A stretch of DNA of 64,000 bases from the NCBI RefSeq assembly GCF_004366795.1, contig NZ_SORF01000012.1, positions 1-64,000 of the forward strand, in the 5' to 3' direction. The notes below the pieces were generated by a model. That model was not told where the DNA came from. It worked only from the letters and a program-made list of their open reading frames with translations, and did no database searches. Shown in pieces: positions 1-64,000 of this stretch. Source of the DNA: Alicyclobacillus sacchari (GTDB taxonomy: Bacteria > Bacillota > Bacilli > Alicyclobacillales > Alicyclobacillaceae). Each line of letters begins with the position of its first letter. Position 1 is the stretch's first letter. A program made the position numbers and the translations under genes.

Positions 1-60
1 GCCGAGAATACTTGTCTCGAGAGGGACTGGGAAGGTAGGTCGTTGCCAGGCAAGAGAGAA

Positions 61-96
61 CAGAGTCAGGCCAGAAGGCCTGGCTCTGTTTTGTTC
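61..96 (+). terminator. Rho-independent terminator of a gene upstream of the window
   Basis: A 12-bp stem with one G-T pair (CAGAGTCAGGCC against GGCCTGGCTCTG), an AGAA loop and a T-rich tail (TTTTGTT). It ends a plus-strand transcript that enters from the left edge. No gene is recognisable in bases 1-60. Confidence 0.85.
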
Positions 97-224
97 TATG
101 CGCAGATCTCCCAAATTCCTTGCAAACCGAAGCGTCGCACGACAGGCGTGGGCGAAGGGCAGCCGCACGTATAACCTCTCCAGAAACGCTCACGATAAGA
201 TACTGCAGGTTAAGGAGGGGTTGT

Positions 225-590
225 GTGGAAGAAGGACTCGACTATGTGGAACTGGCTGTGGCTGAATTTAAAGACGGCTTAGGTTGGTTTGCGGAGCGCT
301 TGCCCGAGGTCGGGAGACAATTTATTTCATATGCAAACGCCTGTTTTCAAGATGGGGAATTGTCCGAGTTGACGAAGCACTTGATTGGTCTTGGTATTGC
401 AGTACAAATTCAGGACGAGTACTGCATTTTGTATCATGGCCAAAATGCGCTTCGATTAGGTGCCACGGAGCGACAGATCCTCGAAACGCTAGGTGTCTGT
501 GGGGCATTTGGCGGTGGCGCTGCACTATCACAGGCCGTCACTTTGATTCGTGATCTTCTGGATGCGCAGAGCCGGATGGACACTCATTGA
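225..590 (+). CDS. Carboxymuconolactone decarboxylase (AhpD-like) family protein
   Basis: A 121-residue single-domain protein of the CMD/AhpD fold, a family of peroxidase-linked or decarboxylating small enzymes. The signature region reads DEYCILYH followed by NALRLGATERQILETLG, the usual helix pair of the family. Where most relatives have a CxxC pair (CEYC), the first position here is Asp, so only one cysteine and the downstream His remain. A thiol-disulfide AhpD reaction is therefore doubtful. The GTG start at 225 is chosen because AAGGAGGGG ends just upstream; the longer open frame back to 120 has no ribosome site and an unrelated, Arg-rich extension. It stands alone and converges with the DinB-like gene. 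Physiological substrate unknown. Confidence 0.8.
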   Translation: MEEGLDYVELAVAEFKDGLGWFAERLPEVGRQFISYANACFQDGELSELTKHLIGLGIAVQIQDEYCILYHGQNALRLGATERQILETLGVCGAFGGGAALSQAVTLIRDLLDAQSRMDTH

Positions 591-613
591 AATGACATGA
601 GGATGCAAGGTTG

Positions 614-635
614 GCGGCGGGAGGAATCCCGCCGC
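614..635. terminator. Bidirectional hairpin between convergent genes
   Basis: Perfect 9-bp palindrome GCGGCGGGA/TCCCGCCGC with a GGAA loop in the 51-bp gap between the convergent CMD and DinB-like genes. The T-run is poor on either side, so it may act as a bidirectional stop or a transcript-end stabiliser. Confidence 0.65.
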
Positions 636-641
636 TATGCT

Positions 642-1109
642 TTAACCGCGTTGCACAAAGAAAGGAAGGGGATCTGCACCACACAGTCGCGCATAGACAA
701 AAAGTTGTCCCTTGTGATGAATTTCGTGGTCGAGATTTGTCTGGAGCAACGCAGCGACCGGGAGCTTTGCGCCAAACAACTGTGTCAGGTCCACGAGATT
801 TGCGAACTGTTCGTCGGTGATGGATGCAATTCGGTCGTGGGTCTTTTGTGTCCATTCCGATATGGACGATTCGATCGCGCCAATGGTTGCGAGGTCAGGT
901 TTCTGAGGCCGCGTACTCGCATGGCCCAGGGCGGCGGAGTCAGCGAAGAAATAGCCTGTGGAGACAATGTGCCAAATAAGATCGGCAAAGCTCATCGCGC
1001 CCGCCCACGGTTGAAAGTTGACATGCTGTTCATCTACCGCCTTGAGCAAATCGAAGAGTACGTCGCGGTGGGCGTGCCAATGTTGCAAATAAGATTCAGC
1101 CTTTGTCAT
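642..1109 (-). CDS. DinB-like family protein
   Basis: 155 residues with the DinB/YfiT four-helix-bundle pattern: a conserved His in the second helix (DLIWHIV, about residue 47) and the C-terminal HEIHHKGQ motif (about 128-135), which together form the usual three-histidine divalent metal site. Members of this family include thiol S-transferases (BstA/YfiT type) and many uncharacterised damage-inducible proteins; the sequence does not decide which. ATG start preceded by AAGGGAG on the minus strand. Monocistronic, convergent with the CMD gene and divergent from uppP. Confidence 0.85.
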   Translation of the reverse strand: MTKAESYLQHWHAHRDVLFDLLKAVDEQHVNFQPWAGAMSFADLIWHIVSTGYFFADSAALGHASTRPQKPDLATIGAIESSISEWTQKTHDRIASITDEQFANLVDLTQLFGAKLPVAALLQTNLDHEIHHKGQLFVYARLCGADPLPFFVQRG

Positions 1110-1179
1110 TTGTTAAGCTCCCTTCGCTTTATCATGCGCTTTCAGTCTAACACGATCCGCTGTTCTTACAAAAAACAAG

Positions 1180-1207
1180 TTGTCAAAGGCTTGTCTTCCT
1201 GTACAAT
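1180..1207 (+). promoter_or_regulatory. Sigma-A-like promoter for uppP
   Basis: TTGTCA at 1180-1185 and TACAAT at 1202-1207 with 16-bp spacing, 40 bp before the uppP start. Placement fits, but the call rests on consensus match alone. Confidence 0.6.
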
Positions 1208-1247
1208 TGTGAACGATGTCAACTTTCCCTGAAAGGTAGGCCATTGG

Positions 1248-2081
1248 ATGCATCTTTTACAGGTCATCATTTACGGTATCGTGCAAGGTATTACCGAATT
1301 GTTTCCTATCTCAAGCGTTGGACATGCCGTCATCCTCCCTTACTTATTCCATTGGACGCAGTTTTCAGATTCCAAGGTCTTTTTGCCGTTTGTCGTGATG
1401 TTGCACCTTGGTACAGGTCTCGCTTTACTCATCTATTTCCTGCCTGAGTGGATTCGGTTAATCGCGTCCTTGTTCATTCGCGATCGGCGGGAAGAACGAA
1501 AGACATTGCTCTTGATTGTCGTGGCCACGATTCCAGCTGCAATTCTGGGGAAACTGTTTGAACACAAACTGCAGGCACTGTTTCCCTCAGCCTTGTCGGC
1601 AGCCATTTTTCTCATCATCAACGGACTCATACTCTTTTGGGCCGACGCGATGCGCAGGCGTCGACGTCGTACGAGCGGGATCGCCGATATGTCCTACGGC
1701 CGTAGTTTTCTGATTGGCGTCGTGCAGGCATTCGCCCTCATTCCGGGATTCTCGCGCAGCGGCATTACCATGACGGCTGGTCTTGGCAGTGGTCTTTCCT
1801 ACGATGAAGCGGCGCGCTTCAGCTTTTTGCTGGCGACCCCTGTCATTTTGGGAGCTGGTATCCTGGAAGTGCCAAAGATGCTGCACGATCACAATCATCA
1901 AATGTTACATTACGGACTGCTTGGTGGTTTGTTTGCCGGGGTCCTCGCATTGTTGAGCACAGCGTTTCTCATGCGTTATTTTCAGAGCAGTGAGGTGCGT
2001 GCACTTCGACCGTTTGGCTGGTATTGTATTGTTGTAGGAATTGTCGTCGCCGTCATGTCGATGGCAAATCTCCACTTTTAA
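1248..2081 (+). CDS. uppP: Undecaprenyl-diphosphatase UppP (BacA family)
   Basis: Integral membrane pyrophosphatase that recycles undecaprenyl diphosphate to the monophosphate lipid carrier for peptidoglycan and other wall polymers, and can confer bacitracin resistance. 277 residues, the normal length. Both family signatures are present: GIVQGITELFPISSVGH near residues 10-26 (containing the active-site Glu and the Ser/His segment) and PGFSRSGITMTAGLG near 165-179. Several hydrophobic helices span the protein. The second Ser of the usual PISSSGH is followed here by Val (PISSVGH), a mild variation. Start ATG with GAAAGG upstream. Monocistronic, followed by a weak GC-rich hairpin and then an MFS gene. 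Confidence 0.95.
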   Translation: MHLLQVIIYGIVQGITELFPISSVGHAVILPYLFHWTQFSDSKVFLPFVVMLHLGTGLALLIYFLPEWIRLIASLFIRDRREERKTLLLIVVATIPAAILGKLFEHKLQALFPSALSAAIFLIINGLILFWADAMRRRRRRTSGIADMSYGRSFLIGVVQAFALIPGFSRSGITMTAGLGSGLSYDEAARFSFLLATPVILGAGILEVPKMLHDHNHQMLHYGLLGGLFAGVLALLSTAFLMRYFQSSEVRALRPFGWYCIVVGIVVAVMSMANLHF

Positions 2082-2185
2082 TGTGATGCAATGTAAAGGG
2101 CGGGTACAAGTTGCCCGCCTGCGTTGTGTCGAGTGATTCGAGACACGAAAGATAAAGAGTGATGTGCCGAAATGGGGTGGTTTTC

Positions 2186-3382
2186 ATGGCTGTTGTGCAA
2201 GCTGTACGCGAGCAAGGTAGGATGAATCGGGATGCGGTATGGAGTATATGCGGAACTCACGTACTGAACGACGTATCCACCACAGGGCTTGTACCCGCGC
2301 TGACCCAAATGTATAAACCAATTTATCATCTCAACTATACACAGATCAGCTTGATTGTGCTCGTCTCATATCTCGCATCCTCAATTTCGCAGCCGTTGTT
2401 TGGTGCGTGGGCGGATCGGCACCCGCGTGCATGGATGTTGCCGCTTGGTCTCTTTCTTTCGACCATTGGCATTGCACTCACGGGGATCGCGCCCAGTTAC
2501 AGTGTTTTGCTTATCTTTGTGGCCATCAGTGGTTTGGGATCGGGCGCATTTCACCCTGAAGCGTCGCGCGCGACACACCTTGCAGCGGGCCGCGTGAAGG
2601 GACTCGCGCAAGCTATCTTCCAGGTCGGCGGTAACGGCGGGCAGGCCATAGGCCCCTTGATTGTGTCGCTCTTTTTGTTGTCCGCGGGCATTCGTGGCGT
2701 TTTATGGATGTTTGTGGCGGTTGCCTTGGGCCTTGTCCTGACCTTGCGCTTGTATCCTTGGTATCGAGATGGGCTTCGGGACGCTGGCAAGAAATTGCGT
2801 GAAGTGGACGGGGACAATCAGATTGGGGCGGTTATTTTGCTTGTCATCGTGATCGTCCTGCGGTCTTGGTGTCAAATCGGCATTGCGCAGTTTATGCCGT
2901 TTTACTACGCTCACAAGTACGGCATGGGCTATCACCTGTCGGACACCTTTACATTCGTGTTTTTAGGTGCCGGGGCCATCGGAACGTTCATCGGTGGCGC
3001 GCTGGCCGATAAAATGTCGAAACAGCGCATCCTGCTGTATTCCATGTTGTGTTCCATCCCGTTCGGGCTTGGCCTTCCGTTTTTCAGCGGACTCTGGGCT
3101 CTTGTTGTGCTGATTCCGTTCGGCTTTTTCATTCTTTCTTCATTCGCCGTCACAGTCGTATATATGCAACACTTGCTACCCCGAAACATTTCGCTCGCTT
3201 CTGGACTGACGATTGGATTCGGCGTCGGGGCGGGTGGTATTGGGGCAACGTTCTTTGGTATTCTCGCCGATCACGTCGGCTTGTCGGCGGTGTTCTACAT
3301 TCTCATGTTTGTTCCAGTCGTCGGCGCTATCTTGTCCGCATGTTTACCAAACGACCACAAAAGAAGGGCCGGTATCGCATAG
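2186..3382 (+). CDS. MFS exporter of the fosmidomycin-resistance (Fsr) type
   Basis: About 398 residues, twelve predicted membrane helices. The N-terminal stretch with HVLNDVSTTGLVPALTQMY resembles the H-x-x-x-D ... P pattern of Fsr/YfnC-like drug exporters, and GAWADRHPRAW is the MFS motif between helices 2 and 3. The family usually exports fosmidomycin-like or other small toxic compounds; the substrate here is unknown. Start at 2186 is preferred because GGGGTGG lies 5-12 bases upstream; an ATG at 2159 gives a nine-residue longer N-terminus without a convincing ribosome site. Followed by two strong hairpins (3388-3412 and 3434-3489). Confidence 0.82.
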   Translation: MAVVQAVREQGRMNRDAVWSICGTHVLNDVSTTGLVPALTQMYKPIYHLNYTQISLIVLVSYLASSISQPLFGAWADRHPRAWMLPLGLFLSTIGIALTGIAPSYSVLLIFVAISGLGSGAFHPEASRATHLAAGRVKGLAQAIFQVGGNGGQAIGPLIVSLFLLSAGIRGVLWMFVAVALGLVLTLRLYPWYRDGLRDAGKKLREVDGDNQIGAVILLVIVIVLRSWCQIGIAQFMPFYYAHKYGMGYHLSDTFTFVFLGAGAIGTFIGGALADKMSKQRILLYSMLCSIPFGLGLPFFSGLWALVVLIPFGFFILSSFAVTVVYMQHLLPRNISLASGLTIGFGVGAGGIGATFFGILADHVGLSAVFYILMFVPVVGAILSACLPNDHKRRAGIA

Positions 3383-3387
3383 CATCA

Positions 3388-3412
3388 CGCACCGCGCGGA
3401 GAACGCGGTGCG
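3388..3412 (+). terminator. Hairpin after the MFS gene
   Basis: Perfect 9-bp stem CGCACCGCG/CGCGGTGCG with a 7-base loop beginning six bases after the stop codon. It lacks a long T-run. Confidence 0.55.
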
Positions 3413-3433
3413 TTGGCCAATTGGTCGTCGATA

Positions 3434-3489
3434 CAACAGGGGCTGCGTCCATCGCCGTGAGCAAATGGCGATGAGGCAGCCCTTGTTGT
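3434..3489. terminator. Long bidirectional terminator
   Basis: A long, mostly paired stem: ACAACAGGGGCTGC at the left and GCAGCCCTTGTTGT at the right, with an inner CATCGCC/GGCGATG stem. It separates the convergent MFS and oligopeptide-binding protein genes, and its right arm touches the stop codon of the latter. Confidence 0.8.
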
Positions 3490-5183
3490 CATGAGCGCGG
3501 TTTCAATTGCGAGAGTACGATCGAAGCGGGCAGCGGGTTGTCCGGCGAGGGATAAATCCAGAGGTTTTGCTTCGTCGGAAAGCCCGTAAATTGGGAGTCG
3601 TTATATTCGTACCACAGGGCGCCGTCGAGCAGGCAGATGACCGGTAATTGCTGTGCGACGATGTGCTCAACCTTGTATAAGTCCTTCTTTTGCTGAGCCA
3701 CGTTTGTGGTCGCCGAATAGTTGCTCAGGGCGGCATCGATCGCCGCGTTGTGGTAACCCTCAAGATTAAAGTCGCCATTGGAATCGAGCATATCGTAGTA
3801 CGTCGTGTATGGTGTAGGGCCGGCGTTCGTCCAAGATATCGCGAGCTCGTATTTTGGAACTTGGCCCTTACCGGGATCGATCAAATTGTAATAGGCTGCA
3901 TAATCTTTTTGATCGACCTGTACGGCAATGCCGATTTGTTGCAACTGTTGTTTGATCAACAGCGCATCTTCGTCCCAATCGCTCCAACCGGAAACTGTGA
4001 GCAGGTCGAAAGAAAGCTTCTGACCGTTCTTCTCGAAGATGCCGTCGGAGCCGCGCTTAAATCCTGCCTTCTCTAACGTTTGGATGGCTAACTGGTCATT
4101 GACTGTAAAAGACTTTTCGGATGGAGTGAGGTCAGGTGCTTCCCAAGCTTGGTCATTTGGAAGAACCAGGCTGGTCGGCGTACCCGGCTTTTCGTATCCG
4201 GTTTCTCCTTTCGTCGAGAGGACATTGCGATTGATGGCATCGTTGATGGCTTCACGCACAGGTAGCTGGGCGAGCAACGGATTGTGTAGGTTTGGATACA
4301 ATTCGACGGGCTCGCTTGGTGGGAAATCGTAGTGATTGTGTGCTGGGTCGGCCTTCACGAAGGTCGTTTCGATATTGGGAATATCAATCCCGCCGTATTG
4401 AATCTGGCCACTGGCGAGTGCCAGGTCTGCGCCTTGGTTGCCGCCATAAGCAGGGTAGCTCAGCGTCTGAACCTTGGGTACCCCGCCGTAGTACAGTGGA
4501 TTTGCGGTAAATTTATAATCTTGCGGCGAGAAGTAGGAGACCTTGAATGGACCGGTACCGATGGCGTTCTGGGATGTGATTTTTGCCTTCGTCGGATCGC
4601 CAAGCGATTTCCACTGTGCTTCGGGAACGATATACGTAGAACCCAGGACGTACGTTTCTGCAAAGGGAATATTGGCGGTCTTAAACTGGAACACGACGGT
4701 GTGCGGGCCTATGGCCTTCACGCTCGTCAATTGTTGCCATATGCCATTGGTATCGGCGTCTGGATATTGTTTCAGTTCCATAAACGTAAAGACGACGTCT
4801 GTGGAGGTGAATGCTTTGCCGTTTTGCCATTTGGCATTCGGACGGAGATTTACCGTGAGGGTCTTGTTGTCGTTGCTGAATTTGAAATTCGTACCGAGCA
4901 GGTTAAACTGCTTGCCTGTGACCGAATCGAAGTAGAAAAGGGGTTGATAAACGTTCCCTAGCGTTCCGCCAAGCACGGATGAGTCAAATGGATTGAAGTT
5001 GTCTTGCCAGGATGGTGTCGGATTGCTGCAGACAGTGAGGGTGGCGGTCGAAGCGATGCTTGCTTGGGCAGGTGGAGAACCACTTGTCTTTGCTGACCCG
5101 CCGTTTGCCACACCAGCGTATGTTCCGCCTGCGACCACGACAGCAGCTGCTACGGCGATACCAGCCACGGATTTTCTTTTCAT
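3489..5183 (-). CDS. Extracellular solute-binding protein, family 5 (oligopeptide/nickel type)
   Basis: 564 residues, the usual size of OppA/DppA-type receptors for peptide, nickel or oligosaccharide ABC importers. The N-terminus has a Lys/Arg start and a long Ala/Val-rich hydrophobic segment (MKRKSVAGIAVAAAVVV), an export signal without a clear lipobox Cys, so it may be anchored by the uncleaved helix. The SBP_bac_5 body is clear: NVYQPLFYFDSVTGK, LTVNLRPNAKWQNGKAFTS and GTGPFKV. The ATG at 5183 has GAAGGGGGCT upstream; the frame stays open to 5294 but without coding character. No permease or ATPase gene adjoins it, so it must serve a transporter encoded elsewhere. A cre site overlaps its likely promoter. 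Confidence 0.9.
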   Translation of the reverse strand: MKRKSVAGIAVAAAVVVAGGTYAGVANGGSAKTSGSPPAQASIASTATLTVCSNPTPSWQDNFNPFDSSVLGGTLGNVYQPLFYFDSVTGKQFNLLGTNFKFSNDNKTLTVNLRPNAKWQNGKAFTSTDVVFTFMELKQYPDADTNGIWQQLTSVKAIGPHTVVFQFKTANIPFAETYVLGSTYIVPEAQWKSLGDPTKAKITSQNAIGTGPFKVSYFSPQDYKFTANPLYYGGVPKVQTLSYPAYGGNQGADLALASGQIQYGGIDIPNIETTFVKADPAHNHYDFPPSEPVELYPNLHNPLLAQLPVREAINDAINRNVLSTKGETGYEKPGTPTSLVLPNDQAWEAPDLTPSEKSFTVNDQLAIQTLEKAGFKRGSDGIFEKNGQKLSFDLLTVSGWSDWDEDALLIKQQLQQIGIAVQVDQKDYAAYYNLIDPGKGQVPKYELAISWTNAGPTPYTTYYDMLDSNGDFNLEGYHNAAIDAALSNYSATTNVAQQKKDLYKVEHIVAQQLPVICLLDGALWYEYNDSQFTGFPTKQNLWIYPSPDNPLPASIVLSQLKPRS

Positions 5184-5386
5184 TCGAGGCAGCCCCCTTC
5201 TCGACATGCATCGGCAACGCCTATGCCATACTCGCAATAGGTGACAGCAGACAGGATGGTGAGGAAAGAACGCAGTGTTTTCTGCATAGCTCAAATCCCC
5301 CTTTTGTCCTTTCGATCTCTCTCGGCGTGAACGAACTGGTTACCGGCTAGTTGCCCCCATATGTAAACGATCCGTTCACAAGTCTG

Positions 5387-5415
5387 ATCTTACGCTCGTA
5401 AGGAAGCGCTTTCAA
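5387..5415 (-). promoter_or_regulatory. Promoter of the solute-binding protein gene, overlapped by a cre site
   Basis: On the minus strand TTGAAA (5415-5410) and TAAGAT (5392-5387) are spaced by exactly 17 bp. The cre-like sequence AAGGAAGCGCTTTCA (5400-5414, one mismatch to WTGNAANCGNWNNCW) covers the -35 box, a geometry that predicts CcpA repression. The rest of the 420-bp gap between the two divergent genes shows no other clear element. Confidence 0.65.
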
Positions 5416-5603
5416 CATGAGATTTCAGTTTTCATCTTTGAACGTGTAGATCGATGGATCCTGTTCTTGCCAAACCCCCGTGTCTGAGTGCGACTCGAAT
5501 TCCACATGTCCTTTATCTCTGTGATAGGCTTCCGTTACACTGGATGTGGAGCTTTACCGGCGTAACGTGTTTCAGGCAATGTACGGTAGAAAGGATGATT
5601 GGC

Positions 5604-6386
5604 ATGGATCTCTGTATTCACGGGAAAGTGGCCATCGTAACCGGAGGCAGCAAGGGAATCGGACTGCAAACCGCTAGACTGCTGGCCTTGGAAGGGGCGA
5701 GGGTCGCGATTTGCGCTCGTACAGAATCCGTTTTGCAGACGGCCGCCGCATCCATTGAACAGGAGTCCGGCGTCGAAGTGCTGGCGATTCCGACAGACGT
5801 GCGCGATCCCGCTGCGTGTCGCGGCATGATTGAAGAGGTACATCGCCATTTCGGGCGGATCGACATTCTGATCAACAATGCGGGAACGGCGAATGCCCGC
5901 CCGTTTCTGGAGGTCGATGACGACAACTGGCGTGGTGATTTGGATTTAAAGCTGTTCGCCGCCATTCACTGCTCGCGTGCAGCGGTGCCATACATGCAAC
6001 AGCAGGGTGGCGGTTCGATTGTCCATGTAGCCGCTGTGGGCGGCAAGACCCCAGGGGCTTCCTCCATGCCATCCTCCGTCAGCCGGGCTGCAGGTCTCGC
6101 ATTGACGAAGGCGATGAGCAAGGACTTAGGGCCACTGGGCATTCGCGTGAACGCAGTTTGCATCGGGCAAATTCGCAGTGATCAAATCGAAAGGATGTGG
6201 CAACAGGCGCATCCGGACCTGACCTGGGACGAGTTCGCGCGCCTGCCGCAGCATGGAATTCCCCTGGGCCGTATCGGCGACACGGACGAGGCTGCCCGCG
6301 TCATCGCCTTCCTGGCGTCGGATGCGGCTTCGTACATCACAGGCACAGCTTTGAATATCGACGGCGGGTTGGCGCCAGCGCTGTGA
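5604..6386 (+). CDS. Short-chain dehydrogenase/reductase with degenerate catalytic site
   Basis: 260 residues, classical SDR length. The cofactor motif TGGSKGIG (about 12-19), the NNAG motif (about 88-91) and the C-terminal SYITGTALNIDGG are intact. The catalytic YxxxK is not: the aligned segment reads SSVSRAAG, so Tyr is replaced by Ser and Lys by Arg. A known SDR subgroup carries SVSRAAG at this place, so this is probably a family trait and not decay. It may bind NAD(P) without classical chemistry, or use a different mechanism. Start at 5604 gives AAGGA a spacing of about 8; the frame upstream to 5454 is not convincing. Monocistronic. Confidence 0.85.
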   Translation: MDLCIHGKVAIVTGGSKGIGLQTARLLALEGARVAICARTESVLQTAAASIEQESGVEVLAIPTDVRDPAACRGMIEEVHRHFGRIDILINNAGTANARPFLEVDDDNWRGDLDLKLFAAIHCSRAAVPYMQQQGGGSIVHVAAVGGKTPGASSMPSSVSRAAGLALTKAMSKDLGPLGIRVNAVCIGQIRSDQIERMWQQAHPDLTWDEFARLPQHGIPLGRIGDTDEAARVIAFLASDAASYITGTALNIDGGLAPAL

Positions 6387-6400
6387 GAGGCTGTCCGGAC

Positions 6401-6419
6401 GGGGCCAAGTCAAGGCCCC
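6401..6419 (+). terminator. Weak hairpin after the SDR gene
   Basis: GGGGCC/GGCCCC with a 7-base loop, 15 bp after the stop. No T-run; could end the transcript only inefficiently. Confidence 0.35.
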
Positions 6420-6514
6420 ACCGAGGACTTGCCGATTCTATCTTTGCGGAGTGCCTCCGCTAGCGCGCTGTATGCGACCTGTGGTTGAGCTGCGATGGAC
6501 AGGTGGATAGTTCT

Positions 6515-7675
6515 TCAGCGTCGCTTCAACCATTCTCCGATGCGCCGAGCTGCCTCCAGCAGAACATCGGTTTCGTGCACAAACGCCATTCGCACGTAGC
6601 CTTCGCCGTGCGGCCCAAAGGCGATGCCTGGCGTCACACCGACACCGGTTGCACGCAACAAATCCAGGGCAAACGGATAAGATTGTTCGTCGTCAGGCGT
6701 CTTTGCCCAAACAAACATCGTCGCTGCCGGTTTTCTGACCTCCCAGCCCATGTCAGCGAGTGCATGGCAGAAGGCATCACGCCGCTTTGCATAAGCGATC
6801 CGCTGGCGTTCATAGCCGTCCCAGGGTTCGTGCAAGGCTGTGATCGCCGCGCGTTGAATCGGCAGGAAGACGCCAAAGTCCATATGTGACTTCAGTTTTC
6901 GCAGGCAATCAAGCGCGGTCGGATTGCCCACGGCATAGGCGATGCGCGCGCCAGCGAGATTGTAGGTCTTTGACAAGGAGTTAAACTCGATAGCCACGTC
7001 TTTGGCACCGGGTATGGAGAGGATGCTAATCGCTTCGTTCCCGTCGTATATAAGTTCGGAGTAAGCAAAGTCGTGGACGATAAAGATGTCGTACTCTTGT
7101 GCCAAGCGAACCACATGTTCAAACATCGCACGGGTTGCCAACCCTGCCGTTGGGTTGCTCGGGTAATTGAGAATCATCAATTTTGCTCGTTGCAAGTCTT
7201 GTACCGACAGATCGTCAAGGCGAGGATGAAGCGTTACGGGATCGACCGGGATGGCCATGATGTCGCCGCCTGCCAGGCGCACGCCCGCTTCGTAAATCGG
7301 GTAGCCTGGGTCGGGAATGAGCACGAGATCGCCCGGATTGATGAAGGTGAGCGCGAGGTGGCTCAGCCCTTCCTGCGATCCGGCCAACTGCAACACTTCG
7401 CGCTGCGGATCGAGGCTGACATCGTAACGCTGGTAAAACTCAGCCACTGCTTGCTGAAACGCGGGCAAGGCCGTGATGGCGTAGCCATATTGACTCGGAT
7501 CGGCGGCGTATTTGGCGAGTTCAGCCATGGCGTGCACAGGTGGCGCGAAGTCCGGGCTGCCGACGCTGAGGTCGATGACATCGTCGCCAGCCGCCAGGCG
7601 CTGACCTTTGGCTATGGCGAGGTCTTGAAATACGCCTTCAGGCAGGCGTTGAAGGCGATGTGACGGAGTGATCAT
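6515..7675 (-). CDS. Class I/II PLP-dependent aminotransferase (DapL/PatA-like)
   Basis: 386 residues with a complete fold-type I aminotransferase: VIDLSVGSPDFAPP at the N-terminus, NYPSNPTAG (about 170), HDFAYSELIYDG, and the PLP-lysine segment NSLSKTYNLAGARIAY (Lys about 230), followed by the Arg that binds the substrate carboxylate near the C-terminus (GYVRMAF). It is closest in appearance to LL-diaminopimelate and related aminotransferases of Firmicutes, but substrate cannot be fixed from sequence. ATG at 7675 is preceded by GAGGTGC; the frame extends to 8101 antisense to the PurN-like gene and that extension is spurious. Divergent from the formyltransferase gene. Confidence 0.9.
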   Translation of the reverse strand: MITPSHRLQRLPEGVFQDLAIAKGQRLAAGDDVIDLSVGSPDFAPPVHAMAELAKYAADPSQYGYAITALPAFQQAVAEFYQRYDVSLDPQREVLQLAGSQEGLSHLALTFINPGDLVLIPDPGYPIYEAGVRLAGGDIMAIPVDPVTLHPRLDDLSVQDLQRAKLMILNYPSNPTAGLATRAMFEHVVRLAQEYDIFIVHDFAYSELIYDGNEAISILSIPGAKDVAIEFNSLSKTYNLAGARIAYAVGNPTALDCLRKLKSHMDFGVFLPIQRAAITALHEPWDGYERQRIAYAKRRDAFCHALADMGWEVRKPAATMFVWAKTPDDEQSYPFALDLLRATGVGVTPGIAFGPHGEGYVRMAFVHETDVLLEAARRIGEWLKRR

Positions 7676-7771
7676 AGGACTTGCACCTCGCTCGTGGTAT
7701 TGTGACAGCGGGGCCAGATAGATTTCGCCCCTCTTTTTCAGCATACAAGGATCTTGAGGAGTGGCATAGAC

Positions 7772-8371
7772 GTGACGTTGCGAATTGGATTTCTGGCATC
7801 CTATAACGGCTCCGGCATGCGCGCGGTGGTGAGTGCTATCGACGCGGGCGATCTCGATGCCGCACCGGCCATCGTCATCAGCAACAATCGTGACAGTCAG
7901 GCACTGTTGTTTGCGCGGGATCGGCGGTTGCCACACGCCTGCATCAACGCCCGGCGGGCGGGTGGCGAGGACGCGGCGGACGCTGACATAGCGCAAACGC
8001 TGCTGGAGGCCAAGGCAGATCTCGTTGTCCTGTCTGGGTATATGAGGCGGATTGGACCCAGGACGCTTACCGCATTCTCCAATCGTATCCTCAATATTCA
8101 CCCCAGCCTATTGCCGCAGTTTGGCGGTCAGGGGATGTATGGCATGCGCGTGCATGAAGCGGTGATCGCAGCAGGTGCACAGGAATCGGGTGCCACCGTG
8201 CATGTCGTCGACGACGAGTACGATCACGGCCGTATTCTGGCCCAAGCGCGCGTCCCTGTGTTACCTGGGGACACTGCCGAAACGTTGCGCCAGCGCGTGG
8301 CCGAGCAGGAGGGGCCACTGTATGTGCAAGTTTTGCAGCGGATCGCACGAGGACAATTAAACTTGGATTGA
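7772..8371 (+). CDS. PurN-like phosphoribosylglycinamide formyltransferase family protein
   Basis: 199 residues, full length for PurN. Catalytic residues of the formyltransferase fold are present: NIHPSLLP (Asn and His) and the Asp in EYDHGRILAQ, with SGYMRRIGP as in PurN. The segment FGGQGMYGMRVHEAVI differs from most de novo purine PurN proteins and resembles stand-alone homologues outside pur operons. It would transfer a formyl group from 10-formyl-THF, either to GAR or to another amine. No pur gene is nearby. GTG start at 7772 chosen from AGGAG ten bases upstream; a TTG at 7754 would add six residues. Confidence 0.82.
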   Translation: MTLRIGFLASYNGSGMRAVVSAIDAGDLDAAPAIVISNNRDSQALLFARDRRLPHACINARRAGGEDAADADIAQTLLEAKADLVVLSGYMRRIGPRTLTAFSNRILNIHPSLLPQFGGQGMYGMRVHEAVIAAGAQESGATVHVVDDEYDHGRILAQARVPVLPGDTAETLRQRVAEQEGPLYVQVLQRIARGQLNLD

Positions 8372-8435
8372 TTTGGATAGTGAGTGTAAGTGTGATACCC
8401 TGATCTGGTCAACAGTGAACCTGGGGGTGTGCGTG

Positions 8436-9419
8436 GTGCTAGCAGTCACCATGTCGTCGTTTGGAGAGCCGGAAGTCTTGCACATTGCGGAAGTAGAGAC
8501 ACCGCAGCCTGGACCAGGGGAGGTCTTGGTGCGCGTGCGTGCAACAGCCTTGAATCGAGCGGATTTGTTGCAGCGGCGCGGCCTTTACCCGCCACCGCCG
8601 GGCGCTTCGGATATTTTGGGGCTCGAAATGGCCGGAGAAGTGGCCGAACTTGGGAAAGGTGTCACGTCCGTAAACGTTGGCGATCGCGTTTGCGCCTTGT
8701 TGCCTGGCGGTGGTTACGCGCAGTACGCCTGCGTTCCCGCCGGAATGTTGATGCGCTTGCCGAACACTTTGACATTTGCCCAAGGCGCAGCGATTCCGGA
8801 GACGTTTCTCACTGCCTACCTCAACCTGTTTGTGCTCGGACGTCTAGCTCCTGGGGAAACGGTGCTCGTACATGCGGGAGCAAGCGGCGTGGGTACATCA
8901 GCGATTCAACTGGTCCGCTTGGCCGGGGCGGAGTCCATCGTCACCGCAGGTACGGAGGCGAAAATCCAACGTTGTCTGAGCCTTGGTGCCAAAGCCGGTT
9001 GGAACTATCACGAGGGCTCATTTGTCGATTTCGTTCAGCAACACACGGATGGACGCGGTGCCGATATCATCTTCGACTTTATTGGTGCGCCGTATTTTGC
9101 AGATAACATCGCTTCGCTTGCGACGGATGGACGTCTGATTGTCATCGGCACGATGGGTGGCAGCAAGGTGGATGCGCTCGATCTCGGCCAACTGTTGGGA
9201 CGCCGTCTGCAAGTCATCGGAACAGCTTTGCGATCGCGCTCACTTGCGGATAAAATCGCCCTGACGAGCGCATTTCAGGCGTTCGCAGGGGACGCCTTGG
9301 CCAGGGGAGACATCGTGCCGGTGGTCGATTCGGTGTTCGACTGGCGCGATGTACAGGAAGCACATAAGTATATGGAGTCCAATCGGAACACGGGTAAGAT
9401 TGTGCTAAACGTCAGCTGA
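8436..9419 (+). CDS. NAD(P)H:quinone oxidoreductase, PIG3/zeta-crystallin type
   Basis: About 327 residues of the zinc-independent medium-chain dehydrogenase family. The N-terminal GroES-like domain shows PGPGEVLVRVRATALNRADL and the typical PIG3 run RRGLYPPPPGASDILGLE; the cofactor motif is VHAGASGVGTSAIQL (about residues 143-157). No zinc-ligand Cys/His set is seen. It probably reduces quinones with NADPH. Start at one of two adjacent GTG codons; 8436 gives GGGGGTG a better spacing than 8433. It follows the PurN-like gene by 64 bp and its 3' end overlaps the convergent ZIP gene by 8 bp. Confidence 0.88.
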   Translation: MLAVTMSSFGEPEVLHIAEVETPQPGPGEVLVRVRATALNRADLLQRRGLYPPPPGASDILGLEMAGEVAELGKGVTSVNVGDRVCALLPGGGYAQYACVPAGMLMRLPNTLTFAQGAAIPETFLTAYLNLFVLGRLAPGETVLVHAGASGVGTSAIQLVRLAGAESIVTAGTEAKIQRCLSLGAKAGWNYHEGSFVDFVQQHTDGRGADIIFDFIGAPYFADNIASLATDGRLIVIGTMGGSKVDALDLGQLLGRRLQVIGTALRSRSLADKIALTSAFQAFAGDALARGDIVPVVDSVFDWRDVQEAHKYMESNRNTGKIVLNVS

Positions 9420-10179
9420 GCCCAATCGACTGCAGCAGCGTCAGGCTGAGATAAAAGACGCCGCAGCCAAACAACAGGAGCAACATGTTGCGCGGTTGCT
9501 CCTGAGATCGCACGAAGGGGACGAGATCGGACGTCGAGATAAAAAGGAACGTTCCGGTGGCTAGGGCCATGATGATGTTGACGCCGGGGCCGCCCACGCT
9601 GCCCAGCGCGACTGCCGAAATGGCGCCGACGATGGTCGAGCACGTGAGCAGGAAGGCCCAGAGAAACGCCCGTCGGCGCGAGTTCGATGAATTCAGGCTG
9701 ATGGCGCTGATGGTGAGGCCTTCTGGCACTTTATGCAGCGTGATCGCCACGAACATGAGAATGCCTTCGGCGCGATTGGCCGTGAGCGCTCCTGCGATCA
9801 CGACGCCATCCATGAACGTGTGGACCATCATGCTGATCAGTGCAACGGTACCGCCCTGAAACGCAGTCGCGTGTACGTGTCCCGTATGATGGCTGTGTGC
9901 GTTTTCGTGGCTGCGGCTATGGTTCTGGCGTATGACCTCGAGTGTAAGGACGAGCAGGTAGCCAAGCAGCATATAGGTAACGCCGAGTTTGGGCATGGTG
10001 TGCAACGTGTCAGGGAGCCGATCGAGCAGTGTCGCGCCAAGCAAAAAACCGGCGCCGATCGACGTAAACGCAGCGAGTGTCCGCCCCTCGAATTGTCGTA
10101 TGACGGTGAGCGCTCCGCCAACTGTATCCGCCATCGCCGCAAGTGCCGACAAGAGCAATGCGAGCCAAACGCTCGTCAA
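9412..10179 (-). CDS. ZIP-family divalent metal transporter
   Basis: 255 residues with about seven to eight membrane helices. It has a His-rich cytoplasmic loop (HSRSHENAHSHHTGHVH) and the two ZIP core helices: MVHTFMDGVVIAGAL and ITLHKVPEGLTISAIS, containing the H/D/N and HxxPEG metal ligands. It imports or exchanges Zn, Fe or Mn ions across the cytoplasmic membrane. Start is taken as TTG at 10179 because GGGGAGGAA sits eight bases upstream; an ATG at 10200 in the same frame overlaps that ribosome site. The stop codon overlaps the end of the convergent oxidoreductase gene. No metal-box operator was recognised upstream. Confidence 0.88.
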   Translation of the reverse strand: MTSVWLALLLSALAAMADTVGGALTVIRQFEGRTLAAFTSIGAGFLLGATLLDRLPDTLHTMPKLGVTYMLLGYLLVLTLEVIRQNHSRSHENAHSHHTGHVHATAFQGGTVALISMMVHTFMDGVVIAGALTANRAEGILMFVAITLHKVPEGLTISAISLNSSNSRRRAFLWAFLLTCSTIVGAISAVALGSVGGPGVNIIMALATGTFLFISTSDLVPFVRSQEQPRNMLLLLFGCGVFYLSLTLLQSIGLS

Positions 10180-10364
10180 TCGGAATTCCTCCCCATACAT
10201 CGAAACCATCTTGATCTCTTCTAGGATGACAGGCACAACAGGATCACAGTATCGCCAAATTGGAATGGTGTCAATTTAGATATCTACCGCCCGTTACCTG
10301 TCCACCAAATCGACCGCACAACGCGAATACGATACAACATCAGCGGCGAGGAGGTGCAATCGCA

Positions 10365-10472
10365 ATGTATGGTGAATGCTTTGGAACATACACTCGCTGG
10401 GCAGTGGTGTTCCTCATTATCTTTGTGTTGTTCGTCCTGTTGGTCCCATATGGTGGAGCAGCTGCGTATTGA
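10365..10472 (+). CDS. Tiny YjcZ-like membrane protein (35 aa)
   Basis: A 35-residue peptide: a Tyr/Gly-rich head (MYGECFGTYTRW), one hydrophobic helix (AVVFLIIFVLFVLLVP) and a short tail. The core TRWAVVFLIIFVLF is identical to that of the two 43-residue proteins at 26028-26310, so this is a small paralogous family. The layout matches the YjcZ type of single-helix spore proteins in Bacillus, of unknown function. AGGAGGTG lies eleven bases before the ATG. Unlike the other two it lacks the GGGSCAGGAA tail and has its only Cys in the head. Confidence 0.8.
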   Translation: MYGECFGTYTRWAVVFLIIFVLFVLLVPYGGAAAY

Positions 10473-10475
10473 ACG

Positions 10476-10504
10476 GGAGGCCACACTTTCGGTGTGGCCC
10501 TCCG
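10476..10504 (+). terminator. Hairpin after the 35-aa protein gene
   Basis: GGCCACAC/GTGTGGCC stem, extended by GGGA/CTCC with a small bulge, four bases after the stop codon. No T-run. Confidence 0.55.
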
Positions 10505-10669
10505 TAGTGGACAAGCCCGCATCCGTGAGACGAAACTGTGTCCGTTTTCGACAAATTTCTGCATGACATCCTTCGAAACTTTCCCGAAACAAACGCGATA
10601 TTAACATCTGTCACGAGACGGCGTGTCAGCGTTGAATTTCTTTTGATTGCCCGCGAGCCAAGAGGCTCG

Positions 10670-10696
10670 TATAGTTCTAACCGGAAAGCGATTTCA
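10670..10696 (+). promoter_or_regulatory. mtl control region: -10 box and degenerate cre
   Basis: TATAGT (10670-10675) looks like a -10 box with no good -35 at the right distance (nearest TTGATT is 21 bp away), as expected for an activator-dependent mtl promoter. CGGAAAGCGATTTCA (10682-10696) matches the cre consensus with two mismatches and would lie at the transcription start. A GAGCC/GGCTC inverted repeat at about 10654-10668 separates the boxes and is a candidate MtlR contact. The remaining part of the 10505-10715 gap shows nothing else clear. Confidence 0.4.
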
Positions 10697-10715
10697 GCTT
10701 AAAGGAGGGTCACTC

Positions 10716-12188
10716 ATGGCAAGTCAGGCAGTGGTTCAGAACGTCGCTCAAGCTGGCAAAGCTCGCGCGGGCATGCAGAAGTTTGGCGGCTTTCTCGCCG
10801 GTATGGTTATGCCAAACATTCCGGCGTTTATTGCATGGGGCTTGATTACGGCATTCTTCATTCCTACTGGATGGACGCCGAATGCGAAGCTCGATGAACT
10901 CGTATCTCCATTCGTATCTTTTTTAATTCCAGTATTGATTGGTTTTACTGGTGGTCGACTCGTACATGGCAACCGTGGTGCGGTTGTCGGCGCCATTGCT
11001 ACGGCGGGCGTGGCCGTCGGTGCCACCCAACCGATGTTTATCGGCGCTATGATCATGGGGCCGCTTGGTGGCTATTTGATCAAACAGTTTGACCGCATGC
11101 TTGGCGATCGCATTAAAGCGGGCTTCGAGATGCTCGTCAACACGTTTTCGGCGGGCATTATCGGCGGCGGGCTTGCGATTCTCGGCTTTTTGGTTGTACA
11201 GCCGGTCATGGATGCTGTCTCGACAGCATTGGGGGCTGCGGCACTTTGGATTACGCACATCCATCTGCTGCCGTTGATTGCTCTCTTTATTGAACCAGGC
11301 AAGGTGCTCTTCCTGAACAACGCCATCAACCATGGCATTCTGGAGCCGATTGGCGTACAGCAGGCGAAAGAAACGGGCAAGTCGATCTTCTTCTTGCTCG
11401 AAACAGACCCGGGACCGGGACTTGGCGTCCTGCTCGCATATTGGATTTTCGGTAAAGGGACCATTAAGCAATCTGCACCTGGTGCAATTCTGATTCAATT
11501 CTTTGGCGGCATTCACGAAGTATACTTCCCGTACATCCTGATGAAGCCGGTACTGGTTCTTGCCGTCATCCTCGGTGGTATGGGCGCAGACGCGACGTTC
11601 ATGCTGTTGCATGCTGGCTTGGTTGCAACGCCATCTCCGGGCAGCATCTTGGCCGAGATCGCGATGACGCCAAAAGGCGGCTACTTCCCGGTGCTTGCGG
11701 GCATTTTTGTCGGCGCCGTAATTTCTCTTCTCGTCGCGTCGTTCTTCCTCAGCCGCTCGAAGGATGAGTTCAGCGACGACGCATTGGCGATGGCACAGGA
11801 TATCGTCCGCGACATGAAGTCGCAAAGTAAGGGACAGGCTGCAACAGCGGGTAAGACCGTTGCTACGGCAGCACCCGCCTCCGTCGAAACGACGCTGACG
11901 GGCGTTCCGAGCCGCGTCATCTTTGCCTGCGAGGCCGGCATGGGCTCGAGCGCAATGGGGGCATCCATCCTGAAGAAGCGGTTGCGCGAAGCCGGTTATG
12001 ACATTCCGGTCGATCACGTTCCAGTCAATCAGCTTCCAGCTGACGTGAACGTGGTGTTTACGCAAAGTAGTCTCGCGACGCGGGCAAGCCAAGTGGCGCC
12101 GAACGCGAAGATCTACATCGTGAATAACTTCTTAGACAAGAATACGTACGATGCGTTTGTCAACGAACTTGATCAACTGAAGAAGTGA
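10716..12188 (+). CDS. mtlA: Mannitol PTS permease, EIICB(Mtl)
   Basis: 490 residues. The EIIC membrane domain (about 20-345) shows the mannitol-family signatures NHGILEPIG and GGIHEVYFPYILM; after a linker rich in Ala/Thr, the EIIB domain begins near residue 400 with the phospho-cysteine loop FACEAGMGSSAMGA. There is no EIIA domain, which is supplied by the separate mtlF three genes on. It takes up mannitol and phosphorylates it to mannitol-1-phosphate. AAAGGAGGG precedes the ATG. First gene of a tightly packed operon through ptsI. Confidence 0.96.
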   Translation: MASQAVVQNVAQAGKARAGMQKFGGFLAGMVMPNIPAFIAWGLITAFFIPTGWTPNAKLDELVSPFVSFLIPVLIGFTGGRLVHGNRGAVVGAIATAGVAVGATQPMFIGAMIMGPLGGYLIKQFDRMLGDRIKAGFEMLVNTFSAGIIGGGLAILGFLVVQPVMDAVSTALGAAALWITHIHLLPLIALFIEPGKVLFLNNAINHGILEPIGVQQAKETGKSIFFLLETDPGPGLGVLLAYWIFGKGTIKQSAPGAILIQFFGGIHEVYFPYILMKPVLVLAVILGGMGADATFMLLHAGLVATPSPGSILAEIAMTPKGGYFPVLAGIFVGAVISLLVASFFLSRSKDEFSDDALAMAQDIVRDMKSQSKGQAATAGKTVATAAPASVETTLTGVPSRVIFACEAGMGSSAMGASILKKRLREAGYDIPVDHVPVNQLPADVNVVFTQSSLATRASQVAPNAKIYIVNNFLDKNTYDAFVNELDQLKK

Positions 12189-12200
12189 TGCGAGGTGCCG

Positions 12201-14237
12201 ATGGCCAGCACACTGACCGATCGACAAAAGCACATACTCTATCTGATCCTTGACAACGAACACGGCATGGATATAGATGGACTGGCGCGCCGACTCGACG
12301 TGAGTCGGCGCACCGTGCATCGCGACCTACAAGCCATCCAAGGTTGGATTGGCACATTTGGACTTCATCTCGAAAGCGAAGACAGCAAGATGGTACTCAC
12401 CGGAGCAGCCGGCGATGTCGAGCGCATGCGTGCGGCTGTCGGCGAGTTGCCGACTGTGCTTGCCATCACGCCGAAAAGCCGCGAGGTGTTTGTTGCGCTC
12501 GACTTACTCATGGAGCAAGGGCCGATGAAGCTCGCTTACTTGGGAAAACAACTGCGGGTCACGGCTGCGAGCCTGAGCCATCAATTGAACGATGTCGCAG
12601 CATGGTTGCGCGATCGCGGGCTACACATTACCCGCCGCCAAGGATACGGCGTCGAAGTGACAGGGGATGAAGAGCGCCGTCGGGAAGCACTCGCGGAGCT
12701 GGTGCATGCACAAATCTCGCCGATCGATTTCATGAAGCTCATGCACGCGGATGCATCGAAGCGAATGCGGCATCCGTTTTATCCCTGGCTCGAGCGCTGG
12801 TTTAAGCCAGAGGGCCTTGCCACCGTCGAGTCGGTGCTGCAGGAAGAACTGCAAGCTGTTTCGCCGCCGCTTGATGAAGCGGCGTTTTACAGTTTCTTGC
12901 TGCATGTTTTGCTCGCATGTGCGCGCATCGAGCAAGGCGCCGCTTTGTCGGAGCCGTCGTTCGAGAAAATGGATGAATCCCAAGATGAGGCCATCTGCCA
13001 AGCCATTTTGCGTCGCGTATTGCCGCATGTGGCCCCAGCGCCGGCCGAAGTACGCTACTTGGCCAAGCATTTGCGTGGTGCTAAGGTACGGATTGCCGAA
13101 GATGTACGTTTGCTGCCGATGAACCTGACGGCAATGGATTTGGCGTTTCAGTTGACCCGTGAGTTGGAGGCGGAATTGCAGATTTCACTCAGCGGCGATC
13201 GCGAACTTCTCGCTGGGATTGCACAGCATCTGGAGCCTGCCATTCACCGCATGACGTCAGGTCTTGGCATTCGAAATCCACTTTTACCTGAAGTCAAGCG
13301 CCAATACCCGGGGTTTTTCGAGGCTGTACGCCGAGCATGTGGCAAGGTGTTGGGACGGTATGGCATCGTTGCGCCGGACGAGGAGATTGGGTACCTGACC
13401 ATGCATTTGGCGGCGGCGTACGAACGTCAATTGGCCGAGCGCGTATGGCATGTGCGGATCGTCTGCCCGAATGGCATTAGTTCGGCGCAATTGCTAGCCA
13501 GCCGTTTGAAAAAAGAATTTCCGAATGTCCTTGTCGTGGGTGTAGAATCGCTGCATTCGCTTCAGGAAACGGGTTGCGACTTTGTCGTTGCGACGACCGC
13601 CATTGACAACATGGAGTTGCCGGTGGCTGTCGTGTCTCCGTTTCTGCCACCAAACGATGTCAAACAAATCGAGCAGTTGATCACGCGCCTTGAGCGTGAG
13701 GCAGGAACGCGACAGCGCGCTCTGGCGAGTGAACGGGAAGCACAGTCGTTTGCACGCGCACGTTCGTTGGCCGAACAGGTCTGCAGCCAGATCACGTTAC
13801 GCGAGATAGGGGCAGGACGACTTGCGGATGTCATTCAGCAGGCCGCGGACGACGCTGTGCACGTGGGTCACGCATGTGACGCCGATGGCGTCAAACGGGC
13901 GATTTTGCAACGCGAACGGCTGGGAAGCATCGTGTTGCCCGGTAAAGGTCTCGCCGTCTTGCACGCCCGCTCAAATGCATTGACGAATTGCCACATTGCC
14001 GTCTACCGATTGCGGCAGGCGATTGACATCAAGGGGGTGGGCGCTCAGAAGGAACGGGTTGATACAGTGCTTGTCTTGTTGGCAAAGATAGACGAAGACT
14101 TAGATGTCATAGAACTGCTGGGGAGATTGAGTGCAGCGCTCGTCACGGACGATCAACTCGTCGACGCGCTGCGAACTTCGGACATCGACGGCGTGCAAGG
14201 CCAAATGTTGGCGTCGATGTACAATGATGAGGAGTGA
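12201..14237 (+). CDS. mtlR: Mannitol operon transcriptional activator MtlR
   Basis: 678 residues, PTS-controlled activator. N-terminal helix-turn-helix (DIDGLARRLDVSRRTVHRDL, about 19-38), a second Mga/HTH-like region, two PRD domains with candidate phospho-His in LAKHLRG and MHLAAAYERQ, an EIIB(Gat)-like domain (VCPNGISSAQLLASRL, Cys about 421) and a C-terminal EIIA(Mtl)-like domain with VLHARS. By analogy to Geobacillus and Bacillus MtlR, HPr-dependent phosphorylation of a PRD activates and EII-dependent phosphorylation inhibits it. It starts 12 bp after mtlA. Its position inside the operon allows positive autoregulation. Confidence 0.95.
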   Translation: MASTLTDRQKHILYLILDNEHGMDIDGLARRLDVSRRTVHRDLQAIQGWIGTFGLHLESEDSKMVLTGAAGDVERMRAAVGELPTVLAITPKSREVFVALDLLMEQGPMKLAYLGKQLRVTAASLSHQLNDVAAWLRDRGLHITRRQGYGVEVTGDEERRREALAELVHAQISPIDFMKLMHADASKRMRHPFYPWLERWFKPEGLATVESVLQEELQAVSPPLDEAAFYSFLLHVLLACARIEQGAALSEPSFEKMDESQDEAICQAILRRVLPHVAPAPAEVRYLAKHLRGAKVRIAEDVRLLPMNLTAMDLAFQLTRELEAELQISLSGDRELLAGIAQHLEPAIHRMTSGLGIRNPLLPEVKRQYPGFFEAVRRACGKVLGRYGIVAPDEEIGYLTMHLAAAYERQLAERVWHVRIVCPNGISSAQLLASRLKKEFPNVLVVGVESLHSLQETGCDFVVATTAIDNMELPVAVVSPFLPPNDVKQIEQLITRLEREAGTRQRALASEREAQSFARARSLAEQVCSQITLREIGAGRLADVIQQAADDAVHVGHACDADGVKRAILQRERLGSIVLPGKGLAVLHARSNALTNCHIAVYRLRQAIDIKGVGAQKERVDTVLVLLAKIDEDLDVIELLGRLSAALVTDDQLVDALRTSDIDGVQGQMLASMYNDEE

Positions 14238-14245
14238 ACAGACAC

Positions 14246-14677
14246 ATGCAAGTCCTTCAAGTATCGAATGTATTGCTCAACGTGCCGTCCGAAAGTAAAG
14301 AGGACGCGATTGCGCGGGTCGGCAACAAGCTGGTGGAGAACGGCTACGTTGCGGCACCGTATATCGAAGGCATGCTTCTGCGCGAGCAATCGATGACAAC
14401 CTATATCGGCAATCACGTGGCGATTCCGCACAGTATGCCAGAGTATGTTCAGTATATTCAACAGTCAGGCATTGTCGTCGCTCAGTACCCTAACGGGGTC
14501 GATTTCGGCGGCGGAAATATTGCAAAATTGGTGATCGGCATTGCTGGCCGCGGCGAGGAGCACATGGAAGTGTTGTCGCAGATTGCGACCGTTTGCATGG
14601 AAGAGGAGAACGTCGAAAAGTTGGTCCAGGCGCGGACAGCCGACGAAGTGATGGCTGTGCTTGGTGGTGCGCTATGA
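14246..14677 (+). CDS. mtlF: Mannitol PTS EIIA component
   Basis: 143 residues, full length for EIIA(Mtl). The active-site His lies in HVAIPHSMPEY (about residue 60), and the IGIAGRGEEHMEVLSQIA segment is typical. It passes phosphate from HPr to the EIIB domain of MtlA. ATG at 14246 is eight bases past the mtlR stop, with AGGAG upstream; a GTG at 14234 overlapping the mtlR stop is less likely. Its stop overlaps the mtlD start (ATGA), implying coupled translation. Confidence 0.94.
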   Translation: MQVLQVSNVLLNVPSESKEDAIARVGNKLVENGYVAAPYIEGMLLREQSMTTYIGNHVAIPHSMPEYVQYIQQSGIVVAQYPNGVDFGGGNIAKLVIGIAGRGEEHMEVLSQIATVCMEEENVEKLVQARTADEVMAVLGGAL

Positions 14678-15849
14678 AGAAGGCGGTGCACTTTGGCGCA
14701 GGCAATATTGGCCGAGGGTTCATTGGCTTGCTGTTGTGTGAAAATGGATACCAAGTGGTCTTTGCGGACGTCGTGCCGTCGCTTGTCGAACAACTGGCGG
14801 CTAAAGGTTCGTACCGCGTGATCACATTAGATACAGATGTTGAAACGAAGGAAGTCACAGGTGTACGTGCCGTTCTATTAGGCTCAGAAGCATGCCGGGA
14901 AGAGTTGGTTGACGCCGATCTTGTCACGACGGCGGTCGGTCTTGGCAACTTGGTGCACGTGGCTGGTGTGCTCGCGGACGGTTTGCAGCGCAGGATGGAG
15001 CGAAATCCCGACGCGTTGCTCAACGTGATCGCATGTGAAAATGCCATCCGGGCGACGTCGACGTTGCGCGAACTGGTGTACGAGCGCGCGGATGATCGTT
15101 TGCGGTCGTGGTTGGATGAGCACGTTGGCTTTCCCGACGCGGCAGTTGACCGAATTGCGCCCAATCGCGACGGATATGCGGCAGAACCACTCGATGCGGT
15201 TGTCGAGCGTTATTTCGAGTGGGATATTGAGCAGCCGGCGGTGCGCGGAGAGCTGACGTTGTCAGGGGCGACACTTGTCCGGGACTTGGGACCGTATTTG
15301 GAACGCAAGCTGTATTTGGTCAACGGCGCACACGCGGCGGCGGCCTATGCAGGCTATCGCCGCGGACATCAGACCGTACTAGAGGCGATGCAGGATCCTG
15401 TGATTGCGAAACTGGTCGCGGACGTCCAGGAAGAGGCGGCTCAAGGGCTGGCAAGCGCCCACGCTGATTTGTCGATCGAGGATTTGCGTCAGTACGCGAG
15501 TACAGTGCGTACGCGCTTTTTGAATCCTCATGTGGTCGATCACGTCGATCGCGTCGGGCGCGATCCATTGCGCAAACTGGCGGCTTCGGATCGGCTGTTT
15601 GGCCCGTTGCGCCAGACTCTGGCCATGGGGCACAAGGCCCGTGCCCTCACGAGCGCAATTGCGTTTGCACTCAGCTACGACAACGGGCAGGATGAATCTG
15701 CGCAAAAGGTACAGCAAATGATTGAAGAGCACGGGCTCAGTCAGACGATTGCGCAAGTGGCTGGTTGCACGGATAAAACTGTGGTAGCCTCGATAGTTAG
15801 GGAATATGAACGAATTCAAGGAGGCATTTGGGATGGAACGGCAAGTTGA
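14674..15849 (+). CDS. mtlD: Mannitol-1-phosphate 5-dehydrogenase
   Basis: 391 residues of the polyol long-chain dehydrogenase family. The N-terminal nucleotide-binding motif HFGAGNIGRGFIG begins at residue 6, CENAIRAT and VDRIAPNRD follow, and the KLYLVNGAHAAAAYAGY segment carries the catalytic Lys and the conserved N-x-x-H. It oxidises mannitol-1-phosphate to fructose-6-phosphate with NAD, the last step of the pathway encoded here. ATGA overlap with mtlF at the start; the 3' end overlaps ptsH by 17 bp. Confidence 0.96.
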   Translation: MKKAVHFGAGNIGRGFIGLLLCENGYQVVFADVVPSLVEQLAAKGSYRVITLDTDVETKEVTGVRAVLLGSEACREELVDADLVTTAVGLGNLVHVAGVLADGLQRRMERNPDALLNVIACENAIRATSTLRELVYERADDRLRSWLDEHVGFPDAAVDRIAPNRDGYAAEPLDAVVERYFEWDIEQPAVRGELTLSGATLVRDLGPYLERKLYLVNGAHAAAAYAGYRRGHQTVLEAMQDPVIAKLVADVQEEAAQGLASAHADLSIEDLRQYASTVRTRFLNPHVVDHVDRVGRDPLRKLAASDRLFGPLRQTLAMGHKARALTSAIAFALSYDNGQDESAQKVQQMIEEHGLSQTIAQVAGCTDKTVVASIVREYERIQGGIWDGTAS

Positions 15850-16093
15850 ACTGAAAAATCCGTCGGGGCTGCACGCTCGGCCTGCATCGTTGTTCGTCGC
15901 GGAAGCAAACAAGTTTGCAGCGGAGATTTTCGTCGAGGCGAAGGGTAAGCGCGTAAACGCAAAAAGTATTTTAGGGCTGCTCACGCTGGCCATCAGCCAG
16001 GGCACGACCATCAACATCATCGCTGAAGGGTCCGACGCCGAGCAGGCTGTCGAAGCGCTGTACAACTTGGTTGCCAGCGGTTTTGGCGAATAA
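15833..16093 (+). CDS. ptsH: PTS phosphocarrier protein HPr
   Basis: 86 residues, normal length. GLHARPAS (His about 15) is the EI phosphorylation site and AKSILGLLTL carries the regulatory Ser (about 46) that HPr kinase modifies for CcpA signalling. It receives phosphate from EI and donates it to EIIA(Mtl) and to PRD regulators. AAGGAGG lies inside the end of mtlD and the ATG at 15833 lies before the mtlD stop, so the two genes overlap and are translationally linked. Placing HPr in the mannitol operon is unusual. Confidence 0.96.
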   Translation: MERQVELKNPSGLHARPASLFVAEANKFAAEIFVEAKGKRVNAKSILGLLTLAISQGTTINIIAEGSDAEQAVEALYNLVASGFGE

Positions 16094-16107
16094 GGCGGGT
16101 GTCGGAC

Positions 16108-17820
16108 GTGGGAACTCGTTTGATCGGTATTGCGGCGTCAGACGGCGTCGCCATTGCACCCGCCTTTGTGCTCTCGGCATCGGTGAAGGTGGTTGAGGAG
16201 CGGCGAGGCGTTGAGATCGCTTCGGAAATCGAGCGCTTAGAAGTTGCCATCGGGGCTGCCAAAGCGGATCTCGAATCGCTCCGCGAAACGGCGGATGCGA
16301 AGCTTGGTGCAGAGCATGCGCAGATTTTCACGGCGCATATCCAAATCCTCGAGGATCCGGAGTTTGCCGGTGCCATCCGCGGCGTGATCGAAGGGGAGCA
16401 GGTAAACGCCGAGTTTGCGCTTGATCAGGTCGCGAAGCAGTTGATTGCGCTGTTTGAACAAATGGACAACGAATATATGCGTCAGCGCGCTGCCGATATT
16501 AAGGACGTCAGCCAGCGTCTGCTGGCCAGGCTGCAAGGTGGTTCGCAAAGCTCGCTGGCCGATATCCGCGAGCCGGTCGTGTTGGTCGCCAACGATTTGG
16601 CTCCATCGGACACCATTCAGCTGGATGCGTCGTTGGTGCGCGCATTTGTCACCGATATTGGCGGGCGCACGTCGCATTCCGCGATTATGGCGAGATCGCT
16701 TGGCATTCCTGCTGTGGTGGGACTTGGCGAGATTACGGCCAACGTGCAGGCCGGGCAGATGATTGCCGTCGATGGTACGGCAGGAGTTGTCGTTGTCAAT
16801 CCAGATTCGGAAGAACAGGCATCGTTCAGCAACCGTGCCGCGGGAGAAGCCGAGGCGAAGGCGCGGCTGCTCACCTTGAAAGACGAGCCGTCGCAGACGC
16901 TTGACGGTCGCCGGGTCGAGTTGGCTGGAAACATCGGCACGCCGGCGGATGTCGACGCAGTGCTTGCAAACGGCGGCGAGGGTGTCGGTCTGTTCCGCTC
17001 CGAGTTCCTGTATATGAATCGGCCGGATGCGCCTTCCGAGCAAGAGCAATTTGCGGCGTATCGCGAAGTTGCCGAGCGGATGGGCGGCAAGCCCGTCATT
17101 GTACGCACGCTCGATGTCGGCGGGGACAAAGAGATACCGTACCTCGACCTGCCAAAGGAGGCAAATCCGTTCCTTGGCTACCGCGCAATCCGCGTGTGCC
17201 TGGATCGCACCGAGCTGTTTGATACGCAATTGCGGGCCATTTTACGGGCTTCGCATTATGGCAAGTTGCGTATTATGTTCCCAATGATTTCGACCATTTC
17301 AGAGATTCGGCAGGCAAAAGCGCGCGTTGAAGCGGTGAAAGCGGAGTTGCGAGCCGCGGGCACACCTTTCGATGAGAATATCGAGATCGGGATCATGATT
17401 GAGATTCCTGCGGCGGCGGTGGCGGCAGATCTGCTGGCGAAGGAGGTCGACTTTTTCTCGATTGGCACGAACGATCTCGTCCAATATACGATGGCTTGTG
17501 ACCGCATGAACGAACGCATTTCGCACTTATACCAGCCCCTGCATCCGAGCGTTTTGCGTCTTGTGAAGATCGTGATTGATGGAGCGCATCGGCATGGCAA
17601 GTGGGTTGGCATGTGTGGTGAATTGGCAGGAGAACTGAATGCGGTACCCGTGCTTTTAGGCCTCGGGCTCGATGAGTTCAGCATGAGTGCCGGTTCCATT
17701 CTCAAGGTCCGCGAACGAATTCGCAGCTTACGGATGGACGAGGCACAGGTATTGGCCACTGAGGTTTTGGAGTTGGATAGTCAGGAAGATGTGTTGAGGA
17801 AAGTGCAAACCTGGGCGTAA
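16108..17820 (+). CDS. ptsI: PTS enzyme I (phosphoenolpyruvate-protein phosphotransferase)
   Basis: 570 residues, full length. The N-terminal HPr-binding and phospho-His domain has GGRTSHSAIMAR (active His about 188), and the C-terminal PEP-binding barrel has GVGLFRSEFLYM, DVGGDKEIPYLDLP, the signature DFFSIGTNDLVQYTMACDR and the catalytic Cys in GMCGELAG. It starts the phosphorelay with PEP. The GTG at 16108 gives AAGGCGGG a spacing of 8 and the usual N-terminus; a GTG at 16099 touches the ribosome site. It ends the operon before the terminator at 17848. Confidence 0.95.
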   Translation: MGTRLIGIAASDGVAIAPAFVLSASVKVVEERRGVEIASEIERLEVAIGAAKADLESLRETADAKLGAEHAQIFTAHIQILEDPEFAGAIRGVIEGEQVNAEFALDQVAKQLIALFEQMDNEYMRQRAADIKDVSQRLLARLQGGSQSSLADIREPVVLVANDLAPSDTIQLDASLVRAFVTDIGGRTSHSAIMARSLGIPAVVGLGEITANVQAGQMIAVDGTAGVVVVNPDSEEQASFSNRAAGEAEAKARLLTLKDEPSQTLDGRRVELAGNIGTPADVDAVLANGGEGVGLFRSEFLYMNRPDAPSEQEQFAAYREVAERMGGKPVIVRTLDVGGDKEIPYLDLPKEANPFLGYRAIRVCLDRTELFDTQLRAILRASHYGKLRIMFPMISTISEIRQAKARVEAVKAELRAAGTPFDENIEIGIMIEIPAAAVAADLLAKEVDFFSIGTNDLVQYTMACDRMNERISHLYQPLHPSVLRLVKIVIDGAHRHGKWVGMCGELAGELNAVPVLLGLGLDEFSMSAGSILKVRERIRSLRMDEAQVLATEVLELDSQEDVLRKVQTWA

Positions 17821-17847
17821 TCGCCTCAATCAAGAGTCAGAGACATG

Positions 17848-17886
17848 AAGCGGCTGGGCGTATCGGCGCACCGGCCGCTTTTTGCG
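17848..17886 (+). terminator. Terminator of the mtl-pts operon
   Basis: Imperfect GC-rich stem opening with GAAGCGGC and closing with GGCCGCTT, then TTTTT. Lies 28 bp after the ptsI stop. Confidence 0.8.
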
Positions 17887-17976
17887 ATTGGATGGCCCAT
17901 TGTTCACACGATGCATGTCAACTATGATACATGAGAGAATAGAGATATAGCCATCGTCTCTACAGGGAGAGTTGAC

Positions 17977-18564
17977 ATGAGCGAACTATCGGACGACATG
18001 TTGCTTTCCGCCATCGCTGAGGGCAGGCGCGATGCAATGGAGGAACTGTACGATCGATTTGCAGGATTTGTATACAGTTTCGCCTATCGGGCCGTGGGGA
18101 ACGCGTCTGCTGCAGAGGAGATTGTACAGGACGTGTTCGTGAAAGTCTGGCGTATGGCGGATCGCTACAACGCGTCGCTTGGCAAAGTTTCAACGTGGTT
18201 GCTGTCGATTGCACGGAATGCGGCTATCGATCATCATCGTCGCCATCGTCGGTATCAGTTGGTTGAAAGGGAGGACGGGGTGCTGCCAGAGGTTGCTGAT
18301 GATGCTCCCACCCCAGAATGGGTCGCAGAACAGGCCGATATACGCCAACGCTTGCGGCAAGCTTTGAACCAACTGCCTTTGGACCAGAGGCAGGTTGTTG
18401 AACTGATGTATTTTCGGGGTTATACGCAACAGGAAATTTCCGAACGCCTCGGTATTTCGCTGGGCACTGTGAAAAGTCGGGCACGTTTGGCCATGGCGAA
18501 GCTGCGCGAACGGCTCAGGTCATTGGGATTGGAGGTGGAACAGCATGGCGAATCGGTTCTGTGA
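17977..18564 (+). CDS. ECF-type RNA polymerase sigma factor
   Basis: 195 residues. Region 2 has ELYDRFAGFVYSFAYR and the -10 recognition helix AEEIVQDVFVKVWR; region 4 has LPLDQRQVVELMYFRGYTQQ followed by the HTH ISERLGISLGTVKSRARLAM. The YTQQEISERLGISLGTVKSR form resembles the SigK/SigL-associated ECF group that pairs with RskA anti-sigma factors. GGGAGAG precedes the ATG. The anti-sigma gene overlaps its last 20 bp, so the pair is co-translated. No matching ECF promoter was recognised with confidence upstream. Confidence 0.93.
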   Translation: MSELSDDMLLSAIAEGRRDAMEELYDRFAGFVYSFAYRAVGNASAAEEIVQDVFVKVWRMADRYNASLGKVSTWLLSIARNAAIDHHRRHRRYQLVEREDGVLPEVADDAPTPEWVAEQADIRQRLRQALNQLPLDQRQVVELMYFRGYTQQEISERLGISLGTVKSRARLAMAKLRERLRSLGLEVEQHGESVL

Positions 18565-19342
18565 ACTGTGCTCTTTGTATGCACTAGGCGGTCTGGCCGA
18601 AGAAGAAGTTATACCGTTTGAGCGACATCTCGCTACGTGCCCCGACTGTCAAGAGGAGTTGGCCTCGCTGCGCGCCGTCACAGATGTCTTGTCTCTCGAC
18701 TTTGATTTCGTTTCGCCACCTCCGGGTATGCGTGAACGTGTACTAACGGCTGTCTTTGCCCATCAACCCGAATCCCGGAGCCGCTCGGAAGTAACGGGTG
18801 AAACGCAGCGGATCGACGTCGACGTATCTACACTTCCTCGAGACCAGGAGCCATTGTCAGCACCTAAGCAGCTTGCACCCACGGCAAATGCGTCATCAAG
18901 ACGTCGGCGACAATCCTTGATATGGTGGGCAGTATCGTGGGCAAGTCTCGTTGCCATAGCTGGGGGGTTGACATGGCGTAATCTAGGTTCGGGCACGAGT
19001 CCAGTCGGACGAGTCCAGTCGGAGAAACAGATGCAGTCGACGTCCGGAGTTGGTAGTGCGCATATGTGGATCACGACGACCACGCAGGGCAAGGAACTAC
19101 TGATTCGTTTCAAAGGGCTGAAGCGAACCGTAGGGACAGAGGTGTACCAGGTTTGGACGATTCAAAAGGGCCATGCGCCTCAATCGGCCGGTATCTTTAC
19201 GCCTGATGCTACAGGCAATGCGTTGTTTGCGGCATGGTTCCCGAAACAGAATGTAAACGTCATTGCTGTGACCTTGGAGCCAAAAGCTGTCGATCAAAAA
19301 CCCCTGGGAACCATGATGTTTCAAACACAGATCTCCACGTGA
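18545..19342 (+). CDS. Anti-sigma factor, ZAS head with RskA-type C-terminal domain
   Basis: 265 residues. The cytoplasmic head carries the zinc anti-sigma motif: Cys about 6 and 9 (FCELC) and HLATCPDC (about 28-35). A single hydrophobic helix follows (SLIWWAVSWASLVAIAGGL, about 121-139), then an extracytoplasmic RskA domain (ELLIRFKGLK, YQVWTIQKGHAPQSAGIF, NVIAVTLEPK). It would hold the adjacent sigma factor at the membrane and release it after regulated proteolysis. Start overlaps the sigma gene. The HxxxCxxC motif hints at redox or zinc sensing, but not every ZAS protein is a redox sensor. Confidence 0.9.
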   Translation: MANRFCELCSLYALGGLAEEEVIPFERHLATCPDCQEELASLRAVTDVLSLDFDFVSPPPGMRERVLTAVFAHQPESRSRSEVTGETQRIDVDVSTLPRDQEPLSAPKQLAPTANASSRRRRQSLIWWAVSWASLVAIAGGLTWRNLGSGTSPVGRVQSEKQMQSTSGVGSAHMWITTTTQGKELLIRFKGLKRTVGTEVYQVWTIQKGHAPQSAGIFTPDATGNALFAAWFPKQNVNVIAVTLEPKAVDQKPLGTMMFQTQIST

Positions 19343-19380
19343 ATCACAACTGACCCGTGAATGTGATCTCAACATACTCG

Positions 19381-19417
19381 TCACCCCGTATCTCTTTGTA
19401 TCCAGAGTGCGGGGTGA
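19381..19417 (+). promoter_or_regulatory. Hairpin that hides the ribosome site of the DoxX-like gene
   Basis: TCACCCCG (19381-19388) pairs perfectly with CGGGGTGA (19410-19417). An inner CTCT/AGAG pairing is possible, and TTTTGT follows. The right arm GGGGTGA is the only plausible Shine-Dalgarno for the ATG at 19424. The element can be read as a terminator closing the sigma/anti-sigma transcript or as a translational switch for the next two genes. Confidence 0.65.
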
Positions 19418-19423
19418 TTTTGT

Positions 19424-19987
19424 ATGGGATCTGCTGGCCGTCTGTTGTTGGTATCCACATGGTGGGTTTTGGGTTACGAGTGGCTGGTTTCGGGTGTTAA
19501 TAAGGCTCTAGGGAGCAAGTTTATTGACGGTTTACAAAAACAGATGGCGATGGCTGTGCAATCGACTCCATATCACTGGTATGGGTGGGTTCTACAGCAT
19601 GTTCTGGTTAGGTGTGCACATATGTGCGCCTACTGCGTGATGGTTGGGGAACTAGCTGTCGCCTTGGCTTTCGCTTTCTGCGGGTTCGCCTGTCTTTATG
19701 GCAAGCCAAGTCAACTTGTAGCTCTCGTTGGGGTCGTCGCGTGTGGCGTGGCGAGTTTCATGGTTGCTAACTTTTTCCTGTTGCAAGGAGGGGCGTATTT
19801 CTTTCATCCGTCCGATCCGTTCGACGAGGGTATTCCGGTGGATCTCCTGATGCTGCTGTTACAGTTGGTACTCGCTGTGGACACCTGGAACGCATTTCGT
19901 TCTTGTCGAGTGATCCAAAACACCAATCCATCCGTATATCGATGCGAACATCAAAAAAATGAGTATACGGAGGAGACGAATCAATGA
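19424..19987 (+). CDS. DoxX-like integral membrane protein
   Basis: 187 residues with four hydrophobic segments. The N-terminal YEWLVSGVNKALGSKFIDGL, then PYHWYGWVLQHV and VMVGELAVALAFAFCG, follow the DoxX/DoxD-type pattern of small quinone- or thiol-linked membrane proteins. Function in the family ranges from thiosulfate:quinone oxidoreductase subunits to redox-stress partners of superoxide dismutase, so no reaction is assigned. Cys residues occur at about 64, 69, 86 and 90. Its stop overlaps the next start (ATGA), tying it to the secreted repeat protein. Translation start depends on a sequestered ribosome site. Confidence 0.7.
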   Translation: MGSAGRLLLVSTWWVLGYEWLVSGVNKALGSKFIDGLQKQMAMAVQSTPYHWYGWVLQHVLVRCAHMCAYCVMVGELAVALAFAFCGFACLYGKPSQLVALVGVVACGVASFMVANFFLLQGGAYFFHPSDPFDEGIPVDLLMLLLQLVLAVDTWNAFRSCRVIQNTNPSVYRCEHQKNEYTEETNQ

Positions 19988-21603
19988 AAAAAGCCACGAT
20001 GATTGCCGCTTCCACGGTTGCTGCTTTAACGTTAGGCACGGTTACAGGTACGGCGTTTGCCAGTACCAACACTTCTGCGGTTATCAAACCGTCGCCAGTA
20101 ACTTCGAACGCAGCGGTAGATTTGCGCGTCAGCCTGGATAATCTCCTGGCGCAGCACGCGGTGCTTGCCATCGAAGCTATGGAAAAGGGTTATGCAAATG
20201 CCCCGGACTACAACGCAGTGGTTGCTGCACTTGATCAAAACACACAGGGACTGACGCAAGCGATTGCATCTGTGTACGGTACGTCAGCGGGCGCAGAGTT
20301 TAACAAAATGTGGAGTGCACATATTGGCTTTTTTGTTGACTATGTGGAGGCTACGGCAAAAGGAGATGCCGCTCTACAACAGCAGGCCTTGAACAATCTT
20401 GAGCAGTATAAAACGCAATTCGCGCACTTCTTGGCCAGTGCAAATCCGAACTTGAGCGCCTCGGCGTTGGCGGAGGGATTGCAGGAACATGTCAATGAGT
20501 TACTGACGGCGTTTACGGACTACGTCAATAAGGATTACAATGCTGCAGCTGAGGAAATGGTCACGGCCTACAATCACATGTTCATGGTTGGTGATGCGTT
20601 ATCCGCCGCGATTGTCAAACAGTTTCCTCAGAAGTTTGGCGAGATGGCAACGGATACGGCCGCAGCCAATCTACGCGTGACACTTGATCAATTACTTGCG
20701 CTTCATGCAGATTTGGCGAATCTCGCAATGGAAGAAGGGTACACTGGCTCACCGGATTTCGATGCCATTGCGAACGTGCTCAACCAAAACACGACGGATC
20801 TCGCAAACGCGATTGCATCTGTGTATGGTGCCCAAGCGGGGGCGAAGTTCAATCAGATGTGGAGTGCACATATTGGATTCTTCGTCGACTATGTGCATGC
20901 GGTCGTTCAGGGTGATTCCGCGGCGAAACAACAGGCGCTCGACAATTTAGCTGAATATAAAACACAGTTTGCACAATTTCTTGCCAGTGCGAATCCGAAT
21001 TTGGATGCAACGCAGTTGGCAGATGGACTGCAGGCGCATGTCAACGAGCTGCTTGGCACGTTCAATGACTATGTGAACAAGGACTACACCGATTCGGAAT
21101 CGATGTTTCAAGAATCATACAACCACATGTTTATGACGGGAGACGGTTTGGCCGCCGCAATTGTTAAGCAGTTCCCAACGAAGTTTGAAAGTGCGGGGGA
21201 TACGTGGACATGGTCAGCCTTGTCGCTTGAAGTGAATCAAATGGCGTCGAGTATGCCATTGGGTGTTTGGGGCATCAATCCAAGCACTGGTCAAAGTGAG
21301 CTCTGTGTACCCATTTGGTATGTGATGCAAGTGCTTCGTCATATTGGGGTTCAAAGTCACTGGAACGGACATACGTGGGCGCTAACGACCAGTGCGAAAA
21401 CCAACTGGAATTCCAGTTTCGCTGGAGGGAACGTGGCCCTTTCGGTCAATGGTCACACGGTAGGAATGGCGAATGACGTCGTTCTCACCGACCCGTATTC
21501 CCATAAACCGACCGCATTCATGACGATGAGTGACGTTGCTAAGGTGCTTCAGGACCTGGGTGTATCTTTCCAATGGGCTGGATCGACACTCGATATCATG
21601 TAA
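19984..21603 (+). CDS. Secreted protein with two His-bearing helical repeats and a copper-amine-oxidase-N-like domain
   Basis: 539 residues. A clean signal peptide (about 1-26, ending TAFAS) is followed by two repeats of about 175 residues (about 45-219 and 227-401), strongly alike in sequence. Each repeat keeps four His in fixed places: QH/LH (58, 241), WSAHIGFFVDY (113, 296), HVNELL (169, 352) and YNHMFM (198, 381), plus a Glu in AMEKGY/AMEEGY and conserved Asp/Tyr. The C-terminal 408-539 resembles the copper-amine-oxidase N-terminal-like domain common in Firmicute surface proteins. The repeats look like all-helical metal- or heme-binding bundles; this is inference. Similar proteins exist in Paenibacillus-type genomes without known function. 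Co-translated with the DoxX-like gene. Confidence 0.8.
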   Translation: MKKATMIAASTVAALTLGTVTGTAFASTNTSAVIKPSPVTSNAAVDLRVSLDNLLAQHAVLAIEAMEKGYANAPDYNAVVAALDQNTQGLTQAIASVYGTSAGAEFNKMWSAHIGFFVDYVEATAKGDAALQQQALNNLEQYKTQFAHFLASANPNLSASALAEGLQEHVNELLTAFTDYVNKDYNAAAEEMVTAYNHMFMVGDALSAAIVKQFPQKFGEMATDTAAANLRVTLDQLLALHADLANLAMEEGYTGSPDFDAIANVLNQNTTDLANAIASVYGAQAGAKFNQMWSAHIGFFVDYVHAVVQGDSAAKQQALDNLAEYKTQFAQFLASANPNLDATQLADGLQAHVNELLGTFNDYVNKDYTDSESMFQESYNHMFMTGDGLAAAIVKQFPTKFESAGDTWTWSALSLEVNQMASSMPLGVWGINPSTGQSELCVPIWYVMQVLRHIGVQSHWNGHTWALTTSAKTNWNSSFAGGNVALSVNGHTVGMANDVVLTDPYSHKPTAFMTMSDVAKVLQDLGVSFQWAGSTLDIM

Positions 21604-21636
21604 CCGTCGAAATAAGCTGGGTAATTTCACAGAGAG

Positions 21637-21676
21637 GGAAGCATGAGCGGTGTTCAGACCGCTCTTGCTTCCTTTT
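21637..21676 (+). terminator. Strong terminator
   Basis: GGAAGCATGAGCGGT pairs with ACCGCTCTTGCTTCC (15 bp, one mismatch) around a 6-base loop, followed by TTTT. It ends the sigma-DoxX-repeat protein cluster and faces the convergent ECF transporter genes. Confidence 0.9.
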
Positions 21677-21694
21677 CGCGGGTCAATCTGAAAT

Positions 21695-23362
21695 TTACAT
21701 GGAGTTAAACGTCGTGATGACGATGCATATGACGAGAACCCCGCCCAGGAGGAACACATCGGTTGGGCGTAATTTTTCACGCACGCCACACGTTGGTGGG
21801 AAAGACGTTCGGAAGACGTTACGTGCTGTCATCGCGTCCGCCGTGGTATCACCAACACGCAGTAAGCGAATGAAGAACGGCGCTAGAATGTTCGCGGTTC
21901 GCCAGATCTCCAAGCGCAACGTCTGGCGTCGCTTCTGCCAGGCGAGTGTGCGGGCTCTGTATGCCCTCATTTGTGTACGATACATTTGCTCAATCGCTGG
22001 GATGAAACGACAGACGAGGGCTGCCGTCCAACCACTCACCTGACACCAGGAATCAGGCAGACGCAAAGCGCGGAGCCCGCGGTGGATGGCTGATCCAAAT
22101 TGAATCGGCGAAAAGTCGCTTACAAACAGCTGACCAAGCTGCAGAAAGCACCAATAGGGAATGATTTCGCGGATCGTTCGCAAACAAGCCGCCGTATGAA
22201 ATGCCCAATTGGCATGAAACGGTGGGCCAAGCTGCAAGCCTGCGATGGTACTCGTGAGTATGGCGAAACTCAGCCACACCCAACTTAGCCGCAGTGTCGT
22301 TCGCCACTTGGCGCCAAGGAGTGCCAACATCAGAATCGTTGCGACGGTTCCCGATAGACTGGCTGGCCATGTGTGAACGAACGCAATGGCAACCGTCATG
22401 CTGCTTATCGATATCCAGCGCACAAAAAGATTCGGGTGGCAAGTACCTAGCGCTGCTTCTGGCGCTGTGTCACTTACTGCTGCGGTGGCTGTATGCAGAT
22501 TGGCTGAACAGTCAGATCCCGATGGCATAGGATCAACGGGATTGACTTCGCCTGAAAGCACCGTTTGGCAGATCTCCTCAGCGATTGCATCCGCGGAAGA
22601 GAGGCTTGCTTCCTTAATCAATCCGGTCTCGCGCAGGTGTGATACGACACGCAACAGCGGAGACAAACCAACGCCGTTTTCCAGGAGAATCTCTGGCTGC
22701 TGAATGAGATCACGAGGGCAGCCGTCAAACCGGATGCGGCCATGTGCAAGGACGATCACGCGCGTTGCAAAGGTAAGCATATCGTCGAGATCGTGCGTTG
22801 TGGCGACGACGGAGCCACCGTTTTTGACGTGTCGGCCGAGTGCTTCGAGTAGGGCTTTACGCGCATCGCGATCCAGTCCTGCGGTCGGTTCGTCGACGTA
22901 AAGCCAGGGTGTATCGTTTGCCATAGCAAGCGCAAACGCAAACTTGCGCTGCATTCCTGTGCTCAAGCGCACGGGTACGTCCGTTGCTCGCAGGCGGTCG
23001 AGGCCGAGGTGCTCCAAGTGCTGCCTCTGGAAATCTGGCCAGGACCGCTCGACTTCCACTCGCGTCTTCTGCAAGTTGAATGCAAACTCTTCCGCCGCCG
23101 TTGCCGCGAATAACCCCGTTTCGGGCGACTGATACAAATAGCTTGCATGAATCTGTGCCTGGCTCACTGGCAAGCCATTACAGAAAACCTGGCCATTCGT
23201 GGGAACCAGCATGCCAGTTAGCACATCGAGCAAGGTCGATTTGCCAGCGCCATTGGCACCAACAATGGCAATCCACTCCCCAGCTTCTGCTGTAAACGAA
23301 ATATCGTGGAGCACTCGTGCGCTTTCGCGTTCAACCGAAATTCCATCGACTCGCAACTGCAT
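21695..23362 (-). CDS. Fused EcfA ATPase - EcfT transmembrane component (biotin ECF transporter)
   Basis: 555 residues joining two normally separate subunits. The N-terminal ABC ATPase (about 1-245) has GANGAGKST (Walker A, about 35-43), a variant signature LSTGMQRK and Walker B WLYVDEPTAGLD. A linker of about 70 residues leads to an EcfT-like membrane part (about 320-555) with several helices and coupling-type motifs (RAYRARTL, AMTARNVF) that resemble the ARG boxes of EcfT. It would energise uptake by an S component. GGAGGG precedes the ATG at 23362. It overlaps the upstream ATPase gene by 32 bp and lies across a BirA operator from bioY, so biotin is the likely substrate. Confidence 0.85.
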   Translation of the reverse strand: MQLRVDGISVERESARVLHDISFTAEAGEWIAIVGANGAGKSTLLDVLTGMLVPTNGQVFCNGLPVSQAQIHASYLYQSPETGLFAATAAEEFAFNLQKTRVEVERSWPDFQRQHLEHLGLDRLRATDVPVRLSTGMQRKFAFALAMANDTPWLYVDEPTAGLDRDARKALLEALGRHVKNGGSVVATTHDLDDMLTFATRVIVLAHGRIRFDGCPRDLIQQPEILLENGVGLSPLLRVVSHLRETGLIKEASLSSADAIAEEICQTVLSGEVNPVDPMPSGSDCSANLHTATAAVSDTAPEAALGTCHPNLFVRWISISSMTVAIAFVHTWPASLSGTVATILMLALLGAKWRTTLRLSWVWLSFAILTSTIAGLQLGPPFHANWAFHTAACLRTIREIIPYWCFLQLGQLFVSDFSPIQFGSAIHRGLRALRLPDSWCQVSGWTAALVCRFIPAIEQMYRTQMRAYRARTLAWQKRRQTLRLEIWRTANILAPFFIRLLRVGDTTADAMTARNVFRTSFPPTCGVREKLRPTDVFLLGGVLVICIVITTFNSM

Positions 23363-24188
23363 GCAAGAGTCCCTCCGTCCATTCTGTTTCCGTCAGTGGC
23401 GTCAAGTTCAGTCCTAGACGTCGGTTGCTCGATCGCGCTGCATGTACGAGTACGGGCGGATCGAATCGATATTGTTCACACGGGGTGGTTCCATGGTTTT
23501 CCGCGTAGAAGAAGGATGTGACCGGCATGTCTGCCACGAGCTTGCCTGCATCAAGAACAAGGACACGATCTGCCGTCAATACATCTTCCATGTCATGCGT
23601 GACGAGGAAGATGGTCTTGCCTTTGGCAGCAAGCCTGCGAAACAGACGGCGCATGGTATCGCGGGTAACCGGATCGAGCTCGGCTTGCGTTTCATCCATG
23701 ACAAGAAAATCAGCCCCGGATGCAATGGCGCTAGCGATGCAAAGGCGAGCCAGCTGACCGCCCGAGAGATGGTGTACTGGCGTGGAAAGGCGGACGGCTA
23801 GGCCGAATTGCCGACACAGGGATTGTATTTCGTTGCGCATCGAGATCCAATCCATCGCCAGTCCCTGGAAATCGCGTGACGCGAGCGCGATGGCCAGTTC
23901 TTCTTCCACGGTGCCACCGAGAATCTGTGCGCTCAGCGGCTGGAATCCCATCTGTACCTGTCGCCGTTCGGCGGTGAAAGGCTCACCCAAAATCGTGATT
24001 TGACCTGAGGCAATAGGCACCAAGCCGACCATCACCCTCGCGAATGTCGTCTTGCCAGCACCGTTGTGGCCAACAATCGCGATCACCTGTGGCTCCTCAA
24101 CGGTGAAGGACACGTCTTGTAATACAGGTTCTTCGATGCCGACACGTCGAACAAAGACCTGGTTCCATGCCATGCAGACAGGATGCAT
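23331..24188 (-). CDS. ECF transporter ATP-binding protein (EcfA)
   Basis: 285 residues, single ABC domain. GHNGAGKTT (Walker A, about 41-49), LSGGQLARL signature, and a Walker B reading FLVMDETQAELDP, in which the usual DEPT is DETQ. The catalytic Glu is retained. A His switch is present in LVTHDMED. The C-terminal tail of about 60 residues is less conserved. It should pair with the ATPase domain of the fused partner to make an EcfA-EcfA' heterodimer. ATG at 24188 with GAGGTG six bases upstream; a GTG at 24197 is in frame. First gene of the minus-strand operon controlled from the BirA operator region. Confidence 0.9.
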   Translation of the reverse strand: MHPVCMAWNQVFVRRVGIEEPVLQDVSFTVEEPQVIAIVGHNGAGKTTFARVMVGLVPIASGQITILGEPFTAERRQVQMGFQPLSAQILGGTVEEELAIALASRDFQGLAMDWISMRNEIQSLCRQFGLAVRLSTPVHHLSGGQLARLCIASAIASGADFLVMDETQAELDPVTRDTMRRLFRRLAAKGKTIFLVTHDMEDVLTADRVLVLDAGKLVADMPVTSFFYAENHGTTPCEQYRFDPPVLVHAARSSNRRLGLNLTPLTETEWTEGLLHAVASRWNFG

Positions 24189-24230
24189 CGTTCGCACCTC
24201 GTATGTGTAGGAATGTTGGATCTAGCACCA

Positions 24231-24264
24231 ATCGTTAACCTGTGATATATATTAGGTTAACAAT
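24231..24264. promoter_or_regulatory. BirA operator between ecfA and bioY
   Basis: ATCGTTAACC (24231-24240) and GGTTAACAAT (24255-24264) form an inverted repeat with a 14-bp A/T-rich spacer. This matches the known BirA biotin-repressor operator form GTTAAC-N14/15-GTTAAC in Gram-positive bacteria. It sits in the 102-bp gap of the divergent pair, so one site can control both transcripts in response to biotin. Confidence 0.85.
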
Positions 24265-24290
24265 TGATTTTTTGCAAAGGGGAGCGATGC

Positions 24291-24869
24291 ATGAAGTTTC
24301 GTGGATTGATTTTCTGTGCCTTGTTTGTTGCACTGTTTGCCGTCCTAAGTCTTGTCCAGCTTCCGATTGGTTCCGTTCCTATCACCTTGGAGACGCTCGT
24401 GGTCATGGTCTGTGGTGCCTTGCTTGGTCCGTGGTATGGAGGTCTCACCTTCGTTTTGCTGATACTGCTCGATCTCGCGGGTCTGCCGTTGATTGGGGGA
24501 CATGCTGGGCCAAGCCTGTTGCTAGGACCCACAGCCGGATACATATGGGGATGGCCGTTCTGCGCGTTTTTCGCAGGATGGGTCGCACAGCGGATTCCCG
24601 TCGGATCGCGCGGGGAGTGGTGGAAGCTGATCCTCGTATTATTCTTTCTCGGCGACTGCATCTGTTACATCCCAGGCGTCCTTTGGCTGCGACACGCGGT
24701 ACCGTCGCTCAAGCCCTGGGGGTCTGCACTCGCAGGCGGCATGTGGCCATTCTTGCCTGGGGACTTCGTCAAGGCAGTGATTTCTGCCATCATCGTGCAG
24801 CGCGTGCGTCGTATCTACCCGACAGAACGCATGATTGGCGGCGAGCGCTTTGTGCAATCAAACGGATGA
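24291..24869 (+). CDS. bioY: Biotin transporter substrate-binding S component BioY
   Basis: 192 residues, about six helices. Family motifs are present: QLPIGSVPITLETLVVMVCG, ALLGPWYGG, LPLIGGHAGPSLLLGPTAGY and, near the end, PGDFVKAVISA. It binds biotin in the membrane and is driven by the ECF module encoded across the operator. AAAGGGGAG is nine bases before the ATG at 24291; an upstream in-frame ATG at 24264 lies inside the operator and is rejected. Ends in a good terminator. Confidence 0.95.
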   Translation: MKFRGLIFCALFVALFAVLSLVQLPIGSVPITLETLVVMVCGALLGPWYGGLTFVLLILLDLAGLPLIGGHAGPSLLLGPTAGYIWGWPFCAFFAGWVAQRIPVGSRGEWWKLILVLFFLGDCICYIPGVLWLRHAVPSLKPWGSALAGGMWPFLPGDFVKAVISAIIVQRVRRIYPTERMIGGERFVQSNG

Positions 24870-24875
24870 TGCGAG

Positions 24876-24901
24876 AGACCTGGCGGTGAGCCAGGTCTTT
24901 G
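24876..24901 (+). terminator. Terminator of bioY
   Basis: Perfect 9-bp stem AGACCTGGC/GCCAGGTCT with a 5-base loop and a short T-run, 6 bp after the bioY stop. Confidence 0.85.
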
Positions 24902-24953
24902 CGTTTGTGCGCCTGCATGGGCGATGGTTAGGCGGAGAGCGGCCCCTGCCGGA

Positions 24954-25856
24954 TTATGGCGTCGTAGGTTTTTCGTGCACGGAGGGCAGGGGGCGGTTGA
25001 CGAAGTAGATGCTGACGAGCACGAGTACCAAGCCGGCGATGAGCGAAAATGTGATTGCTTCGTGCATGAGCGCGGCGCTCGCAAAGGCAGAGATCAGTGG
25101 GATGAGAAATGTGTACGAAGCGATTTTTGTGGCCTCACCGGTTCCGATAAGCGTGAAGTAGACGAGCCAGCCGATAGCGATGACGATCACGGAAATGATG
25201 CAGAACAGCAGGATGAATTCGCCGGTCCAGTGAATGGATTGCATCGGTTCTGTGGCACTGCCGATGGCGCTCATCAACACGCCACCGATAAGGAGTTGGA
25301 TGGCGACGAGCCATACCGGGTCGACGAGGCCCGACGTCTTTTTGACGTAGACGGTGCCAAACGCCCAGGACACAGAAGTTGCCAAAGCCAAGATCACGCC
25401 GGTGGGAGAACTGTGCATACCATTGAGACTGCCGAGGCTGATGACGCCTACGCCGACGAATCCGAGCACGAGACCAATCACTTTCCATGAGTGCATCGGA
25501 TCGCCCAGCCATAGCCATGACAGGATGCCTACGAGCATCGGCTGCAAGAAAACAATGGCAGAAAAGAGGCCGGAAGGGAGATAGGCCAGGCCAATCGTCT
25601 GTAGTGCGTAGTAGAGGACGATGTTGAGCAAGCTTGAAATGAGATAGATAGACCAGGTCTTTCGAAAGTTTAGCCGACCAGAACGGGTGATACTGGCCAC
25701 GATGAGTAAGATGATGCCTCCAGCAAGCGTGCGCATCCCCGAGAACAGAATGGGCGGCGTGAAAGCCAACGCCATTTTCGACAACGGCCAGTTAACGCCC
25801 CACGCGGTCACGAGAAACGCAACCATCAACGCCGTTCGAGCACTGCCAGTGCGCAT
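24954..25856 (-). CDS. DMT-superfamily EamA transporter
   Basis: 300 residues, ten helices in two EamA repeats. Recognisable segments are VTAWGVNWPLSKMAL, ALQTIGLAYLPSGLFSAIVFLQPMLV and, in the second repeat, ATSVSWAFGTVYVKK and YTFLIPLISAFASAALMHEAI. The family exports amino acids and other metabolites; substrate unknown. GAGGAGTG precedes the ATG. Convergent with bioY and monocistronic. Confidence 0.9.
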   Translation of the reverse strand: MRTGSARTALMVAFLVTAWGVNWPLSKMALAFTPPILFSGMRTLAGGIILLIVASITRSGRLNFRKTWSIYLISSLLNIVLYYALQTIGLAYLPSGLFSAIVFLQPMLVGILSWLWLGDPMHSWKVIGLVLGFVGVGVISLGSLNGMHSSPTGVILALATSVSWAFGTVYVKKTSGLVDPVWLVAIQLLIGGVLMSAIGSATEPMQSIHWTGEFILLFCIISVIVIAIGWLVYFTLIGTGEATKIASYTFLIPLISAFASAALMHEAITFSLIAGLVLVLVSIYFVNRPLPSVHEKPTTP

Positions 25857-25988
25857 GGGTGATCACTCCTCGAGCGTGACATACCCATTTATGATAGCGC
25901 CAGTTGCAAAGCAAACCAAATGGCCTGCCGTTTTCGCGATGCTCGCGTTGCGATGTATCATTCACATTATGTACCCATCGGCACAGCA

Positions 25989-26020
25989 AAAGGCGGCAGG
26001 AAGCGACTCCTACCGCCTCG
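25989..26020 (-). terminator. Terminator of the tiny-protein pair
   Basis: On the minus strand AGGCGGTAGGA pairs with TCCTGCCGCCT (one T-G pair) and is followed by TTTTGC. Seven bases after the stop of the 26028-26159 gene. Confidence 0.85.
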
Positions 26021-26027
26021 ACATTCC

Positions 26028-26159
26028 TTAATATGCAGCGCCGCCAGCGCAGGAACCGCCGCCGGCATAGCCCGGTACCAGCAGAATGAACAGGACAAAG
26101 ATAATCAGGAACACAACAGCCCAACGGGTATATCCCCCAAAGGCGCCCCCATCGTACAC
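26028..26159 (-). CDS. Tiny YjcZ-like membrane protein (43 aa), GTG start
   Basis: A 43-residue protein: head MYDGGAFGGYTRW, helix AVVFLIIFVLFILLVP, tail GYAGGGSCAGGAAY. It begins at GTG 26159 with GGGAGGAAA upstream on the minus strand, the only frame that reproduces the family core. It is a near-duplicate of the neighbour at 26179-26310 and likely in the same transcript, 19 bp downstream. Comparable single-helix Gly/Tyr proteins accumulate in Bacillus spores; role unknown. Confidence 0.8.
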   Translation of the reverse strand: MYDGGAFGGYTRWAVVFLIIFVLFILLVPGYAGGGSCAGGAAY

Positions 26160-26178
26160 TCAGGTTTCCTCCCTTTCC

Positions 26179-26310
26179 TCAATAGCCGACTGCTGCACCG
26201 CCAGCGCAGGAACCGCCGCCCACATAGCCTGGTACCAGCAGGAAGAACAGCACGAAGATAATCAGAAATACGACAGCCCACCGTGTGTATCCGCCAAACG
26301 TTCCGTACAT
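26179..26310 (-). CDS. Tiny YjcZ-like membrane protein (43 aa)
   Basis: Head MYGTFGGYTRW, hydrophobic helix AVVFLIIFVLFFLLVP and tail GYVGGGSCAGGAAVGY. GGGGAGGG lies six bases before the ATG. First gene of a two-gene set with a terminator after the second. Strong tandem-duplicate similarity to the downstream gene and core identity to the 35-residue protein at 10365. It lies divergent from the YcaO gene with a 213-bp gap that contains no recognised operator. Confidence 0.82.
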   Translation of the reverse strand: MYGTFGGYTRWAVVFLIIFVLFFLLVPGYVGGGSCAGGAAVGY

Positions 26311-26523
26311 CGCAATCCCTCCCCTCGAACTCGACATGGTGCAGGTTATGTCGCCGAACAAGTGACAGAGCAGGGCGGATGAAGGGGGTAAGGAGCACAT
26401 TTCCACGAAACAGAGAAGATGACCTGATGGGAACCTTGTGATGCTTAACGGCATACAGTGCATCCTGACGTATCGAGATGGGTTTCTGATGGTCGATGGC
26501 AGGATGGTATGAGGGAGAATAGC

Positions 26524-28503
26524 ATGACTATTGTAGTATTTCACAACAGATCGGTATTAGGTCGGCAGTTGATTGCGAGTTGGCAGCAAAAATATGACCG
26601 AGCTAGCGAAAACCCTATGATTGACAGTTGCTCGCTCGATGAATTGGAGCAGATTGACGCTCAACTTGTCATCCTTGCGTCGGATGTGCTCTCGGAATTT
26701 GAACAATCCGTGTTGGACAAGTGCAGGCTGTTACAACTCCGTGTATTGCCTGTCCTTGGTCGCGGCATGACGGTTTTCGTTGGTCCTCTCGAAGCCCCTG
26801 GGACCAAAGGATGTGCGACCTGCTTACAATTGCGTTGGGAAAGCAGTTTTGAGCGCAGTGTTCTTCGTCAGTTCTTTGGCCAACAAGGTGGCAGCACTAC
26901 ACACGAGCAACTAGCCGAGCCTTTCGAGATGTCCGCGGACGCGGTTGAGCGGGTAGGCGACATGGTTGCGAAAGAGATACAGTCCATCCTGCAGCCTCGG
27001 AGTGTACCCAACTCGAAAGGCAAGGTTGGTATCTGTAGCGACGATGACGTCGAGTGGGTGCCCATTCTTCCGAGCCACGATTGCTCTCGTTGCGGACTTG
27101 TGCCAGATGACGATCCCACGCTCGCGCACATGAATTTCACGCCATGTGCGGTTGCGGACGCAGAGTCGCTGCGGGTTCGGAGGATCGACTTTGAACAACT
27201 GAAGCGGATGTTCTTCCATCCAGAAGTGGGGTATATTTCTGTTGTCAATGAACATTGGGACGACATGGCGTTCGCGCAGGCCGCGGCGTTCATATATACG
27301 CCTTCCGGTGCGGAGATTGCCGGTTATGGTGCTGGTCCAACACTCACCGCCGCAAAGCAATCTGCTATGCTCGAAGCGCTTGAGCGCAGTTGTGGATTTC
27401 AAGCGATCAATCGCAAGCCTGTTGTCTTTGGCAGCTACAAGGAGCTTGCTGAAGCCGCCATTCATCCGTCGCATTTTGGACTACATCGTTACGAATTGCT
27501 GTCATCAGCTTATTCGTTTATAGAGCCTTTCGACGAGAATACAAAGTATTCGTGGGTATGGGCATATTCGACGAAGAAGGCAAAACCCGTCCTCATTCCG
27601 GAACAAATCGCTTATTATGGGCCAACTGCCGATCACAAGCGATTCGTCACAGAGTCGTCGAATGGCTGCGCAATCGGAGGAACCCTGGAAGAGGCGGTCC
27701 TGTACGGGATCTTTGAAGTCCTTGAGCGGGACGGCTTCCTGAACATGTGGTACGCGAAACTGCCGGTTCCCGAGCTGACACTTGTCGCTGGTTGTCCTAC
27801 GAGAACGGCAAATCTGCTCCGAATCTTGGATGGCATCGACTACGAGGTGCGCCTGTTTCAGTTGTCACCCGATCTCGACATACCTGTCGTTTGTGCGGTC
27901 GCTATCCATCGACTGAATCATTACCCGAAAGTGGTGAGCGGAACGGCGTGTCACCTAAATCCAGATGAAGCCGTTTACAATGCGCTTCGTGAGCTGACGG
28001 TACAAGTATGTAATCTCCGGCGATCGCCGGAGGCGAGGCGTGAACAAATCGTGAAGATGCTTGAGGATCCGACCAAGATCAAAGATATCCTTGATCACAA
28101 TGCTGTGGCAGCTTTGCCCGCAGCATATCCGCGTTGGACGTTTCTATTAGAACGAAAAGAGCAACGACGTATCCAGTCCGTCGAACAAACGTACCTACAT
28201 GCATCCGGCCATGACCAACATGCTTCAAGAGACATGCAATCCATCCTCGAGTCTCTTCTTTGCGATTTACATGCACGAGGGTTTGATGTTGTTGTGGTTC
28301 AACAAACGAGTCCGGAAGTGTCCTCGGCAGGCCTCTGTGCTGTCAAAGTTCTCATTCCAGGCATGACCCCAGTGACATGGGGATATGGCCTGCAAAGAGT
28401 CAGGGGGCTGTCGAGATTGTTCGAGTTGCCCTATCGCCTGGGCTATGCGAATCGCATATTGACAGAAGGCGATTTGAATCCGGATTGCCATCCGTTTTCG
28501 TAG
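26524..28503 (+). CDS. TOMM-type cyclodehydratase: leader-binding domain fused to YcaO
   Basis: 659 residues. The N-terminal part (about 1-200) resembles the ThiF-like leader-peptide-binding partner of azoline-forming enzymes and has two Cys pairs fit for structural zinc: CATC (97, 100) and CSRC (187, 190). The C-terminal 400 residues are a YcaO domain with its ATP/Mg motifs SAMLEALERSCG and IFEVLERDGF, ending HPFS. Such fusions install thiazoline/oxazoline rings in ribosomal peptides, as in the heterocycloanthracin type of Bacillus. No dehydrogenase, exporter or Cys-repeat precursor is adjacent. ATG at 26524 with GGGAG; the earlier frame to 26458 lacks a ribosome site. Substrate unknown. Confidence 0.88.
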   Translation: MTIVVFHNRSVLGRQLIASWQQKYDRASENPMIDSCSLDELEQIDAQLVILASDVLSEFEQSVLDKCRLLQLRVLPVLGRGMTVFVGPLEAPGTKGCATCLQLRWESSFERSVLRQFFGQQGGSTTHEQLAEPFEMSADAVERVGDMVAKEIQSILQPRSVPNSKGKVGICSDDDVEWVPILPSHDCSRCGLVPDDDPTLAHMNFTPCAVADAESLRVRRIDFEQLKRMFFHPEVGYISVVNEHWDDMAFAQAAAFIYTPSGAEIAGYGAGPTLTAAKQSAMLEALERSCGFQAINRKPVVFGSYKELAEAAIHPSHFGLHRYELLSSAYSFIEPFDENTKYSWVWAYSTKKAKPVLIPEQIAYYGPTADHKRFVTESSNGCAIGGTLEEAVLYGIFEVLERDGFLNMWYAKLPVPELTLVAGCPTRTANLLRILDGIDYEVRLFQLSPDLDIPVVCAVAIHRLNHYPKVVSGTACHLNPDEAVYNALRELTVQVCNLRRSPEARREQIVKMLEDPTKIKDILDHNAVAALPAAYPRWTFLLERKEQRRIQSVEQTYLHASGHDQHASRDMQSILESLLCDLHARGFDVVVVQQTSPEVSSAGLCAVKVLIPGMTPVTWGYGLQRVRGLSRLFELPYRLGYANRILTEGDLNPDCHPFS

Positions 28504-28684
28504 TGTTCATGTCGGTCGGGCTTTTCCATATTGTCCTGAGGAACGATTCAATATCGTTTATGACTGACGAAGAAGACAATCGTCTTCGCAAAATGTACGC
28601 AACTGCATAGGATATATCAACACCGCACAAACAAAATGGTCTCTGCATGTCGAGTGTGGCGAGATCGGGGTGCCATTAAAATCC

Positions 28685-28713
28685 TGGCAAACTCGACCGT
28701 TCCCCAGTATAAT
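28685..28713 (+). promoter_or_regulatory. Promoter of the crcB transcript
   Basis: TATAAT at 28708-28713 with a poor -35 TGGCAA (28685-28690) at 17-bp spacing, a dozen bases before the riboswitch. The -10 is a perfect consensus. Confidence 0.65.
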
Positions 28714-28722
28714 GAGCCTAGT

Positions 28723-28780
28723 CAAGTGGTGATGGGGCTCACCAAAACCGCCCGCGAGGGCTGATGGCTCCTGCAACCTG
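28723..28780 (+). ncRNA. Fluoride riboswitch (crcB motif) upstream of crcB
   Basis: The conserved core is intact: GGTGATGGGGCTCACC (P1 and pseudoknot strand), AAAACC, a perfect P2 hairpin GCCC-GCGA-GGGC, then TGATGGCTCCTGC. Pseudoknot pairing GGGGC with GCTCC is complete, with one G-U. The 3' edge overlaps the first arm of the terminator, so fluoride binding should prevent termination and turn on the two crcB genes. Confidence 0.95.
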
Positions 28781-28822
28781 CCGATTGCACTGCAATTGGC
28801 AGGTTTGCAGGGGCCTTTTTTG
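28770..28822 (+). terminator. Riboswitch-controlled terminator
   Basis: CCTGCAACCTGCCGATTGCA pairs with TGCAATTGGCAGG-TTTGCAGG over about 20 bp, then GGCC and TTTTTT. The left arm shares bases with the aptamer. Confidence 0.93.
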
Positions 28823-28851
28823 CGTGCGGGGAAAATGGGGAGGAGATTCAC

Positions 28852-29262
28852 ATGCAGGAGTGGAAGCGAATTGCCGCCATCTCGCTAGGCGGGGCCATCG
28901 GCGGTCTGTTGCGTGCGCTTGTCAGTTTGGCTGTTGGGAGCTGGGGTAAGTTTCCCATCGACTATTCCCTGATCAACATCGTGGGTTCCTTTCTGCTAGG
29001 TGTGATTCAACAAACAGCTCTCCGACGCACGTGGCCGGACTGGCTGATTGCCGGCCTGGGTACAGGTGTCATGGGCGGATTCACGACATTCTCCACCTTT
29101 GTCGAAGGAACGATGCACCTGTTTGTGGATGTTCCAATCCTTGGTTTCGTTTACATCCTGGCCAGTGGACTCGGCGGCCCGGTTGCAGCCTGGTCTGGAC
29201 AGTGGTTGATTGTCGCATGGAGCCAACGGTTCGAGCGTTCGGCCGAGGAGGTGTCGGCGTGA
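28852..29262 (+). CDS. crcB: Fluoride exporter subunit CrcB/Fluc (first copy)
   Basis: 136 residues, four helices. Signatures GGAIGGLLRALVS at the N-terminus (the conserved GxxGxxxR), LINIVGSFLLG and GFTTFSTF are all present. Together with the second copy it would form the dual-topology fluoride channel; two adjacent, unequal crcB genes usually mean a fixed-orientation heterodimer. GGGGAGGAG before the ATG. The stop overlaps the start of the next gene (GTGA). Confidence 0.96.
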   Translation: MQEWKRIAAISLGGAIGGLLRALVSLAVGSWGKFPIDYSLINIVGSFLLGVIQQTALRRTWPDWLIAGLGTGVMGGFTTFSTFVEGTMHLFVDVPILGFVYILASGLGGPVAAWSGQWLIVAWSQRFERSAEEVSA

Positions 29263-29618
29263 TCGGCACAACGATTTGGCTGACCACCGGAGGTTCGGCC
29301 ATCGGAGCTCTTGCCCGTTACGGTGTGGGGAGGTTCGTGGGGCGCTGCAATCGATCCGCCTTTCCATGGGGTACCTGGCTGATCAATGGGTTTGGCACTG
29401 CGTTATTCGGCATCTTTGCAATCGCATTTGCGCAGAACGCGCCTTCTTTGTTTCTATTGTTAGGGGCGGGTTTTTGTGGAGGTTTTACAACGTTTTCCGC
29501 ACTTTCGCTTGAAACGGCTACGCTATTTCGTGCAAACCGCCTGCTGTCCCTTGCGTATCTGGTCAGTTCGCTCGGGATAGGCCTAGTCGTAGCCTGGCTT
29601 GTGCAACTTTGGCTGTAG
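29259..29618 (+). CDS. crcB: Fluoride exporter subunit CrcB/Fluc (second copy)
   Basis: 119 residues from a GTG at 29259 overlapping the first crcB stop, with GAGGAGG seven bases before. GGSAIGALARYGVGR, LINGFGTALFG and GFCGGFTTFSALSLE match the family. Slightly shorter than the first copy, as in other paired systems. An in-frame opening back to 29031 is a shadow of the first gene. Confidence 0.95.
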   Translation: MIGTTIWLTTGGSAIGALARYGVGRFVGRCNRSAFPWGTWLINGFGTALFGIFAIAFAQNAPSLFLLLGAGFCGGFTTFSALSLETATLFRANRLLSLAYLVSSLGIGLVVAWLVQLWL

Positions 29619-29654
29619 CCCGCCTGGTCGCCTGTCCATCGCGATCGCATGACT

Positions 29655-29678
29655 CTCACCATAGTTTAACTATGTGAG
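29655..29678 (+). repeat. Inverted repeat between crcB and the next gene
   Basis: CTCACCATAGTT and AACTATGTGAG pair over 11 bp with one bulged C and almost no loop, 36 bp after crcB. Could be a weak terminator or an operator; no T-run. Confidence 0.45.
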
Positions 29679-29694
29679 AAATGGAGGGGCAGCG

Positions 29695-30198
29695 ATGCAA
29701 TGGGGGATTTGGCTGGCGAGCGCTTTGATTGGAGCAGGCTCCAACGCGGAGATAGCATTTGGGTGGCCACGGCGCAACTGGGTGGACATGGTGTTGGCCG
29801 TGATGTCTGCTGGCTGTCTCTGGTTTGGTGGCGTGAGCGCACTGCGAGCCGGCCAGCCCTTGCCCTCCGCTCTCGCGCATAGGATTGGAATCGGCATGTT
29901 GTTTGTCATGGGAGGCTGGACGATTGGGCATCGTTTGTTAGCATCGACATCACGCGAACAACATGCGGAAGAAGATGGCCTCTTTGGCGGTCGCATGGCC
30001 TTATGGCTGGCGCAATGTCTAGCCAGTTTTTGTATAGGCCTCGGGGCCGGATTGAGCCATCTCCATATCGTTGCGACCACCGTCTTCGCGGCGTTATCCG
30101 GAATGTGTATCGTATCACGCTCGCGGTTTACCTTTACCCGCAATCGCCCGCAACAACAACCCAATTCCAAAAATGACGAGCGTGACGATACACTGTAA
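29695..30198 (+). CDS. Unrecognised small integral membrane protein in the fluoride island
   Basis: 167 residues with about four hydrophobic segments (roughly 4-22, 36-56, 66-86 and 106-135) and a hydrophilic, Arg/Asn/Gln-rich C-terminal tail. A His-containing turn (GLSHLHIV) lies in the last helix. I do not recognise the family. TGGAGGGG is eight bases before the ATG. It follows crcB by 76 bp in the same direction with only a weak inverted repeat between, so it may share the fluoride-induced transcript. Its 3' end overlaps the convergent TerC gene by 84 bp, and the overlapping tail is the least membrane-like part. Confidence 0.6.
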   Translation: MQWGIWLASALIGAGSNAEIAFGWPRRNWVDMVLAVMSAGCLWFGGVSALRAGQPLPSALAHRIGIGMLFVMGGWTIGHRLLASTSREQHAEEDGLFGGRMALWLAQCLASFCIGLGAGLSHLHIVATTVFAALSGMCIVSRSRFTFTRNRPQQQPNSKNDERDDTL

Positions 30199-30777
30199 CG
30201 TCGTTGGCGGTATATCGTCCAAGCTGTCGATCATGCTTTTGACGGTAGGCAATTCGACGACGATCGAGGCGGCAGCCCAAGCCATCATGACGGCGCCAAG
30301 GGGAAGGATCCATACTTGGCGCTCCGCTTGCTTGGCTAGATAAAGCGACGCGGCGACGAACACGGGGATACTTGCCAAGGACCATGCGATCAGCCACAAG
30401 CGATTGCCCTGCAACGTGGATCCCAACCAAATGATGTTATCCAAGTTTCCTATAAACGTTAAGAGAAAGAGGCGGCAGATAGGCCAGATGTACAGGCTTG
30501 GCGAACGCCCGGGGTCGTCATGTGTATCCGAAGCGAGCAGCCGCAGAGCCATCCATGCGAGAAGTAGTGATGAGAGAATTTGAAACCCCAGATGGTGCAG
30601 CAACCTATCGACGCTGGCGGCGGCCATGATTTGGGCCATAGCGAGCAGGCAACCTACGGCCACAATCACTCGCTTTCTTACGCGATTCAGGGAGGCTGGC
30701 ATCAGAATCCCTGCGAGTAAGGCGTTGTCGACAGCTGTCATGATGACCACGAGCAAGATTTTGAACAAAGGCGCCAT
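30115..30777 (-). CDS. TerC-family integral membrane protein under a fluoride riboswitch
   Basis: 220 residues, about seven helices. The TerC signature is clear near the N-terminus: ILLVVIMTAVDNALLAGILM (the conserved Asp-Asn pair) with a second acidic site in FLLTFIGNLDNIIWLGS. TerC proteins such as YjbE/YkoY of Bacillus export or handle Mn during protein secretion; others act in tellurite resistance. ATG at 30777 follows GGGAGAAA; a longer frame to 30894 runs through the terminator and aptamer and is not coding. It is the only gene on its transcript. The upstream element at 30843-30895 implies fluoride control, which is unusual for this family. Confidence 0.85.
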   Translation of the reverse strand: MAPLFKILLVVIMTAVDNALLAGILMPASLNRVRKRVIVAVGCLLAMAQIMAAASVDRLLHHLGFQILSSLLLAWMALRLLASDTHDDPGRSPSLYIWPICRLFLLTFIGNLDNIIWLGSTLQGNRLWLIAWSLASIPVFVAASLYLAKQAERQVWILPLGAVMMAWAAASIVVELPTVKSMIDSLDDIPPTTLQCIVTLVIFGIGLLLRAIAGKGKPRA

Positions 30778-30802
30778 GATGTTTCTCCCGTCCCAATTGA
30801 TT

Positions 30803-30850
30803 GACAAGCAAGAAGCCCCTACCCACGTGCGCAAACACGGGGCAGGGGCT
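30803..30850 (-). terminator. Riboswitch-controlled terminator before the TerC gene
   Basis: On the minus strand AGCCCCTGCCC pairs with GGGTAGGGGCT, followed by TCTTGCTTG. Its first arm is the 3' end of the aptamer, the same layout as in the crcB leader. Confidence 0.8.
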
Positions 30851-30895
30851 ATCAGTCCACGCAGGTGGACGGTTCTGGTGAGCTCCATCACCAAC
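30843..30895 (-). ncRNA. Fluoride riboswitch-like aptamer upstream of the TerC gene
   Basis: Read on the minus strand: GGTGATGGAGCTCACC, AGAACC, perfect P2 hairpin GTCCAC-CTGC-GTGGAC, then TGATAGCCCCTGC. This follows the crcB-motif order exactly and matches the leader at 28723 in P1. Two deviations: TGATAGC for TGATGGC, and one A-C mismatch in the pseudoknot (GGAGC with GCCCC). It lies just downstream of the GtrA gene end and ends in a terminator. Confidence 0.82.
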
Positions 30896-30926
30896 GTATT
30901 GTGGTACTAGCTTATGCACCGAAGGT

Positions 30927-31400
30927 TCAATCATTCCTTGTCGATTTCACAGGTAACGGACGATGGCGCCGGAACACAAACATGTGCATAAGGAAATAGG
31001 AAAGAGACGATGAAATAAACATCGCGCCTCCCTTTGCCATATTGCTGCTCACAATATACGGAAGGTTGCGGTGCGTGACCAGATAGTCGTTGGCAAACAC
31101 CAGAATGCCATCATTCATGCCGATATTCAGTAAGGACTGTAAGATGAACTTCAGCTTTTCCCGAAACGTCCCCTTTGCAACATCGGCGAACGTCCAAAAG
31201 CGGTTCCAGATATAACTGTTTACAATCGCGGCCACAACGCCAATGGTATTGTAGACAGTGAGCCACCATGAAGAGCGCGTCGGAAAGAAGATTAGCAGGA
31301 TGTTCAAAGCGCCGAGATCGACAGCCGCGTTCATCAAGCCGACAAGCAGAAATTTGCAGTAGCGCCGTACATAGCGGCGAAGAACACGCAGTTTGTGCAC
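30927..31400 (-). CDS. GtrA-like membrane protein
   Basis: 157 residues, four helices, GtrA/DPMS family: FLLVGLMNAAVDLGALNILL, GVVAAIVNSYIWNRFWTF and SSSLSYFLMHMFVFRR. The family is linked to flipping or handling of polyprenyl-linked sugars in wall or surface glycosylation. GTG start at 31400 with AGGGG upstream. It precedes the TerC leader on the same strand, but the riboswitch terminator separates the transcripts. Confidence 0.88.
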   Translation of the reverse strand: MHKLRVLRRYVRRYCKFLLVGLMNAAVDLGALNILLIFFPTRSSWWLTVYNTIGVVAAIVNSYIWNRFWTFADVAKGTFREKLKFILQSLLNIGMNDGILVFANDYLVTHRNLPYIVSSNMAKGGAMFISSSLSYFLMHMFVFRRHRPLPVKSTRND

Positions 31401-31498
31401 AGACTCTGACCCCTATCATCCGCGACGTTCGCGGTCTGTCTGTGTACAGTATATATGGATTGCACGTCGTCGGCATGTTGGTTTGTAAAGGTAAACGC

Positions 31499-32773
31499 TC
31501 ACATATTTGTTTGTGGCAATTTGCCGATGCACGCCAGACCAAAGGCGCCGTGAGACCAAAGCACGTGTTCCACTTGTCGGGCCATATCGTCCTCACATTC
31601 GACAACGACCACAATTTCGGTCGGCAACGTCTGTGCACGGCGTTTTCGGCGGTTTTGTACCCACTTGATCAGAAGGCCAATCGCAAAGCCGCCGGCGAAA
31701 CCACCCAGCCCCCACACGACGGGTCCGAGCGGCAGTATGAAGCCATAGACGGTGCCAAGGAAACACCCCAACGCGGCAGCGAGCGATGCCAAGTCAAAAT
31801 ATGCCCGTTGGTCTGAATGATTTGCCGTGTCGGCGCTCGGTCCATTGGAACGGCGGACCAGCGGGACGGCCAACACAGACTCGGGACCCAGATTGAGCTG
31901 TTGCAGCTTGGACAGAGCCGCTTCAAGTTGCAGGGAATGATCAAACGAAGCGACAAATCGCATAGGCCTCGTATCACCTTTTCTGTGAAGTGGAAACGAC
32001 CAATTGCGCTGGTAGTGCGAAGTGAGAAACACGGCTTGTTCGCGATCAAAAAGCTTGTTTCGTTCCACCGTGATCACGTATGCATAGTACGCTGGGAAGC
32101 TGAACATCGAGGGTATAAAGAGTGTCCACTCAGGGTTGAGAATTTGCATGGCCATCTGTTGTTGTCCGCTCGTCAAATAGGCAATGCTGGTCAGAACGTG
32201 CGACTTGACGATGATGGTTGTCCACCAGCTAATCTCAAAAAACGCTGTCAGGACGCGGTGGGTGTAAATGGCACCAACGCCAGGAGCCAAAAGTGACCAC
32301 AGCCAGCCGACGACCGGATTTTTCTTGGACAAGTAGTTCCACTCGATTTGCCGAATGGACATGGCAAGCGGGGGGGCGGCACCTTGTCCGATGTCCGTAA
32401 GAAGGTTGCCGTCCCGGGCAATCAGATAGCTGTGATGCATCGCAAACACGAAAATGGGGCCATATGTGAACAGCAGAAAGCCGATTTGTTCATGACTTAA
32501 CACCTGTTTGGCGGCGGTGAAGTGTCCCGTGAACGTCTCGAGAATTGCGACGTTGAAGTGTGTTTCGACGTTCACAGCCACTTCCCAGCCAAACAGGATC
32601 CACCCAAGCAGGTATTGGCCGAGTAACAGGTGCCCAAACCCCGGCATGAACCAAGACCATGCGATGGCCACCCAGGGTTTGGTGCGATGAATGAGGTTGA
32701 GGTGTAATGGCCCAAGAAAGGCAATGCGTCTGCGTCCGAGATCGTGTGCAAGCATGCCTACAGGATACTGCAT
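31499..32773 (-). CDS. Multi-pass membrane protein with a stress-protein-like C-terminal module
   Basis: About 424 residues, not confidently assigned. The N-terminal two thirds has five or so helices (AIAWSWFMPGFGHLLLGQYL, LLFTYGPIFVFAMHH, WLWSLLAPGVGAIYTH and others). A cytoplasmic segment SFDHSLQLEAALSKLQQLNL looks like the alpha/beta sensor of YflT/DUF1269-type stress proteins. It is followed by a Gly-rich hairpin of helices (LGTVYGFILPLGPVVWGLGG) and a soluble tail (EIVVVVECEDDMARQVEHVL). Start is uncertain: ATG 32773 lacks a good ribosome site, and 32755 or a start further upstream is possible. Confidence 0.6.
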   Translation of the reverse strand: MQYPVGMLAHDLGRRRIAFLGPLHLNLIHRTKPWVAIAWSWFMPGFGHLLLGQYLLGWILFGWEVAVNVETHFNVAILETFTGHFTAAKQVLSHEQIGFLLFTYGPIFVFAMHHSYLIARDGNLLTDIGQGAAPPLAMSIRQIEWNYLSKKNPVVGWLWSLLAPGVGAIYTHRVLTAFFEISWWTTIIVKSHVLTSIAYLTSGQQQMAMQILNPEWTLFIPSMFSFPAYYAYVITVERNKLFDREQAVFLTSHYQRNWSFPLHRKGDTRPMRFVASFDHSLQLEAALSKLQQLNLGPESVLAVPLVRRSNGPSADTANHSDQRAYFDLASLAAALGCFLGTVYGFILPLGPVVWGLGGFAGGFAIGLLIKWVQNRRKRRAQTLPTEIVVVVECEDDMARQVEHVLWSHGAFGLACIGKLPQTNM

Positions 32774-32853
32774 ATGAGGAAAATTTATGTACAACGCGCA
32801 ACCATCACAAGTTGAACAGTTGCGCGCTAGCGTCCATGTAGTTGGCGTTGTCT

Positions 32854-33978
32854 TTAACCCCAAACTTCGCGCGAAATCTCGACCACATGCGCAAGCTTTG
32901 TCCACTGCTCGTCTTCGGTGAGCAAGTTGCCCTCCTCTGTGGAAGCGAAGCCGCATTGTGGGCTCAGGCACAATTGTTCCAGCGGGACAAACTTCGTCGC
33001 TTCTTCGATCCGCCGTTTGACCTCGTCTTTGTTCTCCAGTTGGCCCGTTTTGCTCGTGATCAGGCCGAGCACGATTTGCAACGATTTGCGATTGACAAAA
33101 CGGAGCGGTTCGAAACCACCGGCGCGATCACTGTCGTACTCAAGGAAGAAGCCGTCGATGTCGAGACGTTGGAACAGCGTTTCCGCCACCGGTTCATAGC
33201 CGCCGGAGGAAATCCAGGTGGAGCGGAAATTGCCGCGGCAAATATGCATCGTGATCGCCAAGTCGGATGGCCGGCCCTGAACTGCAGCGTTGATCGTCTC
33301 TGCGTATTTGTCCTCCAGGCGCTTCGGATCCCAGCCCTTGGCGACGATTTGTGCCCGTTGCTCCTCGGAACACAGATATGCCCACGCGGTGTCGTCGAGC
33401 TGTAGATAGCGACAACCGGCGTCGTAGAAGCTTTGGATCGCCTGCTTGTAGGCGAGGCCGAGATCCGTGAAAAATTGGTCTTCGTCCGGATATGCGTTGG
33501 GATCGATCTCGCCGCGAAAATGGAGCATGCTCGGGCTCGGGATCGTCATTTTGGCAGGGTGGTCGCCGGCGACGGAGCGCAAAAAGCGGAAGTGATCCAG
33601 CATAGGATGCTGGCTAAAGCCAAGCTTGCCGACGACGCGAATGGCGCGCGGGCGAGTGGTGACTTGGTGAAACTGAATGCCGCCCGCTTGCGGTTCATAT
33701 CCTTGCACGCCATCCAGGTGTTCCAGAAAGTCGAAATGCCACCAGGAACGGCGCAGCTCGCCATCCGTCACGGCGGCCAGCCCAACTTCCTTTTGCTTGG
33801 CCACCAGGCGAGTGATTTCTTCATCCTCAATCGCGCGCAGCGCCGCTTCGTCGATCTCGCCCTGCAAGCGCTTTTGACGCGCCTCTTTTACGCGCTCCGG
33901 GCGCAACAGGCTGCCGACCTGATCGGCGCGGAAAGGTGGGCGTTCACGCCCTGGCAGATTCGTTCCTTGCACATTCAT
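32854..33978 (-). CDS. YxjG/YxjH-type methionine synthase (MetE C-terminal-like)
   Basis: 374 residues corresponding to the catalytic half of cobalamin-independent methionine synthase. RADQVGSLLRP opens the barrel, TDGELRRSWWHFDF follows, and zinc ligands occur in ITMHICRGNF (His, Cys) and in the C-terminal CLSPQCGFAS (Cys), with the usual Glu in DGFFLEYDS. It would methylate homocysteine from a small methyl donor and not from the polyglutamyl folate bound by full MetE. Start is one of ATG 33981, ATG 33978 or GTG 33972 just after AAAGG; 33978 is a compromise. No SAM riboswitch or T-box is visible upstream. Confidence 0.88.
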   Translation of the reverse strand: MNVQGTNLPGRERPPFRADQVGSLLRPERVKEARQKRLQGEIDEAALRAIEDEEITRLVAKQKEVGLAAVTDGELRRSWWHFDFLEHLDGVQGYEPQAGGIQFHQVTTRPRAIRVVGKLGFSQHPMLDHFRFLRSVAGDHPAKMTIPSPSMLHFRGEIDPNAYPDEDQFFTDLGLAYKQAIQSFYDAGCRYLQLDDTAWAYLCSEEQRAQIVAKGWDPKRLEDKYAETINAAVQGRPSDLAITMHICRGNFRSTWISSGGYEPVAETLFQRLDIDGFFLEYDSDRAGGFEPLRFVNRKSLQIVLGLITSKTGQLENKDEVKRRIEEATKFVPLEQLCLSPQCGFASTEEGNLLTEDEQWTKLAHVVEISREVWG

Positions 33979-34140
33979 CATCCTTTAATTGGACCCAGCT
34001 TGTCCGGTTGTGATGGCGGAGCGTTTGCCGAAAGGCCTTGACTCCACTATGAGCATCGTATCACAAACAATGCGAAAAGGGCCGCCCAGCCTTGTGTGCG
34101 AAGCGACCTCGGTAACGGTTATAGGGTTGTTGACATCCGA

Positions 34141-34788
34141 TCAGCGGTGGATGCGTACACGCACGTCCATGCCTGGTGCGAGGCCTTGCGTGCCCGACTG
34201 CAATTGTATTTCCACCGGAATCACCTGCGTTACTTTCGTATAGTCCGCGTCGGTATTCGAAGATGGCAACGGCGATAGGGTGGATGCGGTGGTGTACCCG
34301 ATTTGTTTCACGACGCCGTTGTACGTCGTTCCTGGGTATGCGTCCACATAGACATCGACATTTTGGCCAACCTCGACATGCCGGATGTCTGTCTCCTTGA
34401 TGTTAGCGACCACATACAAATCGTTTAAATTGTAAGCATACGCAAGGGGTTCACCAGCGGAGACGTATTCGTTTTGAACGGCCAAGTTATCGACAATCGT
34501 CGACGAACTTGGATCCGGAATGTTCATGTCGACTTCGCCTTTACCGGAGGGCACAGCCAACGTGCCGACAGTGGATCCGGTGCTGAATGCGGAGCCGACA
34601 CTACCGTGCCATGCGGTGAGTTGTCCTGCAGCAGGCGCGGCGATCACGATTTGTTGCCCACTCACTTGGGCGTCGTCCGTTTTGATATAGGTTGAGGACT
34701 GGTTGTAGAAATAGTAGCAAACAAAACCTGCAATCACGAGAACAAGTAAGATGACAACTTGTAGAACGACCATTCGTCTCATGTTCAT
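34141..34788 (-). CDS. HlyD/EmrA-like membrane fusion protein, short form
   Basis: 215 residues. One N-terminal helix (VVLQVVILLVLVIAGFVCYYF), then the HlyD half-motif STYIKTDDAQVSGQQIVIAAPAAG (first half of the lipoyl-like domain) and LNDLYVVANIKETDIRHVEVGQ (beta-barrel domain). The alpha-helical hairpin found in Gram-negative EmrA is absent, consistent with a monoderm that has no TolC. It overlaps the upstream MFS gene by four bases (ATGA) and would be its extracytoplasmic partner. Confidence 0.88.
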   Translation of the reverse strand: MNMRRMVVLQVVILLVLVIAGFVCYYFYNQSSTYIKTDDAQVSGQQIVIAAPAAGQLTAWHGSVGSAFSTGSTVGTLAVPSGKGEVDMNIPDPSSSTIVDNLAVQNEYVSAGEPLAYAYNLNDLYVVANIKETDIRHVEVGQNVDVYVDAYPGTTYNGVVKQIGYTTASTLSPLPSSNTDADYTKVTQVIPVEIQLQSGTQGLAPGMDVRVRIHR

Positions 34789-36446
34789 GCGTGTGTACTC
34801 CCTTCATTTGAAATGGCAGCGTGATGCAATACCGGTGCCGGCAGAGATTCTCCTAGGTGTTGCGGTGCGGTCAGCGGCTTCTGCCGTTGCACAAGTGCAC
34901 GGCCTTTACCTGTTATGGCCATCCCGATGGATGAGAGCAGCATCAGGCAGCCGACGATGAACAGGATGATGAAAAGACCGTGCAGCGCGCTGAGCAGCGA
35001 TGCCTGCTGCGCGTTGGACAACACGAAAGCAACCGCAAGTTGTTGTGCCTGCGCTTCAGGTGTGCCGTTTGCCATCAGGTGTTGCGCGATGGATATCAAC
35101 TGCGCATTGACGAGCGGATCCGCAAGACTGATGTGTGAACGCAGTTGTTCATATTGGATCGTGCTTTCCTTGGTCAGGAACCACGCGGCAAACGGGGCGA
35201 TGAACGCGCCAAGCAGGTTGCGGTGAAAGTGCAGAAACCCGGAACGCCAACGCGCCTCGTGAATATCGCCTGCGAGCGCCGTACCCAGTGCCCCAGCGAT
35301 CAGAACGAGACCAATGCACGTCGCCGCAGATGCAAACTCAAAACCAAGGACGCCGTAGGACACGTGACCCGATGCGGCGTGCCATTTCCAGGCGATTAAC
35401 AGGACCACCAAGGAACCGGCGATGCCGAGGGTGCCAGCGCCGGCGAGATCGTACAACAACACCGCGAGCAAGGCGACGATCACGACGCCGCAGACAAACC
35501 AGATGGAAAAATGAACGATGTCTGCGAAGGAAGCACCTTTGATGGCGCGCAAAAACTCGATGCCGCCGATCAGGGCAAGAATCAGGCCGATATGACTCAT
35601 GACCGCCATCAAGAAGCCAAAAATCTGCTTTGGCATGCGCACTGCTCGATAGTGGACGAGCGGGGCCGCTGTGTGCAGCTCGATGAACACAAACAACGCG
35701 AACAGCACCGCTGCGAGAAGGAAGAACGGCCACACCCAAAGCGATCCGATGCCCATGCTCTTGAGATGAATGAGCGGGAACAAGGCCACTAGGATGGTTG
35801 CAGCAAGCACGATGGCCCCCCAGATATCAAACGGTTGATGATGTTCATGCACGTGTTCGCGCGGCAGGGCAATGAGGCCTACGACGAAACAGAAAATCGG
35901 AGCAATACCGCACAGCACGAACAGCCAGCGCCATGCGTCCCAACTGATGGTCAGTGCCCCAAAGAATGTGCCGAACGCGGAAGCCCCGAATAGGCCGCCA
36001 ATGGCGAGCAATAGGAACCAATTGCGAATGGCGTTCGGGAACGACGTCAGGCTTACCGGCAAAATGGTTAAAAACAGTGAACCGGCACTCAATCCCTGCA
36101 GCAGTCGGCCTATGACCAGCGCCGGCATCGTGGGCGAAACGGCGGCGACGATGCTGCCAAGCAAGAACATGAGCACCAGTGACAAATAGGTATGGCGCAG
36201 ACCGAATTTCCTCGTCAGCACGGGACCGATTGGAACGCACGCGGCAAACGCCAAATTGGACAAGGTCGATGGAATGGTCAGCGCATTGGTGCCAGAGGCA
36301 AATGTATTTTGGATGAGACCTTGGTTGAAAATAAACGATACGTTGAGTACATACTGCGGGCCGAAGGCGAACATGGTCAGTGAACAAATCGCCACAAGAC
36401 GCCAACCATGAATGCCGCCGGGACCGCTTGCTGGGGAATGGTTCAT
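34785..36446 (-). CDS. EmrB/QacA-type (DHA2) MFS drug exporter
   Basis: 553 residues, fourteen predicted helices. MFS motifs GPVLTRKFGLRHTY, GRLLQGLSAG and the DHA2 type WRWLFVLCGIAP are present. It should export hydrophobic or anionic toxic compounds together with the short HlyD protein encoded next. GAGGAGG lies before the ATG at 36446. Divergent from a LysR regulator, the normal arrangement for a substrate-induced pump. Confidence 0.9.
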   Translation of the reverse strand: MNHSPASGPGGIHGWRLVAICSLTMFAFGPQYVLNVSFIFNQGLIQNTFASGTNALTIPSTLSNLAFAACVPIGPVLTRKFGLRHTYLSLVLMFLLGSIVAAVSPTMPALVIGRLLQGLSAGSLFLTILPVSLTSFPNAIRNWFLLLAIGGLFGASAFGTFFGALTISWDAWRWLFVLCGIAPIFCFVVGLIALPREHVHEHHQPFDIWGAIVLAATILVALFPLIHLKSMGIGSLWVWPFFLLAAVLFALFVFIELHTAAPLVHYRAVRMPKQIFGFLMAVMSHIGLILALIGGIEFLRAIKGASFADIVHFSIWFVCGVVIVALLAVLLYDLAGAGTLGIAGSLVVLLIAWKWHAASGHVSYGVLGFEFASAATCIGLVLIAGALGTALAGDIHEARWRSGFLHFHRNLLGAFIAPFAAWFLTKESTIQYEQLRSHISLADPLVNAQLISIAQHLMANGTPEAQAQQLAVAFVLSNAQQASLLSALHGLFIILFIVGCLMLLSSIGMAITGKGRALVQRQKPLTAPQHLGESLPAPVLHHAAISNEGSTHA

Positions 36447-36537
36447 GCCAAACCTCCTCTCGATCAAATCAAATTGTTACCATCGAAAAAGTGGGAAATA
36501 GCGGTGCGGATCAGGTGTCAGATGCAGAGTTTATTGT

Positions 36538-36561
36538 ATACCCTCTCTTATATAGAGTAAA
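36538..36561. promoter_or_regulatory. Candidate LysR operator in the exporter/regulator gap
   Basis: TACCCTCTCTTATATAGAGTA contains an imperfect CTCT/AGAG inverted repeat in an A/T-rich core and fits the loose T-N11-A rule. It sits in the 175-bp divergent gap. Weak evidence. Confidence 0.35.
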
Positions 36562-36621
36562 ATACATGGTGGACTATTGATTCATAGATTTAAGTACATG
36601 ACATGGATCAGAGGGATTTTG

Positions 36622-37536
36622 ATGGAACTTTTGCAATTGGAGTATTTTCAAACGGTCGCTCGCCTACAGCACATGACAAAAGCGGCTGAAGAACTGCAAA
36701 TTGCACAACCATCTCTCAGTAAGACAATTTCCCGGCTTGAGGAGGACTTGGGCGTTCCATTGTTTGATCGAACCGGCCGGCAAATTCGCTTAAACGCGTA
36801 TGGTGAGGCGTTTTTGGCACGAGTGCAACGTGCATTCGTGGAACTGAACGAGGGCAAACGTGAAATTCGCGATCTCGCTCGGCTCAACGAAGACATTGTA
36901 ACCCTTGCTGTCTCGACGCCAAGAATCCTGCCGGGTCTGCTTGGTGCATTTCTTGCCAGTCATCCAGACGTCCGTTTTCGCCAGTTTTTTGAATCGGCGT
37001 CGGAGATGAAGCGGCAGATTGAGCATGGTGAAGTTGACTTTTGCATTTCATCCGCATACATCGACGGAATCGACATAGAGTGGAAACCATTATTCACGGA
37101 AGAGATCTTTTTGATTGTTCCGCCCAATCATCCATTGTCTGCACGTGATTCCATCTATCTTGAGGAAGTCAGGGATGAGCCCTTTATCAGCATGAACGCC
37201 GGTTACGAGTTTCGCAGCCTAACGGACCGGCTGTGTCGCGAGGCTGGGTTTGTTCCGAAAATACATTTTGCTGGCGACGAACCGGACGTGATCGCCGGGC
37301 TTGTCCAACAGGGGCTCGGTATTGCGTTCGTCCCGGCGCTCACTTGGCTGGAGCGGCCGCAACGCTCCTCTCATCGGTTGCGCATCAAAGAGCCTGCGTG
37401 TCAGCGACAGTTGGGAATGGCTTGGTCAGAGCGACGCTACTTCTCAGCAGCAGCCAAACGTTTTCATGGATTCGTGTTTGCGTATTTCCGGAACGTGGCT
37501 GAACGGCTTGCCCAGGCGTTAGGTGAACCTTTGTGA
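36622..37536 (+). CDS. LysR-family transcriptional regulator
   Basis: 304 residues. The N-terminal winged HTH (LEYFQTVARLQHMTKAAEEL, QIAQPSLSKTISRLEEDLG, PLFDRTGRQIRL) is typical of the YybE/CitR-like Firmicute group. The C-terminal effector domain has the periplasmic-binding fold (VTLAVSTPRILPGLLGAFL, GIAFVPALTW). It probably controls the divergent EmrB/HlyD-like exporter genes. ATG at 36622 follows GAGGG; the frame extends upstream to 36577 without a ribosome site. Confidence 0.92.
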   Translation: MELLQLEYFQTVARLQHMTKAAEELQIAQPSLSKTISRLEEDLGVPLFDRTGRQIRLNAYGEAFLARVQRAFVELNEGKREIRDLARLNEDIVTLAVSTPRILPGLLGAFLASHPDVRFRQFFESASEMKRQIEHGEVDFCISSAYIDGIDIEWKPLFTEEIFLIVPPNHPLSARDSIYLEEVRDEPFISMNAGYEFRSLTDRLCREAGFVPKIHFAGDEPDVIAGLVQQGLGIAFVPALTWLERPQRSSHRLRIKEPACQRQLGMAWSERRYFSAAAKRFHGFVFAYFRNVAERLAQALGEPL

Positions 37537-37737
37537 TCATGGATTTAGCCACGATTCAAAACGTGTAGTCTCAACTTTACAGCATAGACTCGGAACCCAA
37601 ATCCAGCCCCACCAGAGTCGGCCGGCAACGCCAATGATGGCTTTGGTATCCGCATTTTGTTCCTATCGTACAGTCCAATCTCGCCCCTATACTTCGTTGT
37701 ATAGAAGTTAACATAAGATTTGGGGGCGGGGGGCTGT

Positions 37738-39363
37738 ATGCAAATTCCGGTGCGGGTACTTTCGGCTGTTGCGGCATGTTTGCTCACCAGCGGGCTGCCA
37801 CTTGGTGCGATGGCAGCGATCTCGCCGATGAGCAAGCGCGTTGTTGTGGCCGGCGCGGAGCCAGAGGCGACACGCGGCGCGATGGATGTGGGGCAACTCG
37901 CCGCCAATGCGCCAATGCATGTCGCGGTTGGTTTAAAGTTGCGAAACCAAGCGGCTTTAGAGCAGTTGATTGCCAATTTATATAACCCATCATCCTCACA
38001 GTTTGGCCATTACGTAACGCCGGGACAATTCCAACAGGAGTTCGCACCCACCGCGTACGAGGTGGAGGCTGTTCGCGACTACTTGCGTCAGTACGGATTG
38101 CAGGTGCAACCTGCGGCCGGCAACAACATGGTGCTAGACGTAAAAGGAACGGCTACACAGATGGAACGGGCCTTTGCGGTGCATGAACACAAGTATCAGG
38201 AGGGAAGCCGCGACTTTTTTGCATCTTCGCAAGCTGCGACGTTGCCAGCCCCAATTGCCGGATATGTGTCTGGCGTCGTCGGACTTGATGAGGAGCCCAT
38301 GACGGGGCACCTGACTGTGACCAAGCGGTCGGCCGCGGCATCAGGAGGCTACACGCCGGCACAGATTCAAAGCGCGTACGATTACAAGCGGCTCTATTCG
38401 TCGTGGGCCGGGCGAGGACAAACGATTGCCATCGTGACCTCGGGGTCTGTCAACGAGTCGGACGTCGATGCGTTTGACAGCGCCTTTGGGTTGCCAAACC
38501 CAATCATTCGCCAGCGCGTGATCGACGGTACAAGCACAGCGCCGAACGACGAAACGACGCTTGATTGCGAGTGGTCGCATGCGATCGCACCTACGGCTTC
38601 GCTCGCGGTGTATGAAGCCGCGACACCCGACGCGGCCGCGTTCATCGATGCGTTCGACCAGGTTGCAACCGACGATGGGGCCCACGTCGTGACGACGAGT
38701 TGGGGGGCACCCGAGTCCCAGACACCGAGTTCCACCATCGATGCGGAGCACAATATATTTGAAGAGATGGCTGCACAAGGACAGAGTGTGTTTGCGGCGG
38801 CGGGAGACAGCGGAAGCGGTGACGGACTTGCGGGTACCCATGTCGATTATCCATCATCTGATCCATATGTGACGGCGTGCGGTGGCACGACTCTGGATAT
38901 CAACAGCAATGGTGTCCGAGTCAGTGAGACCGCCTGGACGGATGGCGGCGGTGGACAAAGTGACCTGTTTGGACAGCCCTCATGGCAGTATGGCCCAGGT
39001 GTACCATCGACAGGTGCACGGCAAACAGCTGATATTGCACTCAATGCGAACCCGGCGACGGGGTATGATTTTTACTATGAAGGCTCCTGGGAAATCGCAG
39101 GAGGTACCAGCTTTGTCGCTCCAGAAATGGCTGCGACGTTTGCCCTGATCGATCAGTCTCGTGCTCTCAAAGGCAAATCACCAGTGGGTCTTGCGGATGT
39201 CGGCATCTATGCCATGGCGCGTAATGCGTCGTACAGAAATCTTGCCTATCACGATATCACATCCGGCAACAATGGCGCATACACGGCGGGGGTTGGGTAT
39301 GATAACCCAACAGGCTGGGGATCTATCGACGCGTACTACTTTGTTCATGGCCTAAATGGCTGA
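37738..39363 (+). CDS. Sedolisin (family S53) serine-carboxyl protease, kumamolisin-like
   Basis: 541 residues. Signal peptide (about 1-26), activation propeptide (about 45-195, containing SSSQFGHYVTPGQFQQEF), and a catalytic domain from about 204 (YTPAQIQSAYDY). The catalytic set is complete: Glu272 and Asp276 in DETTLDCEW, Asp357 in AAGDSGSGDG, and Ser458 in GGTSFVAPEMA; spacing matches kumamolisin. The C-terminal GYDNPTGWGSID forms the calcium site. It is an acid-active secreted endopeptidase, typical of acidophilic Alicyclobacillus. ATG at 37738 within a G-rich ribosome site. Monocistronic. Confidence 0.95.
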   Translation: MQIPVRVLSAVAACLLTSGLPLGAMAAISPMSKRVVVAGAEPEATRGAMDVGQLAANAPMHVAVGLKLRNQAALEQLIANLYNPSSSQFGHYVTPGQFQQEFAPTAYEVEAVRDYLRQYGLQVQPAAGNNMVLDVKGTATQMERAFAVHEHKYQEGSRDFFASSQAATLPAPIAGYVSGVVGLDEEPMTGHLTVTKRSAAASGGYTPAQIQSAYDYKRLYSSWAGRGQTIAIVTSGSVNESDVDAFDSAFGLPNPIIRQRVIDGTSTAPNDETTLDCEWSHAIAPTASLAVYEAATPDAAAFIDAFDQVATDDGAHVVTTSWGAPESQTPSSTIDAEHNIFEEMAAQGQSVFAAAGDSGSGDGLAGTHVDYPSSDPYVTACGGTTLDINSNGVRVSETAWTDGGGGQSDLFGQPSWQYGPGVPSTGARQTADIALNANPATGYDFYYEGSWEIAGGTSFVAPEMAATFALIDQSRALKGKSPVGLADVGIYAMARNASYRNLAYHDITSGNNGAYTAGVGYDNPTGWGSIDAYYFVHGLNG

Positions 39364-39380
39364 GGTATTACCGCTTCAAG

Positions 39381-39421
39381 CTGATTTTGAGTTAATCTGC
39401 ATAGTATCGTATCAAAATCAG
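39381..39421. repeat. Perfect 10-bp inverted repeat after the sedolisin gene
   Basis: CTGATTTTGA and TCAAAATCAG with a 21-base loop, 18 bp after the sedolisin stop and 18 bp before the next start. A/T-rich, no T-run, so it may be an operator or a transcript-end structure. Confidence 0.5.
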
Positions 39422-39438
39422 GCAGGGAGGCGAGGTTC

Positions 39439-39612
39439 GTGAGTTTGCATAAACATTGGGAAGTAGAATCCATTTGCCCGCGCTGTGAGAAGGTCAACAT
39501 CGTTCAGGTGCCAGAGGGCGAACACGTGGTACGCGTGCATTGCACACACTGTGAACACGGCTATGATTATACTCATATTGTCAAAGAGTTTACCGAAGTA
39601 GAAGATGACTAA
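39439..39612 (+). CDS. Small zinc-ribbon protein (57 aa)
   Basis: 57 residues starting at GTG 39439 with GGGAGGCGAGG upstream. Two Cys pairs, CPRC (13-16) and CTHC (35-38), separated by 18 residues form a rubredoxin-like zinc ribbon; the protein ends in an acidic tail. Such proteins are found free-standing in Bacilli without an assigned role. It lies between the sedolisin gene and a good terminator, possibly on the same transcript. Confidence 0.75.
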   Translation: MSLHKHWEVESICPRCEKVNIVQVPEGEHVVRVHCTHCEHGYDYTHIVKEFTEVEDD

Positions 39613-39684
39613 GATACGCCAATTGCCGTGAAGACGGAAAGACAGGCGGCGGATGCACGACAATTGGACGGTGTTCAGGCAAAC

Positions 39685-39719
39685 GCCCTGGGGATGATCG
39701 ACGCTCCCCGGGGCTTTTT
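39685..39719 (+). terminator. Terminator after the zinc-ribbon gene
   Basis: GCCCTGGGGA pairs with TCCCCGGGGC (one T-G pair), followed by TTTTT. The 157 bp from here to the deacetylase stop hold nothing else I recognise. Confidence 0.85.
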
Positions 39720-39876
39720 GTGGTTGCCATTCCCAGATCAGAGCCGCCCCGTCCGAACGTTTCGAGATGATAGAGGGATTCCCTTCTTTGCGTACAGGAT
39801 CGGCGGCTTCCACCCTGTGACGCATCGTGAAAACGTATCCCCTATTTGTTGGCCAGGCCGGTGAAAGGGCCTTGAT

Positions 39877-40473
39877 TTATTTGAATGATAGCGGTGCCCA
39901 ATCGTAGCCCATGGCTACCGCCACTTCGATGATGTACGGCAGGGCGGCAGGTGTGCCTTGTGCGTGGCCGCCTGCATGTTGGAGGATGATGGCGCCGGGC
40001 TTTAGGTGCGCAAGCACATTCGCTGCAACGGTGGGCCCAGGAATGCCAGACCAGTCGACCGAGTCGATGTCCCATAGAACAGGTTCATAACCTAGTTCCC
40101 GGGCGATCCGCTTGACGCGATCGTCCATATCTCCGTATGGTGGGCGGAACAAGTGTGGTCGTTTGCCAATTGCGGCTTCGATTTGATTGGCCGCATCGGT
40201 CAGCTGCTTGCGGATTTCGCCGTCTGACAACTCGGTCAGATGTGGATGCGTCATGGTGTGGTTGCCAATCGTATGCCCAGCGGCGTCGATGGCTCGCAGC
40301 ACGCCGGGGTAGCGCGCCACTTGTTCACCAATGCAGAAAAAGACGGCGGGCACACCATAATGTCGGAGTGTTTCGAGAATCTGAGGTGTATACTCACCGT
40401 CCGGCCCGTCGTCGAACGTGATGATCAGGTGGCCAACCCGGGCAGGTGTTTGTTCGCGGGTATTGTTGTTCAT
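39877..40473 (-). CDS. Polysaccharide deacetylase (NodB/CE4 family)
   Basis: 198 residues, a bare CE4 domain. Motif 1 ITFDDGPDGEYTP (catalytic Asp and metal Asp), motif 2 HTMTHPHL (metal His pair), motif 3 RPPYGD, motif 4 DIDSVDW and motif 5 ILQHAGG are all present. It removes N-acetyl groups from peptidoglycan or a similar polymer. No signal peptide or anchor helix is visible from the ATG at 40473 (CAGGGAGGAAC upstream), which is odd for a wall enzyme; the frame upstream to 40533 does not add one. Confidence 0.92.
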   Translation of the reverse strand: MNNNTREQTPARVGHLIITFDDGPDGEYTPQILETLRHYGVPAVFFCIGEQVARYPGVLRAIDAAGHTIGNHTMTHPHLTELSDGEIRKQLTDAANQIEAAIGKRPHLFRPPYGDMDDRVKRIARELGYEPVLWDIDSVDWSGIPGPTVAANVLAHLKPGAIILQHAGGHAQGTPAALPYIIEVAVAMGYDWAPLSFK

Positions 40474-40606
40474 GTACTCGTTCCTCCCTGAAGGATGGTC
40501 GCGTCGCCCTTCCGGCAAATGCTGTTTTTTCATTCCTCGCTGTCACATGGGGGCTGCTCGCTCCGTCCACTGAAATGACAACACGGTAGAGTGAGGAGAA
40601 TGACAA

Positions 40607-42742
40607 ATGATGAGACGGACATGGATGTGGGCTCTTGCCGTAGCTGCTACCATCGCCTTGACTGGTGGGTGTGATACACGTACTGACGGCACTGCCACGG
40701 CCATGGCGAGCGTCGTTTCCACCAAGCATACCGCGCAAACCGCAAAACAGGAAGCGGTTTCAACAACGGACCACGATAATCTTGTATTTTCGGGCAGCCC
40801 GGATGTCACAAGTACGTCTGCAACTTCCGTTGCAGTACCTGTGTTTACAGGGGGCGGTGTCGGTTACGCGGCCGTCAATGGGCAAATCATCATGACGAAA
40901 AACGGTGGATCGACATGGGCAAGGGTCGGCACCGTCGACGGGCAGGTGCAGTCCTTGGCATTTGCGAATGCTGGCGACGGTGTTGCACTCACGCGCACCG
41001 TGGTGCCGATCGCGCCAGCGAACGACGGACGCCAGCGTGTGATCGACGCCATCTATCGCACAACCGATGGCGGTCGGCAGTGGATACGCACATGGACGGC
41101 CACACGGGTGACGGTACAGTCTATGTTTCCCCAGGGATGCCAAGTCGCGCTGTTTGACCAAAACGGCTATGCCCTGATCGATGGGGTGCTCTTGCACACG
41201 GCGGACGGCGGAGCGACCTGGAGGCAAGTCACGGTTCCTGGTCAGCCGATCGACTTGAGTGCGCCGCGTGCGGATCAGTTGTGGCTGTCGATCACGACGA
41301 AACCTGCATCGGCAGATGGCGATATCAGCAAAGGCGAGATCGAACTGCTCCACTCAATTGATGGCGGGGCGCACTGGACTGTCGCAGTGCGGACAGCACC
41401 AATGCGCGTTTGGGAGGCTGTTGTGCAATTGAATCCGAGCACGGCAACCCAAGGGGTGTTTCTCGTCAAAGATCTCGACTCGTGGACAACCACCGCGTAT
41501 TGGACGACGGATGGAGGTAAGGTGTGGAAGGACGATCAGCCAAATGCGTACATGGGGCGCATCCTGCAATCGGATCCCACGTTTACAAAGGCTGCTGGTG
41601 GCGTTGCCCTTGTGGCCCTGGAGCCAGGAGCAGCGCCGTTCCCTGGTGGATTAACAGCGTTCAACACGCACACGGGCGCCATTTCGCAAGTGGTACAACT
41701 TCCTGACTGGCGCGAGGCGACGCTGACGAGCGGCCCGGATAATGCCGTGTTCGCGGCTGTATCCTTGACCAACGGCGGCATGGATCTGTATCGCAGCGCC
41801 GACGGCGGTAAGACGTGGCATGTGGTGTATCCAGCCGGCGAGCCCAACGTCGCTGTGCAATTTGTGACTCCCAAGGATGGTGTGGGCATCGGATCGGATG
41901 ATCTCGCTGGTTATATCTATACGACCGCTGATGGCGGTCACACCTGGCATACCGTTCGCATGATGAACGGTATGTTTCCGACTGCGATTGCGTACGCCAA
42001 TGCCGACACTGTTTATGTGGCCGCGGTGGAGCTACCGAATCATGGGAGCGAGCAAGGGCAATTGCATATCTTGGTCAGCCATGACGGCGGCAAGACGTGG
42101 ACAGATTTGGGTCGTGGACAATTACCGCCAAGCGCTTCTGCACAACTCACCGTCGCGAACGTGCAAACGGCCCTTGCTGCCTCAGGAGACCGCTTTGCGT
42201 TGACGCTTGTGACCGCATATCCATCGGTGTCGCTGCAATCGACAAACGGCATCGCGTGGAAGCAGGTCAGTTCGCTGAGCAGCCCGCTTGGGATTGCCGC
42301 CGCTGCCTACGAGAGTCCGCTTGATTTATGGACCTCTTCGGTTGGGCAGTTGCGGCGGCCGACCAAATCGCAGCCTGGGATCTATCAGACGACACTTACT
42401 CTGACGGCGGGATCGCAGATCGAACGGCGTGTATTGCTGCCGCAGGGGTATGCCGCACTCGGGATGGACTGGTTGGGGGAGCACGGCTGGGTATTGGCGG
42501 CGAGATCGCCATTTGACGTGAATCAGGGGATGGCGATGTTTGTCACGGACAATGGCGGCCGGACGTGGAGCCATTGGCAAACGCGAAGTGGGGATAGATC
42601 CGTACCACAGCCGCTCAATGAGTACCCGTCCGGGGCCGTTTATGATTTGTCGTTTGTCAACGCCGCGGACGGGTACTTGCTCACAGCGAACGGGTTGCTC
42701 GCGACCGCTGACGGCGGTCATACGTGGCAGTATGTCAATTGA
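40607..42742 (+). CDS. Lipoprotein with Asp-box (BNR/Ycf48-like) beta-propeller
   Basis: 711 residues. Type II signal peptide with lipobox LTGGC (Cys about 22), then about ten Asp-box repeats of the form S/T-x-D-G-G-x-x-W spread over the whole chain, for example MTKNGGSTW, TTDGGRQW, SADGGKTW, TADGGHTW and TDNGGRTW. This predicts one or two beta-propellers on the outer face of the membrane. Similar Ycf48/Hcf136-like proteins help assemble membrane complexes, while sialidase-type relatives are hydrolases; no catalytic set is seen. GAGGAG before the ATG. Overlaps the convergent MFS gene by 8 bp. Confidence 0.88.
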   Translation: MMRRTWMWALAVAATIALTGGCDTRTDGTATAMASVVSTKHTAQTAKQEAVSTTDHDNLVFSGSPDVTSTSATSVAVPVFTGGGVGYAAVNGQIIMTKNGGSTWARVGTVDGQVQSLAFANAGDGVALTRTVVPIAPANDGRQRVIDAIYRTTDGGRQWIRTWTATRVTVQSMFPQGCQVALFDQNGYALIDGVLLHTADGGATWRQVTVPGQPIDLSAPRADQLWLSITTKPASADGDISKGEIELLHSIDGGAHWTVAVRTAPMRVWEAVVQLNPSTATQGVFLVKDLDSWTTTAYWTTDGGKVWKDDQPNAYMGRILQSDPTFTKAAGGVALVALEPGAAPFPGGLTAFNTHTGAISQVVQLPDWREATLTSGPDNAVFAAVSLTNGGMDLYRSADGGKTWHVVYPAGEPNVAVQFVTPKDGVGIGSDDLAGYIYTTADGGHTWHTVRMMNGMFPTAIAYANADTVYVAAVELPNHGSEQGQLHILVSHDGGKTWTDLGRGQLPPSASAQLTVANVQTALAASGDRFALTLVTAYPSVSLQSTNGIAWKQVSSLSSPLGIAAAAYESPLDLWTSSVGQLRRPTKSQPGIYQTTLTLTAGSQIERRVLLPQGYAALGMDWLGEHGWVLAARSPFDVNQGMAMFVTDNGGRTWSHWQTRSGDRSVPQPLNEYPSGAVYDLSFVNAADGYLLTANGLLATADGGHTWQYVN

Positions 42743-43961
42743 TTGCGTTGTGGCGATTCTGCGATGGCATGAGGGACTTGGGTGCGACTGCGAGAAAGCC
42801 CAGGATACCAATGAGAAGCAGGATGCTTGCAGCAGCACACACACCCGCCCAGTGCCAACGGTCAAAGACAAACGATCCAACGAACGACCCGAGCGCACCG
42901 CCAAGAAAGTACGTAACCATGTAAACCGTATTTAAACGGCTGCGTGCCGCTTCTGATAGACCGTAAATGCGCGCTTGATTCGAGACCTGTGTCGCCTGGA
43001 CACCGAGATCCATCACGACGGCGCCAACAATCAGGCCTATGAGATGTTGGCGGAACAGCCAAAGAATGAGGAATGACAGCAATGTCACGCATGTGGCTAA
43101 GCGGGACGCGTATGGAGCGGGAATGCGTGACGTGATGGATCCGGCGGCGGGGGCAATCATGGCGCCAGCCACACCTGCAAGGCCAAGCAAACCTGCCACA
43201 TCGGCCCCCAGGTGAAATGGTGGACCAGCTAGATAGAGCGAAAGTACCGTCCAGAATACGCTGAAGGCGGCGAAGGACATTGCACCAAGCAGCGAAGCGT
43301 CGCGTAAATCGGGCAGCTGCCGGATGAGCGTGAACAGAGATCGCAACAGTTGACCATAGGGCGTTTCTGCTTCAGAAGGCAACGCTGGCAGCAGCCATTG
43401 TAGAATGATCGCGAGCAATATCATGATGGCGGCTGCGATGAAATACATGGCTCGCCAGCCAAGTTGCGATCCGACGAAACCAGATAACGTCCGTGCCAGC
43501 AGGATGCCAATGAGCAGACCGCTCATGACGGTACCGACCACTTTCCCACGTTCCGCTGGCGCCGCTAGGTGTGCCGCAAACGGCACAATCATCTGGGGTA
43601 CGACGGTCGTAACGCCTACCGCGAGACTCGCTGTGTACAGCCACCCTATATTCTGTGTTGCAGCGAGGAATACGAGTGCGCAGGCCGCCGCGATCGACAT
43701 GCGAACGATGAGGCGCCGTCGCTCGTGGCTGTCGCCGAGCGGGACAAACAGGAACAAACCGCACGCGTAACCCACCTGTGTCAGCGTGGCGGCAACTCCC
43801 ACTCTCCACGACGCGGTATGAAACGACATGCGCATATCGTTGAGAAGGGGCTGACCGTAATATAAATTTGCAACGGCCAGGCCTGCGGCGATGGACATGA
43901 CAAGGATCAAACGCTTTGAAAGCACGGGTTTGCTCAGCGCAGCTGTTGATTCTGGTTGCAT
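42735..43961 (-). CDS. MFS transporter (DHA1 / YgaY-like)
   Basis: 408 residues, twelve helices. AVANLYYGQPLLNDM in helix 1 and LFLFVPLGDSHERRRLI (motif A) are characteristic of the YgaY/AraJ-like group of exporters; PQMIVPFAAHLAAPAERGKVVGTV is the central motif. Substrate unknown. ATG at 43961 has GGAGGGGAG upstream; the open frame to 44078 is not used. Convergent overlap of 8 bp with the propeller lipoprotein gene. Confidence 0.9.
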   Translation of the reverse strand: MQPESTAALSKPVLSKRLILVMSIAAGLAVANLYYGQPLLNDMRMSFHTASWRVGVAATLTQVGYACGLFLFVPLGDSHERRRLIVRMSIAAACALVFLAATQNIGWLYTASLAVGVTTVVPQMIVPFAAHLAAPAERGKVVGTVMSGLLIGILLARTLSGFVGSQLGWRAMYFIAAAIMILLAIILQWLLPALPSEAETPYGQLLRSLFTLIRQLPDLRDASLLGAMSFAAFSVFWTVLSLYLAGPPFHLGADVAGLLGLAGVAGAMIAPAAGSITSRIPAPYASRLATCVTLLSFLILWLFRQHLIGLIVGAVVMDLGVQATQVSNQARIYGLSEAARSRLNTVYMVTYFLGGALGSFVGSFVFDRWHWAGVCAAASILLLIGILGFLAVAPKSLMPSQNRHNAIN

Positions 43962-44121
43962 TAGGCGACTCCCCTCCAACTCGTAAACCTCAATATTCAC
44001 GACAGACTTCATCATACATGGGAAACGGATGGATTCAAAAAAGATATGGGCGTCTGCCCAGCCCACATGTGCCTGCAAGGAATAGGCTGATGTCGAGGAA
44101 TGAGAACAGGAGGCCTGTACC

Positions 44122-45270
44122 GTGTTGATTCACGTCGTGGAACGGGGTGACACCCTTTGGCAGCTCGCGCGCATGTATGGCGTTGCACCACAAACGATCG
44201 TTACACTCAATGGAATTTCCAATCCTGATCGACTCGTTGTCGGTCAGTCTCTCGTCATCCCAACGAATGCAGGAAGCAGTACTTCTTCAGTAAGGCGCAG
44301 TTTGGAAGCGAATGCGTATTTCGTTCAGTCCGGCGCAGCTGCGGTACAACAAGTATCAACCTTGGCACCGGCGCTGACGTATTTGTCACCGTTCAGTTAT
44401 CAGGCGCAGACTGACGGCTCCATCTCGATGCAACTAGACGATACGAGCCTCATCGAAGCAGCGCGATCGCAAGGTGTTGCACCACTTCTCGTCTTGACGA
44501 ACTGGCACGGCAACATGTTCAGCTCTGACGTCGCACACACCATTCTCACCTCGGAAGTGCTGCAAAACACCCTCATTGAGAACGTGTTGCAAATCATGGG
44601 GACGAAGGGCTACCGGGGATTGAATATCGACTTTGAGTACGTGTATCCGCAGGATCGGACGTTATACAACCAATTTTTGCAGATGGTGGTTGACCGAATG
44701 CATCGCGAAGGACTTTTCGTGTCGAGTGCCCTGGCACCCAAAACATCCGCTGCACAACAGGGGCTATTATACGAAGCGCATGATTACCCGGTGCATGGAC
44801 GTCTGTGTGACTTCGTCGTGCTGATGACATACGAGTGGGGGTGGATTGGCGGCCCGCCGATGGCGGTATCCCCGATTGATCAAATTCGGCAAGTGCTCAA
44901 TTACGCGATCACGGCAATCCCACCGGCGAAAATTCTGATGGGCGTTTCGGTGTACGGGTATGATTGGAGACTTCCCTACGTCAGCGGATCGCGCGCGGAG
45001 ACGTTGACCCCCATGCAAGCGGTCGAACGGGCGGCTGCCCACAACGTTTCAATTTTGTACGATGCAAACGCGCAAGCACCCTATTATATGTACACCGCAC
45101 CAGACCAAACACAGCACATCGTATGGTTTGAGGACCCACGCAGTTTTCAAGCCAAACTCGACTTGGTTGGTGAATACAACTTGAGGGGCATCAGCTTCTG
45201 GTCGTACCCGACCGACTTCCCTCAGGTTCCCGCACTGTTGGGCAACCGCTTCAAGGTCGTCAAGCGTTGA
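44122..45270 (+). CDS. LysM-GH18 spore cortex-lytic enzyme (SleL/YaaH-like)
   Basis: 382 residues. One LysM domain (HVVERGDTLWQLARMYGV ... LVVGQSLVIP, about 3-49) binds spore peptidoglycan, followed by a GH18 barrel with GLNIDFEYVYPQDR (catalytic Glu in the DxE part; the first Asp of the usual DxxDxDxE is Asn). It resembles N-acetylglucosaminidases that degrade cortex during germination. No signal peptide, as usual for these mother-cell-made coat enzymes. YaaH homologues often have two LysM domains; only one is present. GTG start eight bases after AGGAGG. Confidence 0.92.
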   Translation: MLIHVVERGDTLWQLARMYGVAPQTIVTLNGISNPDRLVVGQSLVIPTNAGSSTSSVRRSLEANAYFVQSGAAAVQQVSTLAPALTYLSPFSYQAQTDGSISMQLDDTSLIEAARSQGVAPLLVLTNWHGNMFSSDVAHTILTSEVLQNTLIENVLQIMGTKGYRGLNIDFEYVYPQDRTLYNQFLQMVVDRMHREGLFVSSALAPKTSAAQQGLLYEAHDYPVHGRLCDFVVLMTYEWGWIGGPPMAVSPIDQIRQVLNYAITAIPPAKILMGVSVYGYDWRLPYVSGSRAETLTPMQAVERAAAHNVSILYDANAQAPYYMYTAPDQTQHIVWFEDPRSFQAKLDLVGEYNLRGISFWSYPTDFPQVPALLGNRFKVVKR

Positions 45271-45293
45271 CCACGTTGTCTATATCATCTTGG

Positions 45294-45328
45294 AAAAGCC
45301 CGATCCCATGCCTTGGAACGGGCTTTTT
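45294..45328 (+). terminator. Terminator of the LysM-GH18 gene
   Basis: AAAAGCCCG pairs with CGGGCTTTTT around a 15-base loop. 24 bp after the stop codon. Confidence 0.85.
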
Positions 45329-45450
45329 CGGTGTGTGGAAAAGAATGTGGCAAGAGGTGTGAGCGGTTGGGGCGATTCAAGTGCATAAAGGAGAACCGTT
45401 TTAGCATACAACATGATTGCTTATCAAATGGATGCTCTTAGTTTTTCTTG

Positions 45451-45479
45451 TTGACAAACAATCAGGCGTTTGGTAAGCA
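45451..45479 (+). promoter_or_regulatory. Promoter of the sugar-binding protein operon
   Basis: TTGACA at 45451-45456, 17-bp spacing, TAAGCA at 45474-45479. The -35 box is perfect. It leaves a leader of about 160 nt that contains a cre site. Confidence 0.6.
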
Positions 45480-45588
45480 TATCTCAAGACCTCATAGATT
45501 CGACAACTTAGTGAATTTTCCGGACGGGAGGGAGAAGTCGGTTGCGGCGACGCATGGTGACGTGAGCCGCGGTTTTCTCGAGGGCTAC

Positions 45589-45603
45589 AGGAAAGCGCTT
45601 TCT
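45589..45603 (+). promoter_or_regulatory. cre site in the xylF-like operon leader
   Basis: AGGAAAGCGCTTTCT matches WTGNAANCGNWNNCW at all but one fixed position and is nearly palindromic. It lies about 105 bp after the predicted start and 47 bp before the gene, so it would act as a CcpA roadblock. Confidence 0.7.
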
Positions 45604-45649
45604 CAAATATTCATGGGCAGTTCTGAATCTGATGAGGGGGATATCGAGA

Positions 45650-46729
45650 ATGGGGAAGAAAACGTGGAGTATTCGCGCAAGCATTGCCAGCGCCGTTTTG
45701 GCGGCCAGCAGCTGCGGAGTCGGGATCGCTTTGTCGACGTCGGCGCAAGCGGCGAGCAGTGCTGCACCGAAAGTAAAAATTGCATTTTTGATGCCAGAAA
45801 CGGCAAGCTCACCGCGTTGGGAGTACGACGATAGACCCGACTTCATCGCGGAAATGAAAAAGCTAGACCCAAACGCACAGATCATCTACAACAATGCCCA
45901 AGGGTCTGAATCGACACAGTTGCAACAAGTCGAAAGCGCTATCACAAACGGTGCGCAATTGCTTGTTGTAGCGCCGGTTAACGGCTATGCGGCATCGACC
46001 ATCGTTACGGAAGCAAGTCGTGCGAAGATTCCGGTCATTTCGTACGATCGCCTGATTATGAACGCGAATGTGCAATATTATGTGTCGTTCAACAACGTTG
46101 AAGTTGGACGTCTGCAGGGCGAGTACATCGCGCAGCACACGAAGAAGGGCGGCACGGTTGTCATGCTGGATGGTGCGCCGACAGACCCAAACGCCAAGCA
46201 GTTTGCACAGGGAGCTCACCAAGTGCTCGACCCGTTGTTTAAGTCAGGCAAGCTTAAGCTCGGTTACGAGCAATACACCCAAAATTGGGATTCGGCAACC
46301 GCACAGACCGAAATGGAACAAGCTTTGACCAAGTTGAACAACAAGGTAAACGGCGTCTTGGCGGCGAACGACAACCTCGCGGGCGCGGCGATTCAGGCTC
46401 TCACCCAACAGCATATTAAGGGGATACCCGTGACTGGCCAGGACGCGACGGACGCGGGCCTGCATCGCATCTATTACGAAGGTACCCAGTCAATGACAGT
46501 TTACAAACCGATTAAGGAGGAGGCGCAGGCCGCAGCTGATCTTGCTTACGACATCCTTACGGGCAAGAAGCCAACTGGCCTCGTGAACGGATCGACCTCG
46601 AATGGGGCTGCGAAGATTCCGTCCGTTCTGTTGACGCCGATCATGGTGACGAAAGCGAATGTGGCGAGCACGGTCATCAAGGATGGCTATACCACGTGGG
46701 CCCATATTAAAAATCCAGCACAGCAGTAA
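45650..46729 (+). CDS. Sugar ABC transporter substrate-binding protein (XylF/ChvE-like)
   Basis: 359 residues. Signal peptide of about 33 residues (IRASIASAVLAASSCGVGIAL) without a good lipobox. The mature part is a periplasmic-binding type I fold: KIAFLMPETASSPRWEYDDRPDF, then VVAPVNGYAASTIV, VISYDRLIMNANVQYYVSFNN and GVLAANDNLAGAAIQAL, all close to D-xylose-binding XylF. Xylose or a related monosaccharide is the best guess. ATG at 45650 with GAGGGGG upstream; the earlier ATG at 45632 contains the ribosome site. First gene of a three-gene operon. Confidence 0.9.
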   Translation: MGKKTWSIRASIASAVLAASSCGVGIALSTSAQAASSAAPKVKIAFLMPETASSPRWEYDDRPDFIAEMKKLDPNAQIIYNNAQGSESTQLQQVESAITNGAQLLVVAPVNGYAASTIVTEASRAKIPVISYDRLIMNANVQYYVSFNNVEVGRLQGEYIAQHTKKGGTVVMLDGAPTDPNAKQFAQGAHQVLDPLFKSGKLKLGYEQYTQNWDSATAQTEMEQALTKLNNKVNGVLAANDNLAGAAIQALTQQHIKGIPVTGQDATDAGLHRIYYEGTQSMTVYKPIKEEAQAAADLAYDILTGKKPTGLVNGSTSNGAAKIPSVLLTPIMVTKANVASTVIKDGYTTWAHIKNPAQQ

Positions 46730-46806
46730 GGATAGTGTCTAATCGCAGGGACTTGGGGAGCGAGGGCTCCCCGGTCGTCCTGGTGAGATGAAGTGAGGGA
46801 TGATTT

Positions 46807-47592
46807 GTGACCGAGCTGGGTCAGACGAGCAAACACGTTCTCGAGGTGCGTGGGTTGCGCAAGCGATTTGGCGCTGTCCAAGCTCTGGACGGCGTGACGT
46901 TTTCCGTCGCGGCTGGAGAAATCGTCGCCCTAGTTGGTGACAACGGGGCCGGAAAGTCGACAACCATCAAGATGATTGCAGGCGTTGAGCAACCCGACGA
47001 AGGCGATATTGTATTTGAGGGTGAATCCGTGCGCCTGAGCAGCCCGGCTATTGCGGAGAAGCTGGGCATTCAGACTGTTTACCAGGATTTGGCACTTTGT
47101 GACAACCTAGACATTGTGTCTAATCTCTTTCTCGGCCGGGAACTGCGCCGCACGATCATACCGGGGGTGGTGCGCGTCTTAGATCGGAATGAGATGGAGC
47201 GTCGAGCCATGCCGGTTCTCAACGAATTGGGCATTCGGCTGCCGCCACTCGATACGCAAGTGGCTTCGCTCTCAGGCGGGCAGCGGCAGACGGTCGCCGT
47301 CGCCAGATCCGTCCTCTGGGGCTCCAAGCTGGTTATGCTAGACGAACCGACGGCTGCTCTTGGCGTCGTTCAGCAGCGCGCGGTTTTGGAGTTAATCCAG
47401 CGCCTCGCGCAGAGTGGAAAGGCTGTGCTGGTCATCTCCCACAACATGAACGACGTGTTTAAAATTGCGGATCGGATCGTCGTGTTGCGCTTGGGTCGGA
47501 CAGTTGCTGCGTTTGAGCGTGGAAACGTGACGCCTGAGCAGGTGGTTGCCGCCATCACAGGCGCATCGGCAGTAGAGGAGGTCACTTCCTGA
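46807..47592 (+). CDS. Sugar ABC transporter ATP-binding protein, single-domain
   Basis: 261 residues with one ABC domain: GDNGAGKSTT (Walker A, about 43-52), LSGGQRQTVAVARS (signature), KLVMLDEPTAALGV (Walker B) and ISHNMNDV (switch His). RbsA/XylG proteins of this importer class usually have two fused ABC domains of about 500 residues; this one has one, as in the FrcA type, and would act as a homodimer. GTG start with GAGGG upstream. Followed one base later by the permease gene. Confidence 0.92.
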   Translation: MTELGQTSKHVLEVRGLRKRFGAVQALDGVTFSVAAGEIVALVGDNGAGKSTTIKMIAGVEQPDEGDIVFEGESVRLSSPAIAEKLGIQTVYQDLALCDNLDIVSNLFLGRELRRTIIPGVVRVLDRNEMERRAMPVLNELGIRLPPLDTQVASLSGGQRQTVAVARSVLWGSKLVMLDEPTAALGVVQQRAVLELIQRLAQSGKAVLVISHNMNDVFKIADRIVVLRLGRTVAAFERGNVTPEQVVAAITGASAVEEVTS

Positions 47593-47593
47593 T

Positions 47594-48799
47594 ATGACGG
47601 CAAACATCGGTCAGGCTGGAAATCCACAGGCAACAGCTGCGCGTGAACGATCCCTGATGAGCCGCCTGCTCGGCGGTGAATTTCAGCAGTTGCCTGTATT
47701 CCTATCGCTAGTTCTTATTTGGATTGTTTTTGAAATCCTAAATCCTCAGTTTATAACTAGCCGTAACCTTTCCAACCTTGTTCTTCAAATGGCGGAATAC
47801 GGACTATTGGCTATTGGTGAAACACTGATCTTGTTGCTTGGCGAGATCGATTTGTCGATCGCGGCGGTCAGCGCGGTCGGTGGTGCTATCCTCGCCGAGC
47901 TGGCCGCAAACAACGTCAATCCGTACTTGGCTATTCTCGCCGGGGCTGCGAGCGGTGCCATCATCGGTCTCTTTCAAGGGTTTTGGGTGACGATTTTGCG
48001 TGTGCCTTCTTTTATCGTGACCTTGGCAGGATCACTTGGTTATCTGGGACTGCTATTTGTGTTGATTGGACAGGAAGGCACGGTTCCCATCATGAGCAAC
48101 ACCATCAATGCCATTGCAGGCAACTACTTGCCCGCTTGGTTGAGTTGGCTGTTCGTTGTGATTTCGATCGCTCTTGTCGCATGGAGCGTTTGGCGAAATA
48201 AAGCGGCCAGGCGAAGTATGGGGTTGCCTGTAAAGTCGTCGTCGACGATGTGGGTTCGCGTGATGGCCAGCGTGATCGTCATGATTTTGGTGACGGTGGT
48301 TCTCAACGCATACCAAGGGGTCCCCATTGCCGGCTTGATTTTAATCGTTTTCGTCGCAGGCTTCGCTTGGATGTCACAGAGTACGACGTTTGGCAGGCAT
48401 ATTTACGCCTTAGGTGGCAATGAAGAAGCCGCGCGGCGAGCTGGTATTAACGTGAAGGGCGTGAAAATCGCCGTTTTTACATTGGCTGGTTTGCTGGCAG
48501 CAGTGGGCGGTATCGTCGGTGCATCGCGCTTGGGGGCCGCATCGACAGCGGCCGGAGGTAGCGATTTGCTGATGGACTCCATCGCTGCAGCGGTCATCGG
48601 CGGCACCAGTTTGTTTGGTGGTCGCGGAAGCATTTGGAATGCGCTGGCTGGCGCCTTGGTCATCGGCAGCATAGAAAACGGTATGGCGCTGTTGGATGCA
48701 GGTACGAGTACGAAATATCTTGTGGAAGGCGCCATCCTGTTGTTGGCTGTCACATTTGATACCTTTACGCGGATGCGGAGGCAGAAACTCGGAAGATGA
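47594..48799 (+). CDS. Sugar ABC transporter permease (XylH/RbsC-like)
   Basis: 401 residues, about ten helices, BPD_transp_2 family. Family landmarks are RNLSNLVLQMAEYGLLAIGETLILLLGEIDLSI, YALGGNEEAARRAGI (the coupling EAA-like loop) and GGTSLFGGRGS. It forms the channel for the sugar delivered by the binding protein at 45650. Starts one base after the ATPase stop. Followed by a clear hairpin terminator. Confidence 0.93.
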   Translation: MTANIGQAGNPQATAARERSLMSRLLGGEFQQLPVFLSLVLIWIVFEILNPQFITSRNLSNLVLQMAEYGLLAIGETLILLLGEIDLSIAAVSAVGGAILAELAANNVNPYLAILAGAASGAIIGLFQGFWVTILRVPSFIVTLAGSLGYLGLLFVLIGQEGTVPIMSNTINAIAGNYLPAWLSWLFVVISIALVAWSVWRNKAARRSMGLPVKSSSTMWVRVMASVIVMILVTVVLNAYQGVPIAGLILIVFVAGFAWMSQSTTFGRHIYALGGNEEAARRAGINVKGVKIAVFTLAGLLAAVGGIVGASRLGAASTAAGGSDLLMDSIAAAVIGGTSLFGGRGSIWNALAGALVIGSIENGMALLDAGTSTKYLVEGAILLLAVTFDTFTRMRRQKLGR

Positions 48800-48815
48800 T
48801 AGTCGGGTAACAGAC

Positions 48816-48850
48816 TGTGGCCAGCTCTTTGTGGGTTGGCCACATGTTTT
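48816..48850 (+). terminator. Terminator of the xylFGH-like operon
   Basis: TGTGGCCA/TGGCCACA, 8-bp perfect stem with a 13-base loop, then TGTTTTGTC. It lies immediately before the convergent regulator stop. Confidence 0.8.
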
Positions 48851-48851
48851 G

Positions 48852-50009
48852 TCAAGCATTTGTATGCGGGCGCATCGATGGTGGTCCTGACGAGCGGCCG
48901 AGGGAGAGCTGACCGGGAAGTTCAACGGCGACAGGAACATCCCTCGGCCCGCACTGGATGAACTGCAGCAACAGTTCGGCTGCGATTCTGCCGATTTGCT
49001 CCTCTTGTTGAACGATGTGCGTGAATCTGGGTCTTTCAATCCACGATGCTGGACTGTCAAAACACGCAATGGACAATTCCTTTGGGACTCGAATTGCGTG
49101 CTTTGTACAGATATCCTCCAGCATCGTCGCAAAGACGTGCTCTGTCGCGATCACGGCGGTCATACTCGGGTGCTCTAGAACAAACTGCTCCATGTTCTCG
49201 TAGACCGCTTTTCCATCCGGTTTGTCAATGGCCCCTCCAGTTGGTAGGTTGCATAATCGTAAGTCCGGATCGAAAGAGACATGTTCGGACGCCAGTGCCG
49301 CTAAAAAACCTGCGAACCGATCCTGTAGTGACGTGGTGACTTCATCAGGCGGCGAGAGGAAGCCAATGTTCTTGTGGCCCAGGGACAGCAGGTGTTTGGT
49401 CAATTCATAGGCCGCCGCACGATTGTTCGTCGTTACAAAGGGAACAGGAATCTTATCCAGACGTTTATCGACGAGAACTATTGGAAAGTGATCCAGGTGC
49501 AGCCGTAAAATGATGTCATTATAATATTCCCCGTTGACCGGAGAAACCAGAATGCCTTTCACCCCCAATCGCAACACTCGTTGAATAGCAGCTCGTTCCG
49601 CCTCCTGTGAGTTATTGGTAAAGCTGACTACGACATTGAACCCCGCCTCTTCAAGCGTGGACATGACGCTTTTCAACAACTGGGTTCCGAACGCCGCAGA
49701 GATACCAGGCAGAATATAAGCGATCGAACCCGTATTCGAAGATTGAATATCATCCCGGATGATTTCTTCCTTGAAGGTTGATGGTAACTGGGCCACAAAG
49801 GTTCCCTTTCCAGGGTAACGGTGGATAAGGCCCTCATCTGCCAGTCGCTTCAATGCTCGGTGGACGGTGATTCGGCTGACATGAAGTTGCTCTGACAACT
49901 GTTTTTCAGTTGGAAGTTGGTCGCCGGGTGTAAACTCGTGACCCAGAATCCGATCACGCAACCAATGAACGATTTCATCTTGAAGTGGGCTACCTGCATT
50001 CATCCTCAC
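48852..50009 (-). CDS. GntR-LacI hybrid sugar regulator (AraR-type)
   Basis: 385 residues. The N-terminal 70 are a GntR winged helix (PLQDEIVHWLRDRIL, GDQLPTEKQLSEQLHVSR, TVHRALKRLADEGLIHR). The rest is a LacI/PBP1-like sugar-sensing domain (SIAYILPGISAAFGTQLLKSV, GVKGILVSPVNGEYY, LLSLGHKNIGFL, DRFAGFLAAL). This is the AraR architecture; the ligand is probably one of the sugars carried by the flanking transporters. GTG at 50009 with GAGG upstream; ATG at 50003 is possible. Divergent from the second sugar operon. Confidence 0.9.
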   Translation of the reverse strand: MRMNAGSPLQDEIVHWLRDRILGHEFTPGDQLPTEKQLSEQLHVSRITVHRALKRLADEGLIHRYPGKGTFVAQLPSTFKEEIIRDDIQSSNTGSIAYILPGISAAFGTQLLKSVMSTLEEAGFNVVVSFTNNSQEAERAAIQRVLRLGVKGILVSPVNGEYYNDIILRLHLDHFPIVLVDKRLDKIPVPFVTTNNRAAAYELTKHLLSLGHKNIGFLSPPDEVTTSLQDRFAGFLAALASEHVSFDPDLRLCNLPTGGAIDKPDGKAVYENMEQFVLEHPSMTAVIATEHVFATMLEDICTKHAIRVPKELSIACFDSPASWIERPRFTHIVQQEEQIGRIAAELLLQFIQCGPRDVPVAVELPGQLSLGRSSGPPSMRPHTNA

Positions 50010-50168
50010 ATCACATACCTCGTCTTAGAACGATTCGCCACCCGGAACACACAATTCCATCATGGTGCGATGTGTCCAAACGGTCTTGTTGGAGCCGAAG
50101 TGACAATGGCTGTCACATTTGTATGCCGTTCAGATACATTTTTATGTTTATCGCTTTCGTCTCACACC

Positions 50169-50187
50169 ATGATGCTAAGTACATCAT
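50169..50187. promoter_or_regulatory. Candidate regulator operator (inverted repeat)
   Basis: ATGATG-N7-CATCAT, perfect arms, directly 5' of the -35 box of the downstream sugar operon and in the gap shared with the GntR/LacI-type gene. Operator identity is inferred from position. Confidence 0.45.
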
Positions 50188-50191
50188 ACAC

Positions 50192-50220
50192 TTGGTATGA
50201 ACGCCGAATCTTCGTAATAC
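50192..50220 (+). promoter_or_regulatory. Promoter of the second sugar operon
   Basis: TTGGTA (50192-50197), 17-bp spacer, TAATAC (50215-50220). Confidence 0.6.
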
Positions 50221-50260
50221 ATTCGTAACACAGAAGCGGAAGGCACCTAGGGCTGCGGTC

Positions 50261-50275
50261 ATGTAAACGGTTTCT
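50261..50275 (+). promoter_or_regulatory. cre site of the second sugar operon
   Basis: ATGTAAACGGTTTCT fits WTGNAANCGNWNNCW at every fixed position. About 35 bp downstream of the predicted transcription start, a normal roadblock position for CcpA. Confidence 0.85.
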
Positions 50276-50368
50276 GTTAGTTCTGCAGGGACCGCGTGAA
50301 CTGAACAATGTGGGTAGAAGCTGCAAAGTGAACATTTACAGCACACTTTACAAAGGGAGGAATGGAAG

Positions 50369-51778
50369 ATGAAAAGACGTGCAGTTTGCATCGGTTCGTC
50401 CATAGCGCTTGCCTGTGTCGGCCTTTCTGGGTGTGCCACAAACAGTCAGCATGTTGCTCCCCAAACGTCATCCCACCAACAAGGCGAAGCGAGCACGGTA
50501 AAACAGCGGATCATTACCGTGGCGTACCAGCAGTTTGGCAATCCCCCGTATTTTAATCAGGAATGGCTCCAGCAAGCGGCTCAGCAGTTCGAAAAGAAGT
50601 ATCGCGGAGTCACGGTGAAGTTGGAACCAATAGAGGCTTCTGAAAATGACTTCTACACGAAGATTGACCTCATGATGAAATCAGCCAGCACAGCACCCGA
50701 CGTGGTGACGGAAGACACGTTTCTCATCAACGCCGATGGATCCGCCGGCTACTTGCAGCCGCTGAATACCGAGGTGAAAAGTTGGCCGGATTGGTCACAG
50801 TTCAGCGCGGCGATGAAGTCTGGCTCGACCTCAAATGGTGGAGTGGTTTATGGGGTTCCATACAGTACTGACACTCGTGGGCTATACTATGATGTAAAAA
50901 TATTCAAGGATGCTGGCCTGCCGGTACCATGGCACCCTAAAAACTGGAATGACGTACTGAATGCAGCGAAGAAAATTAAAGAGAAAGTCCCAGGTGTTGT
51001 ACCCTTGTGGATGCAAGTTGGCAAGGCCACCGGGGAAGCGACCACGATGCAGACGTTTGAAATGCTCTTATATGGGACACCTGATACGTTGTACGATGCG
51101 GCCAAGCATAAGTGGATTGTTCAAAGCCCAGGCTTTTTGAACTCGTTGAAGTGGATTCAAACGGTATATGCGGGTGGCCTAGGACCGAGTTTGTCCCAAA
51201 TTTTGAATGCGCAAGCCGGGAATATCGAGTCACAGCAGCTCATGCCTCAGCAAAAAATCGGAATTGCACTAGACGGAAATTGGCTACCCGGTTCTTGGCA
51301 GAAAAACGGCCCTGCACCTTGGCCGGACGGAACCAAGGCATATCAGTTAACAGCGATGCCAACCGAATACGGGCAGGCACCCGGGTATACTTCGATGTCG
51401 GGCGGATGGGCGCTTTCCATCTCGCGTCTCTCACAAAATAAGCAACTGGCCTGGGATTTCATTAAGATTGCCACAGATAAGAACAACATGGAATGGTACG
51501 ATGTGCACCAAGGTAATCTAGCGCCGAGAAAGGATGTTGCTGACGATCCGTCGTACGAAAACGCCCCTGGGCAGTTCTTTAAAGTAGCGACAAGCTTTGA
51601 AAAGTTCACGCACTTCCGGCCAGCCAATGCACAATATCCCAGTGTTTCCACACAAATTCAAGCGGCAGTTGAAGCCGTTGCGACCGGGGCACTTACACCG
51701 GAACAGGCGATGCAACAATACGCCAGCAACGTACAACGAATTGTCGGCGCAAGTAACACGGAAATCGTGTCGAAATGA
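50369..51778 (+). CDS. Sugar ABC transporter substrate-binding lipoprotein (family 1)
   Basis: 469 residues. Lipobox LSGC (Cys about 22) after a short signal. SBP_bac_1 fold: ITVAYQQFGNPPYFNQEWLQQAAQQF, DVVTEDTFLINADGSAGYLQPL, VPYSTDTRGLYYDVKIFKDAG and MSGGWALSIS. Typically binds oligosaccharides or glycosides. Excellent ribosome site AAGGGAGGA. First gene of a five-gene operon (binding protein, two permeases, isomerase, dehydrogenase) with no ATPase, so it relies on a shared MsmX-type ATPase elsewhere. Confidence 0.93.
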   Translation: MKRRAVCIGSSIALACVGLSGCATNSQHVAPQTSSHQQGEASTVKQRIITVAYQQFGNPPYFNQEWLQQAAQQFEKKYRGVTVKLEPIEASENDFYTKIDLMMKSASTAPDVVTEDTFLINADGSAGYLQPLNTEVKSWPDWSQFSAAMKSGSTSNGGVVYGVPYSTDTRGLYYDVKIFKDAGLPVPWHPKNWNDVLNAAKKIKEKVPGVVPLWMQVGKATGEATTMQTFEMLLYGTPDTLYDAAKHKWIVQSPGFLNSLKWIQTVYAGGLGPSLSQILNAQAGNIESQQLMPQQKIGIALDGNWLPGSWQKNGPAPWPDGTKAYQLTAMPTEYGQAPGYTSMSGGWALSISRLSQNKQLAWDFIKIATDKNNMEWYDVHQGNLAPRKDVADDPSYENAPGQFFKVATSFEKFTHFRPANAQYPSVSTQIQAAVEAVATGALTPEQAMQQYASNVQRIVGASNTEIVSK

Positions 51779-51828
51779 CGTCACGACGGCAGCGGGGCGC
51801 GGCCCAAGCCACGCCCTGACTGCGTCAC
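51779..51828 (+). other. GC-rich hairpin between binding protein and permease genes
   Basis: GCAGCGGGGCG can pair with CGCCCTGACTGC, with flanking TGACG/CGTCA. No T-run. Such structures often limit read-through so that more binding protein than permease is made; that role is inferred. Confidence 0.45.
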
Positions 51829-51843
51829 ATAGGGGGTTGCGTC

Positions 51844-52770
51844 ATGGCTGTGCACGCCTTCGCCAAGTCTTCGGGACGTCGAAAGCCTCTCCCAGGTGGT
51901 GCAAGCAATCATTCTGGGTGGCGAGCTATCATGTTCCTACTTCCATCTTGGCTTTTACTTGCCGTGTTTTTCTTTGTACCCATCCTGCTCACCTTCTACT
52001 TTGCCTTCACAAATTTGTCGTTGACAGGTACGTCAAGTCTTGCAACCAAGTTCATCGGTTTTCAAAATTTCGTTTCGATGTTTCAGGATCCGACGTTTCG
52101 CATCAGCGTGATCAAGACCATTGTATTCCTCGTATTTTCGGCCGTGATTGGTCAGCAGGTACTGGGGTTGTTGCTTGCCGTTCTGATGAATGAACGACAT
52201 CGAGTGTTTCGAAGCGCCATCGGCGTCTTGGTTATTGCCGGATGGGTTACTCCTGAAATTGTGGTAGCATTTATTTTCTATGCATTTTTTAGCGACGGGG
52301 GAACGCTCGACACCTTTCTTTCGGTGTTCCACGTCCAACCCATCGCGTGGCTATACGCATTTCCCATGGTATCCGTGATTATCGCGAACATATGGCACGG
52401 TACTGCGTTTTCCATGATGGTCTATCAAGCTGCTCTGGGTGACGTACCGAAGGAGATTCTTGAATCCGCAGCCATCGATGGTGCCGGACGATTTCAGCGC
52501 TTTGTCCGGGTGACACTGCCCATGATTAAAGGTTCGATCGCGACCAATATGATGTTAATCACGCTGCAGACGCTCGGTGTATTCACACTCATTTATTCTT
52601 TGACCGGCGGCGGTCCGGGCAATCGCACTATGACATTGCCTATCTACATGTATCAGCAGGCATTCAGTGACTATCAATTGGGGTACGGCACCGCGATTTC
52701 TCTGATCCTCCTTATTATTGGCATTGTGGCAAGTTTCGTATATCTACGCATGTTGAAAGTCAAGTTGTAG
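51844..52770 (+). CDS. Sugar ABC transporter permease (MalF/UgpA type)
   Basis: 308 residues, six core helices. FLLPSWLLLAVFFFVPILLTFYF opens the membrane part, and the EAA coupling loop reads LGDVPKEILESAAIDGAGRFQRF (about 199-221). LTGGGPGNRTMTLPIYMYQQAF is typical of the family. TAGGGGG precedes the ATG. Pairs with the next permease. Confidence 0.94.
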   Translation: MAVHAFAKSSGRRKPLPGGASNHSGWRAIMFLLPSWLLLAVFFFVPILLTFYFAFTNLSLTGTSSLATKFIGFQNFVSMFQDPTFRISVIKTIVFLVFSAVIGQQVLGLLLAVLMNERHRVFRSAIGVLVIAGWVTPEIVVAFIFYAFFSDGGTLDTFLSVFHVQPIAWLYAFPMVSVIIANIWHGTAFSMMVYQAALGDVPKEILESAAIDGAGRFQRFVRVTLPMIKGSIATNMMLITLQTLGVFTLIYSLTGGGPGNRTMTLPIYMYQQAFSDYQLGYGTAISLILLIIGIVASFVYLRMLKVKL

Positions 52771-52809
52771 GTTTCACCGCAGACACCACTCTACGAGGGA
52801 GGCGAGAGA

Positions 52810-53640
52810 ATGAAGTGGAGTCGTGCCAAGGCTGATACGATCCTCGTTCATCTGGTGCTAGTACTCATCGGCGTCGTCTTTGTCATTCCACTTTTGTGGA
52901 TGATTTTTGCTGCTTTCGACGGCAATGCCACTTTGGCATTACAGGTGCCTCAGCACTGGACGCTCGGCAACTTTTGGGCCATTTTATCGGACCCCGCGAA
53001 TCAGCGGTCATTTGTCAATGGCGTTATCATTTCGCTTGGTCAGTCTGTTCTCGTAGTTATTGTGGCCGGACTCGCAGCTTATCCATTATCTCGCTATCAA
53101 TTGAAATATAAGCGACCGTTTATGTACACCATACTTTTTTCCACGAGTCTGCCGATCACGGCGGTCATGGTGCCTGTGTATGAATTGTTCGTGTTTCTTC
53201 ACATAACCGACTCAATCTTTTGGACCACGCTGTTTTTGGCCGCCTCCGGATTGCCCTATGCGATTTGGATTATGAAAAACTTTATGGATTCCGTTCCCAT
53301 TGAGCTTGAGGAAGCCGCTTGGACAGACGGGGCATCCGCGTTTTCCAGTCTCCGCAAGATTGTCGCACCCCTCATGTTGCCCGGTATATCGACGGTTGGC
53401 ATTTTCACGTTCGCAGGAAGCTGGGGTAACTTTTTTGTCCCATTCATTCTGATTCAAACGCCGTCGAAGCTACCTGCCTCGGTGACCATTTTTCAGTTCT
53501 TCGGCCAGTATGGCAGCGTGGAATACGGAAAATTAGCTGCGTTCTCCATCCTATACACAATACCGGCTGTCGTCTTGTACGTGTTAGGGCAACGTTATAT
53601 GTCCACAGGATTTCAGTTCGGCGGGGCAACGAAAGGGTGA
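52810..53640 (+). CDS. Sugar ABC transporter permease (MalG/UgpE type)
   Basis: 276 residues, six helices. The EAA loop VPIELEEAAWTDGASAFSSL (about 160-179) and the preceding FMDS are characteristic, as is IPLLWMIFAAFDGNATL at the N-terminus. GAGGGAGGCGAG before the ATG. It completes the importer with the two genes upstream. Confidence 0.94.
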   Translation: MKWSRAKADTILVHLVLVLIGVVFVIPLLWMIFAAFDGNATLALQVPQHWTLGNFWAILSDPANQRSFVNGVIISLGQSVLVVIVAGLAAYPLSRYQLKYKRPFMYTILFSTSLPITAVMVPVYELFVFLHITDSIFWTTLFLAASGLPYAIWIMKNFMDSVPIELEEAAWTDGASAFSSLRKIVAPLMLPGISTVGIFTFAGSWGNFFVPFILIQTPSKLPASVTIFQFFGQYGSVEYGKLAAFSILYTIPAVVLYVLGQRYMSTGFQFGGATKG

Positions 53641-53667
53641 ATGTTCAAGATTGAAGGAGGTGAGGAG

Positions 53668-53721
53668 TTGACGTGGGGCAGGCAGAACCCACAATCACAC
53701 ATGCACGAAGGAGGAGCATGA
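53668..53721 (+). CDS. Possible 17-codon leader ORF
   Basis: TTG start after GAAGGAGGTGAGGAG, an exceptionally strong ribosome site, then 17 codons and TGA three bases before the next ATG. The peptide (MTWGRQNPQSHMHEGGA) shows no family. It may only be a re-initiation device for the isomerase gene. Confidence 0.3.
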   Translation: MTWGRQNPQSHMHEGGA

Positions 53722-53724
53722 GGT

Positions 53725-54597
53725 ATGCGAAATTGTATTGGTGCGAGGTTGTCGCCTCAAATACAGGCAAATGGCATCAAGTTCGTCGCAGATAGATTTC
53801 GCGCGATTGGGCTCACGGCTATCGATCTCCCTTCATTGCCATACGCGCAATCAGCCGCGGAAGAAGTGCTTTCCGGTCTAGAAATAGGAACTGTTGATCT
53901 GGCGGGCGTGTCCGGATTGCTTTCGCCTGATGCGCGGGAGCGGGAACAGGCTGTGGCGAGCGTGTGCAAGCAGATTGAAGAACTGGCGGCATTCGGTGCA
54001 AAGACGGCCTTTGTGTGTCTTGTTCCGCAAGCGGGACGCCAGCCCATCGCGGAATCTCTCGAATACTTTACAGCCACATTCCCTCATGTCGCAAACGCGT
54101 GTGAACGACACGGCGTCCGTGTGGCCATTGAGGGATGGCCTGGGCCTGCCCCTGATTACCCGACCTTAGGTTATACACCAGAAGTGTGGAGAGAGATGTT
54201 CCGCAGGGTGCCTTCGCCATATATCGGTTTGTGCTACGACCCATCGCACCTGGTGCGTTTAGGCATCGACTATCTGAGGGTGCTCGATGAGTTTCAAGAT
54301 CGGATCTTTCACTGTCATGGGAAAGACACCGAAATTCTCACGGATGGACAATATGTGTACGGAACTCTACCACCGCAACTTTCCCTTGCAGAGCGCTTTT
54401 CTGGAGGTTCGTGGCGTTATTGCATTCCGGGAACGGGTGAAGTGAATTGGGGGAAAGTTGCGTCGAAATTACGTCGCATCGGATACGAAGCGGCTGTCAG
54501 TATCGAATTGGAGGACGCACGTTTTTGGGGCAGCGCTGAGGCCGAATTACTCGGTATTCAGCAGGCGTATCTACATCTGGCAAGCTATTTTGCCTAA
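53725..54597 (+). CDS. Sugar phosphate isomerase/epimerase-like protein (AP endonuclease 2 fold)
   Basis: 290 residues with a xylose-isomerase-like TIM barrel. Metal-ligand segments are visible: VAIEGWPGPAP (Glu), GLCYDPSHLVRLG (Asp, His), FHCHGKDTEIL (His) and VSIELEDARFWG (Glu). Members isomerise or epimerise keto-sugars and inositols. Its operon place, after a sugar importer and before a Gfo/Idh dehydrogenase, suggests catabolism of an oxidised or modified sugar. GAAGGAGGAGCATGAGGT precedes the ATG. Confidence 0.88.
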   Translation: MRNCIGARLSPQIQANGIKFVADRFRAIGLTAIDLPSLPYAQSAAEEVLSGLEIGTVDLAGVSGLLSPDAREREQAVASVCKQIEELAAFGAKTAFVCLVPQAGRQPIAESLEYFTATFPHVANACERHGVRVAIEGWPGPAPDYPTLGYTPEVWREMFRRVPSPYIGLCYDPSHLVRLGIDYLRVLDEFQDRIFHCHGKDTEILTDGQYVYGTLPPQLSLAERFSGGSWRYCIPGTGEVNWGKVASKLRRIGYEAAVSIELEDARFWGSAEAELLGIQQAYLHLASYFA

Positions 54598-54613
54598 TTA
54601 GGGAGAGATGGAC

Positions 54614-55603
54614 ATGGTTTCGGTCCGGGTATTGCTGGTTGGAGCTGGCGGGATGGGGAGGGCACATCTGCGCAATCTGCTGGCCCTTCGAGACGCAGTG
54701 ATCGTAGGCATTGTCGATCCTTCTTCGGAGGCCATCGCGGCAACGAGGCAATTGTCACAGGAACTGCAGTCGACCCCTGGTTTTGCAACACTAGAATCCG
54801 CATTGGAGACCATTGAAGCAGATGCGGCCGTCATTGTTACGCCCCATGCACAACATTTTCAGCAAGGTCAACTCTGTTTGCAACGCGGTCTGCACGTGTT
54901 GATGGAGAAACCGTTTGTATCCGGTTCATCAAACGCACGGGCGCTTATTGAACTGGCGCAACAGGTGGGGCGCCACCTGGCGGTGAGCTACCAGCGACGG
55001 TTACAGGGGCCATATGTATATCTGAAAGATTTGATCGAGAGCGGAGAGCTTGGCGAGATTCGCTACGCAACGGCATATCAGGCGCAGTCCTGGTTGGAAT
55101 CGCAACGTGGCACTTGGCGACAAAACCGCGAACTTTCCTGCGGGGGACAGTTAAATGATTCGGGATCGCATCTTGTGGACGTCATGTTGTGGCTCATTGG
55201 CTCCAAACCAAAAGCTGTATTTGGACATATCGACAATCGAGGAACCGAGGTGGATATTGACTCAGCACTGACTATCCGCTTTGAGCATGATGTGATTTGC
55301 ACGCTAAATGTGGTAGGGAGTGCCTCCATCGGGTGGTGGGAGGACGTCGCAATCCATGGAACCAACGGAACTGCCTTGTATCGCAATGGCGAACTTTGGG
55401 TCGCAAGGGGGTTACACTCGGAACTCCGGCCGGTCACCGTGGAGGAATTGCCGGCGACCACCAATCCAGATGAGAATTTTGTCGATCTCGTGCTTGGGCG
55501 GATTGATACGCCCGCTGCGGCAGCGGAAAGTGGCTATCAGGTTGCACGGCTTACGGAAGCCGCTTGGGAAAGTAACGCGAAGCGGCAGTGGATCGCTTTT
55601 TGA
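54614..55603 (+). CDS. Gfo/Idh/MocA-family oxidoreductase
   Basis: 329 residues. N-terminal Rossmann motif VLLVGAGGMGRAHLRNL (from residue 6), the family EKP motif LMEKPFV (about 98), and the catalytic His region QLNDSGSHLVDVMLWLIG. It oxidises or reduces a sugar or cyclitol with NAD(P), probably the compound imported by the upstream ABC genes. ATG at 54614 gives GGGAGAG a spacing of 6; the ATG at 54608 abuts it. Last gene of the operon. Confidence 0.9.
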   Translation: MVSVRVLLVGAGGMGRAHLRNLLALRDAVIVGIVDPSSEAIAATRQLSQELQSTPGFATLESALETIEADAAVIVTPHAQHFQQGQLCLQRGLHVLMEKPFVSGSSNARALIELAQQVGRHLAVSYQRRLQGPYVYLKDLIESGELGEIRYATAYQAQSWLESQRGTWRQNRELSCGGQLNDSGSHLVDVMLWLIGSKPKAVFGHIDNRGTEVDIDSALTIRFEHDVICTLNVVGSASIGWWEDVAIHGTNGTALYRNGELWVARGLHSELRPVTVEELPATTNPDENFVDLVLGRIDTPAAAAESGYQVARLTEAAWESNAKRQWIAF

Positions 55604-55645
55604 CATACTTCGCTCGTTGGGATGCAAGCACTGGTCAATCGCCCC

Positions 55646-55675
55646 TTGACAATCCAAGCTTTATCACGCTACAGT
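55646..55675 (+). promoter_or_regulatory. Promoter of the leuA T-box transcript
   Basis: TTGACA (55646-55651), 18-bp spacer, TACAGT (55670-55675). Just upstream of the T-box leader. Confidence 0.6.
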
Positions 55676-55689
55676 GGATTCAACAGAAT

Positions 55690-55950
55690 TGTGCGAAAAG
55701 TGGAGATTGGGAGTAGTAAAGATGTGGCCGGATGACAGAGAGCCGATGGTTGGTGCGAATCGGCAGAAGGTGCATTTTGAACTCACCCATGAACTGCAGC
55801 CCGACATGTAGGGTGTGCCGTGGTTCTCACGTTACAGGGATAGATGGTGCTTGCCATCAAGCAGAGAGGACTTTCGCCTTTGGAAGTCAATTAGAGTGGT
55901 ACCGCGAGCTAACCTTGCCTCGTCTCTAACCGGAGACGGGGCTTTTTATT
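55690..55950 (+). ncRNA. T-box riboswitch (leucine) upstream of leuA
   Basis: The diagnostic T-box AGAGTGGTACCGCG is at 55893-55906. A Stem I region precedes it (GCCGATGGTTGGTGCGAATCGGC), with a specifier candidate GAACTCACC at about 55777-55785; CTC is a Leu codon and fits the downstream gene. Uncharged tRNA-Leu should stabilise the antiterminator and allow leuA transcription. Confidence 0.93.
55913..55950 (+). terminator. T-box-controlled terminator
   Basis: CCTCGTCTC pairs with GGAGACGGGG around a short loop, then CTTTTTATT. The left arm overlaps the segment that would pair with the T-box in the antiterminator form. Confidence 0.9.
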
Positions 55951-55992
55951 GGTCTGTTGTTGCGAAAAACACGAAAGAGGGAGTGGATTGTG

Positions 55993-57678
55993 ATGAAAAA
56001 TGCAAACAAGTATACCCGGCAATACAGCATGCCTCCGGAGTCAAGTTGGAATTGGGTGAAAAAGGAGTATGTCGATAAGGCCCCGATCTGGTGTAGCGTA
56101 GATCTGCGCGATGGAAACCAGGCGCTTGTTGTACCGATGAATCTTGAAGAAAAGCTCGAGTACTTCCAACTGCTCGTGGACATCGGTTTCAAGGAAATCG
56201 AGGTGGGCTTTCCTGCGGCATCCGATACCGAATTTGTCTTCTTGCGGACGTTGATCGAACGCGATTTGATTCCGGATGACGTCACCATTCAGGTGCTCAC
56301 GCAATCTCGCGATCACATTATCCGGCGCACCTTCGAATCCCTGATGGGAGCGAAGCGTGCCATTGTCCATCTGTATAATTCGACGTCAATTGCACAGCGA
56401 GAACAGGTATTTCGCAAACCAAAGTCTGAAATTGTTGAGATTGCTGTTTCAGGTGCGCAACTTTGCAAGCAGCTAGCCTTAGAGACGCCTGGAAATTTCA
56501 TGTTCCAATATTCCCCAGAAAGCTTTACCGGCACGGAGGTCGATTTTGCGCTCGAAGTCTGTCATGCAGTCCTCGATGTTTGGAAGCCGACCGCCGAGCG
56601 CCCGGTTATCATCAATCTACCATCGACCGTTCAGCTCTCGCTGCCGCATGTCTACGCAAGTCAGATCGAATATATGAGCAACCATCTTCGCGATCGTCAC
56701 CCTGTCATTGTTTCCGTACATCCGCACAATGATCGTGGCACGGGTGTGGCTGATGCAGAACTGGCGATGCTGGCGGGGGCGGATCGGGTCGAAGGTACCT
56801 TGTTTGGCAACGGCGAGCGCACAGGTAACGTCGATATTGTCACGCTTGCACTGAATCTGTACTCGCATGGCGTCGAGCCGGGACTCGATTTTGAAAATCT
56901 ACCCGACATTCAATCGGTGGTCGAGCGTTTGACCAAGATGCAGGTGGGCAAGCGCCATCCGTACGCTGGAGAGCTTGTGTTCACTGCCTTTTCGGGCTCC
57001 CATCAAGACGCTATCGCGAAAGGGATGAAATGGCGTGAGGAGGAGGAGCGCGAGCATTGGACCGTTCCATATTTGCCCATCGATCCGAAGGATATTGGGC
57101 GCGAGTACGAGGGGGACATCATCCGCATCAACAGCCAGTCAGGCAAGGGCGGTATCGGTTACTTGCTCGAGCAAAAGTATGGTTTTGATCTGCCGCCGCG
57201 CATGCGTGAAGATTTGGGTTATGCGGTGAAGGGCGTCTCGGATCGCCTGCAAAAGGAGCTGTCGGTTGACGAGATCGCGGATATTTTCACAGAGGAGTTT
57301 GTCAACCTGGCGGAACCCATCGCCTTTTCGGAACTCAAAGCTGATGAAGGGGCAGGGCATCCGACAACGGTGACCATTCATACCCATGGGCAGACGCGTA
57401 CGATCAAGGGATCCGGGAACGGGCGCTTGGATGCCGTGAGCAACGCCTTACAAGCCAGTCTCGGCTTACAGTACACCAATCTGACCTACAAGGAACACGC
57501 CCTGGAAGTGGGCTCTGGCTCCAGGGCCGTGGCATATATTAGCATTGATGATGCCGAGGGCCGAACACACTGGGGATGCGGGATTGATACGGACATTATG
57601 AACGCTTCTATCAAAGCACTGTTCAGTGCGATCAATCGCATGGTTGTGGCGACGCCGACGTTTGTTGTGCAGCACTGA
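55993..57678 (+). CDS. leuA: 2-isopropylmalate synthase, long (LeuA type 2) form
   Basis: 561 residues. Catalytic HMGL-like barrel (about 30-310) with VDLRDGNQAL (metal Asp and catalytic Arg), HLYNSTS, VSVHPHNDRGTGVADAE (metal His pair) and LFGNGERTGNVD. The C-terminal LeuA dimer domain (about 420-555) senses leucine. The length and SRDHIIRRTFESL pattern mark the fungal/actinobacterial-type enzyme. It condenses acetyl-CoA with 2-oxoisovalerate, the first step of leucine synthesis. AGGGAG upstream of ATG 55993 (GTG 55990 adjacent). Stands alone, with no leuB, leuC or leuD downstream. Confidence 0.96.
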   Translation: MKNANKYTRQYSMPPESSWNWVKKEYVDKAPIWCSVDLRDGNQALVVPMNLEEKLEYFQLLVDIGFKEIEVGFPAASDTEFVFLRTLIERDLIPDDVTIQVLTQSRDHIIRRTFESLMGAKRAIVHLYNSTSIAQREQVFRKPKSEIVEIAVSGAQLCKQLALETPGNFMFQYSPESFTGTEVDFALEVCHAVLDVWKPTAERPVIINLPSTVQLSLPHVYASQIEYMSNHLRDRHPVIVSVHPHNDRGTGVADAELAMLAGADRVEGTLFGNGERTGNVDIVTLALNLYSHGVEPGLDFENLPDIQSVVERLTKMQVGKRHPYAGELVFTAFSGSHQDAIAKGMKWREEEEREHWTVPYLPIDPKDIGREYEGDIIRINSQSGKGGIGYLLEQKYGFDLPPRMREDLGYAVKGVSDRLQKELSVDEIADIFTEEFVNLAEPIAFSELKADEGAGHPTTVTIHTHGQTRTIKGSGNGRLDAVSNALQASLGLQYTNLTYKEHALEVGSGSRAVAYISIDDAEGRTHWGCGIDTDIMNASIKALFSAINRMVVATPTFVVQH

Positions 57679-57705
57679 CATCAAGGCAGTGACATATATG
57701 TTCAG

Positions 57706-57740
57706 AAAGCCCGGATGGCGCTATTGCCTGCCGGGCTTTT
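57706..57740 (+). terminator. Terminator of leuA
   Basis: AAAGCCCGG/CCGGGCTTTT around a 15-base loop, 27 bp after the stop. Confidence 0.88.
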
Positions 57741-57887
57741 CCCTGTAGGTATCTTCCTGTTCTACCATTGAATCTACCGCATGAACTCTCGTACCTGCAC
57801 ATATGGTGGGAGTGAAGGTCTGCAGACGAGACAGCGAAAGTCTGCGAGGGCCAGTACACCAGTGGAGGAGTGGAGTCTACGAATACC

Positions 57888-58433
57888 GTGGAACATCGAT
57901 TGTACAACGAAGATTGGAACATCGCGTATCAACGAAGCCGCATGGTTGGTCTTCCCGTTCATCCCACCTGTTTGTTTGCGTACTGGTTCATGACAGATGA
58001 TCATCGCCGGCTATGCGAGGAGCACTGGTTGTGCGATTGGTCGAACATGCCCCTTTCGATTTGCGTTTACGATGTCACGGGCGTTTGGTTTGATGGGCAC
58101 AACGCACCGCTCGTTCGCCAGGAGATCATCCAGCCCACCGATACAACCAATTGGTACATCCACAATCTTGTCCCTGGGCGCCATTATGTCGTCGATTTGA
58201 CGCTTGAGCGCGATGGTGAGCGCTTCAGTCTGCTGCGTTCCAATATGGTATCCTTGCCACCGCTTGCAAAGCATGGTGCTCAGCCAGATCTCAAGTTTGC
58301 ATCGCCCTTCGTCACCACCGTGCAGACGGCAGGCCTTCGCATTTCCGATATCGCGAGCAGGCAGGACGATAAGGGGGAATTCCCCATCTCGCGGTATGCG
58401 GGTCAATTCGACGGCTATCATCTCACGCGCTGA
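57888..58433 (+). CDS. DUF4912-domain protein of the alpha-glucan gene set
   Basis: About 181 residues. YNEDWNIAYQRSRMVGLPVHPTCLFAYW, SICVYDVTG, WYIHNLVPGRHYVVDL and FSLLRSNMVSLPP fit the DUF4912 pattern seen next to GH57 and glycogen-type genes in Firmicutes. It has a carbohydrate-binding, beta-sandwich look; no catalytic function is known. Start is uncertain: GTG 57888 has GGAG twelve bases upstream, GTG 57870 abuts the ribosome site. The next gene starts 23 bp downstream, so the two are co-transcribed. Confidence 0.75.
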   Translation: MEHRLYNEDWNIAYQRSRMVGLPVHPTCLFAYWFMTDDHRRLCEEHWLCDWSNMPLSICVYDVTGVWFDGHNAPLVRQEIIQPTDTTNWYIHNLVPGRHYVVDLTLERDGERFSLLRSNMVSLPPLAKHGAQPDLKFASPFVTTVQTAGLRISDIASRQDDKGEFPISRYAGQFDGYHLTR

Positions 58434-58456
58434 TCCAGAAGGGACGATCACAAAAG

Positions 58457-61279
58457 ATGACAAAAGGCTATCTCAACCTTGTTCTGCACGCTCATTTGCC
58501 CTTTGTGCGCCATGTCGATCGCGATGACAGACTGGAAGAACGCTGGCTCTTTGAAGCGATGACCGAGTGCTACATTCCATTGCTCCAGGTGTTTCATCAG
58601 TTGGTTCGCGACCAGGTCGATTTTCGTATCACGATCTCGCTCTCACCGACGCTGCTTTCCATGTTGCGCGATTGCCTTCTGCAAGTGCGCTACAGGGAAT
58701 ACCTGTATCGCTCGCTGATGCTTGCCGAACACGAGGTGGAGCGGACACAGGGCGATGCCAAGTTTCATGCTCTCGCCCAGGCATATCAGACAAGGCTGCA
58801 GGAAATCAAGGAGTTCTACGATCACTACAACGGCGACTTGGTTACTGCATTCGCGGAGTTGCACCGCGTCGGTTGCGTTGAGCTGATCACAAGCGCTGCC
58901 ACGCACGCGTTTCTGCCATACATGCAAACCGAAGAGGCCATCCGCGCTCAAATTGCCACTGCGGTGACGACCTTTGAATCCTGTTTCGGTTTTCGGCCCC
59001 GTGGTATCTGGCTGCCTGAGTGCGCATACACGCCACGCATGCTCACCCACTTGCAGGAGTTTTCCATTGGCTATTTCTTTGTCGATACACACGCGTTTAC
59101 CTCGGCTCATCCCCGGCCTGCATTTGGCACCTTTTCGCCAATCCTGGTGGGTAACAGCGGGATTGCGGCGTTTGCCCGCGACGAGGAGTCCTCGCAGCAG
59201 GTCTGGAGTTCGGATCGCGGTTACCCAGGGGACTATGACTATCGCGAATACTATCGTGACATCGGTTTTGATTTGGATGAATCCTATATTCGCCCATTCA
59301 TCCATCCTGATGGCATTCGCATCCATACTGGGTTCAAATACTACAGAATCACCGGTAAAGACGTCGTTCAAAAACAGCCGTACGACATCGATCGCGCTCG
59401 TGAAAAAGCGTGTGAACATGCGGGCAACTTCATGTTCAATCGGCAACGCCAGCTTGCGTATATGCACCGCCAGATGGGTCGGCTACCCGTTGTCACGGCG
59501 CCATACGATGCAGAGTTATTTGGGCATTGGTGGTATGAGGGGCCGATTTTCCTCGATGTGCTCCTGCGCAAGCTTTACTTCGATCAAAACGAGATTGCGA
59601 CCATCACGCCCTCCGAGTACCTTGCGCTGTATCCGGATTACCCTTGCGCCGATCTCGCATTTTCTTCGTGGGGGCGCAACGGCTATGGCGAAGTCTGGTT
59701 AAACGGGACGAACGATTGGATGTATCCAGCGCTGCACGAATGTGAACAGCGGCTGATCCGAATCGTCAACCGTTTGCCGGACGTATCTCCCAGTGTGGAG
59801 AGAGCACTCCATCAAGCCGCGCGCGAATTGATGCTCGCGCAGAGCAGTGATTGGGCCTTCATTATGGATAATCGAACAAGTGTGGACTATGCAGTGGCCC
59901 GTTTCAAGCAGCACATCAACCGATGTTTGGAACTTTTGACGATGGTGGAAGCCGGGCGGATCGACATGGACTTCTTGCAACGGTTGGAGTCCATCGACAA
60001 CCTGTTTCCGAACGTCGACTATCGATTCTATCGATCGTCGACCTGTAACGATATGCAGGCCAAGGCAATGCGCCGTTCATCCAGTCAGGAGAGATCCGTG
60101 TTGCTGTTGTCGTGGGAATTCCCCCCTGTCTCAGTAGGGGGACTGTCGCGGCATGTGTACGATCTCGCTCGGTCCATGGCAAGCCAAGGAATGGATGTCC
60201 ATGTTTTGACACTGGCTGGAGGTAATAGTCCGCTCGAGGATACAGTCGATGGAGTACATGTCCATCGCGTTCACGTGCGCCAACCCGACGGTGGATCGTT
60301 CATTGACTTCGCGTTCCAGATGAATCTTTCGATGTTGGATCGCGCCTTGGCGTTGGCAGACGACGGAATTGTGTTCGATGTGATTCATGCGCACGATTGG
60401 CTCGTCGCCGATGCGGCGAAATCTTTGAAACAGCGATGGCAGCTGCCCCTCGTTGCGACGATTCACGCCACAGAACACGGGCGCAATCATGGCATTTACA
60501 CGGATACACAAGCTTACATTCACCATCGCGAATGGGTGCTCACCTACGAGGCGGCGCGCGTGATTGTCTGCAGTTCGTACATGCAAAGCGAGGTAAAGCG
60601 GCTATTTGCGCTGCCGGCAGATAAGATGCGCATCTTGCCAAACGGAATTGAGGTTCCGGCGGTGGCGGCGGATCGGGCGAATCGAGGGCGCGAAAACGGG
60701 GACGGAAGCGATGACACGGTTGTCTTTGTCGGACGCCTCGTGCGCGAAAAGGGTGTACAGCATTTGCTTGAAGCCGCACCGGCTATTTTGCGCGAATTCC
60801 CGCACACTCGGTTCGTCATTGTCGGGCAAGGGCCGATGCTGGAGGAACTGCAAGAGCAATGCCACAGGATGAATCTTGAACCCCACATCGACTTTGCAGG
60901 ATATGTGGACGATGCAGAGCGCAATGAGCTGTTACAAAACGCCTCTGCGGTTGTCGTCCCCAGTTTGTACGAACCATTCGGGATTGTCGCGCTGGAAGCC
61001 ATGGCGGCGGGGGCACCGCTTGTCGTGTCCGACGTGGGAGGCCTGGCTGATATCGTCGACCACGATCGGAACGGACTGAAGGTCTACCCAGGTGATCCTC
61101 ATTCCATCGCACAACAAGTGTGCCGTTTGCTCGGCGATCCGGATTTGCGTCAGCGACTGCGGATGGTCGCTCGCGATGATTTGGTTCGCTTTGACTGGCG
61201 GTCTATTGCACAATCCACCTTGGACGTCTATCGAGAGGTTGTCTCACACACAGAGAGACAAGTGTCCGAGGTGAAGTGA
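58457..61279 (+). CDS. Fused GH57 (DUF1957) branching-type enzyme and GT4 glycosyltransferase
   Basis: 940 residues joining two enzymes. The first part (about 1-525) is a GH57/DUF1957 domain: LVLHAHLPFVRH at the start, nucleophile Glu188 in IWLPECAY, acid/base Asp351 in TAPYDAELFGHWWYEGP, and the SSWGRNGYGEVWLNG segment. The second part (about 545-930) is a GT4 glycosyltransferase of glycogen-synthase style: LLLSWEFPPVSVGGLSRHVYDLA, VIHAHDWLVADAAK, VVFVGRLVREKGV and the E-x7-E motif in EPFGIVALEAMAAG. It could both elongate and branch an alpha-1,4-glucan. Flanked by a nucleotidyltransferase that could provide the sugar donor. ATG 58457 near GAAGGGACG. Confidence 0.92.
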   Translation: MTKGYLNLVLHAHLPFVRHVDRDDRLEERWLFEAMTECYIPLLQVFHQLVRDQVDFRITISLSPTLLSMLRDCLLQVRYREYLYRSLMLAEHEVERTQGDAKFHALAQAYQTRLQEIKEFYDHYNGDLVTAFAELHRVGCVELITSAATHAFLPYMQTEEAIRAQIATAVTTFESCFGFRPRGIWLPECAYTPRMLTHLQEFSIGYFFVDTHAFTSAHPRPAFGTFSPILVGNSGIAAFARDEESSQQVWSSDRGYPGDYDYREYYRDIGFDLDESYIRPFIHPDGIRIHTGFKYYRITGKDVVQKQPYDIDRAREKACEHAGNFMFNRQRQLAYMHRQMGRLPVVTAPYDAELFGHWWYEGPIFLDVLLRKLYFDQNEIATITPSEYLALYPDYPCADLAFSSWGRNGYGEVWLNGTNDWMYPALHECEQRLIRIVNRLPDVSPSVERALHQAARELMLAQSSDWAFIMDNRTSVDYAVARFKQHINRCLELLTMVEAGRIDMDFLQRLESIDNLFPNVDYRFYRSSTCNDMQAKAMRRSSSQERSVLLLSWEFPPVSVGGLSRHVYDLARSMASQGMDVHVLTLAGGNSPLEDTVDGVHVHRVHVRQPDGGSFIDFAFQMNLSMLDRALALADDGIVFDVIHAHDWLVADAAKSLKQRWQLPLVATIHATEHGRNHGIYTDTQAYIHHREWVLTYEAARVIVCSSYMQSEVKRLFALPADKMRILPNGIEVPAVAADRANRGRENGDGSDDTVVFVGRLVREKGVQHLLEAAPAILREFPHTRFVIVGQGPMLEELQEQCHRMNLEPHIDFAGYVDDAERNELLQNASAVVVPSLYEPFGIVALEAMAAGAPLVVSDVGGLADIVDHDRNGLKVYPGDPHSIAQQVCRLLGDPDLRQRLRMVARDDLVRFDWRSIAQSTLDVYREVVSHTERQVSEVK

Positions 61280-61395
61280 CAAAAAATTTAGGGATGTCCA
61301 AAAATGCAACCGCATACGCGAGTCATAGCGTCATTTCTGCATGTGTATATTGCCACATCACGAGATTCTGAGTTGATCAGCAAAGGGGTATGACG

Positions 61396-62160
61396 ATGCG
61401 CGCAGTGATTATGGCAGGCGGCCAGGGAACGAGATTGCAGCCTTTGACAAGGCGTATGCCCAAACCGATGTTGCAACTGTTGGACCGACCGATGATGGAA
61501 TACGTCGTCGAACTTCTGGCAGCCCACGAGATTCGGGACATCACGATCACTGTGTGTTATTTGGCGGCACACATCCGCTCCCATTTTGGGGACGGATCGA
61601 AATGGGGAGTGCGGATCGATTATCAGGAGGAGGTTCGGCCGCTTGGCACGGCGGGGGGAATCAAACCCTTGCGCGCTCATGTAGGCGGTACATTTCTGGT
61701 CATGAGCGGTGACGGGTTAACCGACTTTGATTTGACGAAAGCCATCTCGGTGCATCAGAAACGCCGTGCTCCCGTGACCATTCTCTTAAAGCAGGTCGCC
61801 TGTCCATTGGGATATGGTGTTGTTACCACGGATGAGGAAGGGCAAATCACCCAATTCATCGAGAAACCTAAAACATTTATCCAGGGGAAAGCATACTGGA
61901 TCAATACGGGAATCTACATTCTGGAACCTGAAATTTTGGATTATGTTCCCGATGATCGGCCGTTTGATTTCGGTAAAGATCTTTTTCCGATGCTGCTTAA
62001 AACAGGTGTCCCCCTGTATGGATACGCAGCAGACGGTTATTGGTCCGACGTTGGCACGCTGCAACAGTACTATCAATCACAAATTGACATGCTGCAGGGC
62101 AAAGTGCGCATCAATTTGCCCGCCGAGGTACAAGTGCCTGTTGAACTCGTGCAAAGTTGA
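61396..62160 (+). CDS. Sugar-1-phosphate nucleotidyltransferase
   Basis: 254 residues. Nucleotide-binding signature MAGGQGTRLQPLTRRMPKPM (from residue 6), EEVRPLGTAGGI, MSGDGLTDFD (metal Asp), IEKPKTF and YWSDVGTLQQYY. It lacks the left-handed beta-helix tail of GlgC or GMPP, so it is a minimal NTP-transferase. It probably makes an ADP-, UDP- or GDP-sugar for the fused glycosyltransferase upstream; the base is not determined. ATG 61396 has AAAGGGG seven bases upstream; the ATG at 61390 is too close. The 116-bp gap before it shows no clear element. Confidence 0.88.
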   Translation: MRAVIMAGGQGTRLQPLTRRMPKPMLQLLDRPMMEYVVELLAAHEIRDITITVCYLAAHIRSHFGDGSKWGVRIDYQEEVRPLGTAGGIKPLRAHVGGTFLVMSGDGLTDFDLTKAISVHQKRRAPVTILLKQVACPLGYGVVTTDEEGQITQFIEKPKTFIQGKAYWINTGIYILEPEILDYVPDDRPFDFGKDLFPMLLKTGVPLYGYAADGYWSDVGTLQQYYQSQIDMLQGKVRINLPAEVQVPVELVQS

Positions 62161-62206
62161 GCGCCGTGTGGCCTAGCCGCGAAACCGTGACAAGCGCCTA
62201 AATAGG

Positions 62207-62256
62207 GAACGCCCTCCTGCCAAAGTGATTAGTGTAATGGGGAAGGGAGGGCGTTC
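62207..62256 (+). promoter_or_regulatory. Hairpin hiding the ribosome site of the GH15-like gene
   Basis: GAACGCCCTCC (62207-62217) pairs perfectly over 11 bp with GGAGGGCGTTC (62246-62256). The right arm is the Shine-Dalgarno for ATG 62260, four bases on. It may be a terminator for the upstream gene, a translational switch, or both. Confidence 0.7.
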
Positions 62257-62259
62257 TTT

Positions 62260-63252
62260 ATGCGAGAACGTGTACAGCAAGGCCTGGACAGTTTGCGTAG
62301 ACAGAACGGTCTTTACCTAGCCAGCCCATCGAACACCTATCATTACATTTGGATTCGGGACAATTGTTATATTTCTTTATCGAAATTGGGAAAAGACGAT
62401 TCGGAGTACGAGCAGATTTACCATCGTATTCTCGACATTTGGCGTAAATATGAGTGGAAACTGGCGTTTCACGCCGATCACCAGCCGGAAGCAGTTTACC
62501 AATATATACACCCCAGGTATACAGCGGACACGTTGGAAGAAATTCATGAACCGTGGGGAAACGCCCAAAATGATGCCATTGGGATATTTCTGTACGGACT
62601 TGGCCTGGGTTTGCGGCATCATCGGAGGATGTTGCGGGACGATGTGGACGTGCGCATCGTGCGCTTGCTGATTCGTTATCTGAAAACGCTTGCCTTTTGG
62701 TGCAACGCGGACAACGGTATGTGGGAGGAAGAAGTCGAGCTGCACGCGAGCAGTATTGGTGCGTGCGTCGCCGGATTGCTCGCAATAAAACCATTTTTCG
62801 AGATCGAAATCGATATGATCCGTGATGGCATGATTGCGTTATGGCGCATCTTACCGCATGAAAGTGCCACACATGACTGTGACTTGGCGCAATTGAGTCT
62901 CGTCTATCCATATCGGCTGTTGCCCGGCGACATGGCGTCCGAGATCGTCCGGCGGGTGGAGCAGAATTTATTACGCGATCGCGGTGTAATTCGCTACGCT
63001 GGAGATCGGTATTACGCCGATAGTGGGCGGGAGGCCGAATGGTGCATGGGTCTGCCGTGGTTGGGACTATGTCATGCGACGCTCGGGAACCAGGATGAGG
63101 CGCGGCGATATTTGGAGTGGACTGAGCGCGTGATGACGCCGGATGTACGCATTCCTGAGTTATATCTGTCCGCGCAAGGTGTACCGAATGAGAACACACC
63201 ACTCGGATGGGCACACGCGTTGTATCTGATTCTACATGATTTGCTCCGCTAA
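62260..63252 (+). CDS. GH15-like glycoside hydrolase (glucoamylase family)
   Basis: 330 residues, an (alpha/alpha)6-barrel protein of the GH15/glucan hydrolase type. YHYIWIRDNCY (the W-x-RD motif), EIHEPWGNAQNDAIG, the general-acid segment NGMWEEEVELHASSIGACVAGL and the C-terminal TPLGWAHALYLI match the family. Smaller than secreted glucoamylases and without signal peptide or starch-binding domain, so it acts in the cytoplasm, presumably on the alpha-glucan made by the upstream enzymes. The ribosome site is GGGAGGG, sequestered in a hairpin. Confidence 0.88.
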   Translation: MRERVQQGLDSLRRQNGLYLASPSNTYHYIWIRDNCYISLSKLGKDDSEYEQIYHRILDIWRKYEWKLAFHADHQPEAVYQYIHPRYTADTLEEIHEPWGNAQNDAIGIFLYGLGLGLRHHRRMLRDDVDVRIVRLLIRYLKTLAFWCNADNGMWEEEVELHASSIGACVAGLLAIKPFFEIEIDMIRDGMIALWRILPHESATHDCDLAQLSLVYPYRLLPGDMASEIVRRVEQNLLRDRGVIRYAGDRYYADSGREAEWCMGLPWLGLCHATLGNQDEARRYLEWTERVMTPDVRIPELYLSAQGVPNENTPLGWAHALYLILHDLLR

Positions 63253-63314
63253 GGATGTATGGGGCGGTCTGTGGGATGTGGAAAATCATTATAAATTGTG
63301 CGAAGGTAACGGCA

Positions 63315-63352
63315 GCAGGCAACCCATGGCAAGTGGGGGTGCCTGCTTTTTT
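63315..63352 (+). terminator. Terminator of the alpha-glucan gene set
   Basis: GCAGGCA/TGCCTGC with an 18-base loop followed by TTTTTT, 62 bp after the GH15-like stop. Confidence 0.85.
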
Positions 63353-63463
63353 GTTTCTTGTGCATGGAAAAAACATCGACACTTTGTAGATATTGTGTAT
63401 TGTGTATGGAAAATTTGCAGACGATAGCCTGCGACGATATGCGTTTGAGAGGTGTGAATCCCA

Positions 63464-64000
63464 TTGTTCAAACGATTCCGGAGGAATGGCGGCGAGCGAC
63501 GGATCTTGGATTGCGAAAGGGAGCTGCGAGAGGACATTTCCGCAACAGAGGGACAGGAGCCAATCCCGGAGCGCCCGGAGTTCATGCAACAGTGGCTGGA
63601 GTCAGAATGGGATCGTTGCAGCGATTTACAGACGCGTGAAATCGAGATATGCGGTGAGCGCATTTTATTGTTTTGGCTGCGAGGGCTTGTTGATCTGATT
63701 CGCCTTGAGACAGGCATCTTACAACCGTTGGCGCGCGTATCGAAGCGCCGCTTGCAACTAAGTGATGTCGTTTCCATTTTACATACTGTAACCGTACATG
63801 AGATTTCAACGCGACGGCAATGGAATACTGCCTTGGCGGACGGGCAGGTTGTCCTGTGGCTATGTGGCCGGCCGCACGCTCTGGCGCTCGACGTAAGCCA
63901 TGCACCAGGGCGTGCAATTCAAAAGGCGGAGAATGAACCAACGCTGGAAGGGCCGCAAGAAGCTTTTGTTGAGCAGATCGAAATGAATCTTGCACTGTTA
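63464..64000 (+). CDS. GerA-family spore germination protein, 5' part (cut by window edge)
   Basis: First 179 codons of a GerA/GerKA-type germinant receptor A subunit. Evidence is the Lys/Arg-rich start (FKRFRRNGGERR), a soluble N-terminal domain, and at the edge the diagnostic run APGRAIQKAENEPTLEGPQE followed by AFVEQIEMNLALL, equivalent to the RxIxEPxxExxxxGPxExFxE motif of GerAA proteins. The start is TTG 63464, nine bases after GAGAGGTG, and the frame opens only just upstream; the ATG at 63486 belongs to another frame. The membrane domain lies outside the window. GerA receptors sense nutrients in the dormant spore's inner membrane. Confidence 0.85.
   Translation, partial: MFKRFRRNGGERRILDCERELREDISATEGQEPIPERPEFMQQWLESEWDRCSDLQTREIEICGERILLFWLRGLVDLIRLETGILQPLARVSKRRLQLSDVVSILHTVTVHEISTRRQWNTALADGQVVLWLCGRPHALALDVSHAPGRAIQKAENEPTLEGPQEAFVEQIEMNLALL

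Follow-up and report, generated by a model that had tools for sequence, protein, structure and literature searches.

The stretch of DNA analysed here, referred to as the window, comprises 64,000 nucleotides of Alicyclobacillus sacchari (GCF_004366795.1, contig NZ_SORF01000012.1, positions 1-64,000, forward strand). On the plus strand it carries a crcB operon, in which a canonical fluoride aptamer (28719-28780, RF01734, 54.0 bits) is followed by two genes for fluoride channel subunits, crcB 1 (28852-29262, PF02537, 67.6 bits) and crcB 2 (29259-29618, PF02537, 75.2 bits). The GTG start of crcB 2, which overlaps the stop of crcB 1, was our choice, and the domain scores were computed on 29265-29618. 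A third gene of the operon (29695-30198, plus strand) encodes a membrane-like protein of 167 amino acids, and its 3' end overlaps that of a TerC-like membrane protein gene (30115-30777, minus strand, 220 amino acids, stop included), which runs toward the operon from the opposite strand. The leader of the TerC gene contains a variant fluoride aptamer with A42 and C45 (30836-30901, minus strand), and the same element occurs in relatives. These two aptamers, in the crcB and TerC leaders, are exactly the two matches to RF01734 in this genome at E 0.001. The closest named relatives at the TerC gene are A. hesperidum and A. tengchongensis, with 83% and 82% protein identity.

The product of the third gene matched no family in a Pfam search. 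It contains a weak YtaF-like stretch (TIGR02840, 23.7 bits against a cut-off of 149.6) and has relatives with 66-68% identity in the two closest species. Because more distant relatives (28-33% identity) sit in six other crcB-holding fluoride-aptamer loci (L051, L054, L056, L064, L069, L115), it may be another fluoride-linked gene.

Two further features of the window were recorded. Directly 5' of the fluoride locus lies a gene for a SagD-type YcaO cyclodehydratase with a leader-peptide-binding domain (26458-28503, plus strand, TIGR03604 and TIGR03882), possibly part of a thiazole/oxazole peptide cluster. A T-box leader was matched with Rfam at 55694-55930 (plus strand, 121.5 bits).

A fluoride-type aptamer and terminator in the TerC leader

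The initial annotation had read the minus-strand leader of the TerC gene as a crcB-motif RNA made up of GGTGATGGAGCTCACC, AGAACC, a hairpin and TGATAGCCCCTGC. All four were found in this order on the minus strand; the hairpin, there named P2, is the P3 hairpin of the present analysis. The RF01734 covariance model matched the leader at 30901-30836 with 40.1 bits (E 1.3e-7), over the curated gathering score of 34. Judged by this score, the leader is confirmed as a member of the RF01734 fluoride riboswitch family.

The 5' strand of the pseudoknot, GGAGC, was read at 30882-30886 (minus strand), with the register taken from an alignment of 17 leaders. The 3' core, A40-U41-A42-GCCCC-U48 (AUAGCCCCU), lies at 30844-30852 (minus strand), and its numbering was transferred by us from the A40-U48 pair in PMC8752731, which is reported to be the linchpin essential for the fluoride-locked state (PMC8752731). 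Both linchpin letters, A40 at 30852 and U48 at 30844, are present in the window, as in all TerC leaders that could be parsed (18 of 18). At the level of letters, the linchpin is kept.

The two departures from the aptamer core noticed in the initial annotation are likewise present. At position 42, A (30850) replaces G, and the 3' strand GCCCC (30845-30849) can pair with GGAGC (30886-30882) except at the third pair, where A30884 faces C30847. G42 and five Watson-Crick pseudoknot pairs, absent in this leader, are usual but not defining for RF01734. For comparison, the order was surveyed in 59 genomes (labels G...), with 149 RF01734 matches at E 0.001; seven variant sites unlisted in that search were added by pattern, and flanks were taken for all 156 (loci labelled L...). 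The pseudoknot was parsed in 153 of the 156 aptamers (dropped were G015 C33:637, G001 C1:62830 and G024 C1:3100789). Since at least one pseudoknot pair is not Watson-Crick in 54 of these 153 aptamers, 31 of which have a mismatch, with crcB leaders among them, A42 and the A.C mismatch mark a subtype and do not exclude the leader from RF01734. The phosphates around riboswitch positions 41-42 are, we assume, those that hold Mg2+ near fluoride.

A terminator-like hairpin followed by TTCTT was found in the leader folds (30814-30850, minus strand). It overlaps the aptamer, as had been claimed, and takes the 3' strand of the pseudoknot into its 5' arm, so that in the folds the terminator competes with the pseudoknot in the manner of an attenuator. 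The folding energy of the leader is -49.7 kcal/mol, and shuffled sequences average -35.4 (z -4.3); 0 of 200 shuffles were equally good. The T tract after the hairpin is short (TTCTT), and a simple terminator scan did not list the hairpin at 30814-30850. In the other 16 TerC leaders, inspected by eye without folding, a matching 3' arm was seen, with poor T tracts in several, for example in G022.

The TerC-like protein

The open reading frame given for the gene in the initial annotation, 30115-30894, starts at a TTG within the aptamer. This extent had to be corrected, as the alignment of relatives points to the ATG at 30777, which lies 58 bases past the aptamer match and has GGGAG in front. The protein scores at the edge of PF03741, with 27.1 bits against a cut-off of 27.8 when searched as a protein and 27.8 bits in the genome search, where it was marked as passing the cut-off and where 30115-30777 was the only PF03741 gene found in this genome. 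With TIGR03717 (the YjbE family) it reaches 47 bits, under the cut-off of 134.8.

The DN/LDN residues of the family are kept. In the alignment, two Asp-Asn motifs, D17-N18 and D113-N114, lie in two repeats and are common to the TerC-like protein and YjbE-like rows. All 22 intact subfamily members have D17, D113 and N114, and all but one have N18. Presumably these residues form the metal site. An AlphaFold model of the protein is helical and of fair confidence (mean pLDDT 80.4, pTM 0.71). Structure gave no further support, because neither a Foldseek search of the model against the PDB (E 0.001) nor a search of the sequence profile against solved structures (E 0.1) found a match. The TerC family as a whole is described as having a conserved metal-binding site (PMC10550928). 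By its sequence, the gene encodes a divergent, small membrane protein of the TerC family in which Asp-Asn motifs are paired. Its helical nature, its length of about 220 amino acids and its two Asp-Asn motifs are shared with PF03741 members such as MeeF, MeeY and YjbE of B. subtilis and Alx of E. coli, whereas identity to the YjbE-like rows is only 24-25%.

Conservation of the aptamer-TerC pair

In the order survey, 17 aptamers lie directly 5' of a TerC gene of this subfamily, and all of them score over the gathering value of 34. They come from 16 of the 59 genomes and represent 8 genera (G000, G001, G005, G010, G013, G020, G021, G022, G023, G024 (twice), G025, G027, G029, G030, G034 and G036). 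As the 59 genomes hold 22 intact members of the subfamily, the pairing is present in 17 of 22, and together with the covariance score it bears out the earlier proposal that TerC lies downstream of a fluoride-type riboswitch. By our rough estimate from 149 matches in 59 genomes, fewer than 0.01 of such 17 pairings would be expected by chance. The explanation as chance or as an oddity of a single genome is ruled out by the survey.

The remaining five intact members comprise three with weak or decayed leaders and two without an aptamer. Two of the weak leaders score far under gathering (G016, 22.2 bits; G007, 21.2 bits), and the third (G008) gave no match at E 0.5, with a remnant and a terminator stem seen by eye. 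An aptamer was also looked for in the TerC leaders of G026 and G040, and none was seen. These five leaders indicate that fluoride control is not needed everywhere the gene occurs. Broken or partial TerC copies were found in six genomes (G001, as a second copy, G004, G015, G018, G035 and G037), and one of the G015 fragments has an aptamer of 33.5 bits, slightly under the cut-off.

As a side observation, the aptamer has decayed in the TerC leaders of L186 and L171 (bases 1400-1500) and the terminator stem remains, with little of P3 left in L186 by eye. These leaders are a possible natural case of riboswitch loss.

When the 17 leaders are aligned, standard pairs make up 100% of P1 and of the first three pairs of P3, 94% of the fourth P3 pair and 86% of the pseudoknot, and sliding the partners lowers pairing from 94% to 53% or less. 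The covariation score, 0.228 where shuffles averaged 0.124, and the number of cells altered on both sides (19) were each reached in 0 of 500 shuffles. Two weaker measures of pairing in the same 17 leaders did not stand out: the count of pairs with a change in both partners was reached in 34 of 500 shuffles, and that of further pair types in 113 of 500.

A second, distinct type of TerC gene is also found behind a fluoride aptamer, namely in G013 (L062:4009-4692, minus strand, PF03741 73.3 bits). The aptamer (C193:23184-23255, minus strand) scores 35.4 bits and has an unusually long P1-P3 stretch. An aptamer in its own leader was found in one of the six genomes with this second type; the other five loci are without. 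As a control, 21 loci of other TerC-like genes were searched, and no fluoride aptamer was found in their own leaders, at thresholds of E 0.5 (5 loci), E 0.1 (5 loci of the second type) and gathering (11 loci from other Bacillota). Two control loci have RF01734 matches on the opposite strand, L191 at 183-244 and L193 at 3176-3236 and at 1463-1514, the latter overlapping the TerC match at its 5' end.

Beyond the order survey, a close-relative scan of genome contigs gave three loci, all Alicyclobacillus. The subfamily profile, at E 1e-20, matched 23 of 398 genomes of the class, of which 21 belong to the window's family and the other 2 gave weak hits of the YjbE-like kind. A phylum search with another profile matched 52 of 398 genomes; this profile included YjbE-like rows, drew in ordinary YjbE-like genes and is therefore uninformative on the subfamily. 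Eleven of the loci from this phylum search are the control loci from other Bacillota named above. A search of plasmids found nothing.

TerC could also be a bystander, with an aptamer copied from the adjoining crcB operon in front of a gene that has no role in fluoride tolerance. Its convergent position next to crcB in the window and in close relatives would fit such an origin, as would the decay or absence of the TerC leaders in some species. Against this, the pairing is kept in 8 genera, the TerC gene and the aptamer type agree on the tree, and nine paired loci have no crcB in the fetched stretch (L083, L091, L095, L098, L099, L101, L105, L109 and L131), stretches that span only about 3 kb except in L083, L099 and L109. 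We consider a bystander role very unlikely.

Ligand of the variant aptamer

The initial annotation had also raised the possibility that the deviating aptamer has changed its ligand. In this case, it would sense for example Mn2+ or a metal-fluoride complex, and TerC would not be regulated by fluoride. The idea was weighed since A42 and the A.C mismatch travel together. Both occur jointly in 18 of 151 parsed aptamers (5 of the 156 were dropped), against 5 with A42 without C45 and 5 with C45 without A42 (Fisher p 1e-14, with rows counted irrespective of relatedness). Furthermore, one side of the TerC tree consists of 9 leaders that without exception have the A.C pair; 7 of them have A42, while those of G027 and G036 keep G42.

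The idea was dropped once the variant was found before crcB and enolase. Of the 18 aptamers with both deviations, 7 precede TerC and 6 precede crcB within 600 bases. Those before crcB (G041 twice, G042, G051, G052 and G055) were classed by profile, and downstream of the other 5 an enolase (G048), an FtsH-like protein (G053) and a Na+/H+ exchanger (G038) were recognized by eye. In addition, eight other leaders of the TerC subfamily are without the A.C pair at that place, and the linchpin letters are retained in all parsed TerC leaders. A changed ligand is unlikely, because the joint deviations also stand before crcB and enolase in a second family of the order and other genes of the TerC subfamily have canonical aptamers; we judge a TerC gene released from fluoride control in this way to be highly improbable. 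Since the variant serves ordinary fluoride genes in the second family, we argue for fluoride as the ligand throughout, and we infer the same ligand, with ON logic, for the variant aptamer of the window.

On the TerC tree, the 9 leaders with A.C and the 8 others are split by one branch with a support of 100/100, and one change suffices to explain the pattern. The tree has 25 rows, 8 of them unlabelled for the aptamer (3 outgroup rows, G007, G008, G016, G026 and G040), and some long branches; its root is the midpoint and gives no direction for the aptamer change. In two of the eight non-A.C leaders (G023 and one in G024), it is the adjacent pair of the pseudoknot that shows an A.C mismatch. A fluoride aptamer of A. 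ferrooxydans at 58159-58221 has been validated by in vitro transcription in work on functional switches (PMC13273304). An aptamer of G018, not before TerC, shares these coordinates, by which G018 appears to be the strain of that study, and the pseudoknot of this aptamer has a U.G wobble where the TerC leader of the window has A.C.

Pseudoknot strength and fluoride threshold

The switch might sense fluoride and yet be tuned down, with a weaker pseudoknot and a stronger terminator, so that TerC is turned on later than crcB. Changes in the pseudoknot sequence are reported to alter riboswitch function (PMC11077080), and a fully Watson-Crick pseudoknot is found in only 3 of 18 TerC-linked aptamers; the remaining aptamers have one in 96 of 135 cases (Fisher p 1e-5), and those of them from the window's family in 89 of 117 (p 2e-6). 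The TerC-linked rows are not independent, though, as one change on the TerC tree explains the A.C state, and the same mismatch is found in 6 crcB leaders of the second family. Moreover, the crcB leader of the window itself has a non-Watson-Crick G.U at the same place, and A42 could compensate by pairing with the U facing it. The contrast in pseudoknots weighs little as evidence, because the rows are related and the second-family crcB leaders share the mismatch. It hints that a weaker pseudoknot may set a higher fluoride threshold for TerC than for CrcB. Such a two-tier response, which would be compatible with our preferred reading of a fluoride-controlled TerC gene, is possible but somewhat doubtful.

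Genes behind fluoride aptamers in the order

To place TerC among other genes with fluoride aptamers, the longest ORF of at least 70 amino acids starting at most 500 bases away was picked downstream of each aptamer. With two duplicates omitted (L082:1801-2817 and L084:481-963), 143 of the 145 picked ORFs remained, and two picks were replaced by hand, crcB 1 of the window and the G036 row, which is still in a wrong frame (the TerC frame of G036 was read separately). Pfam, at E 1e-4, assigned 52 of the 143 to CrcB, 23 to Na+/H+ exchangers, 11 to TerC, 8 to NADH-dehydrogenase-type subunits, 5 to sigma-70 region 2 and 4 to enolase; some picks are in wrong frames, and the counts are rough and likelier too low. 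In these rough counts for the 59 genomes, TerC ranks third behind fluoride aptamers. The Pfam model is marginal on the subfamily, and our own TerC profile found 18 TerC genes and the truncated G015 copy behind aptamers.

Several other observations were made among these loci. The sigma-70-type factors 3' of fluoride aptamers (5 of 143 ORFs, for example L114:3003-3854, minus strand) could let fluoride alter transcription more widely. An FtsH-like protease gene with one Peptidase_M41 match (L153, 6068-7651, minus strand) lies behind a variant fluoride aptamer; in B. subtilis without TerC proteins, FtsH is reported to be essential (PMC10550928). Tandem fluoride aptamers occur in L078, L079 and L120, and also in L132, L074, L071 and L084, and near-identical tandem pairs were seen twice in G019 and once in G032, as if recently copied. 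Finally, the second family of the order has fluoride-like aptamers with a shifted P1 (of the CGCGATGGAGCTCGCG type) and AUAGCCCC (L143, L144, L146, L147, L151, L152, L153, L155 and L156). As these score under the cut-off or were missed, RF01734 seems to under-count the aptamers of this family.

A proposed TerC-type exporter in the fluoride response

We propose that the TerC leader is an attenuating ON switch for fluoride and that, under fluoride stress, the cell responds with a TerC-type metal exporter as well as with CrcB. From the sequence evidence, we give this reading a probability of about 0.83. Without fluoride, the AGCCCCUGCCCC... strand would pair downstream and form the terminator, and the TerC gene would be off. 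With fluoride and Mg2+ bound, GGAGC and GCCCC would form the pseudoknot and A40-U48 would lock it. The locked pseudoknot would block the terminator, allowing transcription of the TerC gene, and the product would carry a divalent metal such as Mn2+, or else a metal-fluoride species, from the cytoplasm to the outside. A fluoride-held pseudoknot that blocks a terminator follows the logic described in PMC2864571, PMC8752731 and PMC11077080.

The TerC leader resembles the fluoride riboswitch RF01734 in P1, P3, the pseudoknot strands, the A40-U48 letters and the overlap of terminator and pseudoknot, and differs in A42, the A.C mismatch of the third pair and TerC as the downstream gene. In contrast to TerC genes with a leader of the Mn type, the leader here is of the fluoride type. 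With the Mn2+ riboswitch yybP-ykoY (RF00080) it shares the principle that an RNA sensing an ion turns on TerC expression, yet the RNA family differs and presumably also the ligand. A covariance search of this genome with RF00080 gave no match at E 0.001.

The initial annotation had tied TerC to fluoride stress. As regulation, this is supported by the pairing of riboswitch and gene (17 of 22, 8 genera); a part in fluoride stress through metal export is suggested by two lines of literature. The TerC proteins MeeF and MeeY of B. subtilis are reported to have Mn efflux activity and to metalate exported enzymes by Mn2+ loading (PMC10550928). A review describes fluoride as disturbing the balance of divalent metals and divalent-cation transporters as over-represented in fluoride-exporter operons, and its available text names none under direct fluoride control (PMC11139923). 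Because TerC proteins export Mn (PMC10550928) and fluoride is linked to divalent metals (PMC11139923), metal export may be the contribution of TerC under fluoride stress; which ion is transported, and what the cell gains from it, is a guess on our part. More speculatively, and in our view rather unlikely, this TerC subfamily might form a separate defence of the Alicyclobacillaceae, turned on through a weakened riboswitch at higher fluoride than CrcB, which exports metal-fluoride species or a divalent metal that fluoride has made toxic or mislocated.

Neither the RNA class nor the protein family is new. As far as our searches go, no description exists of the conserved pairing, of this TerC subfamily or of the two coupled sequence changes in the aptamer. 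The literature search found no paper tying TerC to a fluoride riboswitch; the gene-association table of 2012, which lay outside this search, could list TerC. The table belongs to Baker et al. 2012, the main paper on which genes this riboswitch accompanies.

With a TerC subfamily among the commonest genes behind fluoride aptamers in the order, a defined protein is at hand for probing the link between fluoride and metal balance. The variant aptamer beside a canonical one is furthermore a natural test of how the pseudoknot affects the fluoride threshold. For Alicyclobacillus and its acid-loving relatives, our results suggest that the transport of metal ions may be part of living with fluoride.
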